A stretch of 64,000 nt of DNA from Deltaproteobacteria bacterium. Its GTDB lineage: Bacteria > JAGRBM01 > JAHCIT01. Where the stretch lies: NCBI GenBank assembly GCA_026129095.1, contig JAHCIT010000003.1, positions 248,001-312,000 of the forward strand, given 5' to 3'. Under the pieces are notes generated by a model that ran no database searches, had not been told where the DNA came from, and saw nothing but the letters and a program-made list of their open reading frames with translations. Shown piece by piece: positions 1 to 64,000 of the stretch (positions are counted from its first letter, which is position 1; the number at the start of each line of letters is the position of its first letter). Made by a program: the position numbers and the translations under genes.

Positions 1-1498
1 CCTTCGCCGAGCGGGATATCTGGTCCACAGCATTGGCCACCTCATCGGAAACACTGCTCTGTTGCCGTGCGGCATCTGCCATGGCGTTAATCATTTCTGA
101 CACGTTCGTATTGGCACCGATGATTTCATGGAGCACCGCTTCCGTGCGCCCGGCCATCTCGGTTCCCTTGGTGACTTCCTTGGTAGCTTCCTGCATCACT
201 GTCACGGCCCGGTCCGTATCCCGAAGTATCTCCTCGATGATGGCAGTAATCTGTGCCGTCGAATCGGTGGATTTTTCCGCAAGTTTTCGTACTTCGCTGG
301 CGACCACTTCGAAGCCGCGCCCATGCTCGCCGGCGCGGGCGGCTTCGATGGCGGCATTCAGGGCCAGAAGGTTGGTCTGCGAGGATATTTCCTTGATGAC
401 ATCGATGATCTGACCGATCTGCTGCGACCGCTCGCCCAGCGCACGGATGCTTTCGGCCGAACTGGTAACAATCTGTTCGACACGGGTGATGCCCTGGCGT
501 GTTTCCTGAACCGCCTGGCCTCCACGGGAAGCGGAGCTGGAAGCCTTGGCACTGACTTCCTGCGAGCGGCTGGCATTCTCCGAGACAAGCTGGACCGAGG
601 AGGCCATTTCCTCGATGGCGACGGCCATCTCCTTGGTCTTGAGGAACTGGTTCTCCGATGCCTGGGCCACGGCCCGCATGCCGACCAGGAACTGGTTCGC
701 GGCCTGCGCCAGTTCATCGGTCTTGCGGTTCAGCCCGGAAAACACGTTCTTCAGGTTGACCGACATCTTGTCGAATGAATCGGTCAGTTCCCGGAGTTCC
801 TGTATTTCCAGTGCCGAATTGTACTGGACTTTCTGGCGCAGATCACCATTCGATATGTTGTTGGCAGCCTGGGAAAGCTCCCGGATCGGCTGGGCAATCA
901 GGGCCTGAAGCCCCATGATTACCAGAACAACCAGAACGACTCCTGCGAATGCCATGCCCAGAAACACCTTGTTCATGGCACCGGATACCTGCTCTTCGAC
1001 GATCTCCGCCGGCATGCCAAGCATCACAACACCGGTCGCGCTCTGGAGCACCTGGTCCATGATTGGCGCGGTCACGACGTTGAATACGCCCTGCCCCTGC
1101 ACCGGAATGGTGAACTTCTCCGGTTTTTCGATCCGTTCACCAAGTCTTGCGGTCTGTGCGAAATCATCTGCATGCGTGACAAGCTCGCCACCGCGGTAAA
1201 GCACCTTTCCCTGTATGTCGGCGACCAGCCAGATCTTGACCTCGCTGTGCTCTGCCACGATAGGCGGCAGTATCTGGTCGATCTGCTGGAGATCACCCAG
1301 CGTCAGGAGCCCCAGTTTCAGCAAACCTTCGACATTCAGCTTGGCATTGGTCACGAGAACCTGAATCTTCTCGAAATAACGGTCTTCAAGCGTTTGAGTC
1401 ACCGAATTGCGGACAACGAGAAAGCCCACCAGCGACATGAACATGATGACGATGGGCGGTCCGATCAGTACATATCCGATTCGAAAAGAGCGTTTCAC
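1..1498 (-). CDS. Methyl-accepting chemotaxis protein (3' end beyond window)
   Basis: Transmembrane chemoreceptor that would signal to the CheA/CheW pair encoded just upstream. Translating the minus strand from the GTG at 1498 gives a first membrane helix at about residues 5-28, a short extracytoplasmic sensor of about 130 residues, a second helix near 185-205, a HAMP segment ([14 protein letters not shown]) and a long coiled-coil signalling domain. The hairpin tip is recognisable from [20 protein letters not shown] and [18 protein letters not shown]. The start lies 4 bases after the cheW stop, so the gene is probably translationally coupled; no strong ribosome binding site is visible. About 499 codons are inside the window and the frame is still open at base 1, so the C-terminus and any methylation or CheR-tether sequence cannot be judged. 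Confidence 0.95.
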
Positions 1499-1502
1499 GT
1501 CT

Positions 1503-2288
1503 TCACACCACCCGTTTGAACGATTTCACAAGTTTGCCCTCATCAAGCACCCTGACTTCCCGGTCGGCAAGTTCGAGTTGCAGTTCCCTGCCGGCATAGG
1601 TCTTGCCAACGAAAAAGGAACGATCCTCGGCCGTAATCCTGCCGTTGTCCGTTACCGTGGCTTTCAGGTTCCGGGCCGGACCTGCCGGACGCGGCGCCGG
1701 CGTCCTGGGTGCAACAGCCGGCTTTGCAGGCGAAGTGGCAACTGCAGATGCCCCCGACGGAGATGCAGATGGAGCAGCCTTTGCTGGCACCTCGGCGCTC
1801 GATTCACTCAGAACATCTTTCTCTTGCGGCGAGAATATCCGGTCCAGGTTCAGGATTGTGATCAGGCGACTGGCGATCTCGCAGACGCCTTCAAGAAAAT
1901 CGGCCTCCAGCCCCGCGACAAGCGCCGGAGGCGGCTCAATATGGTCTGCATTGATCTTGATAACCTCGAACACCATATCGACTTCGATGCCAACGAAGAA
2001 ATCATCCATTTCGAGAACGATCAGCCGGGTGTCGTCGGTCCGGCCCTGGACCGGCAGATCGAACCGCTTGCGGAGATCGACAACCGGAATGATATCGCCT
2101 CGAAGACTGATAATGCCCTCGACAAATTGCGGCGTCTTGGGCAGCGGTGCCACTTCGTACTTGGCTATGATTTCCTTCACCCGGAGCACCGGGACGGCGA
2201 ATTTTTCCTTGCCGAGGGCGAACGTCACGAACTTGACGATATTTTCGACCGCCTTCTCGCTCTCCCGTTCCTGCCTGATAAAACCCAT
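1503..2288 (-). CDS. cheW: CheW-like adaptor with long C-terminal extension
   Basis: Adaptor linking chemoreceptor and CheA. Residues about 15-160 form a normal CheW domain: [19 protein letters not shown] at the start, then [20 protein letters not shown], and [10 protein letters not shown] at its end. A typical CheW stops near 160-170 residues, but this protein has 261. An Ala/Pro/Ser linker (about 165-210) is followed by a compact basic stretch of about 50 residues that includes [20 protein letters not shown]. That tail is not a second CheW or receiver domain by eye; its beta-rich look recalls small barrel folds, but I do not recognise it. The ATG is 11 bases downstream of the cheA stop, inside the same operon. 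Confidence 0.9.
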
Positions 2289-2299
2289 ATCCCTGACGG

Positions 2300-4072
2300 C
2301 TACCTCGCCCCTGCACCCTGTTCTTCGGCTGCGTGTCCCCCGACATCACTGGACCGGACCAGCAGCGGGACATCGATAATCAGTACCACTTCACCGGTCC
2401 CCAGAATGCTCGCGCCCGCGATACCGGCGGCGGGCTGCTCCAGGCTTCCGATGTATGGTCCGAGGGGCTTGAGCACAGTCTCTTCCTTGCCAAGAAGCTC
2501 CGAGACAATGACACCAACCCGCCGGTTGTAAACCCGGAGGATAATGACGTTCAGGATATCGGGCAATTCGGCCAGTGCCTTTTGGCCGAACAGTTCCCCC
2601 AGGGTCGTGATGGATACGGCGTGATGGCGCAGCATCATCACCTGCTGGCCCTTGACCCGTTCCAGTTCCGACTTCCGGACCCGGACCGTCTCGTCCACGT
2701 AGTTGAGGGGTATCCCAAATGTCTGTTTCCCGTATTTCACCAGGAATATCTGCAGGATAGCCAGGGTAAGCGGAAGCTTCAGCCGGAATAACGTACCCTC
2801 GCCGGGCGTCGACAGCACCTCCACGTTTCCGCCAAGATGCTCGACTTTTGATTTCACCACATCCAGGCCCACACCGCGGCCCTGAAGATCGTCTACCTTT
2901 CCTGCTGTCGAAAAGCCGGGCAGGAAGATCAGTTCGGCCAGTTCTGCCGGCTCCATTCCCCGAAGCTCATCCCGGCTCATCAGTCCGCGCTCCACCGCTT
3001 TTTCGGAGATGCGGGAGTAGTTGAGCCCTACGCCATCATCGATTACCTCGACAAAAACACTATTCTGGGCGTGATACGCCTTGAGCAGAACAGTCGCCCG
3101 GGGCTTTTTCCCGGCCTGAACGCGGTTCTCCGGAAATTCGATCCCGTGCCCGATGGCGTTACGGACCAGATGCAGCAGGGGATCGTGGATCTCCTCGACT
3201 ATTGTCTTGTCGAGTTCCGTGTCCTCGCCCTCCATGGCCAGTTGCACATCCTTGCCGATCTGCCGGGCAGTATCCCGGACAGGCCGGTAGAACCGGTTGA
3301 ACAGCTGGCTGATCGGCACCATCCGGATCGACAGGACCGCACTCTGCAGTTCGGTGGCGATGCTGGAAATGAATGACGAGACTTCCTCGAAACTCTTGAG
3401 CGGGATTTCCCGCCGGAGCTGAAGGAGACGGGACCGACCGGCAACCAGCTCCCCCACCAGATTGACCAGTTGATCAAGCCGGTCGGCGCTCACCCGCATG
3501 AAATGGCGGCTGGCATCCGCTTCATCGGCTGCGGCAGGTGCGGTGGCCTTCCCGCCGGAAAGAGCCTCCAGCCTTGGGGCTGGGGCATCCGCCGGTTTTT
3601 CGCTTTCCTCATGATGATCGAGGATATCAGGATTCCACGACTCATCAGCTTCTTTCAGGCCGGTAGCCAGGACCGGTTCGTGTTTTTCGATCCGGTGGAG
3701 ACGGTCGATAATGTCGCTCACGTCAACCGATGCCAGGTTGTCGGCAAGAAACTCCTTCAGGACGCCACGAGCCGCATCGACGCCTTCTAGAAGCGCGTCG
3801 TTGATATCGGGCGAAAACACCATCTTCTCGTCACGGAGTTGGCCGAGTATCGACTCCATCGCATGGGAAAGCTCTCCCAGCGGTACCAATCCGATAAACC
3901 CCGCATTACCCTTGATGGTATGTGCAACCCGGAAAATCTTCTTGATCAGGTCATGATTGCCGGGTTCGTTCTCCAGGCGGACCAGATGCTGCTGGAAACT
4001 GTCGAGAAGGTCTCTCGTTTCATCGAGAAACTCCCCGTACAGTTCCTGCAAGTTCTCATCACGGTCGCTCAT
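2300..4072 (-). CDS. cheA: Chemotaxis histidine kinase CheA
   Basis: Histidine autokinase of the chemosensory array. The N-terminal HPt domain (about 1-105) carries the phosphorylatable His51 in RVAHTIKGNAGF. An Ala/Glu/Pro linker (about 110-185) leads directly to the dimerisation helices (about 190-245, RVSADRLDQLVNLVGELV). The catalytic domain has the N box HLVRNAIGHGIE, the G1 box VEVIDDGVGLNY and the G2 box GRGVGLDVVKSKV. The CheW-like P5 domain occupies about 435-570. At 590 residues it is shorter than classical CheA: there is no room for a CheY-binding P2 domain, so the receiver may dock directly on HPt or catalytic surfaces. It lies between the receiver and cheW in one operon. Confidence 0.96.
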   Translation of the reverse strand: MSDRDENLQELYGEFLDETRDLLDSFQQHLVRLENEPGNHDLIKKIFRVAHTIKGNAGFIGLVPLGELSHAMESILGQLRDEKMVFSPDINDALLEGVDAARGVLKEFLADNLASVDVSDIIDRLHRIEKHEPVLATGLKEADESWNPDILDHHEESEKPADAPAPRLEALSGGKATAPAAADEADASRHFMRVSADRLDQLVNLVGELVAGRSRLLQLRREIPLKSFEEVSSFISSIATELQSAVLSIRMVPISQLFNRFYRPVRDTARQIGKDVQLAMEGEDTELDKTIVEEIHDPLLHLVRNAIGHGIEFPENRVQAGKKPRATVLLKAYHAQNSVFVEVIDDGVGLNYSRISEKAVERGLMSRDELRGMEPAELAELIFLPGFSTAGKVDDLQGRGVGLDVVKSKVEHLGGNVEVLSTPGEGTLFRLKLPLTLAILQIFLVKYGKQTFGIPLNYVDETVRVRKSELERVKGQQVMMLRHHAVSITTLGELFGQKALAELPDILNVIILRVYNRRVGVIVSELLGKEETVLKPLGPYIGSLEQPAAGIAGASILGTGEVVLIIDVPLLVRSSDVGGHAAEEQGAGAR

Positions 4073-4119
4073 CAGAAATCAGTTCCGGCCTTTCCGGGCC
4101 ACTTGCCAGCAGGTGAACA

Positions 4120-4488
4120 TCACGCTTTCCCGGCCAGTTTCTCCACCACTTCCAGAAGCTGCTCAGGCTTGAACGGCTTGGCCACGAAGCTGTCGGCGCC
4201 CAGTTCGAGACCCCGTTTCTGGTCGTCCGGCCGGGTTTCGCTGGTCAGCAGGATTATCGGCGTTTTCCTGTCGGGATACTGTGACCGTATCTCGGCCAGC
4301 ACGTCCAGTCCATTCATGCGTGGCATCATAATATCCAGAACCACGCCGTCGTAGGTTTCGGATGCATAACGTGTCAGTGCATCCAGTCCATCGGCGCAGG
4401 TGTCCACCTCGTACCCCCGCGATCGCAGCGTATATGCGATAAACTTCTGCGTCGCACCCGAATCCTCGGCAACCAGTATTCGTTTCAC
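4120..4488 (-). CDS. Single-domain response regulator, CheY-like
   Basis: A 122-residue stand-alone receiver and the likely phosphoacceptor of the CheA in this operon. Key residues are in place: acidic pocket Glu8-Asp9, phosphoacceptor Asp52 in VVLDIMMPRMNG, Thr82 in IILLTSE and Lys104 in VAKPF. There is no output domain. It sits between cheR and cheA. The 71 bases between it and cheR hold a perfect 6-bp hairpin (CCCGGA at 4531-4536, TCCGGG at 4540-4545) without a T-run, so this is more likely an mRNA structure than a terminator. Whether it controls a motor, a pilus system or another output cannot be told from sequence. Confidence 0.93.
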   Translation of the reverse strand: MKRILVAEDSGATQKFIAYTLRSRGYEVDTCADGLDALTRYASETYDGVVLDIMMPRMNGLDVLAEIRSQYPDRKTPIILLTSETRPDDQKRGLELGADSFVAKPFKPEQLLEVVEKLAGKA

Positions 4489-4559
4489 TCTTCAGCCACC
4501 CCGCAAGGAAATGGCATACGGAATCCCGCCCCCGGACCATCCGGGAGCCCCTGAACCTG

Positions 4560-5408
4560 TCAGGCTCCGGCCGGCTTCCAGTATACCATTCCTCCTTCCA
4601 TGAATTTCATCCGAAATGGGACCTGAACCACATCTATCGTTTCCGCATTACCGAGCAGCAGGTAGCCGCCCGGCTTCAGCTTCGCATACAGCAATCTGGC
4701 CACCTGGATCTTCGCCTTGGGCGAAAAATAGATGAACACGTTGCGGCACAGGATAATGTCCATCTGGGGGAGCCCCAGCGTTTGCCGGTCATCCACCAGA
4801 TTGATCCGCCGGAACCGGACGAGGTTCCGGATATCGTCCTTCACGATCCACTGGTCGCCGGACTGGTCGAAGAACCTGACGCGTGCTGCGGCAGACATTT
4901 CCCTCAGCTTGTTCTCCGCATAGCTAGCCTTGGCAGCCAGTTCGAGGGCACGGGTCGATATGTCCGTGGCGTAAATGTCTACACGGCGATTCCCGACCAG
5001 ATGACTCGCTTCCCGGGAGATCATTCCCAGCGTATAGGGCTCTTCCCCGGTGGCGCAGGCAGCACTCCAGAGCGACAGCGACTGGTCAGCTTCCTGTTTC
5101 TTTCGTTCCAGGACCTCCGGAAGCAGGTTGTTTTTCAGCGTCTCCAGTTGCCGGGGATTCCGGTAAAAGTAGGTTTCCTGGACCGTAATGGCGTTGACCA
5201 GTGCCTGGAATTCGGGGTCATCATGCGGGCCGTACTTGAGCCGGTAGTAATAGTCCCGCACGGTTCCCGCATTCACCGACCTGACCCGCTCCAGAACCCG
5301 GAATTCGAGATAGTCGATCCGGGTTTCGCGGATCGAGATTCCCGTCCGCTCCAGGATGAGGTCGCGGAAATCGGCGAAATCCGATTCGGTAAATAGCCTT
5401 TCGGACAC
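4560..5408 (-). CDS. cheR: Chemotaxis protein methyltransferase CheR
   Basis: S-adenosylmethionine-dependent methyltransferase that methylates receptor glutamates. The 282-residue protein has the N-terminal CheR helical domain (about 1-80, RTGISIRETRIDYLEFRV), then the Rossmann methyltransferase domain with SLWSAACATGEEPYTLGM (SAM loop), DIYATDISTRAL (acidic residue binding the ribose) and ILCRNVFIYFSP. The start is a GTG whose first base is the last base of the upstream HEAT-protein stop (TAGTG at 5410-5406), so the two are translationally coupled. No CheB methylesterase or CheD deamidase is visible in the window; one may lie beyond the left edge. Confidence 0.95.
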   Translation of the reverse strand: MSERLFTESDFADFRDLILERTGISIRETRIDYLEFRVLERVRSVNAGTVRDYYYRLKYGPHDDPEFQALVNAITVQETYFYRNPRQLETLKNNLLPEVLERKKQEADQSLSLWSAACATGEEPYTLGMISREASHLVGNRRVDIYATDISTRALELAAKASYAENKLREMSAAARVRFFDQSGDQWIVKDDIRNLVRFRRINLVDDRQTLGLPQMDIILCRNVFIYFSPKAKIQVARLLYAKLKPGGYLLLGNAETIDVVQVPFRMKFMEGGMVYWKPAGA

Positions 5409-7441
5409 TACTGGCCCTCGATCGAACGGAAAAAGTCGGCTGCCGCATTCCGGACCCGGTCGTTTGGATCGGAAAGCAGCGGGCGAAGGTGCGGCAGCAT
5501 CCGGGCCGGTGACTCTGACGATCTCCGGGCGAGCGACCGGAAAGCGGCCACCCTGACCCGCCAGTCCTCATCCTTCAGCGCAACAATGATCAGCGCTTCG
5601 GCGCCCGGAACAACCGCCCGCGGTCCGAGAGATTCGATGAGCGCGAGCCGGACTTCCGGATCGCGGTCCTCAAGAACTTTTTCCAGTTCATGGATCCGGT
5701 CTTCAAGCGCGAGCCGTACCACCGCTTTCAGTGCGGCAATGCGGACCTGTGGCGCATCGTCGTACGTCCGTTCGCACAAGGGGGCCACTGCCCGCTGGTC
5801 ACCGATTTCGCCAAGTGCCTGGGCCGCTTCGTAACGAACCCACGGATCGGCGTCTTCGGTGAGCAGGTACTGGAGCGGTTCAACGGCCCGCTTGTCCCGA
5901 AGCCGTCCAAGAACCTGCGCGGATGCGCTCCGGACGGCCGGGTCCTGGTTGCCCAGCAGCAGCAGAGGCAGGGAGCCCACGTGCTGTTCGTTGATCTGGG
6001 CCAGGGCGAATACGGCGGCACGCTTCACCTCGTTTGCAGGGTCCACCAGCAGCTTCTTGAGCGGTTCGATGGCAACCGGATCCTTGAGCGCGCCCAGTGC
6101 CGCCGCCGCCTGCGTACGGACTTCCGCGGCCGGACTGGAAACCATTGCCAGCAGCCGTTCGAGCACCCGGTTTCCGAACCGGGCAAGGGCTGACTGCGCC
6201 GCCCCGCGGATACCCGCATCAGAATGCCCGAACAGGTTGAACAGTATGTCGATCGAGTCCGGGTCGGCGATCCGTCCAAGGGCATCGGTGGCTGCACGGG
6301 CGATCTCCGGATCGTCGGACTCCACAAGCGGCTCCAGCGCCCGTGCGGCATCCGGGGATCGGATTTGCGCCAGCGCATCAATGACGAGCATTCGTGAGGC
6401 CGTATCCACTTCATAAAGCAGTTCGACGAGCCCCCCGATGGCGGGGGCGCCAATTGCGGCCAGTGCGCTGGCCGCCTCGCGCTGCTCGTCGTCGTCGCAA
6501 CCGAGCGCCTCGCCCGCCTCACCCCGCCGGAGCACATCACAGAGGGGGCCGGTAAACTCGGGCGCCCGGAAATGGCCCACCAGAAAGACTGCGGCACGAC
6601 GGATATCCGGATCGGTCGCCTTGAGGGCAAGAGCCGACACCTTGAGCAGGTTCGAGCGTTCCTTCTCGCTGAAGGTATGCGTACCGGTCCGGCCGATGAT
6701 GCGGGCGACGGCCTTCAGAGCGATCTGGGCCAGTTCCTGATCTGAAACGATGAACTCGTAAAGCTGCGGCAAGACTTTCTCGGTGCCAATCTGGGAGAGT
6801 GCATCCAGCACCGCCGGCAACGCCCATATTTCGCCCTTCAGGAGCGAGACCACTTCTGCCTCGGCCTCATGCCCCCCGATCATCGCCAGTGCCTCAAGCG
6901 CGGCAGTCTGGACCCAGAGCGACCGGGACAGGAGCGGCTTGATCTTCGCCACCGTGCGCGTGTCTCTCAGTTTTCCGATCGCCAACAACACCTGGTAAAC
7001 GGTGTTTTCATCCGGGTGGTTGAGTCCCTCTTCCAGGGCCGGGATCGCCTCCGGAGAGCCGATATCGCCCAGCATTTCGGCTGCATAGCGAACCACCTGT
7101 GGAGCAGGATCTTTCAGCAGGGCCACCAGCGGCCTGATCGACGGGGTTCCAATCCCGCGGATGGCTTCCACTGCAGCCGCCCGGATACGGGCGTCGGAGT
7201 TGCGGAGCTTTTCCAGCAGGCCGGTCACGGCCTCCGCCGAGGGCATGGACAGAAGTGCCTGGACAGCCGCCTGCCGCACGAGCCACCCGGACGCATCAAA
7301 GGCGGCCAGCAGGTCTGGTGTCGCCTCCACGGCGCCCATCTCACCCAGCCCGATCGCCGCTTCCCGGCGATGCTCGATGTCGCCAGTCTTCAGCCGCTCA
7401 ATAAGGGCCCTGATCCGGACGGTTTTGCCGTCATCCGGCAT
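5408..7441 (-). CDS. Large HEAT-repeat protein, first gene of the chemosensory operon
   Basis: A 677-residue protein made almost wholly of tandem HEAT / PBS-lyase-type repeats of about 31 residues, for example VRYAAEMLGDIGSPEAIPAL, VRSASAQVLGRLRDKRAVE and VRYEAAQALGEIGDQRAVAP. There is no signal peptide, membrane helix or enzyme motif, so it is probably a cytoplasmic scaffold. It is the promoter-proximal gene of the run and overlaps cheR by one base, implying a stoichiometric or regulatory partnership with the chemosensory proteins. The upstream sequence offers a good ribosome binding site (AGGAGA) before the ATG at 7441. HEAT repeats appear beside non-flagellar chemosensory systems in some proteobacteria, but the exact role here is unknown. 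Confidence 0.85.
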   Translation of the reverse strand: MPDDGKTVRIRALIERLKTGDIEHRREAAIGLGEMGAVEATPDLLAAFDASGWLVRQAAVQALLSMPSAEAVTGLLEKLRNSDARIRAAAVEAIRGIGTPSIRPLVALLKDPAPQVVRYAAEMLGDIGSPEAIPALEEGLNHPDENTVYQVLLAIGKLRDTRTVAKIKPLLSRSLWVQTAALEALAMIGGHEAEAEVVSLLKGEIWALPAVLDALSQIGTEKVLPQLYEFIVSDQELAQIALKAVARIIGRTGTHTFSEKERSNLLKVSALALKATDPDIRRAAVFLVGHFRAPEFTGPLCDVLRRGEAGEALGCDDDEQREAASALAAIGAPAIGGLVELLYEVDTASRMLVIDALAQIRSPDAARALEPLVESDDPEIARAATDALGRIADPDSIDILFNLFGHSDAGIRGAAQSALARFGNRVLERLLAMVSSPAAEVRTQAAAALGALKDPVAIEPLKKLLVDPANEVKRAAVFALAQINEQHVGSLPLLLLGNQDPAVRSASAQVLGRLRDKRAVEPLQYLLTEDADPWVRYEAAQALGEIGDQRAVAPLCERTYDDAPQVRIAALKAVVRLALEDRIHELEKVLEDRDPEVRLALIESLGPRAVVPGAEALIIVALKDEDWRVRVAAFRSLARRSSESPARMLPHLRPLLSDPNDRVRNAAADFFRSIEGQ

Positions 7442-7567
7442 GTTTTTCTCCTGAGAAAATAGGCAGATCGGGACAACGGGTTTTTACCACTGGTCCCGGC
7501 TCGCTTGCAACGCAGGCCGTGAGGTTGTACGCGTTGCGGGCCCGAAACGGCAGCCTAAAACCCTGAC

Positions 7568-8197
7568 GTGGAAAACTTCACATCAACACTGCTCTACCCG
7601 AAACTCCAGCCCCAGGAGTATCAGGCCCTTGCGGGCGGGCTGCTCGACGGCCGGACGATCATTTACCCGACCGAGACGGGCTATGCGATCGGCTGTGACG
7701 CCCTGAATGCCGAGGCGGTGGAGCGCCTCTTCCGGGTCAAGCAGCGCGGCCGGCAGAAGACCATGCTCATACTGGTCCAGGACCGCAGCCTTCTTGACGA
7801 TCTGGTCTCCGGCATTTCCGACATTCACCGCCGGGCCATGAACCGTTACTGGCCCGGACCACTGACCATCGTGTTCGATGCCCGGCCCGGCATTTTCCCG
7901 GAAAGCCTCGTTTCCGGGAAACCGTCCAGCGTGGCAATACGCATCTCCAGCCACCCCTTTACCGTACGCCTGCTGGACCAGTTCCGCCGCCCCATCGTCT
8001 GCACATCCGCCAACCTGTCCGGGGAGTCCAACCCGTCCAGTCTCGCCGATATTCCGGAGCCAATCCTGAAGGGCGCCGACTACGTGATAGATGCCGGCGA
8101 ACTGCCCCCGTCCCTTGGGGCCACCATTGTCCGGGTCGAAACCGGCCGCCTGCGTACCGTGCGGCAAGGCGACCTGTCCCTCGATATGGACTCCTGA
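7568..8197 (+). CDS. YrdC/Sua5/YciO family protein (threonylcarbamoyl-AMP synthase-like)
   Basis: A YrdC-domain protein of 209 residues. Family members bind ATP, threonine and bicarbonate/CO2 to form threonylcarbamoyl-AMP, the first step of the t6A tRNA modification. Visible motifs are GRTIIYPTETGYAIGCDA (N-terminal YrdC signature), FRVKQRGRQKTMLILV (the K-x-R loop), RYWPGPLTIVF and CTSANLSGESNP. The proline usually following the K-x-R loop is Thr here, so YciO-like divergence is possible and the enzyme call is held at family level. The start is a GTG, divergent from the HEAT gene across 126 bases. The next gene begins 6 bases after its stop, so the two are probably cotranscribed. Confidence 0.87.
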   Translation: MENFTSTLLYPKLQPQEYQALAGGLLDGRTIIYPTETGYAIGCDALNAEAVERLFRVKQRGRQKTMLILVQDRSLLDDLVSGISDIHRRAMNRYWPGPLTIVFDARPGIFPESLVSGKPSSVAIRISSHPFTVRLLDQFRRPIVCTSANLSGESNPSSLADIPEPILKGADYVIDAGELPPSLGATIVRVETGRLRTVRQGDLSLDMDS

Positions 8198-8203
8198 AAC
8201 ACT

Positions 8204-9508
<1,305 letters not shown>

Positions 9509-9607
9509 CGCCGCCTTTCAGGGAGTTGCCTGGGCCCCCAATAGGCGCTATGTGGCTCCCGCGCTTTCTGGAACTCTGGCGGTTCCCGGCGCCGGATTTC
9601 TCCGTCC

Positions 9608-9684
9608 GACCCCATCGTCTAGCCAGGTCAGGACGCCAGGTTTTCATCCTGGTAACGCGGGTTCGAATCCCGCTGGGGTCGCCA
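9608..9684 (+). tRNA. tRNA-Glu (anticodon UUC)
   Basis: Complete 77-base cloverleaf including an encoded CCA. Acceptor arms GACCCCA (9608-9614) and TGGGGTC (9674-9680) pair perfectly, G9681 is the discriminator and CCA occupies 9682-9684. The anticodon stem CCAGG/CCTGG encloses loop TTTTCAT, placing TTC at the anticodon. The T arm carries GGTTCGAATCC. It stands alone between the DUF1015 gene and a gene-free stretch. Confidence 0.97.
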
Positions 9685-9844
9685 AACTTTCAACGCATCC
9701 TTACTGTTTCTTGTCTCGCCCTTGTACGGCGACATGCAGGTCGGGCCGCCGCTACTTCACTGCCCCTTGCAACTATAATCAGAACTGATTTCTGTTTCTA
9801 ATAACCCTTTTCCGGCATTCCCAGAGGCCAGGTCCGTCCTGTGG

Positions 9845-9871
9845 CCACGCCTCACCTCAATCGAGGCGTGG
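9845..9871 (+). other. Perfect 9-bp hairpin
   Basis: CCACGCCTC (9845-9853) and GAGGCGTGG (9863-9871) are perfect inverted repeats around a 9-base loop. No T-run follows, so it is not a classical intrinsic terminator. Its right arm forms the beginning of the first GTGG array. Confidence 0.6.
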
Positions 9872-9894
9872 TGAGCCGTGGTGAGCCGTGGTGA
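9861..9894 (+). repeat. Phased GTGG array, copy 1
   Basis: Three GTGG units at 9868, 9878 and 9888, exactly one helical turn (10 bp) apart, two of them within identical GTGAGCCGTG decamers. A second, degenerate copy lies 102 bases downstream. Aligned over 34 positions the two copies share about 26 bases. Confidence 0.6.
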
Positions 9895-9926
9895 TTATAA
9901 ATAGCTGTTTTAACTTGCTATTTTTG

Positions 9927-9942
9927 TGTGATCTCCATCACG
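9927..9942 (+). promoter_or_regulatory. CRP/FNR-type palindrome
   Basis: TGTGA (9927-9931), six spacer bases, then TCACG (9938-9942). This matches nine of ten half-site positions of the CRP consensus TGTGA-N6-TCACA. It lies in A+T-rich DNA between the two GTGG arrays, about 300 bases before the peroxidase gene. No promoter can be assigned with confidence; TTATAAAT just upstream (about 9895-9902) could be a -10 element. The call is a motif match only. Confidence 0.4.
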
Positions 9943-9962
9943 TTCTACCGGCCTGACCCGTG

Positions 9963-9996
9963 TTGAGGTGTGGCGAAGCGTGGTGCGCCGTGGCGG
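9963..9996 (+). repeat. Phased GTGG array, copy 2
   Basis: GTGG at 9970, 9980 and 9990, again with a 10-bp period, preceded by TTGAGG as copy 1 is by TCGAGG. The distance between the copies (102 bp) is close to ten helical turns, so all six GTGG blocks would lie on one face of the DNA. Confidence 0.55.
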
Positions 9997-10245
9997 CGGC
10001 CCGGTTCACCCGCCGGGTGCAACCCAAGGCAGCTGCCAGTTCTCTGGGACGCCAGTTTCCTGAAATAGAAGCAATTTGCTTAATGACCAAGACCCTTACG
10101 GCCGGGCAGGCCGCTCATTTGATGGAGCGCGATGCCCCCTGTCCGCCGCCCATTATACCATGTCACCCTGAACCGGCCGGGTGGCTCGCCAGTACGGCCG
10201 GGGCCATGTAGAGTCATGCCTCCATACACGACGGAGGACCCCAGA

Positions 10246-10734
10246 ATGACTTTCCATGACTTCAGCCTTCACATGCTGACGGGCAAGCCCCTCAGCCTTT
10301 CGCTCTACAGCGGCCATCCGGTTCTGGCAGTGAATGTGGCCAGCAAGTGCGGCCTGACTCCCCAGTACGCCCAGCTCCAGGCGATGCACGAGACGCTGGG
10401 GCCCAAGGGGCTCAGGATCGTCGGGTTCCCCTGCAATGATTTCGGCAAGCAGGAACCGGGAACGCCCGAGGAGATCGGACAGTTCTGCACGAAAAACTAC
10501 GGCGTCGAATTCGATATCACCGAAAAGATCCATGTCAATGGCCCGGAAACCCATCCGCTCTACAAGGACTTCCTGAAATCAAAGGAACACAACCGGTTCA
10601 ATCCGGGAGATGTGCAGTGGAACTTCCAGAAATATCTCATCTCGAAAGACGGGAAGGTCATCGGCGGCTGGAACCCGCAGGTGAAACCCAACGCGCCGGA
10701 AATCGTCGAGGCGATTGAGGCTGCGCTGAAGTAG
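10246..10734 (+). CDS. Glutathione peroxidase-family thiol peroxidase
   Basis: Reduces hydrogen and organic peroxides; bacterial cysteine forms often use thioredoxin rather than glutathione. The 162-residue protein has the catalytic tetrad typical of the family: Cys35 in NVASKCGLTPQY, Gln69 in FPCNDFGKQEPG, Trp125-Asn126 in VQWNFQKYLI. Cys35 is encoded by an ordinary TGC codon, so it is not a selenoprotein. The frame is open upstream, but the ATG at 10246 is chosen because GGAGGA (10233-10238) lies 7 bases before it and the family N-terminus begins here (FHDFSLHMLTG). The next gene starts 2 bases after its stop. Confidence 0.93.
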   Translation: MTFHDFSLHMLTGKPLSLSLYSGHPVLAVNVASKCGLTPQYAQLQAMHETLGPKGLRIVGFPCNDFGKQEPGTPEEIGQFCTKNYGVEFDITEKIHVNGPETHPLYKDFLKSKEHNRFNPGDVQWNFQKYLISKDGKVIGGWNPQVKPNAPEIVEAIEAALK

Positions 10735-10736
10735 CC

Positions 10737-11618
10737 ATGCCCGGCCTGACCTGGCCCGAAGCGGCATTTGTCGCCTGGATGCGCGCATCCAGCTATTGGG
10801 CACTCGGCCAGGCCGTCATCCATGACCTCCAGAACCCGGACCTCCGGCGGATCCGGGCCGATATCGGACTGCCGTTCGGACCGGGCAGCGCCCACCGGGC
10901 TGACGTTTTTTATCCGCCAGCGGAAGCCCTTGGTGCCGTCCTGTTCGTTCATGGAGGCGGATGGGCTGGCGGCACCCGGCGCTTTGGCGAGCCGCTCGGC
11001 CGGGAACTGGCGAGCCGTGGCTTCCTGACGATCATGCCCGGTTACCGCCTGTTGCCGCAGGCCAATGTCGAGGAGGCCACCTCGGATGTCCGGCGCGCCT
11101 GGGAATGGGCGCTCGGCTTTGCGGACCGGGAAGGGTTTTCACCCGCCCGGGTCGCCCTTGGAGGAGAATCGGCCGGCTCGCACCTGACGACACGCGCCCT
11201 CTTGCGGCATTTTGCTCCTGAGGGAATTGCGCCACCTGCCCACATCGCGGTCTTCGGTCCCCATGACATGGAAAACTTTCTCGCCCGCGCCCAGCCCATT
11301 ACCCGTGCCGCCATGCGCCTGCTGCGTCACCCGTACGGTTCGCTCCGGGAAGCCGCGCCGCTGCTTTCAAACGTCACCGTTCCCTGGCCGCGCCATGTCC
11401 GGCTGCTGACCATTCATGGCGACCGGGACCCGCTGGTTCCGTACCGGATGAGCGTCCGGCTGCATGAGCACGCACAGAAATCCGGCGCCAGTGCCGAGCA
11501 TGTCCGGATTCATGGCGCGCCTCATGGTTTCATCAACACCCCGCGCACCCGTCACGGAAAACCCGCAGTCGAGGCCATGGACCGGTGGCTAAGGGGTATC
11601 TGGCAGGATCAGGGCTGA
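10737..11618 (+). CDS. Alpha/beta hydrolase, HSL/BD-FAE-like esterase
   Basis: A 293-residue serine hydrolase. The oxyanion motif HGGGW (72-76), nucleophile Ser145 in GGESAG, Asp231 in GDRDPLVP and His263 in GAPHGF form a complete catalytic set of the hormone-sensitive-lipase type. The N-terminus lacks a clear signal peptide, so it is probably cytoplasmic. Substrate is unknown: short acyl esters are likely for this family. It is tightly coupled to the peroxidase (2-base gap) and its 3' end overlaps the convergent HTTM gene by 10 bases. Confidence 0.85.
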   Translation: MPGLTWPEAAFVAWMRASSYWALGQAVIHDLQNPDLRRIRADIGLPFGPGSAHRADVFYPPAEALGAVLFVHGGGWAGGTRRFGEPLGRELASRGFLTIMPGYRLLPQANVEEATSDVRRAWEWALGFADREGFSPARVALGGESAGSHLTTRALLRHFAPEGIAPPAHIAVFGPHDMENFLARAQPITRAAMRLLRHPYGSLREAAPLLSNVTVPWPRHVRLLTIHGDRDPLVPYRMSVRLHEHAQKSGASAEHVRIHGAPHGFINTPRTRHGKPAVEAMDRWLRGIWQDQG

Positions 11619-12481
11619 CGGGCTGCCGCCACCCCGGCGGCCCGGCCGGGCGACTTTCGTATCCATTCCGGATCAAACAGGAAGCCAAGCGAGACGAGTG
11701 CGCCCATTGTCAGCATCGTGATGTTGATGTTCAGCAGGACAATCAGATGCAGCCCCACCGTCAGCCACCAGACGATCATACGGGCGCGGGGATGGAAGAT
11801 GGCCGGAAGGAACAGTATCTCAACCCATACCGCGGCCCACGTCAGCACTTGGGAGACAAACATCGGCAGTTCGCGAAACCAAGAATGAATCCCCCAGCTC
11901 CTGTGCAGCGGAACGTCCAGAAATTCACGGAATGCGGCCCCGCTTCGCCAGTATGGCTGGAAGATCTTGTCTACCCCGCTGACGGTGTATGCGACTCCGA
12001 ACACAATCCAGCCGCCCATAATCAATTGCGGCGAAACCGACCACCCCTCGACCGGTTCGCGCGAACGGTTGTGCATGCTCCACGGTTCGCCCGCCGGCAC
12101 CAGAAGCGTCGCCAGCACCACCCAGCTCACAAAACCTATCGCGGGATTATCCACGACGGCATTTCGCTGAATGATGCAGGCATAGCCATACCAGACAAGC
12201 CCCGCCATCGCGTGGCGGTACAGTCCGGCGGCCAGCATCAGCGACGCCATGCCGACCAGCGTGAGAAAAAGGGGCGCTGCCGCGGGCAGCGGTATAAGAG
12301 CAAGTATGTTGGGGAACCAGCCAAGCCGGATCACATTCGAAGAAGGAACCGGAACCATTCCCTCCGGCCCGAACAGTTCTTCGGCCCAGGGGACCAGATG
12401 GAAGAAATACAGTGCCAGATAGGTACCCAGCAGCATCCGGTAAATCGCGAAGTGCCGGCCGGTCATCTTCATTGGCGGCAT
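11609..12481 (-). CDS. HTTM-type polytopic membrane protein
   Basis: A 290-residue integral membrane protein with about six to eight hydrophobic helices. It resembles the HTTM family (membrane domain related to vitamin K-dependent gamma-carboxylase): ALYFFHLVPWAEELFGPEGM near the N-terminus, VSGVDKIFQPYWRSGAAF in the middle, and WVEILFLPAIFHPRAR and WLTVGLHLIVLLNINIT later. The conserved lysine/histidine pattern is suggestive, but no carboxylation function can be inferred from sequence alone. Its start overlaps the 3' end of the upstream small gene by 13 bases, so the pair is translationally coupled. Confidence 0.72.
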   Translation of the reverse strand: MPPMKMTGRHFAIYRMLLGTYLALYFFHLVPWAEELFGPEGMVPVPSSNVIRLGWFPNILALIPLPAAAPLFLTLVGMASLMLAAGLYRHAMAGLVWYGYACIIQRNAVVDNPAIGFVSWVVLATLLVPAGEPWSMHNRSREPVEGWSVSPQLIMGGWIVFGVAYTVSGVDKIFQPYWRSGAAFREFLDVPLHRSWGIHSWFRELPMFVSQVLTWAAVWVEILFLPAIFHPRARMIVWWLTVGLHLIVLLNINITMLTMGALVSLGFLFDPEWIRKSPGRAAGVAAARQP

Positions 12482-12999
12482 CTCACGGTCATGACCTGCG
12501 CACGGGTTCCTTCAGGTGTTTCCTCTACCGGAATTGTCAGTTGAACTTCCCTGACGCGTGACTGCACCTGCAGAAGTTCTGCGATCGGCCCGTTGCAGAA
12601 TCCGTGCTGCAACATGCCATAAAGTGCCTGAATGGGGCGATGCGGAGCCGCTGTCAATGAGGCGGCATATCCTGCCTTGAACTGATACGGTCCGGGCAAC
12701 TGCCGGAGAATGCCCAAAGTGGTTTCTTTATGGATGACCGTTCCGTCGGTGAGCCTGAAATCGGCATGGAACCACGGACTGTATTGCGGCATCCCTTCTC
12801 CCCTGTTGGAAAACACCACTGCATAGGGAGCGACCATCAGGGCCTTGGCCCACGTGATCAGCGGCGGATAGGTATAATAGGCAACACTCGCCGATGCCCC
12901 GGCCACGGTCAGCGCCCGGATCGCCCATATCCGCCAGCCCCTGCGAACCCGATTCTGTAGCTCCTTGAAGTCCAACGCTGCCATGATATCACGATGCAT
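12469..12999 (-). CDS. Hypothetical membrane-anchored protein, partner of the HTTM gene
   Basis: A 176-residue protein I do not recognise. One hydrophobic segment at about residues 26-46 (RALTVAGASASVAYYTY) follows a basic N-terminus, then comes a soluble domain with YSPWFHADFRLTDG and a C-terminal half rich in beta-strand-like stretches. Overlap with the HTTM gene indicates a functional pair; HTTM proteins are often accompanied by small membrane-anchored partners. A short methionine-initiated alternative begins at the second Met (position 6). Confidence 0.6.
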   Translation of the reverse strand: MHRDIMAALDFKELQNRVRRGWRIWAIRALTVAGASASVAYYTYPPLITWAKALMVAPYAVVFSNRGEGMPQYSPWFHADFRLTDGTVIHKETTLGILRQLPGPYQFKAGYAASLTAAPHRPIQALYGMLQHGFCNGPIAELLQVQSRVREVQLTIPVEETPEGTRAQVMTVRCRQ

Positions 13000-13047
13000 T
13001 TTCAGGCGCTACGTTGCCGCAACCATCGTGGATAGCCGGTGTTGCCG

Positions 13048-14040
13048 TTATGGCACGGCCATATCGATGGCGGCGATCATGCTCGCGGGGTTGGCCCTGC
13101 CCTGCCAGGCTATGCCGAACGCCGTGCCATGATCCGGAGAGGTCCGTATGAACGGAAGGCCGATGGTTGAGTTGACCCCTTCGTCAAACCCCAGAACCTT
13201 GACTGGTATCAGCCCCTGGTCGTGATAAAGCGCGACCACGGCATCGAACTCTCCGGTCACCGCCCGGTGAAAAACGGTATCCGGAGAGAGCGGCCCTTCG
13301 ACCGGGAGCCCTTCTGCGGCAAGCCGTGATACAAGTGGCCCGATCCATTCGACTTCCTCACTTCCCAGCATCCCGTCTTCTCCGGCATGGGGATTGAGGC
13401 CAGCCACCGCGAGCTTCAACCGGCGTTCCGTCCTTATCCATCGCGGCAGTTCCCGGCAACCCAGCCGGATGACCCGTTCCAGCTCGGCTGGCGTCAGGGC
13501 CGAAAACAGTTTCCGCAACGGCAGATGGATTGTCGCCAGAATGACTCTCAGCTTCGAGCAGGAAAGCATCATGGCAAAGTCGGATGTCTTCGCACGTTCG
13601 GCCAGCAGCTCCGTATGGCCGGGGAATGCGATTCCAGCCGCCTTGAATGCGGTCTTGGCTATCGGTGCCGTCACTACGGCCTGGGCTTCCTTCGCAAGTG
13701 CAAGATCGGCAGCCTTCACAATCCACCCGTGAATTTCCCGGCCGAACCGCCTGCCCGCGTATGCCGGGTCAACATCGCCAAAGGGGATATCGACGGCTCC
13801 GGGGACTTCCGGCGCAAGGACATGAAGAATACCTGCTTCGGTAGCCTCGGCGGCCGAACCAATCCGCCGGATCACCAGCCCCGGAGCAAACCGCCGGGCG
13901 GCTTCTTCCATTACCGACGCCGCGCCGGTAACCAGATACCGTGAGTGCGGACGGGCCAGAACGGCCCGGACTGTCACTTCCGGTCCGATGCCATGCGGGT
14001 CGCCCGGAGAAATCGCAAGCAGCGGTGTTTCCGGTGGCAT
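13048..14040 (-). CDS. pdxA: 4-hydroxythreonine-4-phosphate dehydrogenase PdxA
   Basis: NAD-dependent, metal-requiring oxidation of 4-phosphooxy-L-threonine in the DXP-dependent pyridoxal-phosphate pathway. The 330-residue protein has the family signatures ISPGDPHGIGPEVTVRA at the N-terminus, VTAPIAKTAFKAAG, FPGHTELLAERA (metal-binding His), GLNPHAGEDGMLGSEE, ALYHDQGLIPVKVLGFDEGV (metal-binding His) and TSPDHGTAFGIA. Length and motif order are those of bona fide PdxA. It is the last gene of the mfd/PPIase operon, 17 bases after the SurA-like gene, an arrangement shared with other proteobacteria where surA and pdxA are neighbours. Confidence 0.96.
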   Translation of the reverse strand: MPPETPLLAISPGDPHGIGPEVTVRAVLARPHSRYLVTGAASVMEEAARRFAPGLVIRRIGSAAEATEAGILHVLAPEVPGAVDIPFGDVDPAYAGRRFGREIHGWIVKAADLALAKEAQAVVTAPIAKTAFKAAGIAFPGHTELLAERAKTSDFAMMLSCSKLRVILATIHLPLRKLFSALTPAELERVIRLGCRELPRWIRTERRLKLAVAGLNPHAGEDGMLGSEEVEWIGPLVSRLAAEGLPVEGPLSPDTVFHRAVTGEFDAVVALYHDQGLIPVKVLGFDEGVNSTIGLPFIRTSPDHGTAFGIAWQGRANPASMIAAIDMAVP

Positions 14041-14057
14041 GATGAGATATTCTGGCC

Positions 14058-15056
14058 CTACAGCCCCGGAAGTTCGTGGCGTTCGATACGGGCGCCGGCA
14101 ACCAGATCCTCAATATAGTGCTCGAACGCCTCGTCGGTCTTCTGGTTCTCAAGAGCACCCTTGATCTGGGAGAATACCGCGTCGAGCGGCTGGCTTTCGC
14201 TCCCGGACCGGTCGAGAACCTTGAGCAGGTAGACGCCCCGCTCGTCCGTCACCGGATCTGAGATCTGCCCCTTGGGGGTGGAGAAAATGGCCGCCTCCAG
14301 AAACGGCAGGATCGATCCCCGCCGCACGACACCAATATCGCCACCTCGTGAGGCATTCGGTCCGCTGGAGTGCTGGCGGACAATCGCCGCGAAATCTCCA
14401 GTCTTCTCGGCCTCGCCCTTGAGCGACACGGCACGTTCCATCGTCCGGACCCGGCCCTTGGCATCGGCAGGATCCGCAAAAGGCAGGAACAGCATCTGGA
14501 CGCGGGCTTCCTCGGCAGACTTCCTGTAGCTGGCGTCGTAGTAGGCTTTTATCTCCGCTTCCGAAACCGATACCCTGGGGCGGAGCAAGGACATTTTCAG
14601 CCGGTCAAACAGGATCGCATACCGGACTTCCCGCCGGTAACGATCCCAGGTAAGTCCCTGTGCCTTGGCCTCTGCCTGCAACTGCTCGCGGGTCAGTCCC
14701 CTGCCCGACTGCAGCCGCTCGATCGCCTCATCCACCTCGAAGTCGGTTACTGCCATTCCGTACCGCCGGGCATCCTGGTCCACCAGCACCAGCCTGATGA
14801 GCTCATCGGCAGCCCGGCTCATGCCGTCACCCAGCGCACGCCTGAGTTCCGCCTCCGGTACGCCGGGGTTCAGCATCCGGAACTTGGTCAGTTCCTGTTC
14901 CCTGGTCTCACGAATGTCACTGAGCAGGATCGGCTCGTCGTTCACCACGATTGCCACGGCATCAAGAACCCCAGGCTGTGCCGCACCTGCCGGCAGCGGC
15001 ATGAGCAGCGGCAGAATGCCGATAACAACGAAAAGAAACCGGAACGTGTTGTCCAT
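14058..15056 (-). CDS. SurA-like periplasmic peptidyl-prolyl isomerase
   Basis: Periplasmic chaperone/PPIase for outer-membrane proteins. A Sec signal peptide ends at about residue 25 (LPLPAGA then AQ). The SurA N-terminal helical domain follows (DAVAIVVNDEPILLSDIRE, then RLVLVDQDARRYGMAVTDFEVDEAI). One parvulin domain spans about 185-290 with RGGDIGVVRRGSILPFLEAA and RGVYLLKVLDR. At 332 residues it has one PPIase domain instead of the two in E. coli SurA. It lies 3 bases after the previous PPIase stop, within the operon starting at mfd. Confidence 0.88.
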   Translation of the reverse strand: MDNTFRFLFVVIGILPLLMPLPAGAAQPGVLDAVAIVVNDEPILLSDIRETREQELTKFRMLNPGVPEAELRRALGDGMSRAADELIRLVLVDQDARRYGMAVTDFEVDEAIERLQSGRGLTREQLQAEAKAQGLTWDRYRREVRYAILFDRLKMSLLRPRVSVSEAEIKAYYDASYRKSAEEARVQMLFLPFADPADAKGRVRTMERAVSLKGEAEKTGDFAAIVRQHSSGPNASRGGDIGVVRRGSILPFLEAAIFSTPKGQISDPVTDERGVYLLKVLDRSGSESQPLDAVFSQIKGALENQKTDEAFEHYIEDLVAGARIERHELPGL

Positions 15057-15059
15057 GCA

Positions 15060-16064
15060 CTACCTTGCAGCGGTGATATTCTTGAGCAGGTCGTCGGTCA
15101 CTTCAATCCTGGCCGCCTTGCGCTGCTTTTCCAGCCATGATGCAACCGCCCGCATCCGCCGTTCAGACCTCATCTGGCCGGCCAGCTCGTCCCGCACATC
15201 TTCAAAAGCTCTCCGGCCGGGCGGGTTCACCGAGTTCAGCCGGAACACATGATACCCGTACGAGGTCCGTACCACACCCGATATTTCTCCGACGGACAGA
15301 TGGCGGACCGGCGTTTCCAGCTCGGGGGGAAGCTCTCCGGCAGCAAACTCCCCGACAAATCCGTCACGGGCCGCTTCCGGGGCCACCGACCGCTCGCGGG
15401 CAAGTTTTTCAAACGGGACATTCCGCTTCCGGATGAGATTGATGATTTCCAGCGCCTCGGTCTCCGACCGCAACAGTATCTGTGACACGGAGAAACGCTC
15501 GGGATAACCGAAACGATCTGGCATTTCGTCATACTGCTGGCGGAGTTCCGCATCGTCCGGATCGGGAGCACTGGCGGCGATTGTGTCCGATACCCGCTCT
15601 AGAAGGAGGCGGCGGGCGACCATTTCGCGCCACTGGTCAAGGGTAAAATAGCGGCGCGACAGTTCCCGCTCCAGTTCCTGTTCCTCGTAGTGGCTGAGCA
15701 GACGTGTGACCTCGCCGTCGATCTCCCCCGGCTCAAGCGTGATTCCACGGCGGCGGGCCTCGGCAAGCAGAAGCTGTTCGTCGATCTGCTCACGAATCAG
15801 CTGCCGTATCTCCATCTCGTATCCGGATGAACCAGCTGGCGGGTTTCCCTGTGCAGCGAGGCGGGGAAGCAGCATCCGGTCAAATTCGCGCCGGGTCACG
15901 GTGCGGTCGTCCACGCGAATCACGATTGGCTCGGTCCGCGCTGTTTCCTGGCATCCGGCGGATACGGCCAGCAGGATCAGGGTGCAGGATATCACCGCAC
16001 TTCCCCGCCAGACGCACGAGGGGCGGCCCCTGCACCCGTCCGTGCGGACCGCCCCCCGGTTCAT
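15060..16064 (-). CDS. PpiC-type peptidyl-prolyl isomerase, probable lipoprotein
   Basis: Parvulin-domain isomerase, second of three consecutive PPIases. The N-terminus has a hydrophobic stretch ending in a lipobox-like VSAGC, so it is probably lipid-anchored at the periplasmic side. The SurA-type N-terminal helices follow (RLLSHYEEQELERELSRRY). The parvulin domain shows FSVSQILLRSETEALEIINL, GFVGEFAAGELPPELE and VRTSYGYHVFRLN. The ATG at 16064 is preferred over an in-frame TTG three codons upstream; neither has a clear ribosome binding site. Start position is the weakest part of this call. Confidence 0.85.
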   Translation of the reverse strand: MNRGAVRTDGCRGRPSCVWRGSAVISCTLILLAVSAGCQETARTEPIVIRVDDRTVTRREFDRMLLPRLAAQGNPPAGSSGYEMEIRQLIREQIDEQLLLAEARRRGITLEPGEIDGEVTRLLSHYEEQELERELSRRYFTLDQWREMVARRLLLERVSDTIAASAPDPDDAELRQQYDEMPDRFGYPERFSVSQILLRSETEALEIINLIRKRNVPFEKLARERSVAPEAARDGFVGEFAAGELPPELETPVRHLSVGEISGVVRTSYGYHVFRLNSVNPPGRRAFEDVRDELAGQMRSERRMRAVASWLEKQRKAARIEVTDDLLKNITAAR

Positions 16065-16084
16065 CACAATCAAACGGGCGCCGG

Positions 16085-17092
16085 TTATTCGCCCGGCGCG
16101 GGTGCCGTCTCTGTCGCCGGCGCTCCCGATGCACCACCAGCACCCGGCCGGTTGGCCAGATTTGCGGGCAGCGCGAAATCCACGCGGGACAACGCGGCGT
16201 CATCAATCTTCACGTCTGACTTGGTCATGAGCTGCTGCTTGAAGTCATCGAACTTCTTGACGCGCAGCTTGTTCATGATCTGGCGCCGGACCTGCGGGTT
16301 GTCGAAAGCCCGTGCCGTGACGGTCTTCGGGCCGGTCACGCGGACGATTTCCCACCCTTCCGGCGACTCAAAAGGCTCGGAGTAGTCGTTCACCTTGAGA
16401 TTGGCGATGGCACGTCCCACCGGAGTCTGGGCGTTGGCCGGCACCGGGCCGCGATCGCCAGCCTGGTCCTTGACCGGCTGCGGATCATCGCTGAACTCCT
16501 TGACGGCGGCATCCCATGCACGGCCGCGCTTCAGGGCGGCATGAGCCTTCTTGATCTCGCGCTCGGCTTCGGCGCGCTTGGCGACCGTGTCAGGCATGCC
16601 CGGCGGCGGAGCCCGCTTGAGGATGCGGGCGATGTTCACCGTTTCTTCCTTGAAGTCATCCTGGTGCGCGTCGTAAAAGGCTTTCAGTTCCTCATCCGAC
16701 GGGCTTTCATTCATCAGCTTGCGGCGGAGCATGTTGGAAGCAATCTGCTTGGTGTAGTTTTCCACCTTGGCCTTCACTTCAGGGTCTTCGGTAATCCCGC
16801 GCTTCCTGGCCTCGATGTAGACAGCCTCTTCCGAGAGGAACGTGCTGACGTATTCCTTCAGCTTCGCCTTGTCCTGCGACATCTGGACGCGCTGCTGGAA
16901 CGGTACACGGCGAAGGGATTCTTCCAGAGCCGCGAGACGGACCGGCTCGCCGTTCACATGGGCGACGACTGGCGAATCATCGGCCTTGCCCTTGGCGCCG
17001 TCGGTGCCCTTCTTGCCCTTGTTGCAGGCGCCTGCTGACGCCAGTGCTGCTGCCATGAGGGCGGTTGCTATGATCCTGCGTGTGAAAAACAT
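16085..17092 (-). CDS. PpiC-type peptidyl-prolyl isomerase, lipoprotein
   Basis: Third parvulin-family protein in a row, first in transcription order after mfd. Signal peptide MFFTRRIIATALMAAALASA leads to a lipobox ending in Cys23 (GAC), suggesting a lipidated envelope chaperone. The mature region is Lys/Gly-rich, then SurA_N-like helices (YVSTFLSEEAVYIEARKRG), then a PPIC domain with TVNIARILKRAPPPG, GDRGPVPANAQTPVG and GWEIVRVTGPK. An Ala/Pro tail ends the protein. The ribosome binding site AGGAGA lies 9 bases before the ATG. It starts 15 bases after the mfd stop. Confidence 0.87.
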   Translation of the reverse strand: MFFTRRIIATALMAAALASAGACNKGKKGTDGAKGKADDSPVVAHVNGEPVRLAALEESLRRVPFQQRVQMSQDKAKLKEYVSTFLSEEAVYIEARKRGITEDPEVKAKVENYTKQIASNMLRRKLMNESPSDEELKAFYDAHQDDFKEETVNIARILKRAPPPGMPDTVAKRAEAEREIKKAHAALKRGRAWDAAVKEFSDDPQPVKDQAGDRGPVPANAQTPVGRAIANLKVNDYSEPFESPEGWEIVRVTGPKTVTARAFDNPQVRRQIMNKLRVKKFDDFKQQLMTKSDVKIDDAALSRVDFALPANLANRPGAGGASGAPATETAPAPGE

Positions 17093-17107
17093 CTGACTGG
17101 TATCTCC

Positions 17108-20100
17108 TTACCTGTTCGGTTTTTTCTTTACCCCAGCGGTTTCCCCATCCGCGTGTTCTATCAACTCCAGAACCGAGTGTGCTGCATGGAAAACCTCCGT
17201 CGGGCGGATGTCGTCAAAACGCACTATAAACCGGTTCTCTGGTGTAACTCGATATCTTACCGGATCGGTCCGAATCAAGTTAACGAGACGGTCCGGGTCG
17301 GGAACTTTTAAGGAACCATCTGCGCCTGCTGCAAACCTGAGTGCCACATCACGTGAACCGATTTTCATCTCCATGACTCCAAGCCGCCGGAGCCGTATCT
17401 TGATGGCCATCAGGGAGATCAGGTTCTGGGCTTCGTCAGGAAGCGGCCCGTAGCAGTCAATCAGTTCATCCCGCCCCTGCTCCAGGGCCTCTTTGGTCCG
17501 TGCGGCTGACAATTTCTTGTAGTAGATGAGCTTTTCCGTGAGGTCGGGCACATATGAGACAGGCAGAAGGGTCGCTACCGGGAGACTGACCTCCGGCTCG
17601 ATCTCCTCCTGGTAGGCTTCGCCTTTCAGTTCATGAACCGCACGGTCCAATAACTCGATATATAAGTCGAACCCGACCGCCGCGATGTGCCCCGACTGTG
17701 CATCTCCCAGAACATTCCCGCCGCCACGCAGTTCCAGGTCGTGACTGGCAATCTTGAACCCGGAACCGAGGTCACTGTGTTCCTGCAGAATCCTGAGCCG
17801 TTTCTCTGCCTCGGGGTTCAGTTTTTCTCCTGGAGGCAGCAAAAGATAGCAGTAGCCACGGCGGTTCGACCGCCCCACCCGGCCCCTGAGCTGGTACAAC
17901 TGCGCAAGCCCGAACCGGTCAGCCCTTTCCACGATCATCGTGTTTGCATTGGGAATGTCGAGTCCGCTTTCGACGATCGTCGTGGAAAGAAGCACCTGAA
18001 ACTCGTTGTGCAGGAAGCCGAGCATGATTTTTTCCAGCCGGGCCGGCTCCATCTGTCCATGTCCGATCTCGATACGGACACCGGGCAGCAGTTCCCGCAG
18101 CGTGCGGGCCCGTTCCTCAATGCCCTGCACACGGTTGAACAGGTAAAAGACCTGTCCGCCACGGTTCACCTCGGCCATTACAGCGTCCTTGATCGTGCGT
18201 TCCGAATACCGGCTGACGACGGTCCGGATCGAAAGCCGGTCCTGCGGCGGCGTCGCAATAAGGGAAAACTCCCTTAGCCCGGTCAGGGACATCTGAAGCG
18301 TACGGGGGATTGGCGTCGCCGACAGGGACAGGCAGTGCGCGACCACACGGAGTTTCTTGAGGCGTTCCTTGTGCCGGACGCCGAAACGGTGCTCCTCGTC
18401 AATGATGACCAGTCCCAGCTCACGGAAACCCACATCATTCTGAAGCAGGCGGTGCGTGCCGATCACGATATCCACCTGCCCGGCTGCCAGGCGCTTCAAT
18501 ATGTCCCGCTGCTCGGCCGGCGTCCGGAACCGGCTCAACGCCTCAACCCGGACTCCATGATGGGCGAGCCGGCCCGTGAAGGTTTCCTGATGCTGCTGTG
18601 CCAGTACTGTCGTCGGAACGAGCAGCGCCACCTGCTTGCCATCCAGGACGGCCTTGTAAGCAGCCCGGAGCGCCACTTCGGTCTTGCCGTACCCCACATC
18701 GCCGCAAACGAGACGATCCATGGGTTTCCCGCTCATCAGGTCATGAACGACCTCTCCGATGGCGCGTTCCTGGTCTTCTGTCTCCTCGTACGGGAACTCG
18801 GCCTCGAACTTCCGGTAATCGTCCTGGAGCGGCCGGGCAGGATAAGCCGGATGCACCTGCCTCTGCGCATAAAGATCAAGCAGTTCGGCGGCCAGCTTGT
18901 AGACGGCGTCGCACACCTTCTTGCGGGTCGTCTGCCATTGATTTCCACCGAGCCGGTCCAGCACCGGCACATGGCCTTCCGCGGACGAATAGCGGGCCAC
19001 CATGTGGAGCCGGTCCACCGGCACAAGCAGCTTGTCGCTGTTCGCGTATTCAAGCTCCATCACCTCGACGGGAATCTGGTCCACCATGACGGTCTTGAGC
19101 CCCAGATACCGTCCCACGCCATAATCGTTATGGACCACGTAATCGCCGGGCTTCAGATCCTCCAGCGACTGAAGGAACGACTCCAGGTTCCGCCGTGCAG
19201 TGCGAACGGGTTTCTGCTGTCCTGTACGGAAGAAATCACCCTCGGTGATAACCGCGAGCCGTTCGTCAGGCAGCACGAACCCGCCGGACATGGCTCCGAT
19301 AACCACTCGTGGCGGCTCGGCCACGGGCCGCTGCAGGTCGCGGTCAGTCAGCGGGCGGGTGAAATCGGGAATGATGACGGGATCAACGGGAACCGGTGCC
19401 AGCCCGTGGGGGTCCAGCAGGGTCCGGACCCGTTCCAGCGCGGACCGGTTCTGGAGACTGAACAGCACCCGGTACCCGGCGGCCTTCCACTCCTCCAGGC
19501 GCCGGACCGCCGGCTCCAGTGGCGATTCCTCACCCTCCCCAGCCTGAGGCGGATGCAACTCCTTCTCCGGCGTGCCGACGCGAATGTTCAGGTGCTCACG
19601 GTCATCGAGTTTTTCGTATATCTCGAGGCCGGAAATTTCGAGACGCTTCTGGCGGTCGATCAGTTTGCGGATCTCATCCGCGCCCGCGAACCGCTCGCTG
19701 TAGCGGGCCAGCGCGAGCCCTTCCTCGCGGCGGCGCCGGTAGGACTCCTCCAGCCGGGCCGCGGAATCCTCCAGCACCCGGTCGCAGGCGATCGGCTCAC
19801 AGATGACGATGGGGCCGGTCACGTAGTCCGCTATCGACGGCAGCTGGCCGTAAAGTGCCGGCGTCAGGTACTCGGCACCCGTGACATGTATTCCGCTGGC
19901 AAGATCGTCCCTGACCCGCGTCACCAGTTCATAGTCCACCTCCTCACGGTCGCGCTCCGTGTTGAGGTATTCCACGGCCCGCTCCCGGTATGGAGATTTC
20001 AGTAACAGTTCGCTTGCAGGCAGCAGAACAAAATCAGGCAGGCTCGCTACCCCGCCCGGCAACGGAAGGGTCCTCTGGGTGGATGGATCGAATGGGCGAA

Positions 20101-20737
20101 TGGTGGCCAGCCGGTCCAGCTCGAAATCGAGCCGGAGCGGCCAGTCATAACCGGTGGCGAAAATATCGATGATCGAGCCTTTCACGGCAAAATCACCGCG
20201 ATCTTCCACCCGTGCCGACCGCCGGTAGCCAAGATCGGCAAACCGGCTGACGGACGTTTCGAAATCGGTCTCTTCGTCCGCAGCCAGCAGATCGTATTCG
20301 GTCCGCAGCGTGGCGGGCGGGAATGGCCGGGGGAGAAGCGCCTCGGCTGGAGCAATAACCACTGCTTCGCCCTGCCTCGCAAAAAGCTGGTACAACGCCG
20401 TCACCCGGCCGCTCGCCACATCCACGGGCGGCGAACGGTCATCCTCGGGACGGGCTTCCCATGCGTGCAGTATCTGGAATTTCCGGGCCGTCAGGGCATG
20501 CGGATGATCGTCGGCGGGATCGATGCCCAGAAACCGCAGCCAGTCGGACCGGAGCTGTTCGGCCGCCAGTATGTCGGGAACCACGACCAGTTGCGGGCGG
20601 AATCCCTCCCGGTAGAGACACGCCAGATGCCAGGCTGCGGCCGCACCCGCCGGTCCGCCAAGGACAAAAGAGCCCCGCTGCCGAAGCCGTTCGGCCAGTA
20701 TCCTGAAATCAGTAGTGGTCGGTTCAGTGGTGTCCAC
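17108..20737 (-). CDS. mfd: Transcription-repair coupling factor Mfd
   Basis: ATP-driven translocase that removes RNA polymerase stalled at DNA lesions and recruits the UvrA excision machinery. The 1209-residue protein has the UvrB-homologous N-terminal module (about 1-340), the RNA-polymerase-interacting CarD-like domain around 510-580 ([20 protein letters not shown]), and a superfamily 2 helicase core with Walker [10 protein letters not shown] near residue 679, DEEH box IDEEHRFG near 779, [13 protein letters not shown] and the RecG-like [15 protein letters not shown]. The C-terminal TRCF domain is complete. The start is GTG. It is the first gene of an operon with three PPIases and pdxA and is divergent from the thioredoxin gene. 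Confidence 0.97.
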
Positions 20738-20900
20738 GTTCCGGCCGGGCGGCGACGCTACGCGAAGCGCAGCGGGGCTTCAATCCTTGACAAACATTCA
20801 ATCATGGACAGTTTTGTCGTTACCGGTTGACCAGCCGGGTATCCTTGGTGAAACTGAGGACAGATTTTCTCTCTACGGCCCGGGAGGTCCGTTCCCCATC

Positions 20901-21224
20901 ATGGCAAAGCCTATCGACGTAACCGACGCAACGTTTGAATCTGAAGTGCTCAAGTCACCGGTTCCTGTTCTCCTGGACTTCTGGGCCCCCTGGTGCGGTC
21001 CCTGCCGTGCCATCGCCCCGGCGCTCGAAGAGCTCACCGGCCAGTATGAAGGCAAGGCCAAGATTGCCAAGATCAACATTGACGAGAACATGAATACGCC
21101 CAGCCAGTTCGGTGTCCGGGCCATCCCGACGCTCATCGTCTTCAAGGGCGGTAAGGCAGTGGACCAGATCATGGGCGCACAGCCCAAGGCATCCATTGCG
21201 ACGGTTCTGAACAAGCATATCTGA
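20901..21224 (+). CDS. trxA: Thioredoxin
   Basis: General dithiol reductant, 107 residues. The redox motif is Cys32-Gly-Pro-Cys35 in [15 protein letters not shown], the buried Asp26 is present, and the cis-proline loop is [14 protein letters not shown]. The open frame begins earlier, but the ATG at 20901 gives the canonical thioredoxin N-terminus; GGGAGG lies at 20882-20887, slightly far from the ATG. It is a monocistronic-looking gene divergent from mfd. It could supply electrons to the cysteine-type peroxidase at 10246. Confidence 0.95.
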
Positions 21225-21338
21225 ATAACCGGCGATTCAGAACGAACCGCACCCTTGCTCCGGTCACAAACGGCTTTGGTACTGATTTTGGCCGGGTCGC
21301 ATACCCGTCTGCCTTCTGAAAGAGTATAGTCGCCCGTC

Positions 21339-21740
21339 GTGAGCTACATTGTCTGGCGGCCTGACTTCGATCTGGGAATCCCCGTCCTGGACCAGCACCA
21401 CCACAATCTGGTGGCACTGATCAATGATTTTCATCTATCGGTAAACCGGGGGCTGGACAGCGAACTGTGCAGCACCATCTTCAGCCGTCTGCGTGAATAC
21501 GCCGACTACCACTTCAAGGTGGAAGAAGCCCTGATGGCTCACCACGGCTACCCGGAATCCCCCGACCACATCGCCGAACACCGGCTTTTCGTCAACAACG
21601 TTGGCCGGCTGGAAAAAACATTTGCGCAGGATCCCCTGCTGACGCAGCAGGTGCTCCAGTATCTGAAACAGTGGCTGGAGCAGCATATCCTGGTCATCGA
21701 CAGGCAACTGGCGGAGCATATCAAAGCTGGGCAGCACTGA
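21339..21740 (+). CDS. Bacteriohemerythrin
   Basis: Single-domain non-heme diiron O2-binding protein, 133 residues. The characteristic ligands are visible: tryptophan then His in VLDQHHHNLVALIND, the HxxxE motif in YHFKVEEALM, HxxxH in HIAEHRLF, and HxxxxD in EQHILVIDRQLAEH. The start is GTG; ATG is absent upstream in frame. No signalling or membrane domain is attached, so it is likely to be a cytoplasmic oxygen carrier or sensor. It lies 79 bases upstream of the double-receiver PilZ gene in the same direction. Confidence 0.93.
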   Translation: MSYIVWRPDFDLGIPVLDQHHHNLVALINDFHLSVNRGLDSELCSTIFSRLREYADYHFKVEEALMAHHGYPESPDHIAEHRLFVNNVGRLEKTFAQDPLLTQQVLQYLKQWLEQHILVIDRQLAEHIKAGQH

Positions 21741-21819
21741 GCCCCGCCTGTCGCCTTTCCCTGCGTGGCAGCGTAAACTTGCCGCTGATTACCCGATCCG
21801 GAACGAACGAGGGAACGCC

Positions 21820-22965
21820 ATGGCTCCAGAGGAAAACATCGTCAACCGGAACGTGCTGCTGGTCGACGATGTCGATCTCTTTCTGGAGATCGAAAAGAAG
21901 TTCCTTGAGGGCAAGGGGCTTCTGGTGCACACGGCCCATGACGGTATCGAAGCCATCGAAGCCGCCCGGAAAATACGCCCGGCCCTCATCATCATGGATA
22001 ACTTCATGCCCCGGATGAATGGCGACGCTGCCTGCCGGCAGCTCAAATCCGATGTGGTGACTCGCGAAATCCCGATCCTGATGGTGACCGCCAACAGTTC
22101 GAGCGAGGCGGTCGAGGAATGCTTCAGGGCCGGTGCCGACATGGTGATTACCAAGCCGCTCCGCCGCGACGAGCTGCTGGCATCCATAGACAAGCTGACC
22201 GACCTCAAGCTCAGCCCCGTTTCCATGCTGCCCAAGGACAGGCCAACGGTGCTCGTGATCGAGGACTCGGCCTTCTTTGTGACCCTGCTCAAGGACACCC
22301 TCTCGGCACGCGGCTACGACGTCATGACGGCTTCCAGCAGCAGCGAGGCCGAGGAGCGCCTGGGTGCCTATGGCCGGTTCGTGCATCTTGTCCTGCTCGA
22401 CCTCATCATGCCGAGCCAGAGCGGTCCGGACATCCTCCGGCGAATCCGGGCCGTCCCGGATGCCGAAAAAATCCCGGTGGTGGCACTCACATCGGTCAGT
22501 CCGCTGGATCCGCTGGCCGCCGAAGCCCGCAGCCTGGGCGTGACCGAATTCATCAACAAGGCCATCCCGCCGACTGACCTGCTGTACCGCATAGACGAAC
22601 TGATGTTCGCCGAAAGCTCGGATACCCGGCGGGATCCCCGCTACAGCCTTCACGTTCCGGTCCAGTTCAAGACCGACCGTCACTGGATCATGGGCGAGAC
22701 GGTAAACATCTCGAAAAACGGCCTGTGCATCCGGTCACTCGAACTGCCGGAACCCAACGCGGAAATCGTCCTCAAGTTCAGTCTCCCGGACGTACAGAAC
22801 CCCTGCGAGGAACAGGCCAGCGTGGTCTGGGTGTCCATCCCCGACCCGCAGAAGTCCCAGAAGCTGCTGGTGCTCGACTCCGGTTTTGGCGTCGTGCTGG
22901 AGTTCCGCTCCGAAGAGTTCAAGGAAGGCTTCGAGGCGATCGAGGCCCGCTACCGGCTTGGCTGA
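21820..22965 (+). CDS. Double-receiver response regulator with C-terminal PilZ domain
   Basis: A 381-residue regulator with two receivers and a c-di-GMP-binding domain. Receiver 1 (about 10-125) has VLLVDDVD, the phosphoacceptor Asp in IIMDNFMPRMNG, and Lys in VITKPL. Receiver 2 (about 142-265) has VLVIEDSAF, Asp in VLLDLIMPSQSG, and Lys in FINKAIPP. The PilZ domain (about 268-375) has the RxxxR motif in RRDPRYSL and NxSxxG in NISKNG, both required for c-di-GMP contact. Both receivers look functional. There is no DNA-binding domain, so output would be by protein interaction. This would integrate phosphorylation and c-di-GMP for motility control, in line with the chemosensory and pilus loci elsewhere in the window. 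Confidence 0.9.
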   Translation: MAPEENIVNRNVLLVDDVDLFLEIEKKFLEGKGLLVHTAHDGIEAIEAARKIRPALIIMDNFMPRMNGDAACRQLKSDVVTREIPILMVTANSSSEAVEECFRAGADMVITKPLRRDELLASIDKLTDLKLSPVSMLPKDRPTVLVIEDSAFFVTLLKDTLSARGYDVMTASSSSEAEERLGAYGRFVHLVLLDLIMPSQSGPDILRRIRAVPDAEKIPVVALTSVSPLDPLAAEARSLGVTEFINKAIPPTDLLYRIDELMFAESSDTRRDPRYSLHVPVQFKTDRHWIMGETVNISKNGLCIRSLELPEPNAEIVLKFSLPDVQNPCEEQASVVWVSIPDPQKSQKLLVLDSGFGVVLEFRSEEFKEGFEAIEARYRLG

Positions 22966-24076
22966 AAAACTCTCCCCATCCCTTCGGGAGGCGCTCGTCC
23001 GCCTGCTCGAATGCCCCACCACCACCACGTTCGAGCGGTATTCCCACGCGGCCGCGCTTTCACTTCTCAAGTCCCGCCGGATTCCCTGCAAGCTGGACCG
23101 TTACGGGAATATCCACGCGGGTGATCTCAAGTCAAAATCACCGCTGATCTTTGTCGCGCACCTGGACCACCCAGGGTTTTCACTTGCCCCGGCACTGGGC
23201 GGTCCGGTGGAAACCCTCACCTGGTGGGGGCGTGTTGACCCGAAGCTGTTCAGCAGGGCCCGCGTCCGGCTCTACCCCTATGACTGCACAAACCCGGCCG
23301 ATGCCAGCAAGCAGGCCATCGAAGGCACCATCCGGTCTATGGTGATGAACCCGCAGGCGATGAAGCCGAAAACCGTAAAGGTCCGGCTGGACGAACCGGC
23401 CGAACGCGGCCGCACCTATGTCGGAAACTGGGCGCTGGCCGAATGCCGTATCGCGGGCAAATGGATCGAAAGCATCCGGATTGATGACCTGGTGGGTTCG
23501 GCCTGCATCATCGAGCTGCTGACCCGCCTGAAAGGCACGGCGCACATCAGGGCCTTTCTCACCCGCGGCGAGGAGAACGGATTTTATGGGGCACTTGCCG
23601 GCGCGAAACTGGTACCAGAACGGTCGCTGCTCGTATCGGTCGAAACGAGTTCGGAACGGCCCGGTGCGGTTCCCGGCGGCGGGCCGATCGTGAGACTTGG
23701 CGACGCCACCTGCGTCTTCGACCCGATGGCCACGCGGCTGCTTACCGAAACCGCCCTCGCCCTCCAGAAGGAAAATCCCCGGTTCCGGTTCCAGAAGCGC
23801 GTCATGGATGGCGGCACCTGCGAAGCGACGGCCTTCCTTGCCTTGGGCCTCCGCGCCACGGGTCTCGCCGTCTCGCTGGTGAACTACCACAACCAGGGCA
23901 AGGGAAAACTGGAATCTGAACGTGTCACAGCCAGCGACACCGAGGGACTCCTCCGTCTCATGGAATCCTTTGCCCGGCGCTACCGGCCCGGCCGCATCGA
24001 AAACGACCTGTCGCGGCGGCTCCAGAAGCGCGTCACGGAAGTGGCCAGAATCCTCGAAGCCAGGCCTTTGGCCTGA
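22958..24076 (+). CDS. M42/M20-like zinc peptidase
   Basis: Metallo-aminopeptidase-like protein, about 372 residues. Dinuclear metal ligands appear in order: His and Asp in VAHLDHPGFSL, Asp in SIRIDDLVGSACI, paired Glu in TRGEENGFYGA, Glu in SVETSS, and His in NYHNQGKG, with the MDGGTCEATAF loop between. It lacks a signal peptide. No ATG precedes the conserved region; TTG at 22958 is chosen, overlapping the end of the PilZ gene by 8 bases with GAGG 12 bases upstream. An in-frame TTG at 22886 is possible but would lie deep in the PilZ gene. Substrate is unknown; peptides or N-acylated compounds are possible. Confidence 0.78.
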   Translation: MAEKLSPSLREALVRLLECPTTTTFERYSHAAALSLLKSRRIPCKLDRYGNIHAGDLKSKSPLIFVAHLDHPGFSLAPALGGPVETLTWWGRVDPKLFSRARVRLYPYDCTNPADASKQAIEGTIRSMVMNPQAMKPKTVKVRLDEPAERGRTYVGNWALAECRIAGKWIESIRIDDLVGSACIIELLTRLKGTAHIRAFLTRGEENGFYGALAGAKLVPERSLLVSVETSSERPGAVPGGGPIVRLGDATCVFDPMATRLLTETALALQKENPRFRFQKRVMDGGTCEATAFLALGLRATGLAVSLVNYHNQGKGKLESERVTASDTEGLLRLMESFARRYRPGRIENDLSRRLQKRVTEVARILEARPLA

Positions 24077-24080
24077 CGGA

Positions 24081-25352
24081 TCATTCGCCCACGCTCCGCC
24101 AGTAAAGCTCCACTGGATGCGCGGTCCCCACGGCGGCCGGTGCGATCTGGACACGGCATCCGGCGCAGGCAGTGGCAGCGAGCGATACGCCTGATTTCTG
24201 GATCTCCGTCACCACCTGTGCCGCCGACTTCTGGGCGTGCTCGAAATTCTCCACGGCGGCGCCCCATCCTCCGCCCAAACCGCAACAGCCAGCATCAATT
24301 CGCCTGATATCCAGCCCCGGAATGGTTTTCAGCAGGTTGTAACCGGATTCGCCGGTTCCGAGCGCACGGGCCGTGCAGGCTGAATGCCAGGCGACCGTCT
24401 CGTGGACCTCGTTCCTGGGCGGAGGCAACAGCCCGCGGCGCTGGCAATCCCACATAAATGCAGTGAGCTCCCGGACCCGCGCCGCTATCGGCAGGAGTTC
24501 GCTGTCGGCGCCGGAATCAAGCAGCTTGCCGGAGCTGCTCTGGAAAAAGTGCACCAGTTCCGTGTTCGACGCCACCGGCTCAAAACCGCCATCCAGCAAA
24601 ACCTGTACCTGCCGGAGCGCACGCCTGATATTCCGTACGGCTTCATCCTTCAGGCCAGAGGCAAAGGCTCTCTCGCCCACGTCATCCAGAACGACCACTT
24701 TCACTTCGAAGCCGGACTTTTCCAGCAGTTCCACCGCTGCCTGCCCTTCTGCCGGGTAGTGGCCGTTCACCGTCTCGCTGACGATGAGCAGTACCTTCCC
24801 GCGAGACAATTCCCCGGTTGCGGCCTTCAGTCGTTTCCTGAACCAGCCGGAAAATGTCTGTGTGCTGAACGGTGCAATCCGCTGCCGCCGGTCGATGCCG
24901 GTCAGCTTCTCCATGAGCCACCGGAACAGCCGGCTTCCAAGGAGCCAGTTCGCAACTGGCGCAAGGATGCTGCCAAGTTTCCGCCATGCGGATGCTCCGG
25001 CAAGTGTCCGCAGGCCACCCGCCTTCCGGCCGCCATGAGCCGCTTCCATTCGATGCTGGAATGCGATGGCAGGAAAGTCGAAACCGATCGGGCAGTTCCT
25101 GACGCAAAGACCGCACTGGAAGCACTTGTCCAGCAGCACTTCGCGCCGGTTTCCGATCAAACCGGCGTCGCCAAGCGTGTCGCGGCCTTCGATCAGGCCG
25201 AACAGGTCCACGAACATCGGACACGCGTCACGGCAAATGGCGCACCCAGTGCAGGTTTCAAACATTTCGACCGCATCACCTGGCCGCTTGCCGAAATCCG
25301 GATCATCGGCGAACGCCGGACTGCTGCCAGTGGGGTCTGCTGCTGCCGTCAT
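24081..25352 (-). CDS. (Fe-S)-binding oxidoreductase, GlpC/HdrD-like
   Basis: A 423-residue iron-sulfur protein. Two ferredoxin-type [4Fe-4S] sites lie at the N-terminus: Cys34/37/40/44 (CTGCAICRDACP) and Cys77/80/83/87 (CFQCGLCVRNCP). A C-terminal CCG-type domain carries WHSACTAR, CCGLGGGWG and TACAGC, the pattern used in GlpC, HdrB/D and similar proteins to bind an unusual cluster. The family commonly moves electrons between a dehydrogenase and the quinone pool or a thiol/disulfide. No dehydrogenase subunit is adjacent, so its partner is unknown. Its stop lies 4 bases from the convergent peptidase stop. Confidence 0.85.
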   Translation of the reverse strand: MTAAADPTGSSPAFADDPDFGKRPGDAVEMFETCTGCAICRDACPMFVDLFGLIEGRDTLGDAGLIGNRREVLLDKCFQCGLCVRNCPIGFDFPAIAFQHRMEAAHGGRKAGGLRTLAGASAWRKLGSILAPVANWLLGSRLFRWLMEKLTGIDRRQRIAPFSTQTFSGWFRKRLKAATGELSRGKVLLIVSETVNGHYPAEGQAAVELLEKSGFEVKVVVLDDVGERAFASGLKDEAVRNIRRALRQVQVLLDGGFEPVASNTELVHFFQSSSGKLLDSGADSELLPIAARVRELTAFMWDCQRRGLLPPPRNEVHETVAWHSACTARALGTGESGYNLLKTIPGLDIRRIDAGCCGLGGGWGAAVENFEHAQKSAAQVVTEIQKSGVSLAATACAGCRVQIAPAAVGTAHPVELYWRSVGE

Positions 25353-25413
25353 CTGAAAGGAAATCCTACTCCATCAGGAGCCGGGCGGCACGGGATCAGC
25401 TACATATCCCGGC

Positions 25414-26856
25414 ATGCCCCTGGGTTCCGCCGATTTCGCCATTGTGGCCGTGTACCTGGCAGCCATGATCGCCGCCGGGTGGTATTTTTCGGGCCGCACG
25501 CGGCATTTCAAGGACTATTTCCTTGCCGGCGGGGCACTGACGACACCGCTGCTCGTCTGCACACTGGTCAGTACCTACTACGAACTGGACGTTACCTTCG
25601 CAACCAGCGAGCGCGCCTACTACAACGGAATGGCCGCCTGGTTCTGGCTCTCCCGGCCGTACTACGTGGCGATCCTGCTGGCAGCCGTGCTGGTGGCCAA
25701 GCGGCTCCGGGGGCACGGTTACTACACCCTCCCCGATGTTGTCGGCGCCCGCTACGGTGACGGAGCGCGGGTCACCGTCGCTACCGCCTGCTTCGTATAC
25801 TCGCTCCCTATCACCGCACTGGCTGGCATGGGCGCACTGTTTGAGACACTGGGCTTGCCACGCGATATCGGGCTTTTCCTCGGCGCCTCGGTCTGTGCCG
25901 TTTACACCCTCATGGGCGGCCTGTGGGCGGACGTCATTACCGACACTGTCCAGTTCGTCCTCATGTGCCTGGCGGTCGCCATCCTGATTCCCTATGCCCT
26001 TGAGTGGAGCGGGGGTTTCGGCTTCACGGATCATCTGCCCGGAGCGCATCTCACCGCTTCCGGCGGATTGAGTCCCTGGCTCATTGCGGCCTGGTCGGCC
26101 GGCGCGCTCACGGTATTTGTTGAGCCCGCCTTCTACCAGCGCATCTTCGCAGCGCGGTCGGAGAAGGATGTCACCCGGGCGCTCATCATCGGCATCTTTC
26201 TCTGGGCCGCGTATGACTGGGGCGTGACCCTCGTGGGGATGATCGCCCGCTCGGCGGTCGAGCAGGGGATGCTGGCCGAGGGGCTCCCCGGCCGCACCGC
26301 GCTGCTCACCCTTGCCATGACGCTGCTGCCGGTCGGTCTCAAGGGACTATTTATCGGTGGCGTGCTGGCGGCCGCCATGTCGAGCGTCGATTCCTATTCG
26401 CTTCTGGCGAGCGGGAACCTCGTTTATGACATCTGGCGGCCGCTTGTCCGGCCGCAAATGACAGACCAGCAACTCGTCCGGGCGACGCGAATCGGCGTCT
26501 TTGCGGTCACTCTGGGGGGCCTGGCCCTCTCGTTCGCTTTCGACCGGATATCAGATGCCTGGATATTCATGTCCAGTGTGCTGGCCTCGGTGGCCTTTGT
26601 CCCGGTGCTGGGGGCTGTTTTCCTGAAACCGGCCAGGCAGGCAGGACTCGCCTCATCACTGGCAGGCCTTCTGTCTCTGGCGGGCTTTTACATCTGCATA
26701 TACGGATTCGGAACCTACAATGCCGATGAAGAGTCCTGGGCATGGCAGGTAGGCGGCGCCGAAATCTGGCGTGAATACGGGGTGTTGGTGGCCCTGCCCA
26801 TCTCGGCCGCGGCCTTCGCCGTGGCTAACATGCTGTCGCGGGAGCCCCGGTCATGA
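25414..26856 (+). CDS. Sodium/solute symporter (SSS family)
   Basis: Polytopic transporter of 480 residues with about 13 hydrophobic helices and the LeuT-type pattern of the SSS family. Family landmarks are GRTRHFKDYFLAGG after the first helix, VYTLMGGLWADVITDTVQF in the middle (the conserved GG-x-W-A/T-x-x-T-D motif) and AAAMSSVDSYSLLASGNLVYD in the eighth to ninth helix region. The substrate cannot be named from sequence; acetate, proline, sugars and urea carriers all share these motifs. A 38-codon ORF overlaps its stop by four bases (ATGA). Confidence 0.9.
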   Translation: MPLGSADFAIVAVYLAAMIAAGWYFSGRTRHFKDYFLAGGALTTPLLVCTLVSTYYELDVTFATSERAYYNGMAAWFWLSRPYYVAILLAAVLVAKRLRGHGYYTLPDVVGARYGDGARVTVATACFVYSLPITALAGMGALFETLGLPRDIGLFLGASVCAVYTLMGGLWADVITDTVQFVLMCLAVAILIPYALEWSGGFGFTDHLPGAHLTASGGLSPWLIAAWSAGALTVFVEPAFYQRIFAARSEKDVTRALIIGIFLWAAYDWGVTLVGMIARSAVEQGMLAEGLPGRTALLTLAMTLLPVGLKGLFIGGVLAAAMSSVDSYSLLASGNLVYDIWRPLVRPQMTDQQLVRATRIGVFAVTLGGLALSFAFDRISDAWIFMSSVLASVAFVPVLGAVFLKPARQAGLASSLAGLLSLAGFYICIYGFGTYNADEESWAWQVGGAEIWREYGVLVALPISAAAFAVANMLSREPRS

Positions 26857-26969
26857 TGGAGTTCGGCACCTGGCTGTCCGTACTGATCCTCGGCCCCGGC
26901 GCCGCCGGGATTTTCATCTGGTTTCTGGCCGATTTGCGGAAAATCCAGAGGGGTTCCGGCGAGGATTAA
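26853..26969 (+). CDS. 38-residue single-helix protein coupled to the symporter
   Basis: ATG at 26853 overlaps the TGA stop of the symporter gene (ATGA), a classical coupling arrangement. The product has one hydrophobic segment (VLILGPGAAGIFIWFLA) flanked by a short N-terminus and a Lys/Arg-containing tail (DLRKIQRG), consistent with an inside-positive single-pass membrane peptide. Small membrane accessory ORFs are known next to other SSS-family symporter genes, which supports a real gene. No function beyond symporter partner can be claimed. Confidence 0.65.
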   Translation: MMEFGTWLSVLILGPGAAGIFIWFLADLRKIQRGSGED

Positions 26970-27012
26970 CCAGCCAGATTTCCCGGCTGATTTCAAAACC
27001 TTGGCTAGCTTG

Positions 27013-27026
27013 TTGGCAGCCGCCAA
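27013..27026 (+). promoter_or_regulatory. Palindrome upstream of nuo operon 1
   Basis: TTGGC (27013-27017), AGCC spacer, GCCAA (27022-27026): a perfect 5+5 inverted repeat in the 112-base region between the small membrane ORF and nuoA1. Position and symmetry suit an operator for a dimeric regulator such as a LysR type (T-N11-A). No equivalent was found ahead of nuo operon 2. No confident -35/-10 pair was seen. Confidence 0.3.
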
Positions 27027-27081
27027 TTCATCGGCTAAAGACCGGCCGCCGGGGCTCTTTCCGGGGAGGAACCGTCTCACC

Positions 27082-27501
27082 GTGGACATGTACTACCAGT
27101 TTGGCCACGTACTGGTTTTTATCGCGCTGGGAGCGGGTTTCATCGCTATCGCGCTCACCGCGAGCCACCTGGTCGCCCCATCGAAACAGTCGGTCATCAA
27201 GCAAACTTCTTATGAATGCGGCGAACTTCCCATCGGGAACTCCTGGGCCCAGTTCAACGTCCGCTTCTATACTATCGCCATCGACTTCCTGATTTTCGAC
27301 GTGGAAGTAACCCTGCTCTATCCCACCGCCGCCGTATTCCGGAGCTGGGTCGAAAAGGGCTACGGACCGGCCCTTTTTGTATGGGTCGGAACATTCGTGG
27401 TCATTCTGGCCATCGGCCTCTTTTACGTGTGGGGCAAGGGCGACCTGAAGTGGGTGAAAGAGCTGGGCAGCACGGTGCCAAAACCGGGAACAAACCCTTA
27501 G
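27082..27501 (+). CDS. nuoA: NADH-quinone oxidoreductase subunit A (operon 1)
   Basis: Small membrane subunit of complex I, 139 residues with three transmembrane helices. The family signature QTSYECGELPIGNSWAQF lies in the loop after helix 1, with the critical Cys in YECG, and FYTIAIDFLIFDVEVTLLYP at helix 2 carries the conserved acidic residues. The start is taken as GTG at 27082, with GGAGGA (27065-27070) 11 bases upstream; ATG at 27088 is an alternative. It opens the first nuo operon and is 38 codons longer at the C-terminus of helix 3 than the shortest homologues. Confidence 0.93.
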   Translation: MDMYYQFGHVLVFIALGAGFIAIALTASHLVAPSKQSVIKQTSYECGELPIGNSWAQFNVRFYTIAIDFLIFDVEVTLLYPTAAVFRSWVEKGYGPALFVWVGTFVVILAIGLFYVWGKGDLKWVKELGSTVPKPGTNP

Positions 27502-27576
27502 AATTACTGTAATTTCCGCCTTCCGGCGGTTCCGGACAAGGGTTTCAGGCAGGATTTCAGGAGCAACCAGAGCGCC

Positions 27577-28107
27577 ATGACTGACACGAAAACCACAGTC
27601 GCCGTCCCCCAGACAATCGATACCAGCTACTACAGCCCCAAGGACGGCGGCATCATCACCGCCAATACCGACGACTTTCTCAACTGGGTCCGTGCGAACA
27701 GCATGTGGTACATGCTGTTCGGACTTGCCTGCTGCGCCATCGAACTGATGCAGACGGGCGGACCCCGCGCCGATCTCGACCGCTTCGGTGCCGTCTTCCG
27801 CGCCTCGCCGCGCCAGTCGGATCTCATCATCGTGGCCGGGACACTGACCTACAAGATGGCCAGCCGCGTGAAGATTCTCTACGACCAGATGCCCGAGCCG
27901 AAATACGTCATCTCGATGGGTTCCTGCTCCAACTGCGGTGGCCTGTTCGAACAGGGCTATTCGGTATGCAAGGGCGTGGACAAGATCATCCCGGTGGATG
28001 TCTACGTGCCCGGCTGCCCGCCGCGGCCCGAGGCACTCACCGAAGGAGTCATGAAGCTGCAGGAGATCGTCAAGCGTGAACGGTTCCTGCGCCGCAAGAC
28101 CGCCTGA
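27577..28107 (+). CDS. nuoB: NADH-quinone oxidoreductase subunit B (operon 1)
   Basis: Carries the terminal [4Fe-4S] cluster N2 that hands electrons to quinone. The tandem cysteines Cys52-Cys53 ([12 protein letters not shown]), Cys in SMGSC and Cys in [11 protein letters not shown] supply four ligands. An additional cysteine occurs in CSNCGG. The 176-residue length is typical. This copy has YMLFGLACC and [12 protein letters not shown] where the operon-2 copy has PYPFGTACC and LGGRFDLSRYG, so the two NuoB are distant paralogues rather than a recent duplication. Confidence 0.95.
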
Positions 28108-28152
28108 TCTTTAGCATTAGCGAGCCCAACGAAAGGCCGGACAACCCCGCTC

Positions 28153-28773
28153 ATGGACAAGAAGTCGCTGCTCGAAATGGTGTCAGCAAGGTTTGGCGAC
28201 CGCATCGAGTGCGGTCCCGAAGCCAACCCGACGCCTTTCATTATCGTCAGGAACCCGCAGAAGGACCTGCTGGATATCGTCAAGACGCTGCGGGACGATT
28301 CCGGGTTCAGCTTCAAGTATCTGGCGACCGTCGCCGCCACCGATCACCCGCCCGTATCCGAGAAAAAGGGCGAACCGCCGCCCCCCGGTCCCGGACACCA
28401 GTTCTCGACGGCCGTGCTGAAGAGCTACGAACACGGCACGACGCTGATGGTGAAGGCAAAGCTCGATCGCAACAACCCGCATGTGCCATCGCTGGCGGGC
28501 CTCTACGGCGCCGCCATCTGGCATGAACGCGAGCAGTACGATCTTCTCGGCGTGATCTACGACGGGCACCCGGACCTGCGCCGGATCATGCTCCCGGACG
28601 ACTGGACCGGACACCCGCTCCGCAAGGACTGGACCGAGCAGGACAACTACCGCGGCATCCAGACGACCCGCGAATCGATGCACGACATCTTTGCCCGCCG
28701 CGTAAAGGAGACCGAGGGTTACGACTTCCGCCGTGGCGGCAGCGCCGCCGGCGAGGAGACAGCCGAATCATGA
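28153..28773 (+). CDS. nuoC: NADH-quinone oxidoreductase subunit C (operon 1)
   Basis: Peripheral-arm subunit, 206 residues, separate from NuoD rather than fused. The family core at the C-terminal half reads WHEREQYDLLGVIYDGHPDL then RIMLPDDWTGHPLRKDW, the standard NuoC signature. The N-terminal third contains a Pro-rich loop (KKGEPPPPGPGH) not present in the operon-2 copy. Its stop overlaps the nuoD1 ATG (ATGA), so the two are translationally coupled. Confidence 0.93.
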   Translation: MDKKSLLEMVSARFGDRIECGPEANPTPFIIVRNPQKDLLDIVKTLRDDSGFSFKYLATVAATDHPPVSEKKGEPPPPGPGHQFSTAVLKSYEHGTTLMVKAKLDRNNPHVPSLAGLYGAAIWHEREQYDLLGVIYDGHPDLRRIMLPDDWTGHPLRKDWTEQDNYRGIQTTRESMHDIFARRVKETEGYDFRRGGSAAGEETAES

Positions 28774-29906
28774 GCAGCCTCGTTACCCAGCTCAAATCCG
28801 ACGAAATGCTCCTCAACATGGGGCCCCAGCACCCGTCTACCCACGGCGTGCTGCGCTTCATTCTCAAGACCGACGGCGAGATCGTGACGGCCTGCGAACC
28901 CGACGTGGGATTTCTGCACCGCTCGATCGAGAAGATCTGCGAAAAGTGCGACTACCCCGGTTTCATGCCGTATACCGACCGGGTGGACTACCTGGCCGCA
29001 ATGAACGCCAACCACGCCTATGCCCTGGCGGTCGAACGGCTTGCGGGGATCGAGGTGCCGCGCCGGGCACAGGTCATCCGCGTCATCACCGACGAACTGA
29101 ACCGCATCATCTGCCACGGCGCCATCGGCGTCGGCGCCCTTGGCATGGACCTCGGCGCCGCGACGCCGTTCCTCCACGCCATGCGCGAGCGGGAGACGGT
29201 GAACGACATCATCGAGGAACTGTGCGGCGCCCGGCTAACCTACAATTACGTCCGCATCGGCGGCGTCTGGTTCGATCTGCCCGACGGCTTTGTCGAAAAG
29301 GTCACGGCCTTCCTCAACCACTTCGAACTGGCATGGGAAGAGATCAACCGACTGCTTACCGATTCGGTAATCTTCCGCACCCGCCTGATGAACGTCGGCA
29401 CGATCACCGCCGGGGATGCCGTGAGCTATGGCCTCGTGGGACCGGTCCTGCGGGCGACCGGTATCAAGCGCGACGTCCGCCGGGACCAGCCCTACGCGAT
29501 CTACCCGGAACTGGAGTTCGACATTCCGGTGGGAACCGGCACGTTCGGAACGCTCGGCGACTGCTTTGACCGCCATCTGGTCCGCGTCGAGGAAGTGCGC
29601 CAGTCGGTCAAGATCGTCCGGCAGTGCCTGAAACTGCTGGAACCGGGACCGGTGATCGCCAAGGTGCCCAAAAACATCAAGCCGCCGGCCTGGGCCGATG
29701 TCTATTCGGCCGTCGAGGCGCCTCGCGGCGAGATGGGCTTCTATCTCATGTCCAACGGCACGGGAAAAGCCCACCGGTGCAAGATCCGCACGGGATCATT
29801 CGCGGCCATGAGCATCATCAGCAGGATGGCGCCGGGCATGATGATCGCAGACCTTGTGGCATTCATCGCGTCGCTGGACGTGGTGGCGCCCGAGATCGAC
29901 CGGTAA
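28770..29906 (+). CDS. nuoD: NADH-quinone oxidoreductase subunit D (operon 1)
   Basis: The 49-kDa subunit that, with NuoB, forms the quinone-binding cavity; evolved from the large subunit of NiFe hydrogenase. The 378-residue protein shows MGPQHPSTHGVLRFIL (quinone-site His), GFLHRSIEKICEK, MPYTDRVDYLAAM, VGPVLRATGIKRDVRRDQPY and, near the end, KIRTGSFAAMS. No NiFe ligand cysteines are present, as expected for NuoD. Start is in ATGA overlap with nuoC1. Confidence 0.95.
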   Translation: MSSLVTQLKSDEMLLNMGPQHPSTHGVLRFILKTDGEIVTACEPDVGFLHRSIEKICEKCDYPGFMPYTDRVDYLAAMNANHAYALAVERLAGIEVPRRAQVIRVITDELNRIICHGAIGVGALGMDLGAATPFLHAMRERETVNDIIEELCGARLTYNYVRIGGVWFDLPDGFVEKVTAFLNHFELAWEEINRLLTDSVIFRTRLMNVGTITAGDAVSYGLVGPVLRATGIKRDVRRDQPYAIYPELEFDIPVGTGTFGTLGDCFDRHLVRVEEVRQSVKIVRQCLKLLEPGPVIAKVPKNIKPPAWADVYSAVEAPRGEMGFYLMSNGTGKAHRCKIRTGSFAAMSIISRMAPGMMIADLVAFIASLDVVAPEIDR

Positions 29907-29936
29907 GCAGATTCAGAGGGAACGCAGGGACAAGAC

Positions 29937-31403
29937 ATGTTGCAGCAGATCGCAGACAAGTGGATAGCCGGGGAAGGACTTCTCGGCGGCGTATTCCAGG
30001 GAGCGAGCCCCTACCTCGTCTATTCCGTCACGATGCTGATTGGCGCCATCCTGGCGCTCGTTATCGCGGCACATCTGGCAGGCATCTATTCGTGGGCCGA
30101 GCGGCGCATCGCCGGGCGCATCCAGTCCCGCATCGGCCCCAACCGGGTCGGACCGCAGGGATTTCTCCAGTGGGCCGTGGACGGGCTCAAGACCTTCCAG
30201 AAGGAAGACCTGATTCCGCAGGACGCCGACTCCGTGATTTTCCGGATCGCGCCCTACCTATCGTTCTGCGGCATGTTCCTCGTATTCGTCGTACTCCCCT
30301 TCTCCAACACGCTGGTCGTGGCGGACCTCAATATCGGAATCGTCTACATCCTCGCCGTCAGTTCCATCGAAGTGCTGGGCGTGATGCTCGCCGGCTACGG
30401 ATCGAACTCCAAGTGGGCGTTTTATGGTGGCATGCGCTCGGCCGCCCAGCTCGTTTCCTACGAGATCCCGGTGGGGCTCGCCCTTCTGTCCATGGTTCTC
30501 CTGTCCGGATCGCTCAACCTGAACCAGATCGTGCTCTCACAGTCGCACGAGGGGTTCTTCCGGTCGATACTCGCGTGGAACTTCTTCGCGACGCCATTCG
30601 CGTTCATCGCCTTCTTCGCCTATTTCACGGCGGCCATTGCGGAGATCAACCGCGCTCCGTTCGACCTGCCCGAGGCCGAGAGCGAACTCGTCGCCGGTTT
30701 CTGCACCGAGTATTCCGGCATGCGGTTCCTGTTCTTCTTCTTTGCCGAGTGGGCCAACATCTTCGTGATCAGCATGATCGCCGTCGTCGTGTTCTTCGGC
30801 GGCTGGACGGTGCCCGGCGTGCATACCGCCGCCCAGTGGGAAGCGATCACGCCCTACATCATTTACGGGGCCCTCATCCTGACCGTGATAGGGGCCACCT
30901 GGGTCGGCTACCGGATGGGTGTCCGTGCCGACGAGCCCACACGGCTTACCAAGCCCACCGGCGATCTCGGGACGACGATCCTGGCCGTTGTGCTGGGCTG
31001 GGGGCCGGCCTTCACCGCCCTGGCCGTCCTGTCGCTGTTCATCGCCTTCGGGCTGCCGTCGGCCGCACCTGCGGTCATCAAGAACGCCGCCCAGTTCGGC
31101 GTCATCTTCATCAAGGCGCACATTCTCGTATTTCTGGTGATCCAGCTCCGCTGGACCGTGCCGCGCCTGCGTGTGGACCAGCTCATGATGCTCTGCTGGA
31201 AATACCTCATGCCCGTCACTTTCGTCTGTATCCTGGGCAACATGGCCTGGATTGCCTTTATCGACATGAATGGGACGGCCGCGAACCTGACACGCGTGGT
31301 ACTGTTCGCACTGACGAACCTGCTCATCCTGAAATACATCCTGATGGTGGTGCAGAACCTGCGTCACGCGAAAGCCAATTTCGACTTCAAGCTGGCCGTC
31401 TGA
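29937..31403 (+). CDS. nuoH: NADH-quinone oxidoreductase subunit H (operon 1), with internal insert
   Basis: Membrane subunit at the base of the quinone channel. Signatures are YSWAERRIAGRIQSRIGPNR, AEINRAPFDLPEAESELVAG and RWTVPRLRVDQLMMLCWKYL. At 488 residues it is about 150 longer than E. coli NuoH. The extra sequence lies between the sixth and seventh family helices: after VVVFFGGW come two further hydrophobic stretches (around residues 305-330 and 345-375), joined by a charged loop, before the family pattern resumes at FIKAHILVFLVIQLRW. NuoH2 has the same insertion in the same place. Confidence 0.94.
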   Translation: MLQQIADKWIAGEGLLGGVFQGASPYLVYSVTMLIGAILALVIAAHLAGIYSWAERRIAGRIQSRIGPNRVGPQGFLQWAVDGLKTFQKEDLIPQDADSVIFRIAPYLSFCGMFLVFVVLPFSNTLVVADLNIGIVYILAVSSIEVLGVMLAGYGSNSKWAFYGGMRSAAQLVSYEIPVGLALLSMVLLSGSLNLNQIVLSQSHEGFFRSILAWNFFATPFAFIAFFAYFTAAIAEINRAPFDLPEAESELVAGFCTEYSGMRFLFFFFAEWANIFVISMIAVVVFFGGWTVPGVHTAAQWEAITPYIIYGALILTVIGATWVGYRMGVRADEPTRLTKPTGDLGTTILAVVLGWGPAFTALAVLSLFIAFGLPSAAPAVIKNAAQFGVIFIKAHILVFLVIQLRWTVPRLRVDQLMMLCWKYLMPVTFVCILGNMAWIAFIDMNGTAANLTRVVLFALTNLLILKYILMVVQNLRHAKANFDFKLAV

Positions 31404-31427
31404 CGGCACGTTTAAGGAACGCACACG

Positions 31428-32069
31428 ATGGAAGCACAGAAGCAGGAATACCACCCCGAACCGTTCTCAACGGGCTATTTTGCCGACATCTGGAACACCG
31501 CAAAGTCGCTGTTCTACGGCATGTCGAACACGATGAGCCACCTGTTCCGGGCTCCCAGCACCGTCCAGTACCCGGAAGTGGACGTGAAGGCGACGCTTCC
31601 CGACCGCTACCGCGGCTTCCTGACCGTGGACATGGACGTCTGCATCTCCTGCCGTAACTGCGAAAAGGCGTGCCCGATCGACTGCATCTGGATCGAGGAC
31701 GTCAAGCTCGACCGGGTTGATATCATTGGCAACAACGGCAAGCCGAGCAAGAAGATGCTCTACCCGGTCGTCTTCAATATCGACCTTGGCAAGTGCATGT
31801 ATTGCGGTCTTTGCACCGAACCCTGCCCCACTGACGCGATCCACTTCACCAAGGAGTTCGAGCGCGCCACGACGGATTTCCATAACCTGTATTTCGAATT
31901 CGTCTCGCCCGAAGAGCGCAAGGAAGTTCTCGCCAAGCGGGAAAAGTTCGAGGCCAAAGAGGCTGAAGCCAAGGCCAAAAAAGCGGCTGCGGCAGCCGCC
32001 GCTGCTGCTGCCAAGCCGGCTGAAACGGCGACTCCCGCCACCCCCCCGACAGAGCCCCCGAAGAGCTGA
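31428..32069 (+). CDS. nuoI: NADH-quinone oxidoreductase subunit I (operon 1), the only NuoI present
   Basis: Ferredoxin-like subunit with the two [4Fe-4S] clusters (N6a/N6b) linking NuoG to NuoB. Cluster motifs are Cys72/75/78/82 (CISCRNCEKACP) and Cys123/126/129/133 (CMYCGLCTEPCP). After the core (about residue 165) comes an unusual Lys/Glu then poly-Ala and Pro-rich tail (about 170-213), not found in typical NuoI. It is the only NuoI in the window and probably the only one available to both complexes, since operon 2 has none. Confidence 0.95.
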   Translation: MEAQKQEYHPEPFSTGYFADIWNTAKSLFYGMSNTMSHLFRAPSTVQYPEVDVKATLPDRYRGFLTVDMDVCISCRNCEKACPIDCIWIEDVKLDRVDIIGNNGKPSKKMLYPVVFNIDLGKCMYCGLCTEPCPTDAIHFTKEFERATTDFHNLYFEFVSPEERKEVLAKREKFEAKEAEAKAKKAAAAAAAAAAKPAETATPATPPTEPPKS

Positions 32070-32073
32070 AACC

Positions 32074-32097
32074 GGCACCCGTTTTGGGGGCCTTTTT
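32074..32097 (+). terminator. Candidate intrinsic terminator after nuoI1
   Basis: GGCACCC (32074-32080) and GGGGGCC (32086-32092) pair at six of seven positions around loop GTTTT, followed by five Ts (32093-32097). It begins five bases after the nuoI1 stop. It would attenuate transcription into nuoJKLMN, so that part may have its own promoter in the following 270 bases. Confidence 0.5.
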
Positions 32098-32366
32098 CAG
32101 TGCCCCGATTGGACCGATTTCCCTGTGAAACCGGGGGCTTTCGCCACATGGCACCAGAGCGGCGTAAGGCCCTGAAATTGTATACAAAAAACATCCCGAT
32201 GCCCCTTGACCCGGACACCCCGCACGGGCAATAGAGGGAGGCCTCTAAGTGCTCGTTGCGTGGGCTGCATCGCGCCTTAGCTGCCGATTTCAATTGAGCT
32301 TTCCGGCAAATGGCCTTTTTAGGTGAGGCCCTCCGCCGGGGAAGGAATCGGGGAACTCAGGGGAAG
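32098..32366 (+). promoter_or_regulatory. Structured leader / possible internal promoter before nuoJ1
   Basis: This stretch is unlike the rest of the tight nuo operon. It contains a perfect 10-bp palindrome TTGTATACAA (32178-32187), an 8-bp palindrome TCAATTGA (32290-32297), and a nested structure with outer arms CCGGC (32303-32307) and GCCGG (32335-32339) and inner GGCC repeats just before nuoJ1. A TTGACC hexamer (about 32209) could be a -35 element but its -10 partner is poor. No ORF with coding character was seen. The function is unknown. Confidence 0.4.
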
Positions 32367-32957
32367 ATGAAGAACAAGCTCATCGCGGGCCTCTCCGTCC
32401 TCGCTGCAATCGTCGCATCCAGCTTGCTGACCACCGGCGAGCACCCCTTTTTCCGGGCAGCGGCCGTGGCAACCGTGACCGGAGCCTTCGGCGTCATCCT
32501 TCTGCCGAATATCGTCCGGGCGGCACTGTGCCTGATGCTCACGTTTTTCGGCGTCGCCATCTTCTACGTCATGCTGGGGGCCGACCTGCTGGCGGCATTC
32601 CAGGTACTGGTCTATATCGGCGGCATCCTGGTGATGATCCTCTTCGCCGTCATGTTCACCCAGCGTCGCGGCGAGCAGAGCTACCTGAACCCATCCAAGG
32701 GGCCGCTCACCCTGATCGGATCGGCTGCGCTTTGCGGCGGCCTGTATTTCATCCTGCGCAGGATTATCGCCACCACCAGCTTCCCGGTGCGTCCCGAACG
32801 GCCGATCGGCTCGACGGTCCAGGCGATCGGCGACCACATCGTGACCAGTCACGTCATCCCCTTCGAGGTGATCGCCGTGCTGCTGCTCATGACCCTTGTG
32901 GGCACCGTCGTCCTGATCAAGAAAGAGATCAACGCCGAGGAGGACGCGCTCTCTTGA
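32367..32957 (+). CDS. nuoJ: NADH-quinone oxidoreductase subunit J (operon 1)
   Basis: Membrane subunit of about 196 residues with five helices. The family signature is AAFQVLVYIGGILVMILFAVMF, with the pi-bulge helix VYIGG, preceded by IVRAALCLMLTFFGVAIFYV. An in-frame ATG exists 57 bases upstream, but 32367 fits the family N-terminus (KNKLIAGLSVL) and follows AGGGGAAG. Its TGA overlaps the TTG start of nuoK1. Confidence 0.92.
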   Translation: MKNKLIAGLSVLAAIVASSLLTTGEHPFFRAAAVATVTGAFGVILLPNIVRAALCLMLTFFGVAIFYVMLGADLLAAFQVLVYIGGILVMILFAVMFTQRRGEQSYLNPSKGPLTLIGSAALCGGLYFILRRIIATTSFPVRPERPIGSTVQAIGDHIVTSHVIPFEVIAVLLLMTLVGTVVLIKKEINAEEDALS

Positions 32958-33265
32958 ACGAGGCGTTGCTCACCGACTACCTGAACCTCGCCGCCCTGCT
33001 GTTCTGCATGGGACTGTTCGCCATCATCTCCCGGCGGAACACCGTCGCCGTCCTGATGGGCGTGGAACTGATCCTGAACGCCGCGAACATCAACTTCATC
33101 GCATTCAGCCACTATGTCACCGGCCATGTGGATGGCCACATCTTTGCCGCATTTGTCATCATGCTGGCCGCGGCAGAAGCCGCCGTGGGCCTGGCAATCG
33201 TGCTGGTCGTTTACCGCAACTTCCGCAACATCAACATCGACTCGGTCAGCACGCTGCGCAACTAG
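32954..33265 (+). CDS. nuoK: NADH-quinone oxidoreductase subunit K (operon 1)
   Basis: Three-helix membrane subunit of 103 residues involved in the proton path. The essential glutamates are visible in LMGVELILNAANINFIAF (Glu38) and in AAAEAAVGLAIVLVVYR. The start is a TTG overlapping the nuoJ1 stop: the T is the last base of the previous codon and the TGA lies within TTGA. No ATG or GTG is available in frame near the correct N-terminus. Confidence 0.92.
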   Translation: MNEALLTDYLNLAALLFCMGLFAIISRRNTVAVLMGVELILNAANINFIAFSHYVTGHVDGHIFAAFVIMLAAAEAAVGLAIVLVVYRNFRNINIDSVSTLRN

Positions 33266-33289
33266 TGAAACGGAGACCGCCCCGAACCC

Positions 33290-35620
33290 ATGAGTGATGC
33301 CGTCCACGCCGTAAAGCTCGCCGAAGCCGGCTACCTCTGGCTGGTGCCCGCCATTCCTGCGCTGGGTGCGGCAGTGCTCGCCCTGTTCGGACGGCGGCTG
33401 GAATACCCCGGCAAGGATGCGCCGCCCTGGGGCAACGACCCGGCCAGGTGGGACTGGCACGCCCATGACCATCACGGTCACGATTCCCCCGCCGGTCATG
33501 GGCATGATTCACATGGCAGCCATGGTCACGGCGATCATGGACATGGTGACCACGGGCACGATGACCACGATCACGGACACCACGGGCTCGCCCCCGGCCA
33601 GAGCCAGGGCGGGATGAACGTCGTCAATGCGATTGCCAACGCGGCGATCTGGATCCCGTTCCTGATCACCTGCTACGCGGCATTCCAGATTGCCACCCTG
33701 CCCGAAGGCGTCGTCGGCCTCCACAACCATCTCTACCAGTGGCTCTTCATCGGCAAGTTCTCGGCCGACATGGCTTTTGTCGCCGACCGCCTCTCGATTC
33801 TCCCCATGTTCCTCGTGACCGGCGTTGGCGGGCTCATCCACATCTATTCGATGGGATACATGGCCCACGACGAGAACCACTGGCGGTTCATGGCCTACCT
33901 GAACATGTTCTGCTGCGCGATGCTGCTGCTCGTGATGGGCGACAACCTGTTCATCATGTTCATCGGCTGGGAAGGCGTCGGACTGGCGAGCTACTGCCTC
34001 ATCGGCTTCTGGCACAAGGAGATGGCCAACGCGACCGCCGCCATCAAGGCGTTCGTCGTCAACCGCGTCGGCGACTTCTTCTTCGTGATTGGCGTCGCGC
34101 TCATCTGGTGGAACACCGGAACGCTCAACTTCTTCGAGATCAACGCCCAGGCGGGGAACCTCGCCCAGACTGCCGTCGGCGTCGGGGCCATGTCGGTGGC
34201 GACGCTTGCCACGCTCTGCCTGTTCGGCGCCGCGACCGGCAAATCGGCCCAGATTCCCCTCTACGTCTGGCTCCCCGACGCGATGGCCGGCCCGACTCCC
34301 GTCTCTGCGCTCATCCATGCCGCCACGATGGTGACCGCAGGCGTGTTCATGATCGGACGGCTCAACATGCTGTTTGCCGTATCGCCGGCGACGCTGACGG
34401 TGATCGCCATCGTTGCCACGGCGACGGCCTTCTTCAGTGCCACAATCGGCATCACGCAGTACGACATCAAGAAGGTGCTGGCCTACTCGACGGTCTCCCA
34501 GCTCGGCTTCATGTTCATGGGCATGGCGACCGGCGCCTTCTGGGCCGGCATCTTCCACCTGATGACCCACGCCTTCTTCAAGGCCTGCCTCTTCCTCGGC
34601 TCCGGTTCGGTCATCATGGGCAACCACCACGAACAGGACATGCGCAAATACGGCGGCCTGAAGCGTCTGATGCCCGTCACCTATGCGACCTTCGGCCTGG
34701 CGACGCTCGCCATCGCCGGTATCCCGCCCTTCGCCGGGTTCTTCTCCAAGGACGAAATCCTCCACAAGATGTGGGGCTCGCACCATTTCGGCTTCGGCCC
34801 TGAAATGCCGCTCCCGCATCTGGGCAAGATACTGTTCTTCGTGGGCCTTGCCGCCGCCGCCATGACCGCCTTCTACATGACGCGGCAGGTGTGCATGACC
34901 TTCTTCGGCGAGAACCGCGCCGATCCGAAGGTCCGCGACCACATCCACGAATCGCCGCGCAGCGTGACCATCCCACTGGTCGTGCTCGCATTCCTCTCCG
35001 TGTTTGGCGGTTTCCTTGGCTTCTTCTTCGTGCCGGGCTGGAACGTGCTGGAGCACTTCCTGGAGCCGGTCATGCCGGGCATGCACCACATCTGGGGCGA
35101 TTACCACGCCCATGCCGGCGAAGCGGTCCTGTTCGCCGTCATATCGGTGGCGGTAGCCGGAAGCTCGATTCTCGCCGCCCGGGCCATTTACACGAAGAAG
35201 CCCGAAACGGCCGACAATTTCGTCAGGAAGTTCCCCAACCTCCACAGCGTGGTTTACCGGAAATACCTCGTGGACGAGGGGTACGACGCCACGTTCGTTT
35301 CGGGAACGATGGGGCTTTCACGCCTGTCGGCATGGTTCGACAGCACGATCGTTGACGGACTGGTGAACCTTGCCGGCCGGCTGGTGCGGGGACTCCGCCA
35401 GGTCGCCGGATGGTTCGACCGGGTGGTTGTTGACAAGATTGGGGTTGAGGGGACCGCCTGGGTTAGCCAGACGTTTGGTTCCCTCTTCCGCCAGTTCCAG
35501 ACCGGACGCATCCAGACGTACATCGTCTTTGTGATGGCGTGCCTCATACTGGCACTGGCATTTCTGATCGCTGATTTCGGGCGCCTGATGACCACTGCGG
35601 TCTCGGGACCTGTGAACTGA
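33290..35620 (+). CDS. nuoL: NADH-quinone oxidoreductase subunit L (operon 1), with His-rich insert
   Basis: Antiporter-like proton-pumping subunit with about 16 helices and the lateral amphipathic HL helix near the C-terminus. Family core motifs are GWEGVGLASYCLIGFW, QIPLYVWLPDAMAGPTPVSA and HAATMVTAGVFMIGRL. At 776 residues it is larger than usual because of a segment at about residues 55-105, between the first two helices, that contains about 18 His mixed with Asp and Gly (HDHHGHD, HGHGDHGHGDHGHDD, HDHGHHG). That insert is absent from NuoL2. Such His/Asp runs often bind Zn, Ni or Fe; a role in this complex is unknown. Confidence 0.95.
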   Translation: MSDAVHAVKLAEAGYLWLVPAIPALGAAVLALFGRRLEYPGKDAPPWGNDPARWDWHAHDHHGHDSPAGHGHDSHGSHGHGDHGHGDHGHDDHDHGHHGLAPGQSQGGMNVVNAIANAAIWIPFLITCYAAFQIATLPEGVVGLHNHLYQWLFIGKFSADMAFVADRLSILPMFLVTGVGGLIHIYSMGYMAHDENHWRFMAYLNMFCCAMLLLVMGDNLFIMFIGWEGVGLASYCLIGFWHKEMANATAAIKAFVVNRVGDFFFVIGVALIWWNTGTLNFFEINAQAGNLAQTAVGVGAMSVATLATLCLFGAATGKSAQIPLYVWLPDAMAGPTPVSALIHAATMVTAGVFMIGRLNMLFAVSPATLTVIAIVATATAFFSATIGITQYDIKKVLAYSTVSQLGFMFMGMATGAFWAGIFHLMTHAFFKACLFLGSGSVIMGNHHEQDMRKYGGLKRLMPVTYATFGLATLAIAGIPPFAGFFSKDEILHKMWGSHHFGFGPEMPLPHLGKILFFVGLAAAAMTAFYMTRQVCMTFFGENRADPKVRDHIHESPRSVTIPLVVLAFLSVFGGFLGFFFVPGWNVLEHFLEPVMPGMHHIWGDYHAHAGEAVLFAVISVAVAGSSILAARAIYTKKPETADNFVRKFPNLHSVVYRKYLVDEGYDATFVSGTMGLSRLSAWFDSTIVDGLVNLAGRLVRGLRQVAGWFDRVVVDKIGVEGTAWVSQTFGSLFRQFQTGRIQTYIVFVMACLILALAFLIADFGRLMTTAVSGPVN

Positions 35621-35646
35621 TTCTGGCTGCGGGAGACAGCGGGCAC

Positions 35647-37161
35647 ATGGTACCAGCAAACGTCCTATCCATCATCACGTTCTTGCCGCTCGTGGGAGCG
35701 CTTGTCGTGCTCTGCATCCCATCCTCACAGCGTGACGCGATCCGCTATACGGCAGTCCTCGCGACCGCCGTGCCGTTCCTGCTCACGCTGATGATGCTGC
35801 CGTCGTTCAATCCTGGCGCCGGCACCAATGTGCGCGAAGGGCTCCAGTTCATCGAGAACTACGCATGGATCACCACCTACGGCATCCGCTACCACGTTGG
35901 CGTGGACGGGCTTTCCATGCCGCTCGTGGTCCTGACCGGACTTGTCGCCCTGTTCTCGGTCATCGCCTCATGGGGTATCACCAAGGCGATCAAGGCCTAC
36001 TTTGCACTCCTGCTGTTCCTCACGACCGGAATGTATGGCGTTTTCGTCGCCCTCGACTTCTTCCTGTTCTACGTGTTCTGGGAAGTGATGCTGCTGCCGA
36101 TGTATTTCCTCATCGGCATCTGGGGCGGTCCACGCAAGGAATACGCCGCCATCAAGTTCTTCCTGTATACGCTGGCCGGCTCGGTACTGATGCTGCTGGC
36201 GCTCATCGCCCTGTATCTCCAGAGTTCCCCCAACACCTTCGACCTCCTGGAACTGATGGCCCAGCACAAGTCGTTCACCCGGAACTTCAGCGCCTTCGGC
36301 TACATCGTTCCGCTGAGCAAGGTGCTGTTCGTCGGGCTTTTCATCGGATTTGCCATCAAGGTTCCCTGCTTCCCGTTCCATACATGGCTTCCCGACGCCC
36401 ACGTCGAGGCGCCAACCCCGGTATCGGTCATCCTGGCCGCCGTGCTGCTGAAGATGGGCACCTACGGCATCATGCGCATCTGCCTGCCGCTCCTTCCGGA
36501 TGCCGCCCTGTGGTTTGCTCCCACGCTGGCCCTGCTGGGCGTCATCAACATCGTCTACGGCGCCCTGTGCGCCATGGCACAGACGGACATGAAGAAACTC
36601 GTGGCGTATTCGTCGGTCTCCCACATGGGTTACTGCCTCCTCGCCATTGCCGCCTCCAACGAGATGGGACTCACGGCCGCGTCGTTCCAGATGTTCTCCC
36701 ACGGAATCGTCAGCGCCCAGCTCTTCCTCCTCGTCGGCGTCATCTATGACCGAGCCCACCACCGTCAGATTGACGGTTTCGGCGGCATCGCCCAGCAGAT
36801 GCCGGTCTACACGGCGTTCGCCGGACTGGCGTTCTTTGCCAACCTCGGACTTCCCGGCCTGATCGGCTTCCCCGGCGAGGCGCTCACTTTCCTGAGCGCG
36901 TTCAAGCCCTTCATGGGATACACCGTGATCGCCATTACCGGTGTCATCCTGACGGCTGCGTTCTGCCTCTGGATGCTCCAGCGGGTATTCCTGGGCCCGA
37001 AGAACCCCAAATACGATACCCTTCCGGAGATCACCCTCCGGGAGAAGCTCACGCTGGTACCGTTTGCGGTGCTGACCATCCTGTTTGGTTTCTATCCGGC
37101 GCCGCTCTTCAAGCTGATGAACCCGGCCATGGTGAACCTGGCCTCCTGGCTCCGCCCCTAA
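35647..37161 (+). CDS. nuoM: NADH-quinone oxidoreductase subunit M (operon 1)
   Basis: Antiporter-like subunit, 504 residues, about 14 helices. The family motifs are FWEVMLLPMYFLIGIWGG, the key Glu in that stretch, IKVPCFPFHTWLPDAHVEAP with the conserved Lys and His, and MGTYGIMRICLPL and VAYSSVSHMGYCLLAI for the second half. It starts 26 bases after nuoL1. Confidence 0.95.
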   Translation: MVPANVLSIITFLPLVGALVVLCIPSSQRDAIRYTAVLATAVPFLLTLMMLPSFNPGAGTNVREGLQFIENYAWITTYGIRYHVGVDGLSMPLVVLTGLVALFSVIASWGITKAIKAYFALLLFLTTGMYGVFVALDFFLFYVFWEVMLLPMYFLIGIWGGPRKEYAAIKFFLYTLAGSVLMLLALIALYLQSSPNTFDLLELMAQHKSFTRNFSAFGYIVPLSKVLFVGLFIGFAIKVPCFPFHTWLPDAHVEAPTPVSVILAAVLLKMGTYGIMRICLPLLPDAALWFAPTLALLGVINIVYGALCAMAQTDMKKLVAYSSVSHMGYCLLAIAASNEMGLTAASFQMFSHGIVSAQLFLLVGVIYDRAHHRQIDGFGGIAQQMPVYTAFAGLAFFANLGLPGLIGFPGEALTFLSAFKPFMGYTVIAITGVILTAAFCLWMLQRVFLGPKNPKYDTLPEITLREKLTLVPFAVLTILFGFYPAPLFKLMNPAMVNLASWLRP

Positions 37162-37214
37162 TACTTGAGAGGATACCGGCAAACCCCTAACGCCCCAGGA
37201 ACCACCGACCGAAC

Positions 37215-38864
37215 ATGGAACTGATACCAGTAACTGAAATCCTGAGCGGGACGCTCTTCATCCGGACCGAGATCTGGCTGACGGCGGGCATCCTCGTGCT
37301 GCTGCTCCTCAGCATGTCGCCGAAGCTGACCGCGCAGCGCGACCTGATGGGATATACCGCCCTCTTTTTCCTCGTGAGCGGGTGCTTTGTCCTCTACTAC
37401 ACGAACGTCCGCCAGCTTCCGCTTTACTATCCGCAGCAGTCCGCGGGCCCCCTGGACATGGGCAACGACAACCGGATGCTGTTCGTTGACCGGCTGGGCA
37501 ACTTCTTCAAGTTCGTGCTGCTGCTGTCGGGAGCCGGGGCCGTGCTCGTATCCATGCGCTCGAAGCAGCTCCTGAAGCATTTCCACGCCGAGATTCACGC
37601 CCTCATACTCACGCTCGTCATCGGCGGCATGCTTATGGTCTCCTCGATGGACCTGCTGATGATCTATCTCGCCATCGAGTTCGTCTCGATCATCTCGTAC
37701 CTGATGCCGGGCATGCAGAAGGCCAGTCCCCATGCGGCCGAAGCGAACGCCAAATACATGCTCTACGGCGGCGTGACTTCCGGCTTCATGATCTTCGGCA
37801 TGAGCTACCTGTACGGGATCACCGGCTCCACCAGCATCTTCGAGATCCGTGACGCAATTCTGGTCAGCCCGAACAAGACCTCGGCGCTGCTCGGCGTGAT
37901 CCTGTTCATGTCCGGTCTAGGGTACAAGATATCAATTGTCCCCTTCCACTTCTGGGCGCCGGACGTTTACCAGGGCGCTCCAACTCCCGTGACGGCCTTC
38001 TTCAGTGTCGCCCCCAAGGCCGCCGGTTTCGGCCTCCTGATCCGGGTGGTCGACTCCATGCTGACCACGCAGAACCCGATGACAAGCCTCCCTATCCCGG
38101 CCATGGCACGGGCGGAAAATCCCGTGCCGCTCGCCATTCCGCTCCCTGGTGTCGACTGGATGCCGCTTCTGTTCTGGAGCGCGATTTTCACCATGATCAT
38201 CGGCAATCTGGCCGCCATGGGACAGAAATCCGCAAAGCGGATGCTTGCCTACTCCTCGATCGCACATGCGGGCTACATGCTGATGGGCATTGTGGTCCTG
38301 ACACCGCGCGGCTATGCGTCAGTGACGCTGTACCTCGCCATCTACGCCATCATGAACCTCGGTGCCTTCTTCGTCGTGCAAATGGTCGAGGAAGCCCGCC
38401 GGTCAGACGATATCAGCGCCTTCAAGGGCCTCCTGCGGTCTTCCCCCTGGCTGGCCGTCGCGATGTGCATATTCCTCTTCTCGCTGACCGGCCTGCCGCC
38501 CTTCTCGGGCTTTGTGGGCAAGTTTTTCGTGTTCGCGGCCGTGGTTAACGAATACGTCCGGCTGAAGGATCCGAAGTTCCTGTATCTTGCGCTGGTGGGC
38601 GTGCTGACCTCTGTCGTCTCGCTCTTTTACTACGCCCGGATCGTGATCTCGATGATGGAAGGGGCGGCCCAGGATGAGGAAGCCCACGAGGGGCACGGAC
38701 ATGTGCGTGCGGAAAAGGCGGCGGAGCTGCCACCCGTCAAGCCGGGGCTCTTTGAATATGGAGTCCTTTACGGCCTGTTTGTACTGCCCACGGTTTTCAT
38801 TATTGTGAAGTTTGACATGCTCAAGCGGCTGACCGATTCAGCCATTTACCTGTTTGGCAATTAG
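37215..38864 (+). CDS. nuoN: NADH-quinone oxidoreductase subunit N (operon 1)
   Basis: Third antiporter-like subunit, 549 residues. Family motifs are AIEFVSIISYLMPGMQKASP, LGYKISIVPFHFWAPDVYQG, and KRMLAYSSIAHAGYMLMGIV. It ends the first nuo operon; nuoA2 starts 85 bases later with no obvious terminator in between, so transcription may run into operon 2. A charged cytoplasmic loop near residues 475-505 (EEAHEGHGHVRAEKA) is an extra. Confidence 0.95.
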   Translation: MELIPVTEILSGTLFIRTEIWLTAGILVLLLLSMSPKLTAQRDLMGYTALFFLVSGCFVLYYTNVRQLPLYYPQQSAGPLDMGNDNRMLFVDRLGNFFKFVLLLSGAGAVLVSMRSKQLLKHFHAEIHALILTLVIGGMLMVSSMDLLMIYLAIEFVSIISYLMPGMQKASPHAAEANAKYMLYGGVTSGFMIFGMSYLYGITGSTSIFEIRDAILVSPNKTSALLGVILFMSGLGYKISIVPFHFWAPDVYQGAPTPVTAFFSVAPKAAGFGLLIRVVDSMLTTQNPMTSLPIPAMARAENPVPLAIPLPGVDWMPLLFWSAIFTMIIGNLAAMGQKSAKRMLAYSSIAHAGYMLMGIVVLTPRGYASVTLYLAIYAIMNLGAFFVVQMVEEARRSDDISAFKGLLRSSPWLAVAMCIFLFSLTGLPPFSGFVGKFFVFAAVVNEYVRLKDPKFLYLALVGVLTSVVSLFYYARIVISMMEGAAQDEEAHEGHGHVRAEKAAELPPVKPGLFEYGVLYGLFVLPTVFIIVKFDMLKRLTDSAIYLFGN

Positions 38865-38949
38865 TGGCGGCCGCATGGCAGACGGGTTGACCCAGCCGGG
38901 CGGGGTTGCGTAAGGATAAGACGGGGCCGGGAGTCGGGAGTTAGTGCGG

Positions 38950-39450
38950 ATGGATTTACGGGTAGACTACATCCCGGTCCTCATTCTCCTCGGTATCTCC
39001 ACCGTTTTCGTGACCGTCTTTGTCGCCGTGCTCCCCTGGCTTGCCCGCAAGAGCGGCGTCCGGGTCCATGCCCCGAACCTCGAAAAGACATCCACCTACG
39101 AATGCGGTGTCAACCCGACAAGCCCCGCCCGCAGCCGCTATTCGGTCCACTTCTACATGGTGGCCATTGTGTTCATCCTGTTCGATCTGGAAGCGATCTT
39201 CCTGTATCCGTGGGCAGCCCAGTACCGGGCGCTCGTCAGGGAGTTCGGCGGAATTGTGTTTCTGGAAGCAGCCCTGTTCGTGGGGATACTGTTCGTCGGC
39301 TTCTTCTATGTCCTGAGCAAGGGCGTCCTCGAATGGTCCGACCGGGCCACATCCGAGGAAGCTCGCCGGGAACTGCTCGCCAGGGATCCGCGCATCGTTC
39401 CGCTTGATCCGCCGGGCCGGCCCGCTGCCGCGAAGCAGGAGGCCGCCTGA
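38950..39450 (+). CDS. nuoA: NADH-quinone oxidoreductase subunit A (operon 2)
   Basis: First gene of the second nuo operon, 166 residues. Three transmembrane helices with the signature KTSTYECGVNPTSPARSRYS and FYMVAIVFILFDLEAIFLYPWA. A C-terminal tail of about 40 charged residues (SEEARRELLARDPRI, ending in Lys-Gln-Glu-Ala-Ala) is unusual. ATG at 38950 is preferred because GGGAG (38936-38940) is 9 bases away; GTG at 38944 would be too close. Confidence 0.93.
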   Translation: MDLRVDYIPVLILLGISTVFVTVFVAVLPWLARKSGVRVHAPNLEKTSTYECGVNPTSPARSRYSVHFYMVAIVFILFDLEAIFLYPWAAQYRALVREFGGIVFLEAALFVGILFVGFFYVLSKGVLEWSDRATSEEARRELLARDPRIVPLDPPGRPAAAKQEAA

Positions 39451-39454
39451 GGTC

Positions 39455-40042
39455 ATGGGATCACTGCTCAATCCCGGGCACAAGCCGCTTCCCGCTGGTG
39501 TCACGCCGGCCCAGGAAGGCGATGAAAGCTACATGCTCTCCCGGCTTGCGGATGTCGTGAACTGGGGCCGCAAATATTCCCTGTGGCCCTACCCGTTCGG
39601 GACAGCCTGTTGCGGTATCGAGATGATGGCTGTCCTTGGCGGCCGGTTCGACCTCTCCCGCTATGGCGCCGAACTGGTCCGGTTTTCGCCCCGGCAGGCG
39701 GACATGATGATCGTGGCCGGGACCATCAGCATCAAGATGGCCCCAATCATCAAGAAAATATACGACCAGATGGCCGAGCCCAGATGGGTGGTATCGATGG
39801 GAGCATGCGCCTCTTCCGGCGGCTTCTACAACAACTACTGCACCCTTCAGGGGGTGGACGAAGTGATCCCCGTGGATGTCTACGTGCCCGGCTGCCCGCC
39901 GCATCCCCAGGCATTGCTGCACAGCGTGATGGCCCTGCAGGACAAGATCGCCTCCGGCAATACATTCGAGCGGGGACGCAAGCAGATTCTCATTGAAGGC
40001 CTGGCCGATGTCCCCGCACGGCCCCCGATGGTCATGCGGTGA
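39455..40042 (+). CDS. nuoB: NADH-quinone oxidoreductase subunit B (operon 2)
   Basis: Second NuoB, 195 residues, N2 cluster subunit. Ligands are the tandem Cys in PFGTACCGIEMM, Cys in SMGACASSGGFY and Cys in VPGCPPHPQAL. The N-terminal extension and LGGRFDLSRYG differ from NuoB1. The ATG at 39455 is 4 bases after the nuoA2 stop, with AGGAGG upstream (39437-39442); a longer in-frame option would begin inside nuoA2. Confidence 0.95.
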   Translation: MGSLLNPGHKPLPAGVTPAQEGDESYMLSRLADVVNWGRKYSLWPYPFGTACCGIEMMAVLGGRFDLSRYGAELVRFSPRQADMMIVAGTISIKMAPIIKKIYDQMAEPRWVVSMGACASSGGFYNNYCTLQGVDEVIPVDVYVPGCPPHPQALLHSVMALQDKIASGNTFERGRKQILIEGLADVPARPPMVMR

Positions 40043-40073
40043 GAGAGATACCTGAAAGGAAGAACCGGCAGCC

Positions 40074-40577
40074 TTGAGCACAGTCGAGCGCATCCGCAGC
40101 CTGCTTCAGGGCCGCATCACCGGCGAAAGCACTGCCGCTGACGGCCTGGTCGTGCCGGTTCTCGATCCGGCGGCCATTGTGGACGCGGCCCGTTCCCTGC
40201 GCGACGATCTGGGCTTTTCGGTGCTGCTCGATATCGTCGGCATTGATTTCAGCGGCTACGATCCCAAGAGCCCCCGGTTTGGCGCAGACTACCTGTTCCT
40301 GAATCCGGAAAAGATCGAGCGCGTGCGGCTTCAGGTCCGGGTACCGGAGTCGAGTCCGGTCATCCCTTCGCTGGTCCGCCTGTACCGCTCGGCCAACTGG
40401 CTGGAACGCGAAGCCTTCGACCAGTTCGGCATCCGGTTCGACGGTCATCCGGATCTCCGCCGCATTCTCAATCATGTGGAGTTCACCGGGCACCCGCTCC
40501 GCAAGGACTACCCGGTGGACGGCCGCCAGCCCCTCAGCCGCGCCGACTCCCTCGAACTCGACAAGGGGGGGTTCTAG
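40074..40577 (+). CDS. nuoC: NADH-quinone oxidoreductase subunit C (operon 2)
   Basis: NuoC of 167 residues with the family signature REAFDQFGIRFDGHPDL and RRILNHVEFTGHPLRKDYP. The start is TTG at 40074, following AAAGGA (40055-40060). It lacks the Pro-rich loop of NuoC1 and is about 40 residues shorter. The nuoD2 GTG begins 4 bases after its stop. Confidence 0.92.
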   Translation: MSTVERIRSLLQGRITGESTAADGLVVPVLDPAAIVDAARSLRDDLGFSVLLDIVGIDFSGYDPKSPRFGADYLFLNPEKIERVRLQVRVPESSPVIPSLVRLYRSANWLEREAFDQFGIRFDGHPDLRRILNHVEFTGHPLRKDYPVDGRQPLSRADSLELDKGGF

Positions 40578-40581
40578 CGCC

Positions 40582-41802
40582 GTGCCGACGCCCATCTCCG
40601 ATACCGCCAGGAACACCGGCTACCAGCTCGACCCGATCGATAATCTGGTCGAAGTGAACATCGGTCCAGCCCATCCGGCCACCCACGGCACCCTTCGTGC
40701 CAAGTGCCTGCTGGATGGCGAGGTCATCGTCCGGGCCATTCCCGAAATCGGCTACCTGCACCGGGGCTTCGAGAAGATGTCGGAGAACGTCACCTACAAC
40801 CAGGTGGTGCCCTATACCGACCGGCTGAACTACCTGTCGGCTCCGATGAACAACACGGGTTACGCCAAGGCCGTGGAAGCCCTGTTTGGCATCCAGATCC
40901 CGGACCGCGCCGTCTATATCCGTGTGATCGTCGATGAGCTGTCGCGGATCATGGATCACCTCGTCTGCAACTCTGTGGCGGCGATGGACCTGGGCGGACT
41001 TACCAACTTCTGGTACGGTGTCTATCCGCGCGAACGGATTTACGACATCCTCGTCAAGCTCACCGGGGCGCGGCTCACCAACAGCTATACCCGCGTGGGC
41101 GGTGTCATCCACGATATTTACGACGGATTTGAGGCCGACCTTGAGAATGCGCTCAGGGAAGTGGACCGTTCCCTTGTCGTGATGATGAAGCTCCTCAAGC
41201 GGAACCGAATCTTCAACGACCGTATCCGGGACGTGGGCGTCATCCCCAGGGAGATGGCCCTCTCTTATGGTTTTACCGGCCCGCTGCTGCGTGCGAGCGG
41301 CGTCCCCTACGATGTCCGCAAGGATTTTCCCTACTACCACTACGACGAATTCGATTTCGACGTGCCAATCGGCGAAAAGGGCGACTGCTGGGACCGCTTC
41401 TTCGTCCGCATGGAGGAGATCCACCAGTCGGTCCGCATACTCCGGCAGGCGGTCGCCCGCATACCGGACGGCCCCATCCGCATCCAGGATCCCCGCATCA
41501 CCCCGCCCCCCAAGAACGAGGTTTACAACAACATCGAGGCGCTGATTAACCACTTCAAGCTGGTGTTCGAGGGGATCAGGCCGCCCAGGGGCCACGTCTA
41601 TTCATCCACCGAGTGCGCCAACGGCGAGGTCGGTTACACGATCTATTCCGACGGCACCAAGAACGCCTACCGCGTCAAGGTACGTTCGCCCTCGTTTGCC
41701 GCCTTCAGTGCATTTGCGGAAATCGTCACCGGGCACTACATCGCCGATGCGATTGCGGTCCTCGGATCGCTCAACATCATCGCCGGGGAGCTGGATCGCT
41801 GA
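40582..41802 (+). CDS. nuoD: NADH-quinone oxidoreductase subunit D (operon 2)
   Basis: 49-kDa subunit, 406 residues. Signatures are VNIGPAHPATHGTLRAK, GYLHRGFEKMSENVTYNQV, PYTDRLNYLSAP and FTGPLLRASGVPYDVRKDFP. The GTG at 40582 is taken as start because the longer open frame overlaps nuoC2. The quinone-site region has PATHGTLR where NuoD1 has PSTHGVLR, so the two complexes may differ in quinone affinity. Confidence 0.94.
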   Translation: MPTPISDTARNTGYQLDPIDNLVEVNIGPAHPATHGTLRAKCLLDGEVIVRAIPEIGYLHRGFEKMSENVTYNQVVPYTDRLNYLSAPMNNTGYAKAVEALFGIQIPDRAVYIRVIVDELSRIMDHLVCNSVAAMDLGGLTNFWYGVYPRERIYDILVKLTGARLTNSYTRVGGVIHDIYDGFEADLENALREVDRSLVVMMKLLKRNRIFNDRIRDVGVIPREMALSYGFTGPLLRASGVPYDVRKDFPYYHYDEFDFDVPIGEKGDCWDRFFVRMEEIHQSVRILRQAVARIPDGPIRIQDPRITPPPKNEVYNNIEALINHFKLVFEGIRPPRGHVYSSTECANGEVGYTIYSDGTKNAYRVKVRSPSFAAFSAFAEIVTGHYIADAIAVLGSLNIIAGELDR

Positions 41803-41803
41803 G

Positions 41804-42289
41804 ATGTCTGACGCCCTGTTTTCAGATGAAACCCTGCGGCAGATGAAGTCCGCCATCGAGGAATACCCGAGCAGGGCATCCGCCATCCTGCCGGTGCTCC
41901 AGCTCGCCCAGAAGGAAAAAGGCTGGATCAGCCCCGAGACGATCCGCTTCGCCTCTGAACTGGTCGGGGTTCCTGAATCCCGGGTCGTCGAATGCGTCAC
42001 CTTCTACACGATGTTCAACCAGCAGCCGGTCGGGAAATACGAGATCAACGTCTGCACGAACATCAGTTGTGCCCTCGTTGGCGGCGAGGAAATCTACGGC
42101 CACTTCTGCAAGAAGCTCGGCCTGAAGAACAACGAGACGACGAAAGACGGCCTGTTCACCGTCCGGCACGTCGAATGTCTTGCCTCCTGCGGATCGGGAC
42201 CGATGGCGCTTGTGAACGACGAATACATTGAGCACCTCACCACCGAGAAAGTGGACCAGCTCATCGAGGAGTGGCGCCGCAAGGGCTGA
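41804..42289 (+). CDS. nuoE: NADH-quinone oxidoreductase subunit E (operon 2)
   Basis: Thioredoxin-like [2Fe-2S] (N1a) subunit of the NADH module, 161 residues. The cluster ligands are CTNISC and CLASC (C-x4-C and C-x3-C). The N-terminal helical region includes ILPVLQLAQKEKGWISPE. It starts 1 base after nuoD2 and 3 bases before nuoF2. Operon 1 has no equivalent. Confidence 0.94.
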   Translation: MSDALFSDETLRQMKSAIEEYPSRASAILPVLQLAQKEKGWISPETIRFASELVGVPESRVVECVTFYTMFNQQPVGKYEINVCTNISCALVGGEEIYGHFCKKLGLKNNETTKDGLFTVRHVECLASCGSGPMALVNDEYIEHLTTEKVDQLIEEWRRKG

Positions 42290-42292
42290 GCG

Positions 42293-43555
42293 ATGGAAAA
42301 GGTCATCACCAGGAACTGGGGCAAGCCCGGATCGGCAACGATCGATGGCGCCATCGCCAACGGCGGCTACAAGGCGGCCGAAAAGGCGGTGAAGGAGCTC
42401 GATTCAAAGACCATCATCGAGACCGTGAAGGCATCGGGGCTCCGCGGCCGCGGCGGCGCAGGCTTCCCCACCGGCCTCAAGTGGAGTTTCGTCCCCCAGG
42501 ATACGGGCAAGCCCATCTACCTCTGCGTCAATGCCGACGAATCCGAACCGGGCACGTTCAAGGACCGGTTCATCATGGAAAACGACCCTCACATGCTGGT
42601 TGAGGGCGTCATCATCGCCTCCAAGGCGCTGAACTGCCATCACGCGTTCATCTATATCCGGGGCGAGTTCTTCCAGCAGACAAAAATCGTCAAGCAGGCA
42701 GTGAAAGAAGCCTATGCCAAGGGGTTCCTCGGCAAAGGCATCTTCGGCAGCGACTATGAACTCAAGGTCACGGTTCACAACGGTTTCGGGGCCTATATCT
42801 GCGGCGAGGAGACCGGCCTTATCAACTCGCTGGAAGGGAAAAAGGGTCAGCCCCGGATCAAGCCCCCCTTCCCGGCCGTGTCTGGCCTCTATAACTGCCC
42901 GACCGTCGTCAACAACGTGGAATCCCTCTGCGCCGTGCCGTGGATCATCAATAACGGTGCCGATGCCTACAAGAAAACCGGCACGGAAAAGAGCCCCGGC
43001 ACCAAGCTTTTTTCCGTTTCCGGCCATGTGAACCGGCCCGGCGTTTATGAGATTCCCCTCGGGCTTCCGCTGACCACGTTTATCAACGATCCCGCCTGGG
43101 CAGGTGGCATCTGGAAGGGCCGCAAGCTGAAGGCCTGCATTCCCGGCGGGTCGAGCGTCCCGGTGCTGACGGCTCCCCAGTGCGAGGGCGTCAATCTCGA
43201 TTACGAGTCGCTGGCCGCCGCCGGCACCATGCTGGGCTCCGGCGGCATGATCGTCATGGACGAGACGACCGACATGGTCCACATGCTGAAGATCCTCGCC
43301 CACTTTTACGCCCATGAATCCTGCGGCCAGTGCACGCCCTGCCGCACCGGCACCCACTGGGCCTATGAAGTGATGAGCCGGATCGATGCGGGCGAGGGCC
43401 GGATGGAAGACCTCGACCTGCTGATCCGGATCGCCGACGGCATGGCCGGACAGACGATCTGCGTGCTGGCGGATGCCCTCGCCATGCCGATCAAGAGCTT
43501 TGTTCCCAAGTTCCGCGCCGAGTTCGAAGCCAAGATCAAACGGAAGGCCGCCTGA
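42293..43555 (+). CDS. nuoF: NADH-quinone oxidoreductase subunit F (operon 2)
   Basis: NADH- and FMN-binding subunit with the [4Fe-4S] cluster N3, 420 residues. The nucleotide region is GLRGRGGAGFPTGLKW, NADESEPGTFKDR covers FMN contacts, and YICGEETGLINSLEGKKGQP the glycine-rich site. Cluster ligands are SCGQCTPCRTGTHW (about residues 343-349) and the Cys in TICVLADALA (about 389). All residues needed for NADH oxidation appear present. Confidence 0.95.
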   Translation: MEKVITRNWGKPGSATIDGAIANGGYKAAEKAVKELDSKTIIETVKASGLRGRGGAGFPTGLKWSFVPQDTGKPIYLCVNADESEPGTFKDRFIMENDPHMLVEGVIIASKALNCHHAFIYIRGEFFQQTKIVKQAVKEAYAKGFLGKGIFGSDYELKVTVHNGFGAYICGEETGLINSLEGKKGQPRIKPPFPAVSGLYNCPTVVNNVESLCAVPWIINNGADAYKKTGTEKSPGTKLFSVSGHVNRPGVYEIPLGLPLTTFINDPAWAGGIWKGRKLKACIPGGSSVPVLTAPQCEGVNLDYESLAAAGTMLGSGGMIVMDETTDMVHMLKILAHFYAHESCGQCTPCRTGTHWAYEVMSRIDAGEGRMEDLDLLIRIADGMAGQTICVLADALAMPIKSFVPKFRAEFEAKIKRKAA

Positions 43556-43556
43556 G

Positions 43557-45146
43557 ATGCCCAAACTGACCATCGACGGCAAGGAATACGAGGTGCCCGC
43601 AGGCACGTCCGTCATCAAGGCGTGCCACGAAAACGGCATCGACATCCCGCACTACTGCTACCACCCCGGCCTGTCGCCGGAGGGCAACTGCCGGCTGTGT
43701 CTCGTCGAAATCGAAAAGATGCCCAAGCTCGCTCCAAGCTGCACGACCGTTGCGGGCGAAGGGATGATCGTCCGGACCAATACCGACAAGGTGAAGAAGG
43801 CCCGGGCCGACGTGATGGAGTTCCTCCTCGTCGATCATCCGATCGACTGCCCCATCTGCGACCAGGTGGGCGAGTGCAAGCTCCAGGATTACTACATGGA
43901 GCACGACCGGCGGCCGTCGCATGTGCCGCTGGAGCAGAAGATCCTCAAGCCCAAGCGCGTCCAGTTCTCCGACAAGGTGATCTATGACGCCGAGCGGTGC
44001 ATCCTCTGCACCCGCTGCGTGAGGTTCTGCCGGGAAGTGCCAGGCACGAACGAACTCGGCATGTTCAACCGTGGCGCCGTGAGCCTCATTGGCCTGAACG
44101 AAGGCCGGCAACTGGCCAACGACTACTCCATGAACGTCGTGGACGTGTGCCCCGTCGGCGCCCTGACGTCGGCGAGCTTCCGGTTCCAGAAACGGGTGTA
44201 TTTCCTGAAGACCACCCCTTCGGTCTGCAACGGATGCTCGCGGGGCTGCAACATCAACCTGGACTGGGACAACGAAAAGCTGTTCCGTTACCGCCCCCGG
44301 CCCAATCTGGAAGTGAACGACTACTGGATGTGCGATGCCGGCCGGCTTTCCTGTGCGAGCCAGCAGGCCGAAGGGCGTCTGCTCCGGCCCAAGGCCCGGA
44401 TGGCTGGAGAGCTGAAGCAGCAACCCTGGGGCCGCATTCTTGACCGTGTGGCCGAGGCCCTCCGGTCGGCCGGGGACGGCAAGCTCGCGGTCCTCCTGTC
44501 GGCCCGCGCCACGACCGAAGAGAACTACGCCTGGCGGAGTCTTATCCAGTCCAGGTTCCCGAAAGCCTTCGTTGCATTCACACCGGCGGATTTCTACGCG
44601 GAGGGGAAAGGCGACGACATCCTGATCACGGCCGACAAGAGTCCGAACCAGGCTGCCGGTGATGCACTCGGACTGCGGTCAGGGTCATCCCTCGAACAGA
44701 TCGTTCAGGCGATGGAATCAGGCCAGATCGCCACGCTCGTTGTTCTCGACGACGACTATGCTTCCTCGCGGAACCCGAACAACCGGCTTGCCGACCGGTT
44801 CCGGGCCGCACTCGCCAAAGTGGCCGAAGTCGTCGCCGTCACGCCGCATGAGAGCGAAACCACGCGGCTTGCCTCGGTCATCGTGCCGAAGGCCGCCTTT
44901 ACCGAAACGACCGGCACGTTCATCAACGTGGACCGCCGGGTGCAGCGTATCGCCCGCAGCGTTCCGCCTCCCGGCGAGGCGCTGGAAGGGCTCGATATCG
45001 TCTCCCGGCTGGCGCACCTGCTCGGAACCGAAACTGCTTCCGGAAATGCTGCCGCCACCTTTGCCCGCATGACTGCGAGCGATGCCGCATTCCGCGGACT
45101 TACCTGGGAAGGACTTGGGGAACAGGGCGCCTTGCTGGCGTCCTGA
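43557..45146 (+). CDS. nuoG: NADH-quinone oxidoreductase subunit G (operon 2), short form
   Basis: Electron-wire subunit. It keeps every cluster site: [2Fe-2S] (HYCYHPGL, NCRLC, SC), the His-ligated N5 site HPIDCPICDQVGECKLQDYY, N4 (CILCTRCVRFC then VCPVGAL) and the extra N7 pattern C-x2-C-x3-C-x27-C (CNGCSRGC to YWMC). But at 529 residues it is about 250-350 shorter than E. coli or Thermus homologues. Only about 280 residues of molybdopterin-oxidoreductase-like sequence follow the clusters. The reading frame ends cleanly 18 bases before nuoH2, so this is not an obvious frameshift. A longer open frame starts 84 bases upstream inside nuoF2 and is not used. Confidence 0.92.
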   Translation: MPKLTIDGKEYEVPAGTSVIKACHENGIDIPHYCYHPGLSPEGNCRLCLVEIEKMPKLAPSCTTVAGEGMIVRTNTDKVKKARADVMEFLLVDHPIDCPICDQVGECKLQDYYMEHDRRPSHVPLEQKILKPKRVQFSDKVIYDAERCILCTRCVRFCREVPGTNELGMFNRGAVSLIGLNEGRQLANDYSMNVVDVCPVGALTSASFRFQKRVYFLKTTPSVCNGCSRGCNINLDWDNEKLFRYRPRPNLEVNDYWMCDAGRLSCASQQAEGRLLRPKARMAGELKQQPWGRILDRVAEALRSAGDGKLAVLLSARATTEENYAWRSLIQSRFPKAFVAFTPADFYAEGKGDDILITADKSPNQAAGDALGLRSGSSLEQIVQAMESGQIATLVVLDDDYASSRNPNNRLADRFRAALAKVAEVVAVTPHESETTRLASVIVPKAAFTETTGTFINVDRRVQRIARSVPPPGEALEGLDIVSRLAHLLGTETASGNAAATFARMTASDAAFRGLTWEGLGEQGALLAS

Positions 45147-45164
45147 GCCCGGACTGGGAACCGA

Positions 45165-46463
45165 ATGGATCTGACCGCAAGCATCGTCATGGCCGTCGAG
45201 ATCGTGATCTCGCTTGTGGTCGTGCTCCAGACGCTGCCGCTGCTCATCTGGATGGAGCGAAAGGCCTCCAGCTATATCCAGAACCGCCGGGGCCCGGCCT
45301 ACGCCCATATCGGTCCCGTGCGGGCCTTCGGAATGGTCCACACCCTGACCGATGTCCTGAAGCTCTGGGGGAAGGAAGACGTCGTCCCCCGTGCAGCCAA
45401 CCGGTTTTTCCATGCTCTTGCGCCGTGCGTAAGCATGTTTCTCGCCCTGCTCACCTTCGCCGTGATCCCGTTTGCCGACTACATCGAGATCGGCGGAACC
45501 CGCTACAACCTGCAGGTGGCCGAACTGAATGTCGGCATACTCTACCTTCTCGCCGTCAGCTCGCTCGGCGTATACGGGATCATTCTCGCGGCGTGGTCCT
45601 CGAACAACAAGTATTCGATGCTGGGCGGGCTCCGTTCCTCGGCCCAGATGATCTCTTACGAACTGGCACTCGGCTTCGCACTGATCTCCGTCCTGCTCTG
45701 GTACGGATCGGTCCGGCTTGGCGATATCGTGCACGGCCAGGGGATCCTGCTGTTCGGCGCCATCCCCCACTGGGGCGTCATCGTTCAGCCCGTCGCCTTC
45801 ATCATCTTCATCACATCGGCGTTCGCCGAAACCAACCGCAACCCGTTTGATCTCCCCGAAGGCGAATCCGAAATCGTCGCCGGGTTCCACACCGAGTATT
45901 CGTCGTTCAAGTTCGCCATGTTCTTCATGGCCGAATATGCCCACATTTTCGTCGCTTCCGCGCTGACGGCGACGCTGTTCTTTGGAGGCTACCAGATACC
46001 CTACGTTTCGACCGGGATGCTGGTTTCCCATGCGTCCGGCATCCTGACGGCTATCCTCAAGCTCACGGCCGTGGGTGCGACCGGCTTCGGCCTGTTCCTT
46101 GCCTACATGGCGGCCCGCCACCGGGACCGCGAGGACCGCGTCAACCGGGAAACCCTCTTTTATGCCACGGTTGCGGGACTTGCGCCGGGGCTCACCGCCG
46201 GAGCCGTGCTGGCTCTCACCGGCGGCGACATCCAGCTCGGACACTCGGCATCGACCATTGTCGCCGCCGCGCTCCAGTTCGGCTGCTTCATGGCGAAGAC
46301 CCTCGTTTTCTGCTTCCTCTTCATCTGGGTGCGCTGGACACTCCCGCGCTTCCGCTACGACCAGCTCATGAAACTCGGCTGGAAATACATGATCGAAATC
46401 GCAATTGTCTGGATCCTGATTACCGCGGCTGCCGCCTGGTATCTGGACCGGCCCGGAATGTGA
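45165..46463 (+). CDS. nuoH: NADH-quinone oxidoreductase subunit H (operon 2), with internal insert
   Basis: Quinone-channel membrane subunit, 432 residues. Signatures are WMERKASSYIQNRRGP, AETNRNPFDLPEGESEIVAG and RWTLPRFRYDQLMKLGWKYM. Like NuoH1 it has an additional region of about 100 residues between helices 6 and 7 (two extra hydrophobic segments joined by a charged loop RHRDREDRVNRE), although the sequences of the inserts differ. No NuoI lies between it and nuoJ2: nuoJ2 starts 12 bases later. Confidence 0.94.
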   Translation: MDLTASIVMAVEIVISLVVVLQTLPLLIWMERKASSYIQNRRGPAYAHIGPVRAFGMVHTLTDVLKLWGKEDVVPRAANRFFHALAPCVSMFLALLTFAVIPFADYIEIGGTRYNLQVAELNVGILYLLAVSSLGVYGIILAAWSSNNKYSMLGGLRSSAQMISYELALGFALISVLLWYGSVRLGDIVHGQGILLFGAIPHWGVIVQPVAFIIFITSAFAETNRNPFDLPEGESEIVAGFHTEYSSFKFAMFFMAEYAHIFVASALTATLFFGGYQIPYVSTGMLVSHASGILTAILKLTAVGATGFGLFLAYMAARHRDREDRVNRETLFYATVAGLAPGLTAGAVLALTGGDIQLGHSASTIVAAALQFGCFMAKTLVFCFLFIWVRWTLPRFRYDQLMKLGWKYMIEIAIVWILITAAAAWYLDRPGM

Positions 46464-46475
46464 GGAGTCTCCAGC

Positions 46476-46976
46476 ATGATTGACCTCCTCTTCTGGATAT
46501 TCAGCGGCGCAGCCATCGGCTCGGCCGTGCTCGTTGTGACACTCAAGGACCCCGTCCAGTCGGTCATGTCGCTTGTCATCACCTTCTTTTCGCTCGCGGC
46601 CATTTTCGTCCTGCTGGACGCCCACTTCCTCGCAGCCGCCCAGATCATCGTCTACGCGGGCGCGATTCTGGTGCTGGTCACGTTCGTCATCATGCTTCTG
46701 GACCTGCGGGCCGGAGACATCACAGGACCCACCCGGATGGTTGCGGGCCGGTTCCTGGGCGTCGGAGCCGCTGCCGCCCTGTTCATGGCCCTCTGGTCCC
46801 GCGTGGTCCAGGCGAATCTGGACCGGTTCCCGGAGCTCACCGAGGGACACGGCACGGTCGAGCGCATCGCACGGGTGATTCTCATCGACAACATACTGCC
46901 CTTCGAGACAGTCTCCGTTCTTCTCCTCGTGGCGACCGTCGGCGCCGTCTGGATCGCACGCCGGGAGGACACCTGA
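46476..46976 (+). CDS. nuoJ: NADH-quinone oxidoreductase subunit J (operon 2)
   Basis: Membrane subunit of 166 residues, five helices, with AAQIIVYAGAILVLVTFVIMLL as the family signature and DPVQSVMSLVITFFSLAAIFV before it. The stop overlaps the nuoK2 start as TGATG. It follows nuoH2 directly; in most bacteria nuoI would lie here. Confidence 0.93.
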   Translation: MIDLLFWIFSGAAIGSAVLVVTLKDPVQSVMSLVITFFSLAAIFVLLDAHFLAAAQIIVYAGAILVLVTFVIMLLDLRAGDITGPTRMVAGRFLGVGAAAALFMALWSRVVQANLDRFPELTEGHGTVERIARVILIDNILPFETVSVLLLVATVGAVWIARREDT

Positions 46977-47290
46977 TGCCACCGATGACTCCCCAGTCGG
47001 TCCTGCTCGTTTCGATGGCGCTCTTTTTCATCGGCGCATACGGCGTCGTGACGCGCCGGAACGCCATTCTCATGCTCGTCTCGGTCGAGCTGATGCTGAA
47101 CGCCGTGAACCTGGCGCTCGTCGGCTTCAGCCGGTTCCATAACAACATGACCGGTCAGGGCCTGGTCGTGATCGTCATGGCGGTAGCTGCCGCCGAAGCG
47201 GCGCTTGGCCTCGCCATCCTGATCGCCTGGTACCGGATGAAGCAGACCGTGGATATCGAAGCCATCAGCGGCCTCAAGGAGCCAGCCTGA
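46976..47290 (+). CDS. nuoK: NADH-quinone oxidoreductase subunit K (operon 2)
   Basis: Three-helix subunit of 104 residues with the essential Glu in LVSVELMLNAVNLALVGF and in AAAEAALGLAILIAWYR. Start ATG shares its first base with the nuoJ2 stop. The N-terminal residues are hydrophobic and typical. Confidence 0.93.
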   Translation: MPPMTPQSVLLVSMALFFIGAYGVVTRRNAILMLVSVELMLNAVNLALVGFSRFHNNMTGQGLVVIVMAVAAAEAALGLAILIAWYRMKQTVDIEAISGLKEPA

Positions 47291-47294
47291 ACCC

Positions 47295-49382
47295 ATGCAA
47301 GCTGCCGCCCAGATAGCTGCCATACCGGTCCGGGAAGTCTCCTGGCTTCTGCTTGTTCCGCTGCTCCCGCTGGCAGGAGCCGCCTGGAATGGCCTTTCGA
47401 TCCTGTTCAAGGCCGACATTTCCGACGAAAGCGCCTCCCGGATCGCCTGTGGGGCCGTGGGACTCGCTTTCGCGCTGTCGCTGGCGGCCTGGCTGCAGAT
47501 CCTGCTCGCCCCCGGACCCGTCGCGCTTTCCCAGCAGGTTTTCACCTGGATGGAGCTTGGCGGACTCAAGATCGACTTCTCGCTCGTCGCCGACCGGATG
47601 AGCGTGCTGATGCTGCTCATTATCACCGGCGTCGGTTCCCTCATTCACGTCTATTCGACCGGCTACATGCATGGCGACCCCGGTTACCGGCGGTTTTTCA
47701 CCTACCTCAATCTCTTCGTGTTCTTCATGCTGGTTCTCGTGCTGGGGAGCTCGCTACCGGTGCTGTTCGTCGGCTGGGAAGGCGTCGGCCTCTGCTCCTA
47801 CCTCCTGATCGGGTTCTGGTACGAACACATGCCGAACTCGGATGCCGGGAAAAAGGCCTTTATCGTCAACCGGGTGGGCGACCTTGGGTTTCTCCTCGGC
47901 ATGTTCACGCTCGTTTATGCCGTCTCGCAGGCTGGCGTTCCCACACTGGAGATCGCCGCCCTGAAGGAACGGCTGCCGGAAATCCTGAAGGTCAGCATCC
48001 ACCTGTTCGGCATCGAGTTCCGCGCCGTGACGCTGGCCTGCCTGCTTCTTTTTATCGGCGCCACCGGAAAGTCCGCCCAGATCCCCCTCTATGTCTGGCT
48101 TCCGGATGCCATGGCCGGCCCGACGCCGGTCTCCGCCCTGATCCATGCGGCAACGATGGTGACGGCCGGTGTGTACATGGTTGCCCGGCTTTCGCCGCTG
48201 TTCCAGGCAAGTCCGGTCACCATGACCGTGATCGCCGTCGTCGGGGGGCTCACCGCCTTCTTCGCCGCGACGATCGCACTGGTCCAGAACGACATCAAGA
48301 AGGTTCTGGCCTATTCCACGGTTTCCCAGCTCGGCTACATGTTTTTGGGCCTCGGGTCCGGCGTCATGTGGGCTTCCATGTTCCACCTGATGACCCATGC
48401 GTTTTTCAAGGCCTGCCTGTTCCTCGGCGCTGGCTCGGTGATTCTCGGCATGCACCACGAGCAGGACATGCGGAAAATGGGCGGGCTCAAGAAATACATG
48501 CCCGTCACGCGCTGGACCTTCCTGCTGGCGACGCTGGCTATCGCCGGATTTCCGCTGACCTCCGGTTTCTTCTCGAAGGACGCCATCCTCTACGGTGCGT
48601 TCAATGCCCACTTCTACCTGCCCGGCCAGACGCTCGGGGCCGTGGCCCATGCCCTCCCCTGGTTCCTGTCAGGCCTGGGCCTCCTGACCGCCCTGCTGAC
48701 GGCGTTCTACATGGGCCGCTGCTATTTCCTCACCTTCGAGGGCGAATGCCGGGCCGATCACCACACGCAGGAACATATCCACGAGTCCCCCGCCTCCATG
48801 ACGAGCGCACTGGGAATACTTGCGTTCCTGTCAATCACGGCCGGGTTCCTGGGTATCCCCCACCTCTGGCACTGGGCGCCGAACGCGATGGAAGGCTGGC
48901 TCGCCCCCCTGCTGGCCGCCGATCCGCGGGTGCCGGGGATCGAGGAAAGCCTCGGACACTTCTTCCCCGTCTGGGAACACATTGAGCACACGCTGTCAGG
49001 CGAACTGGCCTTTACGGCACTGGCCGCCGGTCTGGGCCTTCTGGGCCTTTTCGCCGCCCGCGATCTCTACCTGCCCAAAGCCGACATACCGGCGCAGGCG
49101 GAAGCTGCGCTGCCGCGGGTTCACCGCTGGCTCTCGGACAAGTATTACGTGGATGAACTGTACGACCGGATGATCGTGACGCCGGTCAAGCAGGTATCGG
49201 AGTTCTTCCTGTGGAAGTTTATCGACGTCCGGCTGATCGATGGCCTCGTTAACCTTTTGGCTGACCTGTCCCGCTGGACAGGCCGGCAGATCGGCCGGCT
49301 CCAGAACGGCATTGCCGCACAGTATACCGCCATCATGCTGGCCGGGGCGTTTGCGCTCATTCTGTACCTGTCGGGGAGATGA
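47295..49382 (+). CDS. nuoL: NADH-quinone oxidoreductase subunit L (operon 2)
   Basis: Antiporter-like subunit, 695 residues, with the lateral HL helix. Motifs are GWEGVGLCSYLLIGFWYEH, QIPLYVWLPDAMAGPTPVSA and HAATMVTAGVYMVARL. It has no His-rich insert between the first two helices, unlike NuoL1. The C-terminal domain contains RWLSDKYYVDELYDRMIV, typical of NuoL. Confidence 0.95.
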   Translation: MQAAAQIAAIPVREVSWLLLVPLLPLAGAAWNGLSILFKADISDESASRIACGAVGLAFALSLAAWLQILLAPGPVALSQQVFTWMELGGLKIDFSLVADRMSVLMLLIITGVGSLIHVYSTGYMHGDPGYRRFFTYLNLFVFFMLVLVLGSSLPVLFVGWEGVGLCSYLLIGFWYEHMPNSDAGKKAFIVNRVGDLGFLLGMFTLVYAVSQAGVPTLEIAALKERLPEILKVSIHLFGIEFRAVTLACLLLFIGATGKSAQIPLYVWLPDAMAGPTPVSALIHAATMVTAGVYMVARLSPLFQASPVTMTVIAVVGGLTAFFAATIALVQNDIKKVLAYSTVSQLGYMFLGLGSGVMWASMFHLMTHAFFKACLFLGAGSVILGMHHEQDMRKMGGLKKYMPVTRWTFLLATLAIAGFPLTSGFFSKDAILYGAFNAHFYLPGQTLGAVAHALPWFLSGLGLLTALLTAFYMGRCYFLTFEGECRADHHTQEHIHESPASMTSALGILAFLSITAGFLGIPHLWHWAPNAMEGWLAPLLAADPRVPGIEESLGHFFPVWEHIEHTLSGELAFTALAAGLGLLGLFAARDLYLPKADIPAQAEAALPRVHRWLSDKYYVDELYDRMIVTPVKQVSEFFLWKFIDVRLIDGLVNLLADLSRWTGRQIGRLQNGIAAQYTAIMLAGAFALILYLSGR

Positions 49383-49388
49383 TTGACG

Positions 49389-51014
49389 ATGGGTATACTC
49401 ACCACGCTGCTTGTTGTGCCGGTCATCGGGGCCATTACGGTCGCGGTGCTCGGCAAGCTGTTCGACGACCAGACCCCTGCCCGGCTCGCCGGACTGTGGT
49501 TTGCCGCGGCGGAGTTCGTGCTCTCCCTTTACCTCTGGTGGGCCTTCAGCCCGGCCGCGGCCGGAATGCAGTTCGTTGAAAGCTACCACTGGATCGAACC
49601 CTACGGGATCAAATACCTGGTCGGCATTGACGGGCTCTCGCTCCTGCTCGTCATTCTCACGACATTCCTTGTCCCGCTGATCCTGCTCTCGGCATGGAGC
49701 GCCGTGGATCGCCGACCGGCCGGGTATTTCGCCTCGATGCTGCTCCTGGAGGCGGGAATGCTCGGCGCGTTCTTCGCCCAGGATATCTTCCTTTTCTACG
49801 TCTTCTGGGAAGTGATGCTGGTCCCTATGTACCTGCTCATCGGGATCTGGGGAGGCGAACGCCGCCTGTACGCGGCCGTGAAGTTTTTCCTTTACACGAT
49901 GGCCGGTTCGGTCCTCATGCTGCTCGCCATCCTTGCCACTGTCTATCTCTACTACCAGTCAGCCGGGAAAGTGACCTTCGAACTGGCTGCCCTCGCCGGC
50001 CAGCAGCTCCCCCTTTCAACCCAGCGCTGGCTGTTTGCCGCCTATGCCCTGGCGTTTGCCATCAAGGTGCCGATCTTTCCGCTCCACACCTGGCTCCCCG
50101 ACGCGCACGTCGAGGCCCCCACGGGCGGTTCGGTCATTCTGGCCGGAATACTGCTGAAACTCGGCACTTACGGCTTCCTCCGCTACGCCATGCCGCTCTA
50201 CCCCGCCGCCGCGCTGGAAGCTGCCCCCTATTTCATGGCGCTTGCCGTGGCAGGCATCATCTACGGCGCCCTCGTTGCGCTGGTTCAGCCGGATATCAAG
50301 AAGCTCGTCGCCTATTCGTCCGTATCGCACCTTGGTTTCGTCGTACTGGGCATTTTTGCCTTCACCGAAGCCGCTACCTCCGGTGCCATCTACCAGATGC
50401 TGAACCACGGCATTTCGACCGGAATGCTCTTTTTCCTTGTGGGCGTGGTCTACGAGCGCCGCCATACCCGGCTGATCCGCGACTATGGGGGCCTCGCGAA
50501 GGTGATACCGGTCTATTCATTCCTCCTGATCGTGGCGACGATGGCATCGGTCGGACTGCCCGGAACAAACGGTTTCGTGGGCGAATTCTCCATCCTGTAC
50601 GGCACATTCATCTCCCGGATGGCGGGAGCCAAGGCCGCCACCGCCCTTGCCGCCACGGGCGTGATCCTCGGCGCCGTTTACATGCTGTGGATGGTCCAGC
50701 GGGTTCTCTACGGCCCTGTAACCAGCGTGGAAAACCAGAAACTCAAGGACGTAAACGGCCGCGAACTGGCTTATCTCGTTCCGCTGGCCATTCTCATCGT
50801 CCTCATGGGGGTATATCCCAAACCCTTCATGAATACGTTCAAAAACGCATCCAGGGAACACCTCGCCCGGTTTTCAAAGGTGAGCGTGCTGGCAACACTG
50901 CCCGCCAGCGATCTGGACGGCCGGGAAATCATCACCGCCAGGTTCGCCGCTGACGACGATGCGGCAGGCCGCACACAGGTTGCCCTGCAACAGGAAACCG
51001 GAGGCCGCCCATGA
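49389..51014 (+). CDS. nuoM: NADH-quinone oxidoreductase subunit M (operon 2)
   Basis: Antiporter-like subunit, 541 residues. Motifs are FWEVMLVPMYLLIGIWGG, IKVPIFPLHTWLPDAHVEAP and VAYSSVSHLGFVVLGIF. ATG at 49389 is chosen over TTG at 49383 because GGGGAG (49374-49379) is 9 bases upstream. A hydrophilic C-terminal tail of about 45 residues exceeds the family norm. Its stop overlaps nuoN2. Confidence 0.95.
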   Translation: MGILTTLLVVPVIGAITVAVLGKLFDDQTPARLAGLWFAAAEFVLSLYLWWAFSPAAAGMQFVESYHWIEPYGIKYLVGIDGLSLLLVILTTFLVPLILLSAWSAVDRRPAGYFASMLLLEAGMLGAFFAQDIFLFYVFWEVMLVPMYLLIGIWGGERRLYAAVKFFLYTMAGSVLMLLAILATVYLYYQSAGKVTFELAALAGQQLPLSTQRWLFAAYALAFAIKVPIFPLHTWLPDAHVEAPTGGSVILAGILLKLGTYGFLRYAMPLYPAAALEAAPYFMALAVAGIIYGALVALVQPDIKKLVAYSSVSHLGFVVLGIFAFTEAATSGAIYQMLNHGISTGMLFFLVGVVYERRHTRLIRDYGGLAKVIPVYSFLLIVATMASVGLPGTNGFVGEFSILYGTFISRMAGAKAATALAATGVILGAVYMLWMVQRVLYGPVTSVENQKLKDVNGRELAYLVPLAILIVLMGVYPKPFMNTFKNASREHLARFSKVSVLATLPASDLDGREIITARFAADDDAAGRTQVALQQETGGRP

Positions 51015-52504
51015 ACGACCTCTACTACTGGACCATTGCCCCCCAGCTTGTCGTGCTGGGAACCGCCATTCTGGTTCTCTGCCTGTCCATGCTGGTAAAG
51101 GACCGTCACGCCGGGATTCATACCCTGCTGGGTTTTACCGGACTTGCGGTTGCCGGAGGATGGCTCACCCGCCTGCTCGGCTACCACACGACCTCGTTCG
51201 GCAACATGGTCGTCGTGGACGGATTTTCCACGATTTTGCAGGCTGCAATCATCGCCGGAGCCGCGCTGTCGCTGCTCATTGCCAGCGATCACCTCTCCCG
51301 GAACCGGAACGAACACGCAGGGGAATATGTCTCGCTGCTCCTCTTTGCCACATGGGGCATGATGCTGCTGGCCACTGCCGCTGACCTCATCATGGTGTTT
51401 CTGGCCATCGAGGTGATGTCGATTTCGGTCTACGTGCTGACAGGTTTTGCCCGGCGGCGAGATACCTCGATCGAAGCAGCACTTAAATATCTGGTTATAG
51501 GAGGGTTCGCGTCCGCCTTCCTCCTGTACGGCATTGCACTGATCTATGGCGCCACCGGGACCACCAACCTCGTCGCCGTCCGGACATCACTGGCGAGCGG
51601 CACCTTTGGTGGCGAATCCATGCTCGCCCTTCTCGGAACCGGCTTCCTGCTGACCGGCCTTGGTTTCAAGATCGGTGCGGTCCCGTTCCATATGTGGGCC
51701 CCTGACGTCTACCAGGGCGCGCCGACACCCGTCACGGCATTCATGAGCGTCGGCGTCAAGGCGGCCGCCACCGGCGCATTGGCCCGCATCGCACTGGAGG
51801 CACTCGCCCCCCTCTCCGACCGCTGGTATCCGGCCCTGCTGGCCCTTGCCATCCTGACCATGGTGGCCGGAAACCTGCTGGCCCTCCGCCAGACCGATCT
51901 CAAGCGGCTTCTGGCCTATTCGTCCATCGCCCACGCCGGGTACCTGCTCGTGGGCCTTGCGGCCGCCATCCAGCCGGGAGCCGGGAACCAGGCCACAGCC
52001 GGTATTCTTTTTTATCTTTTGACCTACGCCGTAACCAATACCGGCGCTTTTGCCGTCATCATCGCCGTCCAGCCGGATACCGGGGAACGGACCTCGCTCA
52101 GCGATTTCCGGGGCCTCAGCCAGAAGCGGCCCCTGATGGCCCTTCTGCTCACCCTGTTCCTGCTGTCGCTGGCCGGGATCCCCCCGCTCGCCGGTTTTGC
52201 CGGCAAGTTCTACCTGTTCTCCGCAGCCATCCAGTCGAAGCTCTACCTGCTGGCCATCGCCGGCGTCCTTTCAGCCGTCGTGGGGGTTTACTACTACCTG
52301 CGCGTTATCGCCGTGATGTACATGGAAGAACCCGAGGCGAGCCCCTTCGGCACAAGCCGGTCCCTCCGGCCGGCGCTGGTCGCCGGACTGGCGGCCGCAG
52401 CGATCCTCGTCATGGAACTCGGCATTTCAGCCATTCCGGCAACCGGTGCCTTCAAGGCCAGCTACTTCGAGGCCATCCGGTCGCACCTTCAGGTGCTTTT
52501 CTAG
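51011..52504 (+). CDS. nuoN: NADH-quinone oxidoreductase subunit N (operon 2)
   Basis: Third antiporter-like subunit, 497 residues. Motifs are AIEVMSISVYVLTGFARRR, LGFKIGAVPFHMWAPDVYQG and KRLLAYSSIAHAGYLLVGLA. The ATG overlaps the nuoM2 stop by four bases (ATGA). It is the last gene of the second operon and is followed by a strong terminator. Confidence 0.95.
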   Translation: MNDLYYWTIAPQLVVLGTAILVLCLSMLVKDRHAGIHTLLGFTGLAVAGGWLTRLLGYHTTSFGNMVVVDGFSTILQAAIIAGAALSLLIASDHLSRNRNEHAGEYVSLLLFATWGMMLLATAADLIMVFLAIEVMSISVYVLTGFARRRDTSIEAALKYLVIGGFASAFLLYGIALIYGATGTTNLVAVRTSLASGTFGGESMLALLGTGFLLTGLGFKIGAVPFHMWAPDVYQGAPTPVTAFMSVGVKAAATGALARIALEALAPLSDRWYPALLALAILTMVAGNLLALRQTDLKRLLAYSSIAHAGYLLVGLAAAIQPGAGNQATAGILFYLLTYAVTNTGAFAVIIAVQPDTGERTSLSDFRGLSQKRPLMALLLTLFLLSLAGIPPLAGFAGKFYLFSAAIQSKLYLLAIAGVLSAVVGVYYYLRVIAVMYMEEPEASPFGTSRSLRPALVAGLAAAAILVMELGISAIPATGAFKASYFEAIRSHLQVLF

Positions 52505-52553
52505 CAGGTAATTTTCCAGACAGGCCGTTCGCTGGGGACGGCCCCGCAAAAGG

Positions 52554-52583
52554 AAAGGGCCGGACAGTAACGTCCGGCCCTTT
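52554..52583. terminator. Strong bidirectional intrinsic terminator
   Basis: AAAGGGCCGGAC (52554-52565) and GTCCGGCCCTTT (52572-52583) form a perfect 12-bp stem around loop AGTAAC. The terminal A-run and T-run serve the opposite strands, so it can end both the nuo operon 2 transcript (plus) and the pilus operon transcript (minus; the PilY1 stop is at 52607). Confidence 0.9.
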
Positions 52584-52606
52584 CGGCGTTCAGCCCCGCT
52601 CGCTGC

Positions 52607-55600
52607 TTACGGGATGAACTCCTGCCCGATCACATTGAACCAGCGGGCCGGCACCTGCTTGTGGAACTCTTCCAGCGGTGGCGGCAGTTCGTTGCCCTGG
52701 AGAACCTGGATGGCTGATGGTGAGGCGACCGTGCCCTGCGGCGTGCGGACGGGCGGCGGGAGCAGCGCGCCCGGCTCCTCGTACTGCAGCAGGTCATCCT
52801 GCCCGGTCAGGATTTTCGGGTGGCAGCACACGGCCGGGGCCTTGATGACCGATGACTTGCCCGAGGAGCATCCGTCCACTGACTGGAGGTCTGACGGGAG
52901 CGCCAGTTCAGGAATAAAGGTCGTGATGAACATGTCACCATTGAAGATTACCGGCGATGAAAGGATCTTTTCGCCCTTGTAGCGCAGCCGGAGCGGGAAC
53001 ATCTGCGCGACCTTTGCCTCGGTCTCGTCCGAGACGCCGAAGTAGCCCGAATCCGCCGGACATTCGAAGTCGACCAGGGCCGCATCCCCGCCATCCAGGG
53101 TTCCGCATCCTTTGCGATTCCGGTCCTTCAAGGCATAGAGGTAGTCCCAGTTCGTGATGTCATTTGGCTGCGCCAGGTCGCCGGTTCCGAAGAACAGGTT
53201 GATGTCACCGTTGCAGTCCTCGGTTGCCGCCGGGGCGTAGAAGATCGGCCGGCGCTTGAGCTCAGCCATCCATCCTGGTGCCGGGTTGAAAATATTGGGC
53301 ATCAGCGGATCAAACATCAGGCACGGGGAATCATCGCCGTCCAGGCCGCCGTTGTTGTTGAGATCCTTTCTCCACTTGACGGGGTCCGGGTCAGAAACGA
53401 CGATTTTCCAGAGCCTGCCCTCGATATCGCCCAACAGGATGTTGTCCACGAAACCGTTGTCGGTCCGGTCCAGCAGCAGCATCTCGCCGGGAACCGAATT
53501 GAACCGCGGATCCTGCGCCGCCGGCAGATCGGGTACCCGGATATTCTGGTACAGGATGCCGCGCTCGATATCGAATATGAAAACCCAGTTGCCGACATCC
53601 TGCTGGCCGAGGTCGGGCAACCCCGGCGCGGGAGGCTGCGGACTGACTATGATCGTATTGTCCACGCCATTCACACACAGCCCTTCTGGAGTAGCCCCGC
53701 CCGGGCACTGGGCAGGATAGGCCGGGTTGATCGGATCGGTCGTCGTCGGGGCGGGATTGACGATCGTCTTGCCCGCGTTGGCCCAGCAAGTCGTATCGGT
53801 AGACGTATAATAACCGCAATCGCCCGGATTGACGAGAAAAGCGTCATTGTCGTCGGTTCGCGCCGCATTGAAGCCTCCGCCCACCGCGAACAGCCAGCGG
53901 CTGACCACAACGGACGCGTCATCCACCGGGTTATTCACCACACGGAACCGGCTGATGTTCGGCCGGCTGAACGTACGGGCCATATTCGGATGGCTTACTT
54001 CCCAGAGGAAACTCGGAGAGGTCGGGTCCGTCACATCCAGGGCATAGTAAGAAAACCCGCCGCCGCGAAGTCCGCCGATCAGGACGGTGTGGAAGGTATC
54101 GTCGTCCTCGGACGTAACGTCATTGCCGAGGAACTGCACGTTGCTGACAGTTACCTGGCCGTCAACCGAGAATACGACGCCCCGCATGGATTCTTTCATT
54201 CGCCGGGCGGCTTCACGCGGCATGAAACCGAACATCTCGTGCCCCGGCTTGAGCGTATTGCTCTTGATACCGGCGAGCGGATCTTCCAGCACGAAACCGT
54301 GCAGGAAGCCATCGTTTGCTCCCACATAAACGATCGTGGGGCGGATCTCGTTGTTATTGATGAAATCAACATATTTTGCGTTATTGCCGCCAATGAAGGG
54401 GTCGAAGAACGGTGCCTCCACGATGACCGGCGTGCTGTTGACGATGGGGCCCAGCGCCCAGGTCTTGACCGATCCGTCCTCGAACTTGATGTCCGTTCCG
54501 CCGGGGCCATCCTCGTCACGCAGGAACTCGATGACCGTTTCCGTTTCCGCCACGGTGGCGCCGCCCAATAGCGGCTGGATCTGGGTCTTGTTGTCCACCG
54601 TGAACGGGATGAACTTGGACGGGTCAATGGCCGGATTCACGGGCTCGCCGATCTGCGACCCCAGGGCCTTGTTGGCCGGATTGACCGCTGTCGGGATGTG
54701 GATCGGATTGAGCGAGATGTAGAGATCCCGCGGATCGGAAGTCGCCCGGTTCGTCAGGACCTGCCCTGCATCGAAATCGGGGATCGGGGCGGTATTCGTC
54801 TGGGATGCCCGGGCCAGTTCGCTGAACTTGTAGGTAACCAGATGGCCCATCCACCAGACGCTGTCAGCGGTGATCTCGAAATAGGCGTTCACTTCCTGTG
54901 AACTGCTGAACCCCGCGCCGGAGACGACGAACGCCGGCGCCGCGCGCGTATAGCTTCCCTTGATGATGCACTGGATCGCTTTCGTCAGCGCATCGGTCAG
55001 TTCCTGGGCGGAATAGGCCGTGTAGGCCTCCCCACCGTCATCATTCATCTGCAGGCATTTTTCCGGATCGGTCGGCGTCGCATCCGTTCCGCCGAAACGG
55101 GCTGCCACGTCGTTGGCGATCTTGAGCGGTGCATTGGTCGGCGCCACCAGACCGACCACATAGGTCATGATGCCGGGACCGGGATTCGGGTCCAGATTGT
55201 GGGTTGCCTGCCGGAGTTTTCCCGCCGGGAGGTAGGTTGACTGCCTCAGTGCCGACAGAACGGTCCGGACACCCGGACCCCAGTTTTCCACAAATGTGCT
55301 GGTATTCGCATTACAGGTCGTCGCAGCGCCCACCCATCCGGATCGGCCCGGTACATCAACAAGACCGTCCAGCGTATAGACCAGTCTCCGGTCCTGCCCG
55401 ACGCGGTTTTGCAGCCATCCGCGCCGCTTCACCTGAACCGGCGAATTGAACCACTGGTTGGTCGTGCAGCTCGCAATCCGGCAATCCAGGCTATACGAAT
55501 AGATGCACGGCAGCAGAAGCCGTCCCGCCTCGGAGTTTTGCGTCACAATGACGAATGGGTCGTTTGGCTGCGGCAATGCCGGCCAGGGAGAGGCAAATGT

Positions 55601-56890
55601 CATCTCCTTCGTTCCCGTGTTGTAACCTGTGATCTGCCTTGCAATCCACCGGTTAGGAGCCGACGAAGCATTCCCTCCCGTAAACACGACCCAGCGACCC
55701 TGATAGTTTGTGCCGCTCGTCGTCGTTGCCCGGAAAATCGCTGTCGTGGGTATCGTCGCCCCGGACACTGCCGTCGTCAGATCAGCCGGGGTATTGCAGC
55801 TAGTCACATAGTCCATGTTGAAGATGCGGTCTCCCCGGTTAGCAGCACACCGGCCAATGTAGTCAACATCCCATTGGGGCAGCTCCTGCCGTGCTGGCTG
55901 GGCTGTTTGCCCATAACCAACCGACTGTTCGCCGTCAGTCAGATAGACGATGAATGTCTGGCGGCACCGGAATGCCGGATCGGCCGGTATGGTCGCCTTG
56001 TTGGCACCGACCCCTTTTTCGAGCTGTGTCGCCCGGACGTGAGCGTCCTTGTAATCATCCCGGCAGATATAGGAGTTGTTGGGAGCGCCCATCGGAGCTT
56101 CCACATCGGCCCAGTTGATCGTCGGTCCCGCGTGGTTGAACCCTGTCGTCCAGTCGAATCTGCCCAGCTCCATTTCCTCGTACGTAAACTCCGGGTACGT
56201 GAACGTCCCCCAGATGAGTGGCGGCTTCAGCTTCATCACCGGGTGCTTGATCGGCGGCGAAGCAAGCTCATTGGTCGCAAGCCGCTTGAACCCGTCGTTC
56301 ATCCCCTCCTCGCCGATGATCCAGCAGCCTACATCCAGTAAATGTGAAGAGGTCGGTGTCCAGTCATTGGTCGGCGTATTGCGGATGAGCTGTTTCATCT
56401 GGCCCAGGTTGTCGTTCCGGAACTGGACGCTGTGGATGGAACCGGCCTGCGGGGAGAAGCTGAGGCCATCCACACTCCCAGTCCCGCCACCCGAAAACCG
56501 GCCAATCGCAAAGCGGACCTGGGCACCGAAAATGTCGATGATGCTGGTGCCGCTGTCGGAGTTGTCGCTGGCACCCTCGAAACCGGAGAGCACTTCGCGC
56601 ATGACGTCGGCGCGGCAGCGGCAAGGCGGCGGATTGCCGCCCGAAGGACCGCCACAGCCGTTACCGACGGTACAAGCCTGGCCCGGAGCATGCGGAATAT
56701 CCCGCGTGGTCATGGAGCCGGAGGTGTCCAGAGCAAGGAACACGTTGGGCTCCACGTTGGAGTCAGCGAAATACGGCACGTCGGCCACGGCTCCCGCCGG
56801 GAGCGGTCCTCCCAGAATGGCCGCCGCCGCGAAAAATGCCGCGCATGGCACCATCAGCCGTTTCAGTGAGATTTTTTCCTGCATAAACAT
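52607..56890 (-). CDS. pilY1: PilY1-like pilus tip protein (vWA plus C-terminal beta-propeller)
   Basis: Large exported protein of type IV pili, probably at the pilus tip as adhesin and priming factor. Signal peptide of about 36 residues (ending AGAVA then D). The N-terminal half is a von Willebrand A-like domain with MIDAS Asp55-x-Ser57-x-Ser59 (LALDTSGSM). The C-terminal half is the PilY1 propeller: TIVYVGANDGFLHGF, VLIGGLRGGGFSYYALDVTD, and the calcium-loop region LLLDRTDNGFVDNILLGDIE, followed by an EF-hand-like DLNNNGGLDGDD. Length 1427 residues, longer than the Pseudomonas homologue (about 1160). It is last in the operon, 51 bases after PilX. Confidence 0.93.
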   Translation of the reverse strand: MFMQEKISLKRLMVPCAAFFAAAAILGGPLPAGAVADVPYFADSNVEPNVFLALDTSGSMTTRDIPHAPGQACTVGNGCGGPSGGNPPPCRCRADVMREVLSGFEGASDNSDSGTSIIDIFGAQVRFAIGRFSGGGTGSVDGLSFSPQAGSIHSVQFRNDNLGQMKQLIRNTPTNDWTPTSSHLLDVGCWIIGEEGMNDGFKRLATNELASPPIKHPVMKLKPPLIWGTFTYPEFTYEEMELGRFDWTTGFNHAGPTINWADVEAPMGAPNNSYICRDDYKDAHVRATQLEKGVGANKATIPADPAFRCRQTFIVYLTDGEQSVGYGQTAQPARQELPQWDVDYIGRCAANRGDRIFNMDYVTSCNTPADLTTAVSGATIPTTAIFRATTTSGTNYQGRWVVFTGGNASSAPNRWIARQITGYNTGTKEMTFASPWPALPQPNDPFVIVTQNSEAGRLLLPCIYSYSLDCRIASCTTNQWFNSPVQVKRRGWLQNRVGQDRRLVYTLDGLVDVPGRSGWVGAATTCNANTSTFVENWGPGVRTVLSALRQSTYLPAGKLRQATHNLDPNPGPGIMTYVVGLVAPTNAPLKIANDVAARFGGTDATPTDPEKCLQMNDDGGEAYTAYSAQELTDALTKAIQCIIKGSYTRAAPAFVVSGAGFSSSQEVNAYFEITADSVWWMGHLVTYKFSELARASQTNTAPIPDFDAGQVLTNRATSDPRDLYISLNPIHIPTAVNPANKALGSQIGEPVNPAIDPSKFIPFTVDNKTQIQPLLGGATVAETETVIEFLRDEDGPGGTDIKFEDGSVKTWALGPIVNSTPVIVEAPFFDPFIGGNNAKYVDFINNNEIRPTIVYVGANDGFLHGFVLEDPLAGIKSNTLKPGHEMFGFMPREAARRMKESMRGVVFSVDGQVTVSNVQFLGNDVTSEDDDTFHTVLIGGLRGGGFSYYALDVTDPTSPSFLWEVSHPNMARTFSRPNISRFRVVNNPVDDASVVVSRWLFAVGGGFNAARTDDNDAFLVNPGDCGYYTSTDTTCWANAGKTIVNPAPTTTDPINPAYPAQCPGGATPEGLCVNGVDNTIIVSPQPPAPGLPDLGQQDVGNWVFIFDIERGILYQNIRVPDLPAAQDPRFNSVPGEMLLLDRTDNGFVDNILLGDIEGRLWKIVVSDPDPVKWRKDLNNNGGLDGDDSPCLMFDPLMPNIFNPAPGWMAELKRRPIFYAPAATEDCNGDINLFFGTGDLAQPNDITNWDYLYALKDRNRKGCGTLDGGDAALVDFECPADSGYFGVSDETEAKVAQMFPLRLRYKGEKILSSPVIFNGDMFITTFIPELALPSDLQSVDGCSSGKSSVIKAPAVCCHPKILTGQDDLLQYEEPGALLPPPVRTPQGTVASPSAIQVLQGNELPPPLEEFHKQVPARWFNVIGQEFIP

Positions 56891-56941
56891 CGCTACTCTC
56901 CTGCTCTCGTCAAAAGGCGCCCGCGCCCCTGTGTCATCAGA

Positions 56942-57703
56942 TCAGTAAATGCACCCGGTGCTGGAATAAATGGTCCGGATGTATTCGATATCCAGATAGT
57001 TGGAATAGTACCGCTGGTCGTTCTGCGGCAGGTTCATCACAAACAGCCGGATGCCATACGTGCATTCGTCGCCCTGCCGGCCCTGCTGCTTGCCGACCTT
57101 GCTCGTCTTGATCGGAAGGACCGGATCGTAAAGCGCCATGACCGCACGCGTCTGGCCGCACGGCTTGAGCGGATCGCCGTCGTCGAACGTCATGGTGGGC
57201 TCGCCCTGGAAACGGGCAAGTGCCTGCGCTTCACGCTGGCGAAAGGCCTGCCAGTCCGGATCCTGTCCGCAAGCCGAAGATGGCGGGCACATGTCCGCCC
57301 CTTCCTCGTAACAGGTGGCCGGATCTTCCGGCCCGCTGGGAGCCACAACGTCACCGGCCGGCAGATAACTGGACATGTTGACCGTGTACATCGTCCGGCA
57401 TTTGTAGGCTCCGCCCTTGCGGGCCAGCACAATCTTCCAGTCGCCCAGGTTGTCAATCAGGTACTGCGATACCCGGTCACGGCAGTCCGCACGGGCAATG
57501 AACTTGCGCTCCGCCGATGCGCCCGCAAGGCCGACACCGGTGATGCTGAGGGTTCCGGCGGCCATGCCGGTCAGCATGAGCAGCATGCCCATCACGATAA
57601 CCATGGCGACGCCGCGGGAGGATCCGCGCCGCCTGAATTTGCCTGTAATGAACCGTTTCATGTTCGGTACTCCGGATTTCATGCCGTCGCCAGACACCGG
57701 CAT
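56942..57703 (-). CDS. pilX: PilX-like minor pilin assembly protein
   Basis: Minor pilin-family component, 253 residues. The N-terminal PilX region RGSSRGVAMVIVMGMLLMLTG forms the hydrophobic helix after a basic stretch; the prepilin-like Gly/Glu processing site is atypical, as is common for PilX. The soluble part is Cys-rich. The ATG shares its A with the pilW stop (TGATG). An alternative ATG at 57661 has a better ribosome binding site (GGAG 9 bases upstream) and gives a more typical N-terminus; either is possible. Confidence 0.85.
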   Translation of the reverse strand: MPVSGDGMKSGVPNMKRFITGKFRRRGSSRGVAMVIVMGMLLMLTGMAAGTLSITGVGLAGASAERKFIARADCRDRVSQYLIDNLGDWKIVLARKGGAYKCRTMYTVNMSSYLPAGDVVAPSGPEDPATCYEEGADMCPPSSACGQDPDWQAFRQREAQALARFQGEPTMTFDDGDPLKPCGQTRAVMALYDPVLPIKTSKVGKQQGRQGDECTYGIRLFVMNLPQNDQRYYSNYLDIEYIRTIYSSTGCIY

Positions 57704-59118
57704 CAGATACCCGTCCCTCCAAGGTCGTTGAAGCGGAAACTCTTCAATGGCGCGGTCAGTGTGTAGGAGATGCGGGCCATGTTGTTGATGCCGTTGTATT
57801 CCGGGATTTTCTGTGTGCGGTTCGACAGAACCGGGAACGTCGTGGTATCCGACGTCGCACCGCTCATGCGGGCCGTCGCGAACAGGAATGAGAACCGCAT
57901 CGTGGTGATGTCCGCCGTGATCGGCTCGGCACCCAGGATCACCGGAACCGGATACTCGATCTCCGATATACCCAGTGCACCCGGACGGGGGATCGGCATG
58001 GACGGATCGGACCCGAAGAAATACTCGATCTGCATGTCCTCGATGTTGTCGGCCACGATGGTCACGGCTTCCTTGTCCGGAAACTCCGGCCCCGTATAGT
58101 CATAGCGGGCGAGCATCGGGAACCCGCCGCCAGACGGGCGCATGATGTAATAGGTGTGCATGAATACCATCGAGGCGATGGTGCATTTGGTCCGTGCAGT
58201 TCCAGAGAGCCCAAGAAGTGCGTCCCGTTCGCTCAAGGCGCCGTCACAAGTGATCACTCCGCCGCCGGTATACTGGTTAAACAGCGGGTCTGATGAATCG
58301 TAATACGACGGGATAGACCCGCCCGTCAGGCCGCTGACGGTCGTGATCTCCTGCATCCACCGGTTAAAGGGCAATGCCTGTTCAACGGCATAGGAAACAT
58401 TATAGGAGTTGATTTCAGGCCCCGGTTCCACAGCGACGACGCGCACCATCCGGTAGCGGGACGTCTGGACCCGGCCCTCCCCCAGAGCCAGGGACCGGAC
58501 GACCATCAGTTGCCCTACATCCGTGGCCGAAATGCCCGGGTAGTAGTAGGACCGCTCGTCAGCCCGGAACAGCCGGTTGAAGAACTCAAACACGTTCGTC
58601 CGGTGCACGGAACCGCCGGCGTCGATGGTCCCGGCGCCAGTCACCGCCGACGCCCGGCCCATCGGGAAGTAGGTGAGTGTCAGCAAGCCAGCGCCATTGT
58701 CGGAAACCACGACCGCCGTGGGCGATGAAGCACCCACCAGCGTCACCTCATCGGAATCCGCCGCTCCACCGTCTCCCAGTGTCGAGGTTTCTGTCTCTTT
58801 TCCAAACTCATCGCCGGTTACCTTGCGCGGAATGACCGCCACGCCGAAGGTGGACTTGCCCCCTTCCCGGTTGAAGATGACGCCGGAGCCCGCATTGTGA
58901 ACGCTCTCGGTAACGAGTGAGGCCGCATCGCGGGCATTCTGGTAAAGCTGCGCGACCGATTGCCGCGGCATCCAGGCGCGGATGCCACCAACGAGTCCCT
59001 CGGCGGCACCTGCCACAATGATCGACAGCACACCCAGCGACACCATCAGTTCGATCAGCGAGAACCCGTGGTCTCGCCGGTTCTGAAACCGGTTTCTCAT
59101 GCGATTAACAATTTCCAT
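57703..59118 (-). CDS. pilW: PilW-like minor pilin
   Basis: Type IV minor prepilin, 471 residues, long for PilW. The processing and methylation site is HGFSLIELMVSLGVLSII with Glu at +5. The C-terminal domain is large and contains several Gly/Thr-rich loops. It lies between PilV and PilX, matching the order fimT-pilV-pilW-pilX-pilY1 seen in other proteobacteria. Confidence 0.9.
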   Translation of the reverse strand: MEIVNRMRNRFQNRRDHGFSLIELMVSLGVLSIIVAGAAEGLVGGIRAWMPRQSVAQLYQNARDAASLVTESVHNAGSGVIFNREGGKSTFGVAVIPRKVTGDEFGKETETSTLGDGGAADSDEVTLVGASSPTAVVVSDNGAGLLTLTYFPMGRASAVTGAGTIDAGGSVHRTNVFEFFNRLFRADERSYYYPGISATDVGQLMVVRSLALGEGRVQTSRYRMVRVVAVEPGPEINSYNVSYAVEQALPFNRWMQEITTVSGLTGGSIPSYYDSSDPLFNQYTGGGVITCDGALSERDALLGLSGTARTKCTIASMVFMHTYYIMRPSGGGFPMLARYDYTGPEFPDKEAVTIVADNIEDMQIEYFFGSDPSMPIPRPGALGISEIEYPVPVILGAEPITADITTMRFSFLFATARMSGATSDTTTFPVLSNRTQKIPEYNGINNMARISYTLTAPLKSFRFNDLGGTGI

Positions 59119-59136
59119 TGCGTTCAGTCCTCACAG

Positions 59137-59778
59137 TCATGGCCCCCCCGGACCGGCTATCCGGTTTACACTGTCCACGACCCAGAAAACTCCCTCGGTT
59201 TTCCAGCCGGAAGGATCACTCAGCGTGTAAGCGACCTCATAGGTATTGGGCATCAGCGGATTACGTGAAAGCCCGCCATTCAGCTTGTGTCCCGGCGGGC
59301 AGTCGGGATGGGTATCGCTGAATGGAGTGGGAACACAGTTGGGCAAACCCTGCTGGTCCTTGCGCTCCGGGCTGCACACCCCCCAGAACTGCATCTCCAG
59401 CGTGTAACCGTGAAGAACCGCTCCTTCCTCGATTCCGCCGGGAGGGTCCATCATGTTTTCCACGACCGTGCCGGCGTCCATCTTGTCATAGCTCGCAGGC
59501 TCCGCATCAGTCGTGCAGGTATACGCCGTATCGACACCGATGGAATCCAGATAGGCCCTGGGCACGTTCTGGAGCTGCCCGATCCGGTCCTGGAGCGCTG
59601 CTACAGCCGTTGTCAGGTAGTAGGTCTGCTGGTTCTGCTTGACGGCGAGGTCCGACATGCCAATCACACCGAGCACGCCGATAATGAAAATGGCCGATGC
59701 CGCCAGCAGTTCGATCAGTGAGAAACCACCGGAACGCTCACGCCGCCATCGTGCATTTTTCCGGTCCGGCTGAGTCTT
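59137..59778 (-). CDS. pilV: PilV-like minor pilin
   Basis: Minor prepilin of 213 residues. Prepilin signature GGFSLIELLAASAIFIIGV with +5 Glu. ATG at 59778 is chosen because AGGGAG lies about 11 bases upstream; a TTG 11 codons earlier is possible but unlikely. The C-terminal region contains VSRNPLMPNTY-type (here GLSRNPLMPNTYEVAYTL) sequence typical of PilV. Confidence 0.88.
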   Translation of the reverse strand, partial: KTQPDRKNARWRRERSGGFSLIELLAASAIFIIGVLGVIGMSDLAVKQNQQTYYLTTAVAALQDRIGQLQNVPRAYLDSIGVDTAYTCTTDAEPASYDKMDAGTVVENMMDPPGGIEEGAVLHGYTLEMQFWGVCSPERKDQQGLPNCVPTPFSDTHPDCPPGHKLNGGLSRNPLMPNTYEVAYTLSDPSGWKTEGVFWVVDSVNRIAGPGGP

Positions 59779-59820
59779 CATCTTGGTCAACACTCCCTGC
59801 AGAAGGCGCAAAAAATCGCG

Positions 59821-60513
59821 CTACTTCATGTAGATTTCCCACGTTCCGTTTTCGAAGCCGTAGACCACCGTCCGGCCGTTCTGGCGCATGACAATGGACC
59901 GGCCCATGTAATCCAGCGGAACTCCCTCATTCATGATCCGCAAGAACAGGGCGTCGGTCAGGGGCGTGACCTGGTTGACAAGGCCGCCTCCCCCAAATGC
60001 AACGGCGTTCGCGGGGTCCGGTGCACTGGGGATTTCGAAATTGACTCCATCGGCCTCGGGCACATGCGCCACCCCGTCATTGGGACCGGTTCCGTTGGGG
60101 CTTCCGAATTCGATCCAGCGTGAACTGTTGCAGCCCGCCGTATTGAGCGACGTGGTCGTGCATGCCTCATCCGCGTCGATCTGCAGGTTGCCGTTGCGGT
60201 CAACCACGCGCACATAGGCCCGGTTGTTCGGCTTGATACCGCCAGCGCCATCGCATTCGTACCCGAACCAGAACACCACGTTCCATGAATTCGCCCGCGC
60301 ACTGCTGCGGGCCGCCGACAGTTCGCCGGCAATCAGACGCGTGTATTCGCTCAGTGCAGCCGGACACCGGTTCGACGTATATGCCGTGCCGACGGCAGCC
60401 ATGATCGCGATAATGGCCACCACAACCATCAGCTCGATCAGCGTCATTCCGCTCTCGCTCCGGCGGCATGCCCCCCGGCGGCTGGGCTTCCTGGTAGAAC
60501 CTGAAAACTGCAT
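59821..60513 (-). CDS. FimT/GspH-like minor pseudopilin
   Basis: Minor pseudopilin of 230 residues with prepilin site ESGMTLIELMVVVAIIAIMAA and a GspH/FimT beta-rich C-terminal domain (LSEYTRLIAGELSAARSSAR, then NSWNVVFWFGYEC). Four Cys in the soluble part may form disulfides. ATG at 60513 follows GAAGAG by 10 bases; the GTG at 60519 is too close. It is the first minor pilin gene after the regulator genes, separated by about 240 A+T-rich bases. Confidence 0.88.
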   Translation of the reverse strand: MQFSGSTRKPSRRGACRRSESGMTLIELMVVVAIIAIMAAVGTAYTSNRCPAALSEYTRLIAGELSAARSSARANSWNVVFWFGYECDGAGGIKPNNRAYVRVVDRNGNLQIDADEACTTTSLNTAGCNSSRWIEFGSPNGTGPNDGVAHVPEADGVNFEIPSAPDPANAVAFGGGGLVNQVTPLTDALFLRIMNEGVPLDYMGRSIVMRQNGRTVVYGFENGTWEIYMK

Positions 60514-60755
60514 CTCCACGCTACTCTTCCCTAGACCCGCCCGTCTTCCCGGGCATAAAGACCTGTGAACGGATGTTAATTGCCAAGCAATGACCGTTCC
60601 GCCAGGTCGATGTTGCTAACTCATTGAATTTAAAGGATAAATTATGTCGCGGAGCGTTATTTAATACCGAATTTCCAGGTATGTATGCAGCATCGTCCGA
60701 CTACAGTTGCGCCGCGGAGTGCAAAGATTGCGCGATTCAAGTGCGCGGCGCGTCA
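60514..60755 (-). promoter_or_regulatory. A+T-rich promoter region of the minor pilin operon
   Basis: About 240 bases between the sigma-54 activator and FimT. It is clearly A+T-richer than the surroundings. Inverted repeats ATTGC-CAA-GCAAT (60579-60591) and AATTTA/TAAATT (60627-60632, 60638-60643) could be operators. I searched for a GG-N10-GC sigma-54 promoter in the direction of FimT and found none in good register. Confidence 0.45.
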
Positions 60756-62198
60756 TCAGCCCTCTCCCCGCATGCGCTGGAGCTTATATAAAAGCGTCCG
60801 ATTGGCGATCCCCAGTATCTTCGCCGCCTGCGCGCGATTCCCTCGCGCCTTGTCGAGTGCTCGCCGGATGAACAGTTCCTCGATCGTTTCCACCGCCCTC
60901 GGTATCGAAAGGTCCGTACCGAAATTGATGACGATCGCACCCTCCTGGTCAGCCGGGCTTGCCCCACCCGGCAGCGCGGCCGGAACTTCCGCAGCCGGAG
61001 CAGCCACAGAACGCGCGAACGGGAGGTCGGACTCGGTGATCATGTCACCTTCACACAGCACGACAGCCCGTTCGATGGAGTTTTCGAGTTCGCGCACGTT
61101 GCCGGGCCAGCCGTAGCGCCGCAGGGCATCCTCCACCCCAGGGGCGAATCCGTTAATCAGCCGGCCGTGCCGTGTGCTGAATTTTTCAAGGAAGTGGGCC
61201 GCGAGCGGCATGATGTCGCCCCGCCGCTCCCGAAGCGGCGGAATCCGGATCGGGAACACATTGAGCCGGTAGTAGAGATCGTCCCGGAACCGGCCCGCCG
61301 CCACTTCGTCCTCCAGGTTTTTCAGCGTGGCGGCGATGATCCGGACATTGATCTTGCGCGGCTGGGTATCGCCAACCCTGCGTATCTCTTCCTCCTGGAG
61401 TACACGGAGCAGCTTGACCTGGAGCATCGGTGGCAGTTCGCCGATTTCGTCCATGAAAAGCGTGCCGTTGCTGGCTTCTTCGAAAAGTCCTGTCTTGTCA
61501 CGAACGGCATCGGTAAACGCACCCTTGACGTGTCCGAAGAACTCGCTCTCCAGCAGGTTCTCTGGAATCGCGCCGCAATTGACCGCCACGAACGGCCCGC
61601 TCCGCCTGTCCGACATCTCGTGAATGGCCCGGGCGATCATTTCCTTTCCGGTACCGGATTCACCCAGCAGAAGCGCCGTCGTCTTGTATTTTGCCACCCG
61701 TTCCACCGTCGCCATGACGGATTTCATTTCGGGGCTGATGACGATCATCGAACGGGTAAGGTCAGCCGGCTGCATGCCCGGACCGGCGGGCGGCACGGTA
61801 GAGACGTTTGCACGCTTCCGGGCCTCGGCCTTCTTGACCACCAGCAGGATTTCCTCGGCCCGGAACGGTTTTGAAATATAATCGTGTGCGCCGAGCCGCA
61901 TGGCCTCGTTCATCTGGTCGTTTCCGCCGTAGGCGGTGATCATGATAACGGTCGCGCGAATCCGCTCGTCCCGGATCCGGCGCAGCATCTCCAGCCCGTC
62001 CATCTGCGGCATCCGGAAATCGCTGATGATGAGATCATATGGCCGTTTCCGCAGCGCATCGAGAGCGTCGGCGCCGTTGGCGACCGCATCCACCTCGTAG
62101 CCCTGCTTCTTCAGCACGGCTCCCAGCATGATCCGGATATTCTCCTCGTCGTCCACGACGAGAATCCGTGTATGAGCCTGGCTGGCGGCGTTCGCCAT
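60756..62198 (-). CDS. Sigma-54-dependent response regulator, PilR-like
   Basis: NtrC-family activator of 480 residues. Receiver (about 10-125) with phosphoacceptor Asp60 in LIISDFRMPQMDG. AAA+ domain with Walker A LLGESGTGKEM, sigma-54-contact loop GAFTDA (the consensus is GAFTGA), Walker B GTLFMDEIGELP and the arginine finger region RFRDDLYYRLNVFPI. The C-terminal Fis-type HTH is NRAQAAKILGIANRTLLYKL. It follows the sensor kinase by 5 bases. Regulation of pilin genes is inferred from position. Confidence 0.92.
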   Translation of the reverse strand: MANAASQAHTRILVVDDEENIRIMLGAVLKKQGYEVDAVANGADALDALRKRPYDLIISDFRMPQMDGLEMLRRIRDERIRATVIMITAYGGNDQMNEAMRLGAHDYISKPFRAEEILLVVKKAEARKRANVSTVPPAGPGMQPADLTRSMIVISPEMKSVMATVERVAKYKTTALLLGESGTGKEMIARAIHEMSDRRSGPFVAVNCGAIPENLLESEFFGHVKGAFTDAVRDKTGLFEEASNGTLFMDEIGELPPMLQVKLLRVLQEEEIRRVGDTQPRKINVRIIAATLKNLEDEVAAGRFRDDLYYRLNVFPIRIPPLRERRGDIMPLAAHFLEKFSTRHGRLINGFAPGVEDALRRYGWPGNVRELENSIERAVVLCEGDMITESDLPFARSVAAPAAEVPAALPGGASPADQEGAIVINFGTDLSIPRAVETIEELFIRRALDKARGNRAQAAKILGIANRTLLYKLQRMRGEG

Positions 62199-62203
62199 GG
62201 TGT

Positions 62204-63724
62204 CTACCGCTCCGCCACCGGCAGGCGCATCAGGAATACCGTGCCTTCGGGAGAACTGCGCTCGACCTGGAGACTGCCGCCGTGAGCCTCCACAAGCCGT
62301 GCCGATATGGCGAGGCCCAGCCCGGTCCCTTTGCCCGGCTCCTTGGTCGTGAAAAACGGATCAAAAATCTTCACCAGATCCTCCTGCCGGATTCCGCTCC
62401 CATGGTCTCTAACCCGTGCCTCGACCCAGCGGCCATCCTGTGAATCGGAAATCCGGATGTCGAGACGGCCGCCTGACCCCATTGCGTCGGCCGCATTCAG
62501 CATCAGGTTGATGAAAACCTGTTCGATCTGTCCGGGCTCACCGGCAACGCGGCTGCTGGAACTGCAGCTATAGTCCACCGTAATACCATCGAACAACCCG
62601 CGGCCCCGGCACAGTTCCACCGCCTGCGCGGCAACCTGACCCGGTTCGAACCGCAAATCCCCGCGGGAACCGGCCCGCGCATAGTCCAGCAGCCCCCGGA
62701 TGATCCGGTCGGTCCGTGCCAGTTCGTCCTGCATCCGCCTGACGATATCGGCACGGGCGGCCGGTTCCAGTGTCTCGTCATCCAGAAGTTCCGCAAAACC
62801 GGTCAGCGCGGCAAGCGGGTTTCCGACCTCATGGGCAATCCCCGCCGCCAGCCGCCCGATGCCGGCCAGCTTTTCGGCCTGAATTGTCTCGTCACGTGCC
62901 TGCCTTATGGCCTGGTTGGCCTGCTCCAGTTCCTGCATCCGCCGGCCCAGTTCGGCGCTCTTTGTTTCCAGGGCCGCCGTCATCACGTTGAACTGTGCCG
63001 ACAGCTCACCCAGTTCGCGGCAGGTCCGCTCATTCACCCGGACCCCGAAATCACCCGCCTCGACCCGCCGCATCGATCCGATCATGCGTGCAAGGGGGTT
63101 TTCCACGAGGGTGCGGAGCCGCCACCAGCCCAGCCCCGTCAGCAGCACCACCAGCGCAACGAGATAGGCAAGCAGCCAGGGGCTCCGCAGGTCACCGAAG
63201 AATGCGGGTTCCCTCGGGTGTCCCCACATTACGATCATACGCGCAGGGCGGCGGGCTTCGTCATGTCCGGCAAAGGCGACCGCATGAAACGGGATGGGCG
63301 ACCACCACGGGCCGATACGCAACGGTGGCGTGGGACAGTCGCCGGTGCGAAAGCAGATTTCGCCGTCGGCGGCGAAATCCTGGACTTCATCCCGCGGAGC
63401 ACCGCCGCCGGACAGATGGTTCCGTTCCCCCGCCCGGTACCATGCCCAGCCGCGAACCAGCCCTTCGTCCAGGGCCGGGCCCAGCAGGAGCTTGATCCGT
63501 TCACGGGGAGGCCGGCCAGCCAGTTCGTCCTCATGCACGGAGGCCGCCACCGTCGCCGCCAGCGTCGTGGCCTCGGCGTGATCGCGCCGTACATTCGAGC
63601 GGTAAAGGACTATTGTCAGCACCCCGACGACGAGAAACAGGATGAGCAGCAGCAGCCAGCCCAGTTCCAGAAGAACATGGTCGGCCAGCGGCCGGTTCCG
63701 GTCGCGCTCGCGTCCCCAGTTCAC
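62204..63724 (-). CDS. Membrane sensor histidine kinase, PilS-like
   Basis: Sensor kinase of 506 residues. Two membrane helices (about 18-42 and 185-205) enclose a periplasmic sensor of about 140 residues. HAMP ([18 protein letters not shown]), a coiled coil, the H box [18 protein letters not shown] box [14 protein letters not shown]1 VRDHGSGI and G2 GTGLGLAI complete the kinase. The GTG start overlaps the stop of the prepilin peptidase gene as GTGA, so it is coupled to pilus assembly. It pairs with the adjacent sigma-54 activator. Confidence 0.92.
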
Positions 63725-64000
63725 AGCAACCTCTGCATCAGGTTGACCATCCCCAGCCGGAGCAGCAGTTCGATCTTCCCGCCGCCCAGAAACACCACAA
63801 AGGTTCCAGCGGCCAGGTACGGACCGAACGGTATCTCGGTAAACCGGCCAGCCCGGCCTGTGGCAATGAGCACCAGCGCCACGACGAAACCGGTCAGCGA
63901 CGCAGCCAGAATGGCCACGCAGACGCCGAGTGGCCCCAGCAGCGCGCCTGCCAGCGCCATCAGCTTGACGTCCCCCATGCCAAGCCCCTCACGGCCGGTC
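63721..64000 (-). CDS. pilD: Prepilin peptidase, type A24 (5' end beyond window)
   Basis: C-terminal part of a type IV prepilin peptidase (aspartic, membrane). The reading frame at the right edge gives REGLGMGDVKLMALAGALLG, which contains the second catalytic Asp motif (GMGDVKL), followed by membrane helices and GRAGRFTEIPFGPYLAAGTF. About 90 residues lie inside the window; the rest is upstream. It would cleave the prepilins encoded just downstream and is coupled to the sensor kinase. Confidence 0.9.
   Translation of the reverse strand, partial: TGREGLGMGDVKLMALAGALLGPLGVCVAILAASLTGFVVALVLIATGRAGRFTEIPFGPYLAAGTFVVFLGGGKIELLLRLGMVNLMQRLL

What the first reader, a model, noticed from the sequence alone, without database searches (positions are those of the whole stretch)
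9845..9996. Helically phased GTGG arrays flanking a CRP/FNR-like site downstream of tRNA-Glu
Two 34-bp copies, 102 bp apart, each carry GTGG at exactly 10-bp steps (9868/9878/9888 and 9970/9980/9990), about 26 of 34 positions matching. Between them are an A+T-rich segment and TGTGA-N6-TCACG. All six blocks would face the same side of the helix. No gene explains them. It could be a multimeric protein-binding site, a looping operator or a relic of an integrated element at a tRNA gene.
Basis: seen in the sequence. Interest (0 to 1): 0.55.

Follow-up and report, generated by a model that had tools for sequence, protein, structure and literature searches.

The report
Dispersed decamer repeats beside dead toxin cassette
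The phased GTGG blocks are real: they belong to a repeat family scattered between the genes of this one uncultured bacterium, and the copy in this window looks like the leftover upstream region of a mobile Rhs-type toxin cassette whose toxin and immunity genes are gone.

Summary
The region is one of 7 copies (76-92% alike) of a ~400-bp repeat in this genome. In two copies the repeat lies directly upstream of an orphan rhs C-terminal gene plus a small, probably immunity, gene. The window copy lacks both genes and keeps only a 46-bp scrap of their far flank (9705-9750), so it is most likely a relic. The decamer (GTGGTGAGSC)n also stands alone at 16 other intergenic sites with 2-12 units. No second copy was found in 97 other genomes, GTDB 220, IMG/VR, phages or plasmids, apart from one chance coding match. 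Within the element the arrays and the palindrome are the best-conserved parts. In 6 of 6 tandem contexts the C-rich strand is sense, and in 5 of 7 tandem or convergent contexts it starts 12-21 nt after a stop codon. That fits an RNA 3'-end (rut-like) role better than a promoter operator, but 6 divergent sites and modest C/G ratios weaken it. No integrase, att duplicate or conserved RNA fold was found. Verdict: real, species-specific dispersed repeat family; function unproven; moderate interest.

The parts
9755..10180 (-). Window copy of the ~400-bp dispersed element (7 copies in genome); strand given is the direction of the orphan rhs gene where one is present
   Evidence: homology from about 9757/9775 to 10180, 76-92% pairwise identity among copies
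9863..9894 (+). First decamer array, GTGG at 9868/9878/9888 (C-rich strand is the minus strand)
9960..9993 (+). Second decamer array, GTGG at 9970/9980/9990; one extra unit in 3 of 7 copies
9845..9871 (.). Inverted unit CCACGCCTC / GAGGCGTGG around a 9-nt loop
   Evidence: arms imperfect in 2 of 7 copies (C18, C5b)
9928..9941 (.).
   Evidence: 7 exact copies in the genome, all in the 7 elements
10149..10163 (-). Right-edge 15-mer with extended -10 (TGGTATAAT), promoter-like, pointing into the element
   Evidence: TGNTATAAT in 6 of 6 copies whose right edge is present; consensus match, not proof of a promoter
9705..9750 (+). 46-bp scrap of a membrane-protein ORF that in C17, C5a and C5b lies beyond the immunity gene
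9751..9774 (.). Junction where C5a has about 1.5 kb (rhs C-terminal gene plus small gene); left-edge 15-mer decayed here
9608..9684 (+). tRNA-Glu(TTC), neighbour, not part of the element

Best explanation
Shown: the site is a decayed copy of a seven-member, species-specific ~400-bp repeat containing two arrays of a decamer that also stands alone at 16 other intergenic sites. Shown: in copies C5a and C5b the repeat lies immediately upstream of an orphan rhs C-terminal gene and a small adjacent gene. Inferred: the window copy once headed such a cassette and lost the gene pair, leaving a 46-bp scrap of the far flank. Inferred mechanism of the arrays: they act at RNA level through the C-rich strand (CCGCCACGGCTCACCACGCCTCAAC), as ribosome-free, weakly structured tracts just behind stop codons, most plausibly aiding Rho-type 3'-end formation or insulation. 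In the element they would lie in a promoter-initiated leader upstream of the toxin gene and keep it quiet. The origin part I hold at about 0.8, the RNA mechanism at about 0.3.
For: Seven copies and solo arrays. Rhs core domain TIGR03696, E 7.8e-15, in the C5a orphan; its relatives are C5b (74%) and the C-terminus of a 4293-aa open frame on C17 (80%). The 46-bp scrap matches the flank in C5a, C5b and C17. 15-mer CCGTGRTATAMTGGG at the right edge in 6 of 6 (within 2 mismatches) and the left edge in 3 of 3 assembled copies other than the window, where it is decayed. Arrays 0.949 versus 0.797 mean identity elsewhere, 9 of 352 circular shifts as high; arrays plus palindrome 1 of 352. C-rich strand sense in 6 of 6 tandem contexts; gap 12-21 nt to a stop codon in 5 of 7 tandem/convergent contexts, P 2.6e-5 for position plus orientation, 4.3e-4 for position alone. 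The C-rich strand folds weakly in the long arrays (L067 -2.9 versus -39.5 kcal/mol for the G-rich strand). Rho is encoded.
Against: The 21-nt cut-off was chosen after seeing the data; at 15 nt only 2 of 7 qualify (P 0.05). Six solo sites lie between divergent genes, where no 3' end exists, and three are unclear. C/G over 78 nt after the stop exceeds all 51 control gene ends at only 2 of 6 sites. The C-rich strand of the short arrays folds about as well as shuffles. No covariation supports an RNA structure on the minus strand (0 of 57 pairs with double changes). In the window the C-rich strand is antisense to both neighbours. The alternative polarity (window copy ancestral, cassettes gained) is not formally excluded, though a 46-bp gene scrap is hard to explain that way. 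No expression data exist.
Confidence: 0.6

Rival explanations
1. Passive dispersed tandem repeat (STRR-like): the decamers spread by slippage and recombination or hitchhike with the element, and sit between genes because insertions elsewhere are lethal; no function.
For: Unit number varies from 2 to 12 (L067 has 12 perfect units) and by one unit between copies. Neighbouring genes are functionally unrelated. Restricted to one genome.
Against: Arrays and palindrome are the best-conserved parts of the element. Sense orientation 6 of 6 and tight spacing to stop codons are not expected of passive spread, unless insertion itself is directed to gene ends.
Confidence: 0.4
2. Operator array: a DNA-binding protein (for example an OmpR/PhoB-type regulator, which binds direct repeats at 10-11 bp; recalled) binds GTGG-N6-GTGG and loops across the CRP/FNR-like palindrome.
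For: Exact 10-bp phasing; 12 of the 13 solo sites with both neighbours called have a gene start on at least one side; promoter-like hexamers lie downstream of L067, L068 and L074 (seen by eye).
Against: Distance from array to downstream start ranges from 48 to 219 bp in tandem sites while the distance to the upstream stop is tight in 5 of 7. One array sits between convergent genes (L064). The palindrome is absent from the solo arrays. No coherent regulon.
Confidence: 0.15
3. Integrative-element relic at a tRNA attachment site.
For: Adjacent to tRNA-Glu; the C5a copy lies beside an integrase (L011:110-1381) and a stretch reading like a tRNA-Lys 3' end (read by eye).
Against: No integrase in the window, no tRNA-Glu duplicate, no full tRNA near the other six copies; at C5a the cassette lies on the other side of the tRNA-like stretch from the integrase.
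Confidence: 0.05

Closest known systems
Short tandemly repeated repetitive (STRR) sequences of filamentous cyanobacteria
   Same: Short direct repeats in many intergenic places of one lineage, function unknown; [quoted passage not shown]
   Different: Unit is 10 bp not the usual 7; array embedded in a 400-bp element tied to orphan rhs; different organism; no sequence relation tested
Orphan rhs-CT/rhsI modules
   Same: Truncated rhs C-terminal gene plus small neighbour outside a full-length rhs gene (PMC3150448, passages read)
   Different: Here dispersed rather than next to the full-length gene, two of them headed by a repeat with its own promoter-like 15-mer; the window copy lacks the genes
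Rho utilisation (rut) sites
   Same: C-rich, G-poor, weakly structured tract with regularly spaced cytosines, here directly after the coding region (definition read in PMC6407284, passages)
   Different: Arrays are mostly shorter than 78 nt and overall C/G is unremarkable at 4 of 6 sites; period 10 rather than 11-13
REP/BIME repeats
   Same: Dispersed small extragenic repeats
   Different: Not palindromic, 23 sites not hundreds; compared from abstracts in a search listing only

Membership tests
STRR-like dispersed tandem repeat | Short unit in direct tandem at several intergenic loci | tested here: met
   23 sites: 7 elements plus 16 solo arrays; none lies inside a Pfam-supported domain, though ORF extensions or unsupported ORFs overlap some arrays
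STRR-like dispersed tandem repeat | Unit number varies | tested here: met
Orphan rhs module (window copy) | rhs C-terminal coding sequence present | tested here: not met
   no hit in the window in the whole-genome protein search
Orphan rhs module (C5a copy) | Rhs core domain in a truncated gene | tested here: met
   TIGR03696 E 7.8e-15
Orphan rhs module (C5a copy) | Adjacent gene is an immunity gene | not testable with these tools
   139-aa neighbour without a family match; inferred from position
CRP/FNR site | Bound by a CRP/FNR protein | not testable with these tools
   consensus resemblance only
CRP/FNR site | Same site recurs at other promoters of the genome | tested here: not met
   7 exact copies, all within the element; only this one spacer pattern was searched
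Rho rut site | 78-nt tract with unusually high C/G | tested here: inconclusive
   above all 51 controls at 2 of 6 sites
Rho rut site | Rho-dependent termination | not testable with these tools
   needs RNA
tRNA-targeting integrative element | Integrase and tRNA 3' duplicate | tested here: not met
Structured non-coding RNA | Covarying base pairs | tested here: inconclusive
   plus strand 3 of 61 pairs, minus strand 0 of 57, with both sides changed; 7 similar sequences have little power; no Rfam match in 9500-10400 above gathering score but the tRNA

The most novel reading that the evidence does not exclude
(CCACGSCUCA)n is an RNA signal shared by mRNA 3' ends and by a multicopy non-coding leader heading Rhs toxin cassettes: a lineage-specific tandem RNA element read by Rho or an RNA-binding protein, which both insulates host genes and silences the cassettes, with the 15-mer direct repeats at the element's edges allowing the silencer to be gained or lost. 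An RRM-type protein gene borders the largest array (12 units, L067).
Probability: 0.12. Interest if true: 0.65.

Novelty: new member of a known kind. Interest (0 to 1): 0.36.

Why it matters
It shows that what looks like a one-off operator by a tRNA is one of 23 sites of a lineage-specific repeat family with a directional bias towards gene ends, and links that family to dispersed orphan Rhs toxin cassettes. If the 3'-end bias reflects function, it would be a tandem-repeat 3' element outside the well-studied bacteria; if not, it is a clean example of how short arrays spread.

Tried and rejected
Gene in the region: ORFs overlap it mechanically but none was supported. Known RNA family: none but tRNA above the gathering score. 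Conserved RNA fold: the plus strand of the window folds better than shuffles (z -3.4), but the 7-copy alignments show almost no double changes on either strand. Spread in other organisms: 1 of 98 genomes searched (the own one) for the element; 1 of 2 genomes of the phylum (the own one) for the 16-mer; one exact 19-mer match in GTDB 220, inside a coding sequence of a MAG titled Deltaproteobacteria, judged chance (the tool may leave out the own genome); none in IMG/VR (26), phages, plasmids. Papers: none of the four 10-mers appears in an obviously related paper among the 20 of 178 hits listed (the other 158 not seen); a search on decamer intergenic repeats gave nothing closer among 10 of 12 listed. 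G-quadruplex reading: GG-N3 spacing holds only for the GGC variant; not pursued. CsrA-type reading of the GGA-loop hairpin on the minus strand: noticed, not tested. Promoters and terminators were judged by own scripts and by eye, not by the scan tool. The look at synteny in the only order-mate (peroxidase homologue, 47%) was not taken further.

Rows dropped before counts: the placement test used 7 of 16 solo sites; 6 divergent and 3 unclear (L066, L069, L072) were left out because they have no defined upstream 3' end. The C/G and terminator comparisons used 6 of those 7, leaving out L062. L062's upstream neighbour has only sub-threshold family matches. The neighbours of L071 and the second gene at L064 have no match above the curated cut-off. 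Control genes came from my own ORF caller (52 called, 51 used).

Full report
Observation. The six GTGG blocks and the TGTGA-N6-TCACG site are at the stated places. No other place in the window has three GTGG at 10-bp steps on either strand.

A dispersed element. Searching the own genome (3,668,516 bases, 23 contigs) with window 9690-10240 gave the window plus six further long matches: C11:2-376, C18:14987-15413, C5:114753-115053 (C5a), C21:13083-13500, C12:71851-72209 and C5:250078-250493 (C5b). Aligned, the seven copies are 76-92% alike pairwise. Homology runs from about window 9757/9775 to 10180. C5a is truncated on the right; C11 and C12 stop at a contig end on the left, and C21 ends just past the element's left edge.

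What it is attached to. In C5a and C5b the left edge lies next to a minus-strand gene of about 340 aa that begins with a piece of Rhs core (TIGR03696, E 7.8e-15 for C5a). It is followed by a smaller gene that I take for the immunity gene from position alone. Related sequence occurs four times in the genome: the query itself, C5b (74%), the C-terminal end of a 4293-aa open frame on C17 (80%) and a fragment at C5:292859 (C5c, 64%). On the far side of the small gene lies the 3' part of a membrane-protein ORF (called membrane protein from its sequence; no family match). A 46-bp piece of the same ORF is what remains at window 9705-9750, 25 bp from the element. The simplest history is that the window copy once had the cassette and lost about 1.5 kb. 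A short CGCC match at the junction is compatible with this but was judged by eye.

Edges. A 15-mer, CCGTGRTATAMTGGG, containing an extended -10, sits on the minus strand at both edges, 404-412 bp apart in C18 and C5b. An extended -10 is present at the right edge in 6 of 6 copies that reach it, and at the left edge in 3 of 3 assembled copies other than the window. In 251,839 scanned bases (some stretches overlap) the only further match within 2 mismatches lies just upstream of the C5c rhs fragment, which has no element. These are promoter-like sequences, not shown promoters.

Solo arrays. The decamer occurs alone at 16 more sites, on C1 (2), C2 (4), C3 (2), C4 (2), C6 (2), C7 (2), C9 and C10, with 2 to 12 units. 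All 69 hits fall in the 7 elements or these 16 sites. They lie between genes: six tandem (L062, L065, L068, L070, L073, L075), one convergent (L064), six divergent (L060, L061, L063, L067, L071, L074) and three unclear (L066, L069, L072). Neighbours include groES, SMC, Hsp33, MoaA, HisF, PilZ proteins, a phasin and a thiolase (Pfam; groES, SMC and the CysC neighbour of L075 were named by recall from the sequence). No common theme is visible.

Direction. In all six tandem sites the C-rich strand is sense. In five of the seven tandem or convergent sites the first CCAC lies 12, 12, 18, 18 and 21 nt after a stop codon; in L068 the gap is 65 and in L062 367. Uniform placement with random orientation gives P 2.6e-5 for five of seven within 21 nt, 1.4e-4 for 30 nt, 1.5e-3 for 50 nt and 0.05 for two of seven within 15 nt. 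The cut-off is post hoc. By contrast the distance to the downstream start runs from 48 to 219 bp in the tandem sites.

Mechanism. This pattern suggests that the C-rich strand works in RNA behind stop codons. Rho binding needs ribosome-free, C-rich, G-poor RNA with regularly spaced cytosines (PMC6407284, passages), and Rho is encoded here. But only 2 of 6 sites exceed all 51 control gene ends in C/G over 78 nt, and the divergent sites are unexplained. Intrinsic-terminator-like sites are rare at array sites (1 of 6) but also at controls (6 of 51), so they say little. I therefore rank a Rho-type role as the leading functional idea, close to the null of passive spread.

Conservation. Across the element the arrays (0.949) and palindrome (0.966) are more alike among copies than the rest (0.797 and 0.821); for arrays plus palindrome 1 of 352 circular shifts does as well. 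Gene conversion could also give this.

Distribution. None of 97 other genomes had the element, and the only other genome held for the phylum lacks the 16-mer. The kinship labels show no closer relative than order level. GTDB 220 gave one exact 19-mer match, inside a coding sequence; IMG/VR, phages and plasmids gave none. Because close relatives are missing, evolutionary constraint cannot be tested properly.

Conclusion. A real, lineage-specific repeat family of a known general kind, with an unexplained directional bias; the copy in the window is most likely a cassette relic.

Noticed in passing
L085:9330-16822 (G000:C17:21330-28822): A CRISPR locus with a Cas4-Cas1 fusion (NF049935) and a Cas12b effector (NF033949, E 9.6e-256), i.e. 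type V-B-like, lies next to the full-length rhs gene of this genome; a repetitive ORF near the contig end suggests the array.
   Followed up: partly
L011:110-1560 (G000:C5:111609-113059): An integrase with Arm-DNA-bind_3 domain sits beside a stretch that reads like the 3' end of a tRNA-Lys, close to the C5a orphan rhs cassette: a probable island end.
   Followed up: partly
L062 about 2831-3160 and L066 1-300: Another repeat family with CCCTCTCC...GGAGAGGG hairpins lies next to two solo arrays and shares a flank with both.
   Followed up: no
L087:3-1412 and L086:4348-6011: Further rhs-type C-terminal fragments followed by an FGE-sulfatase-like gene (PF03781 found in the C13 copy) and the same 46-bp flank, without the 400-bp element.
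   Followed up: partly
window 9928-9941, minus strand: Read as RNA the palindrome gives GUGAUGGAGAUCAC, a hairpin with GGA in the loop, invariant for GGA in 7 of 7 copies; recalls a CsrA/RsmA site, not tested.
   Followed up: no
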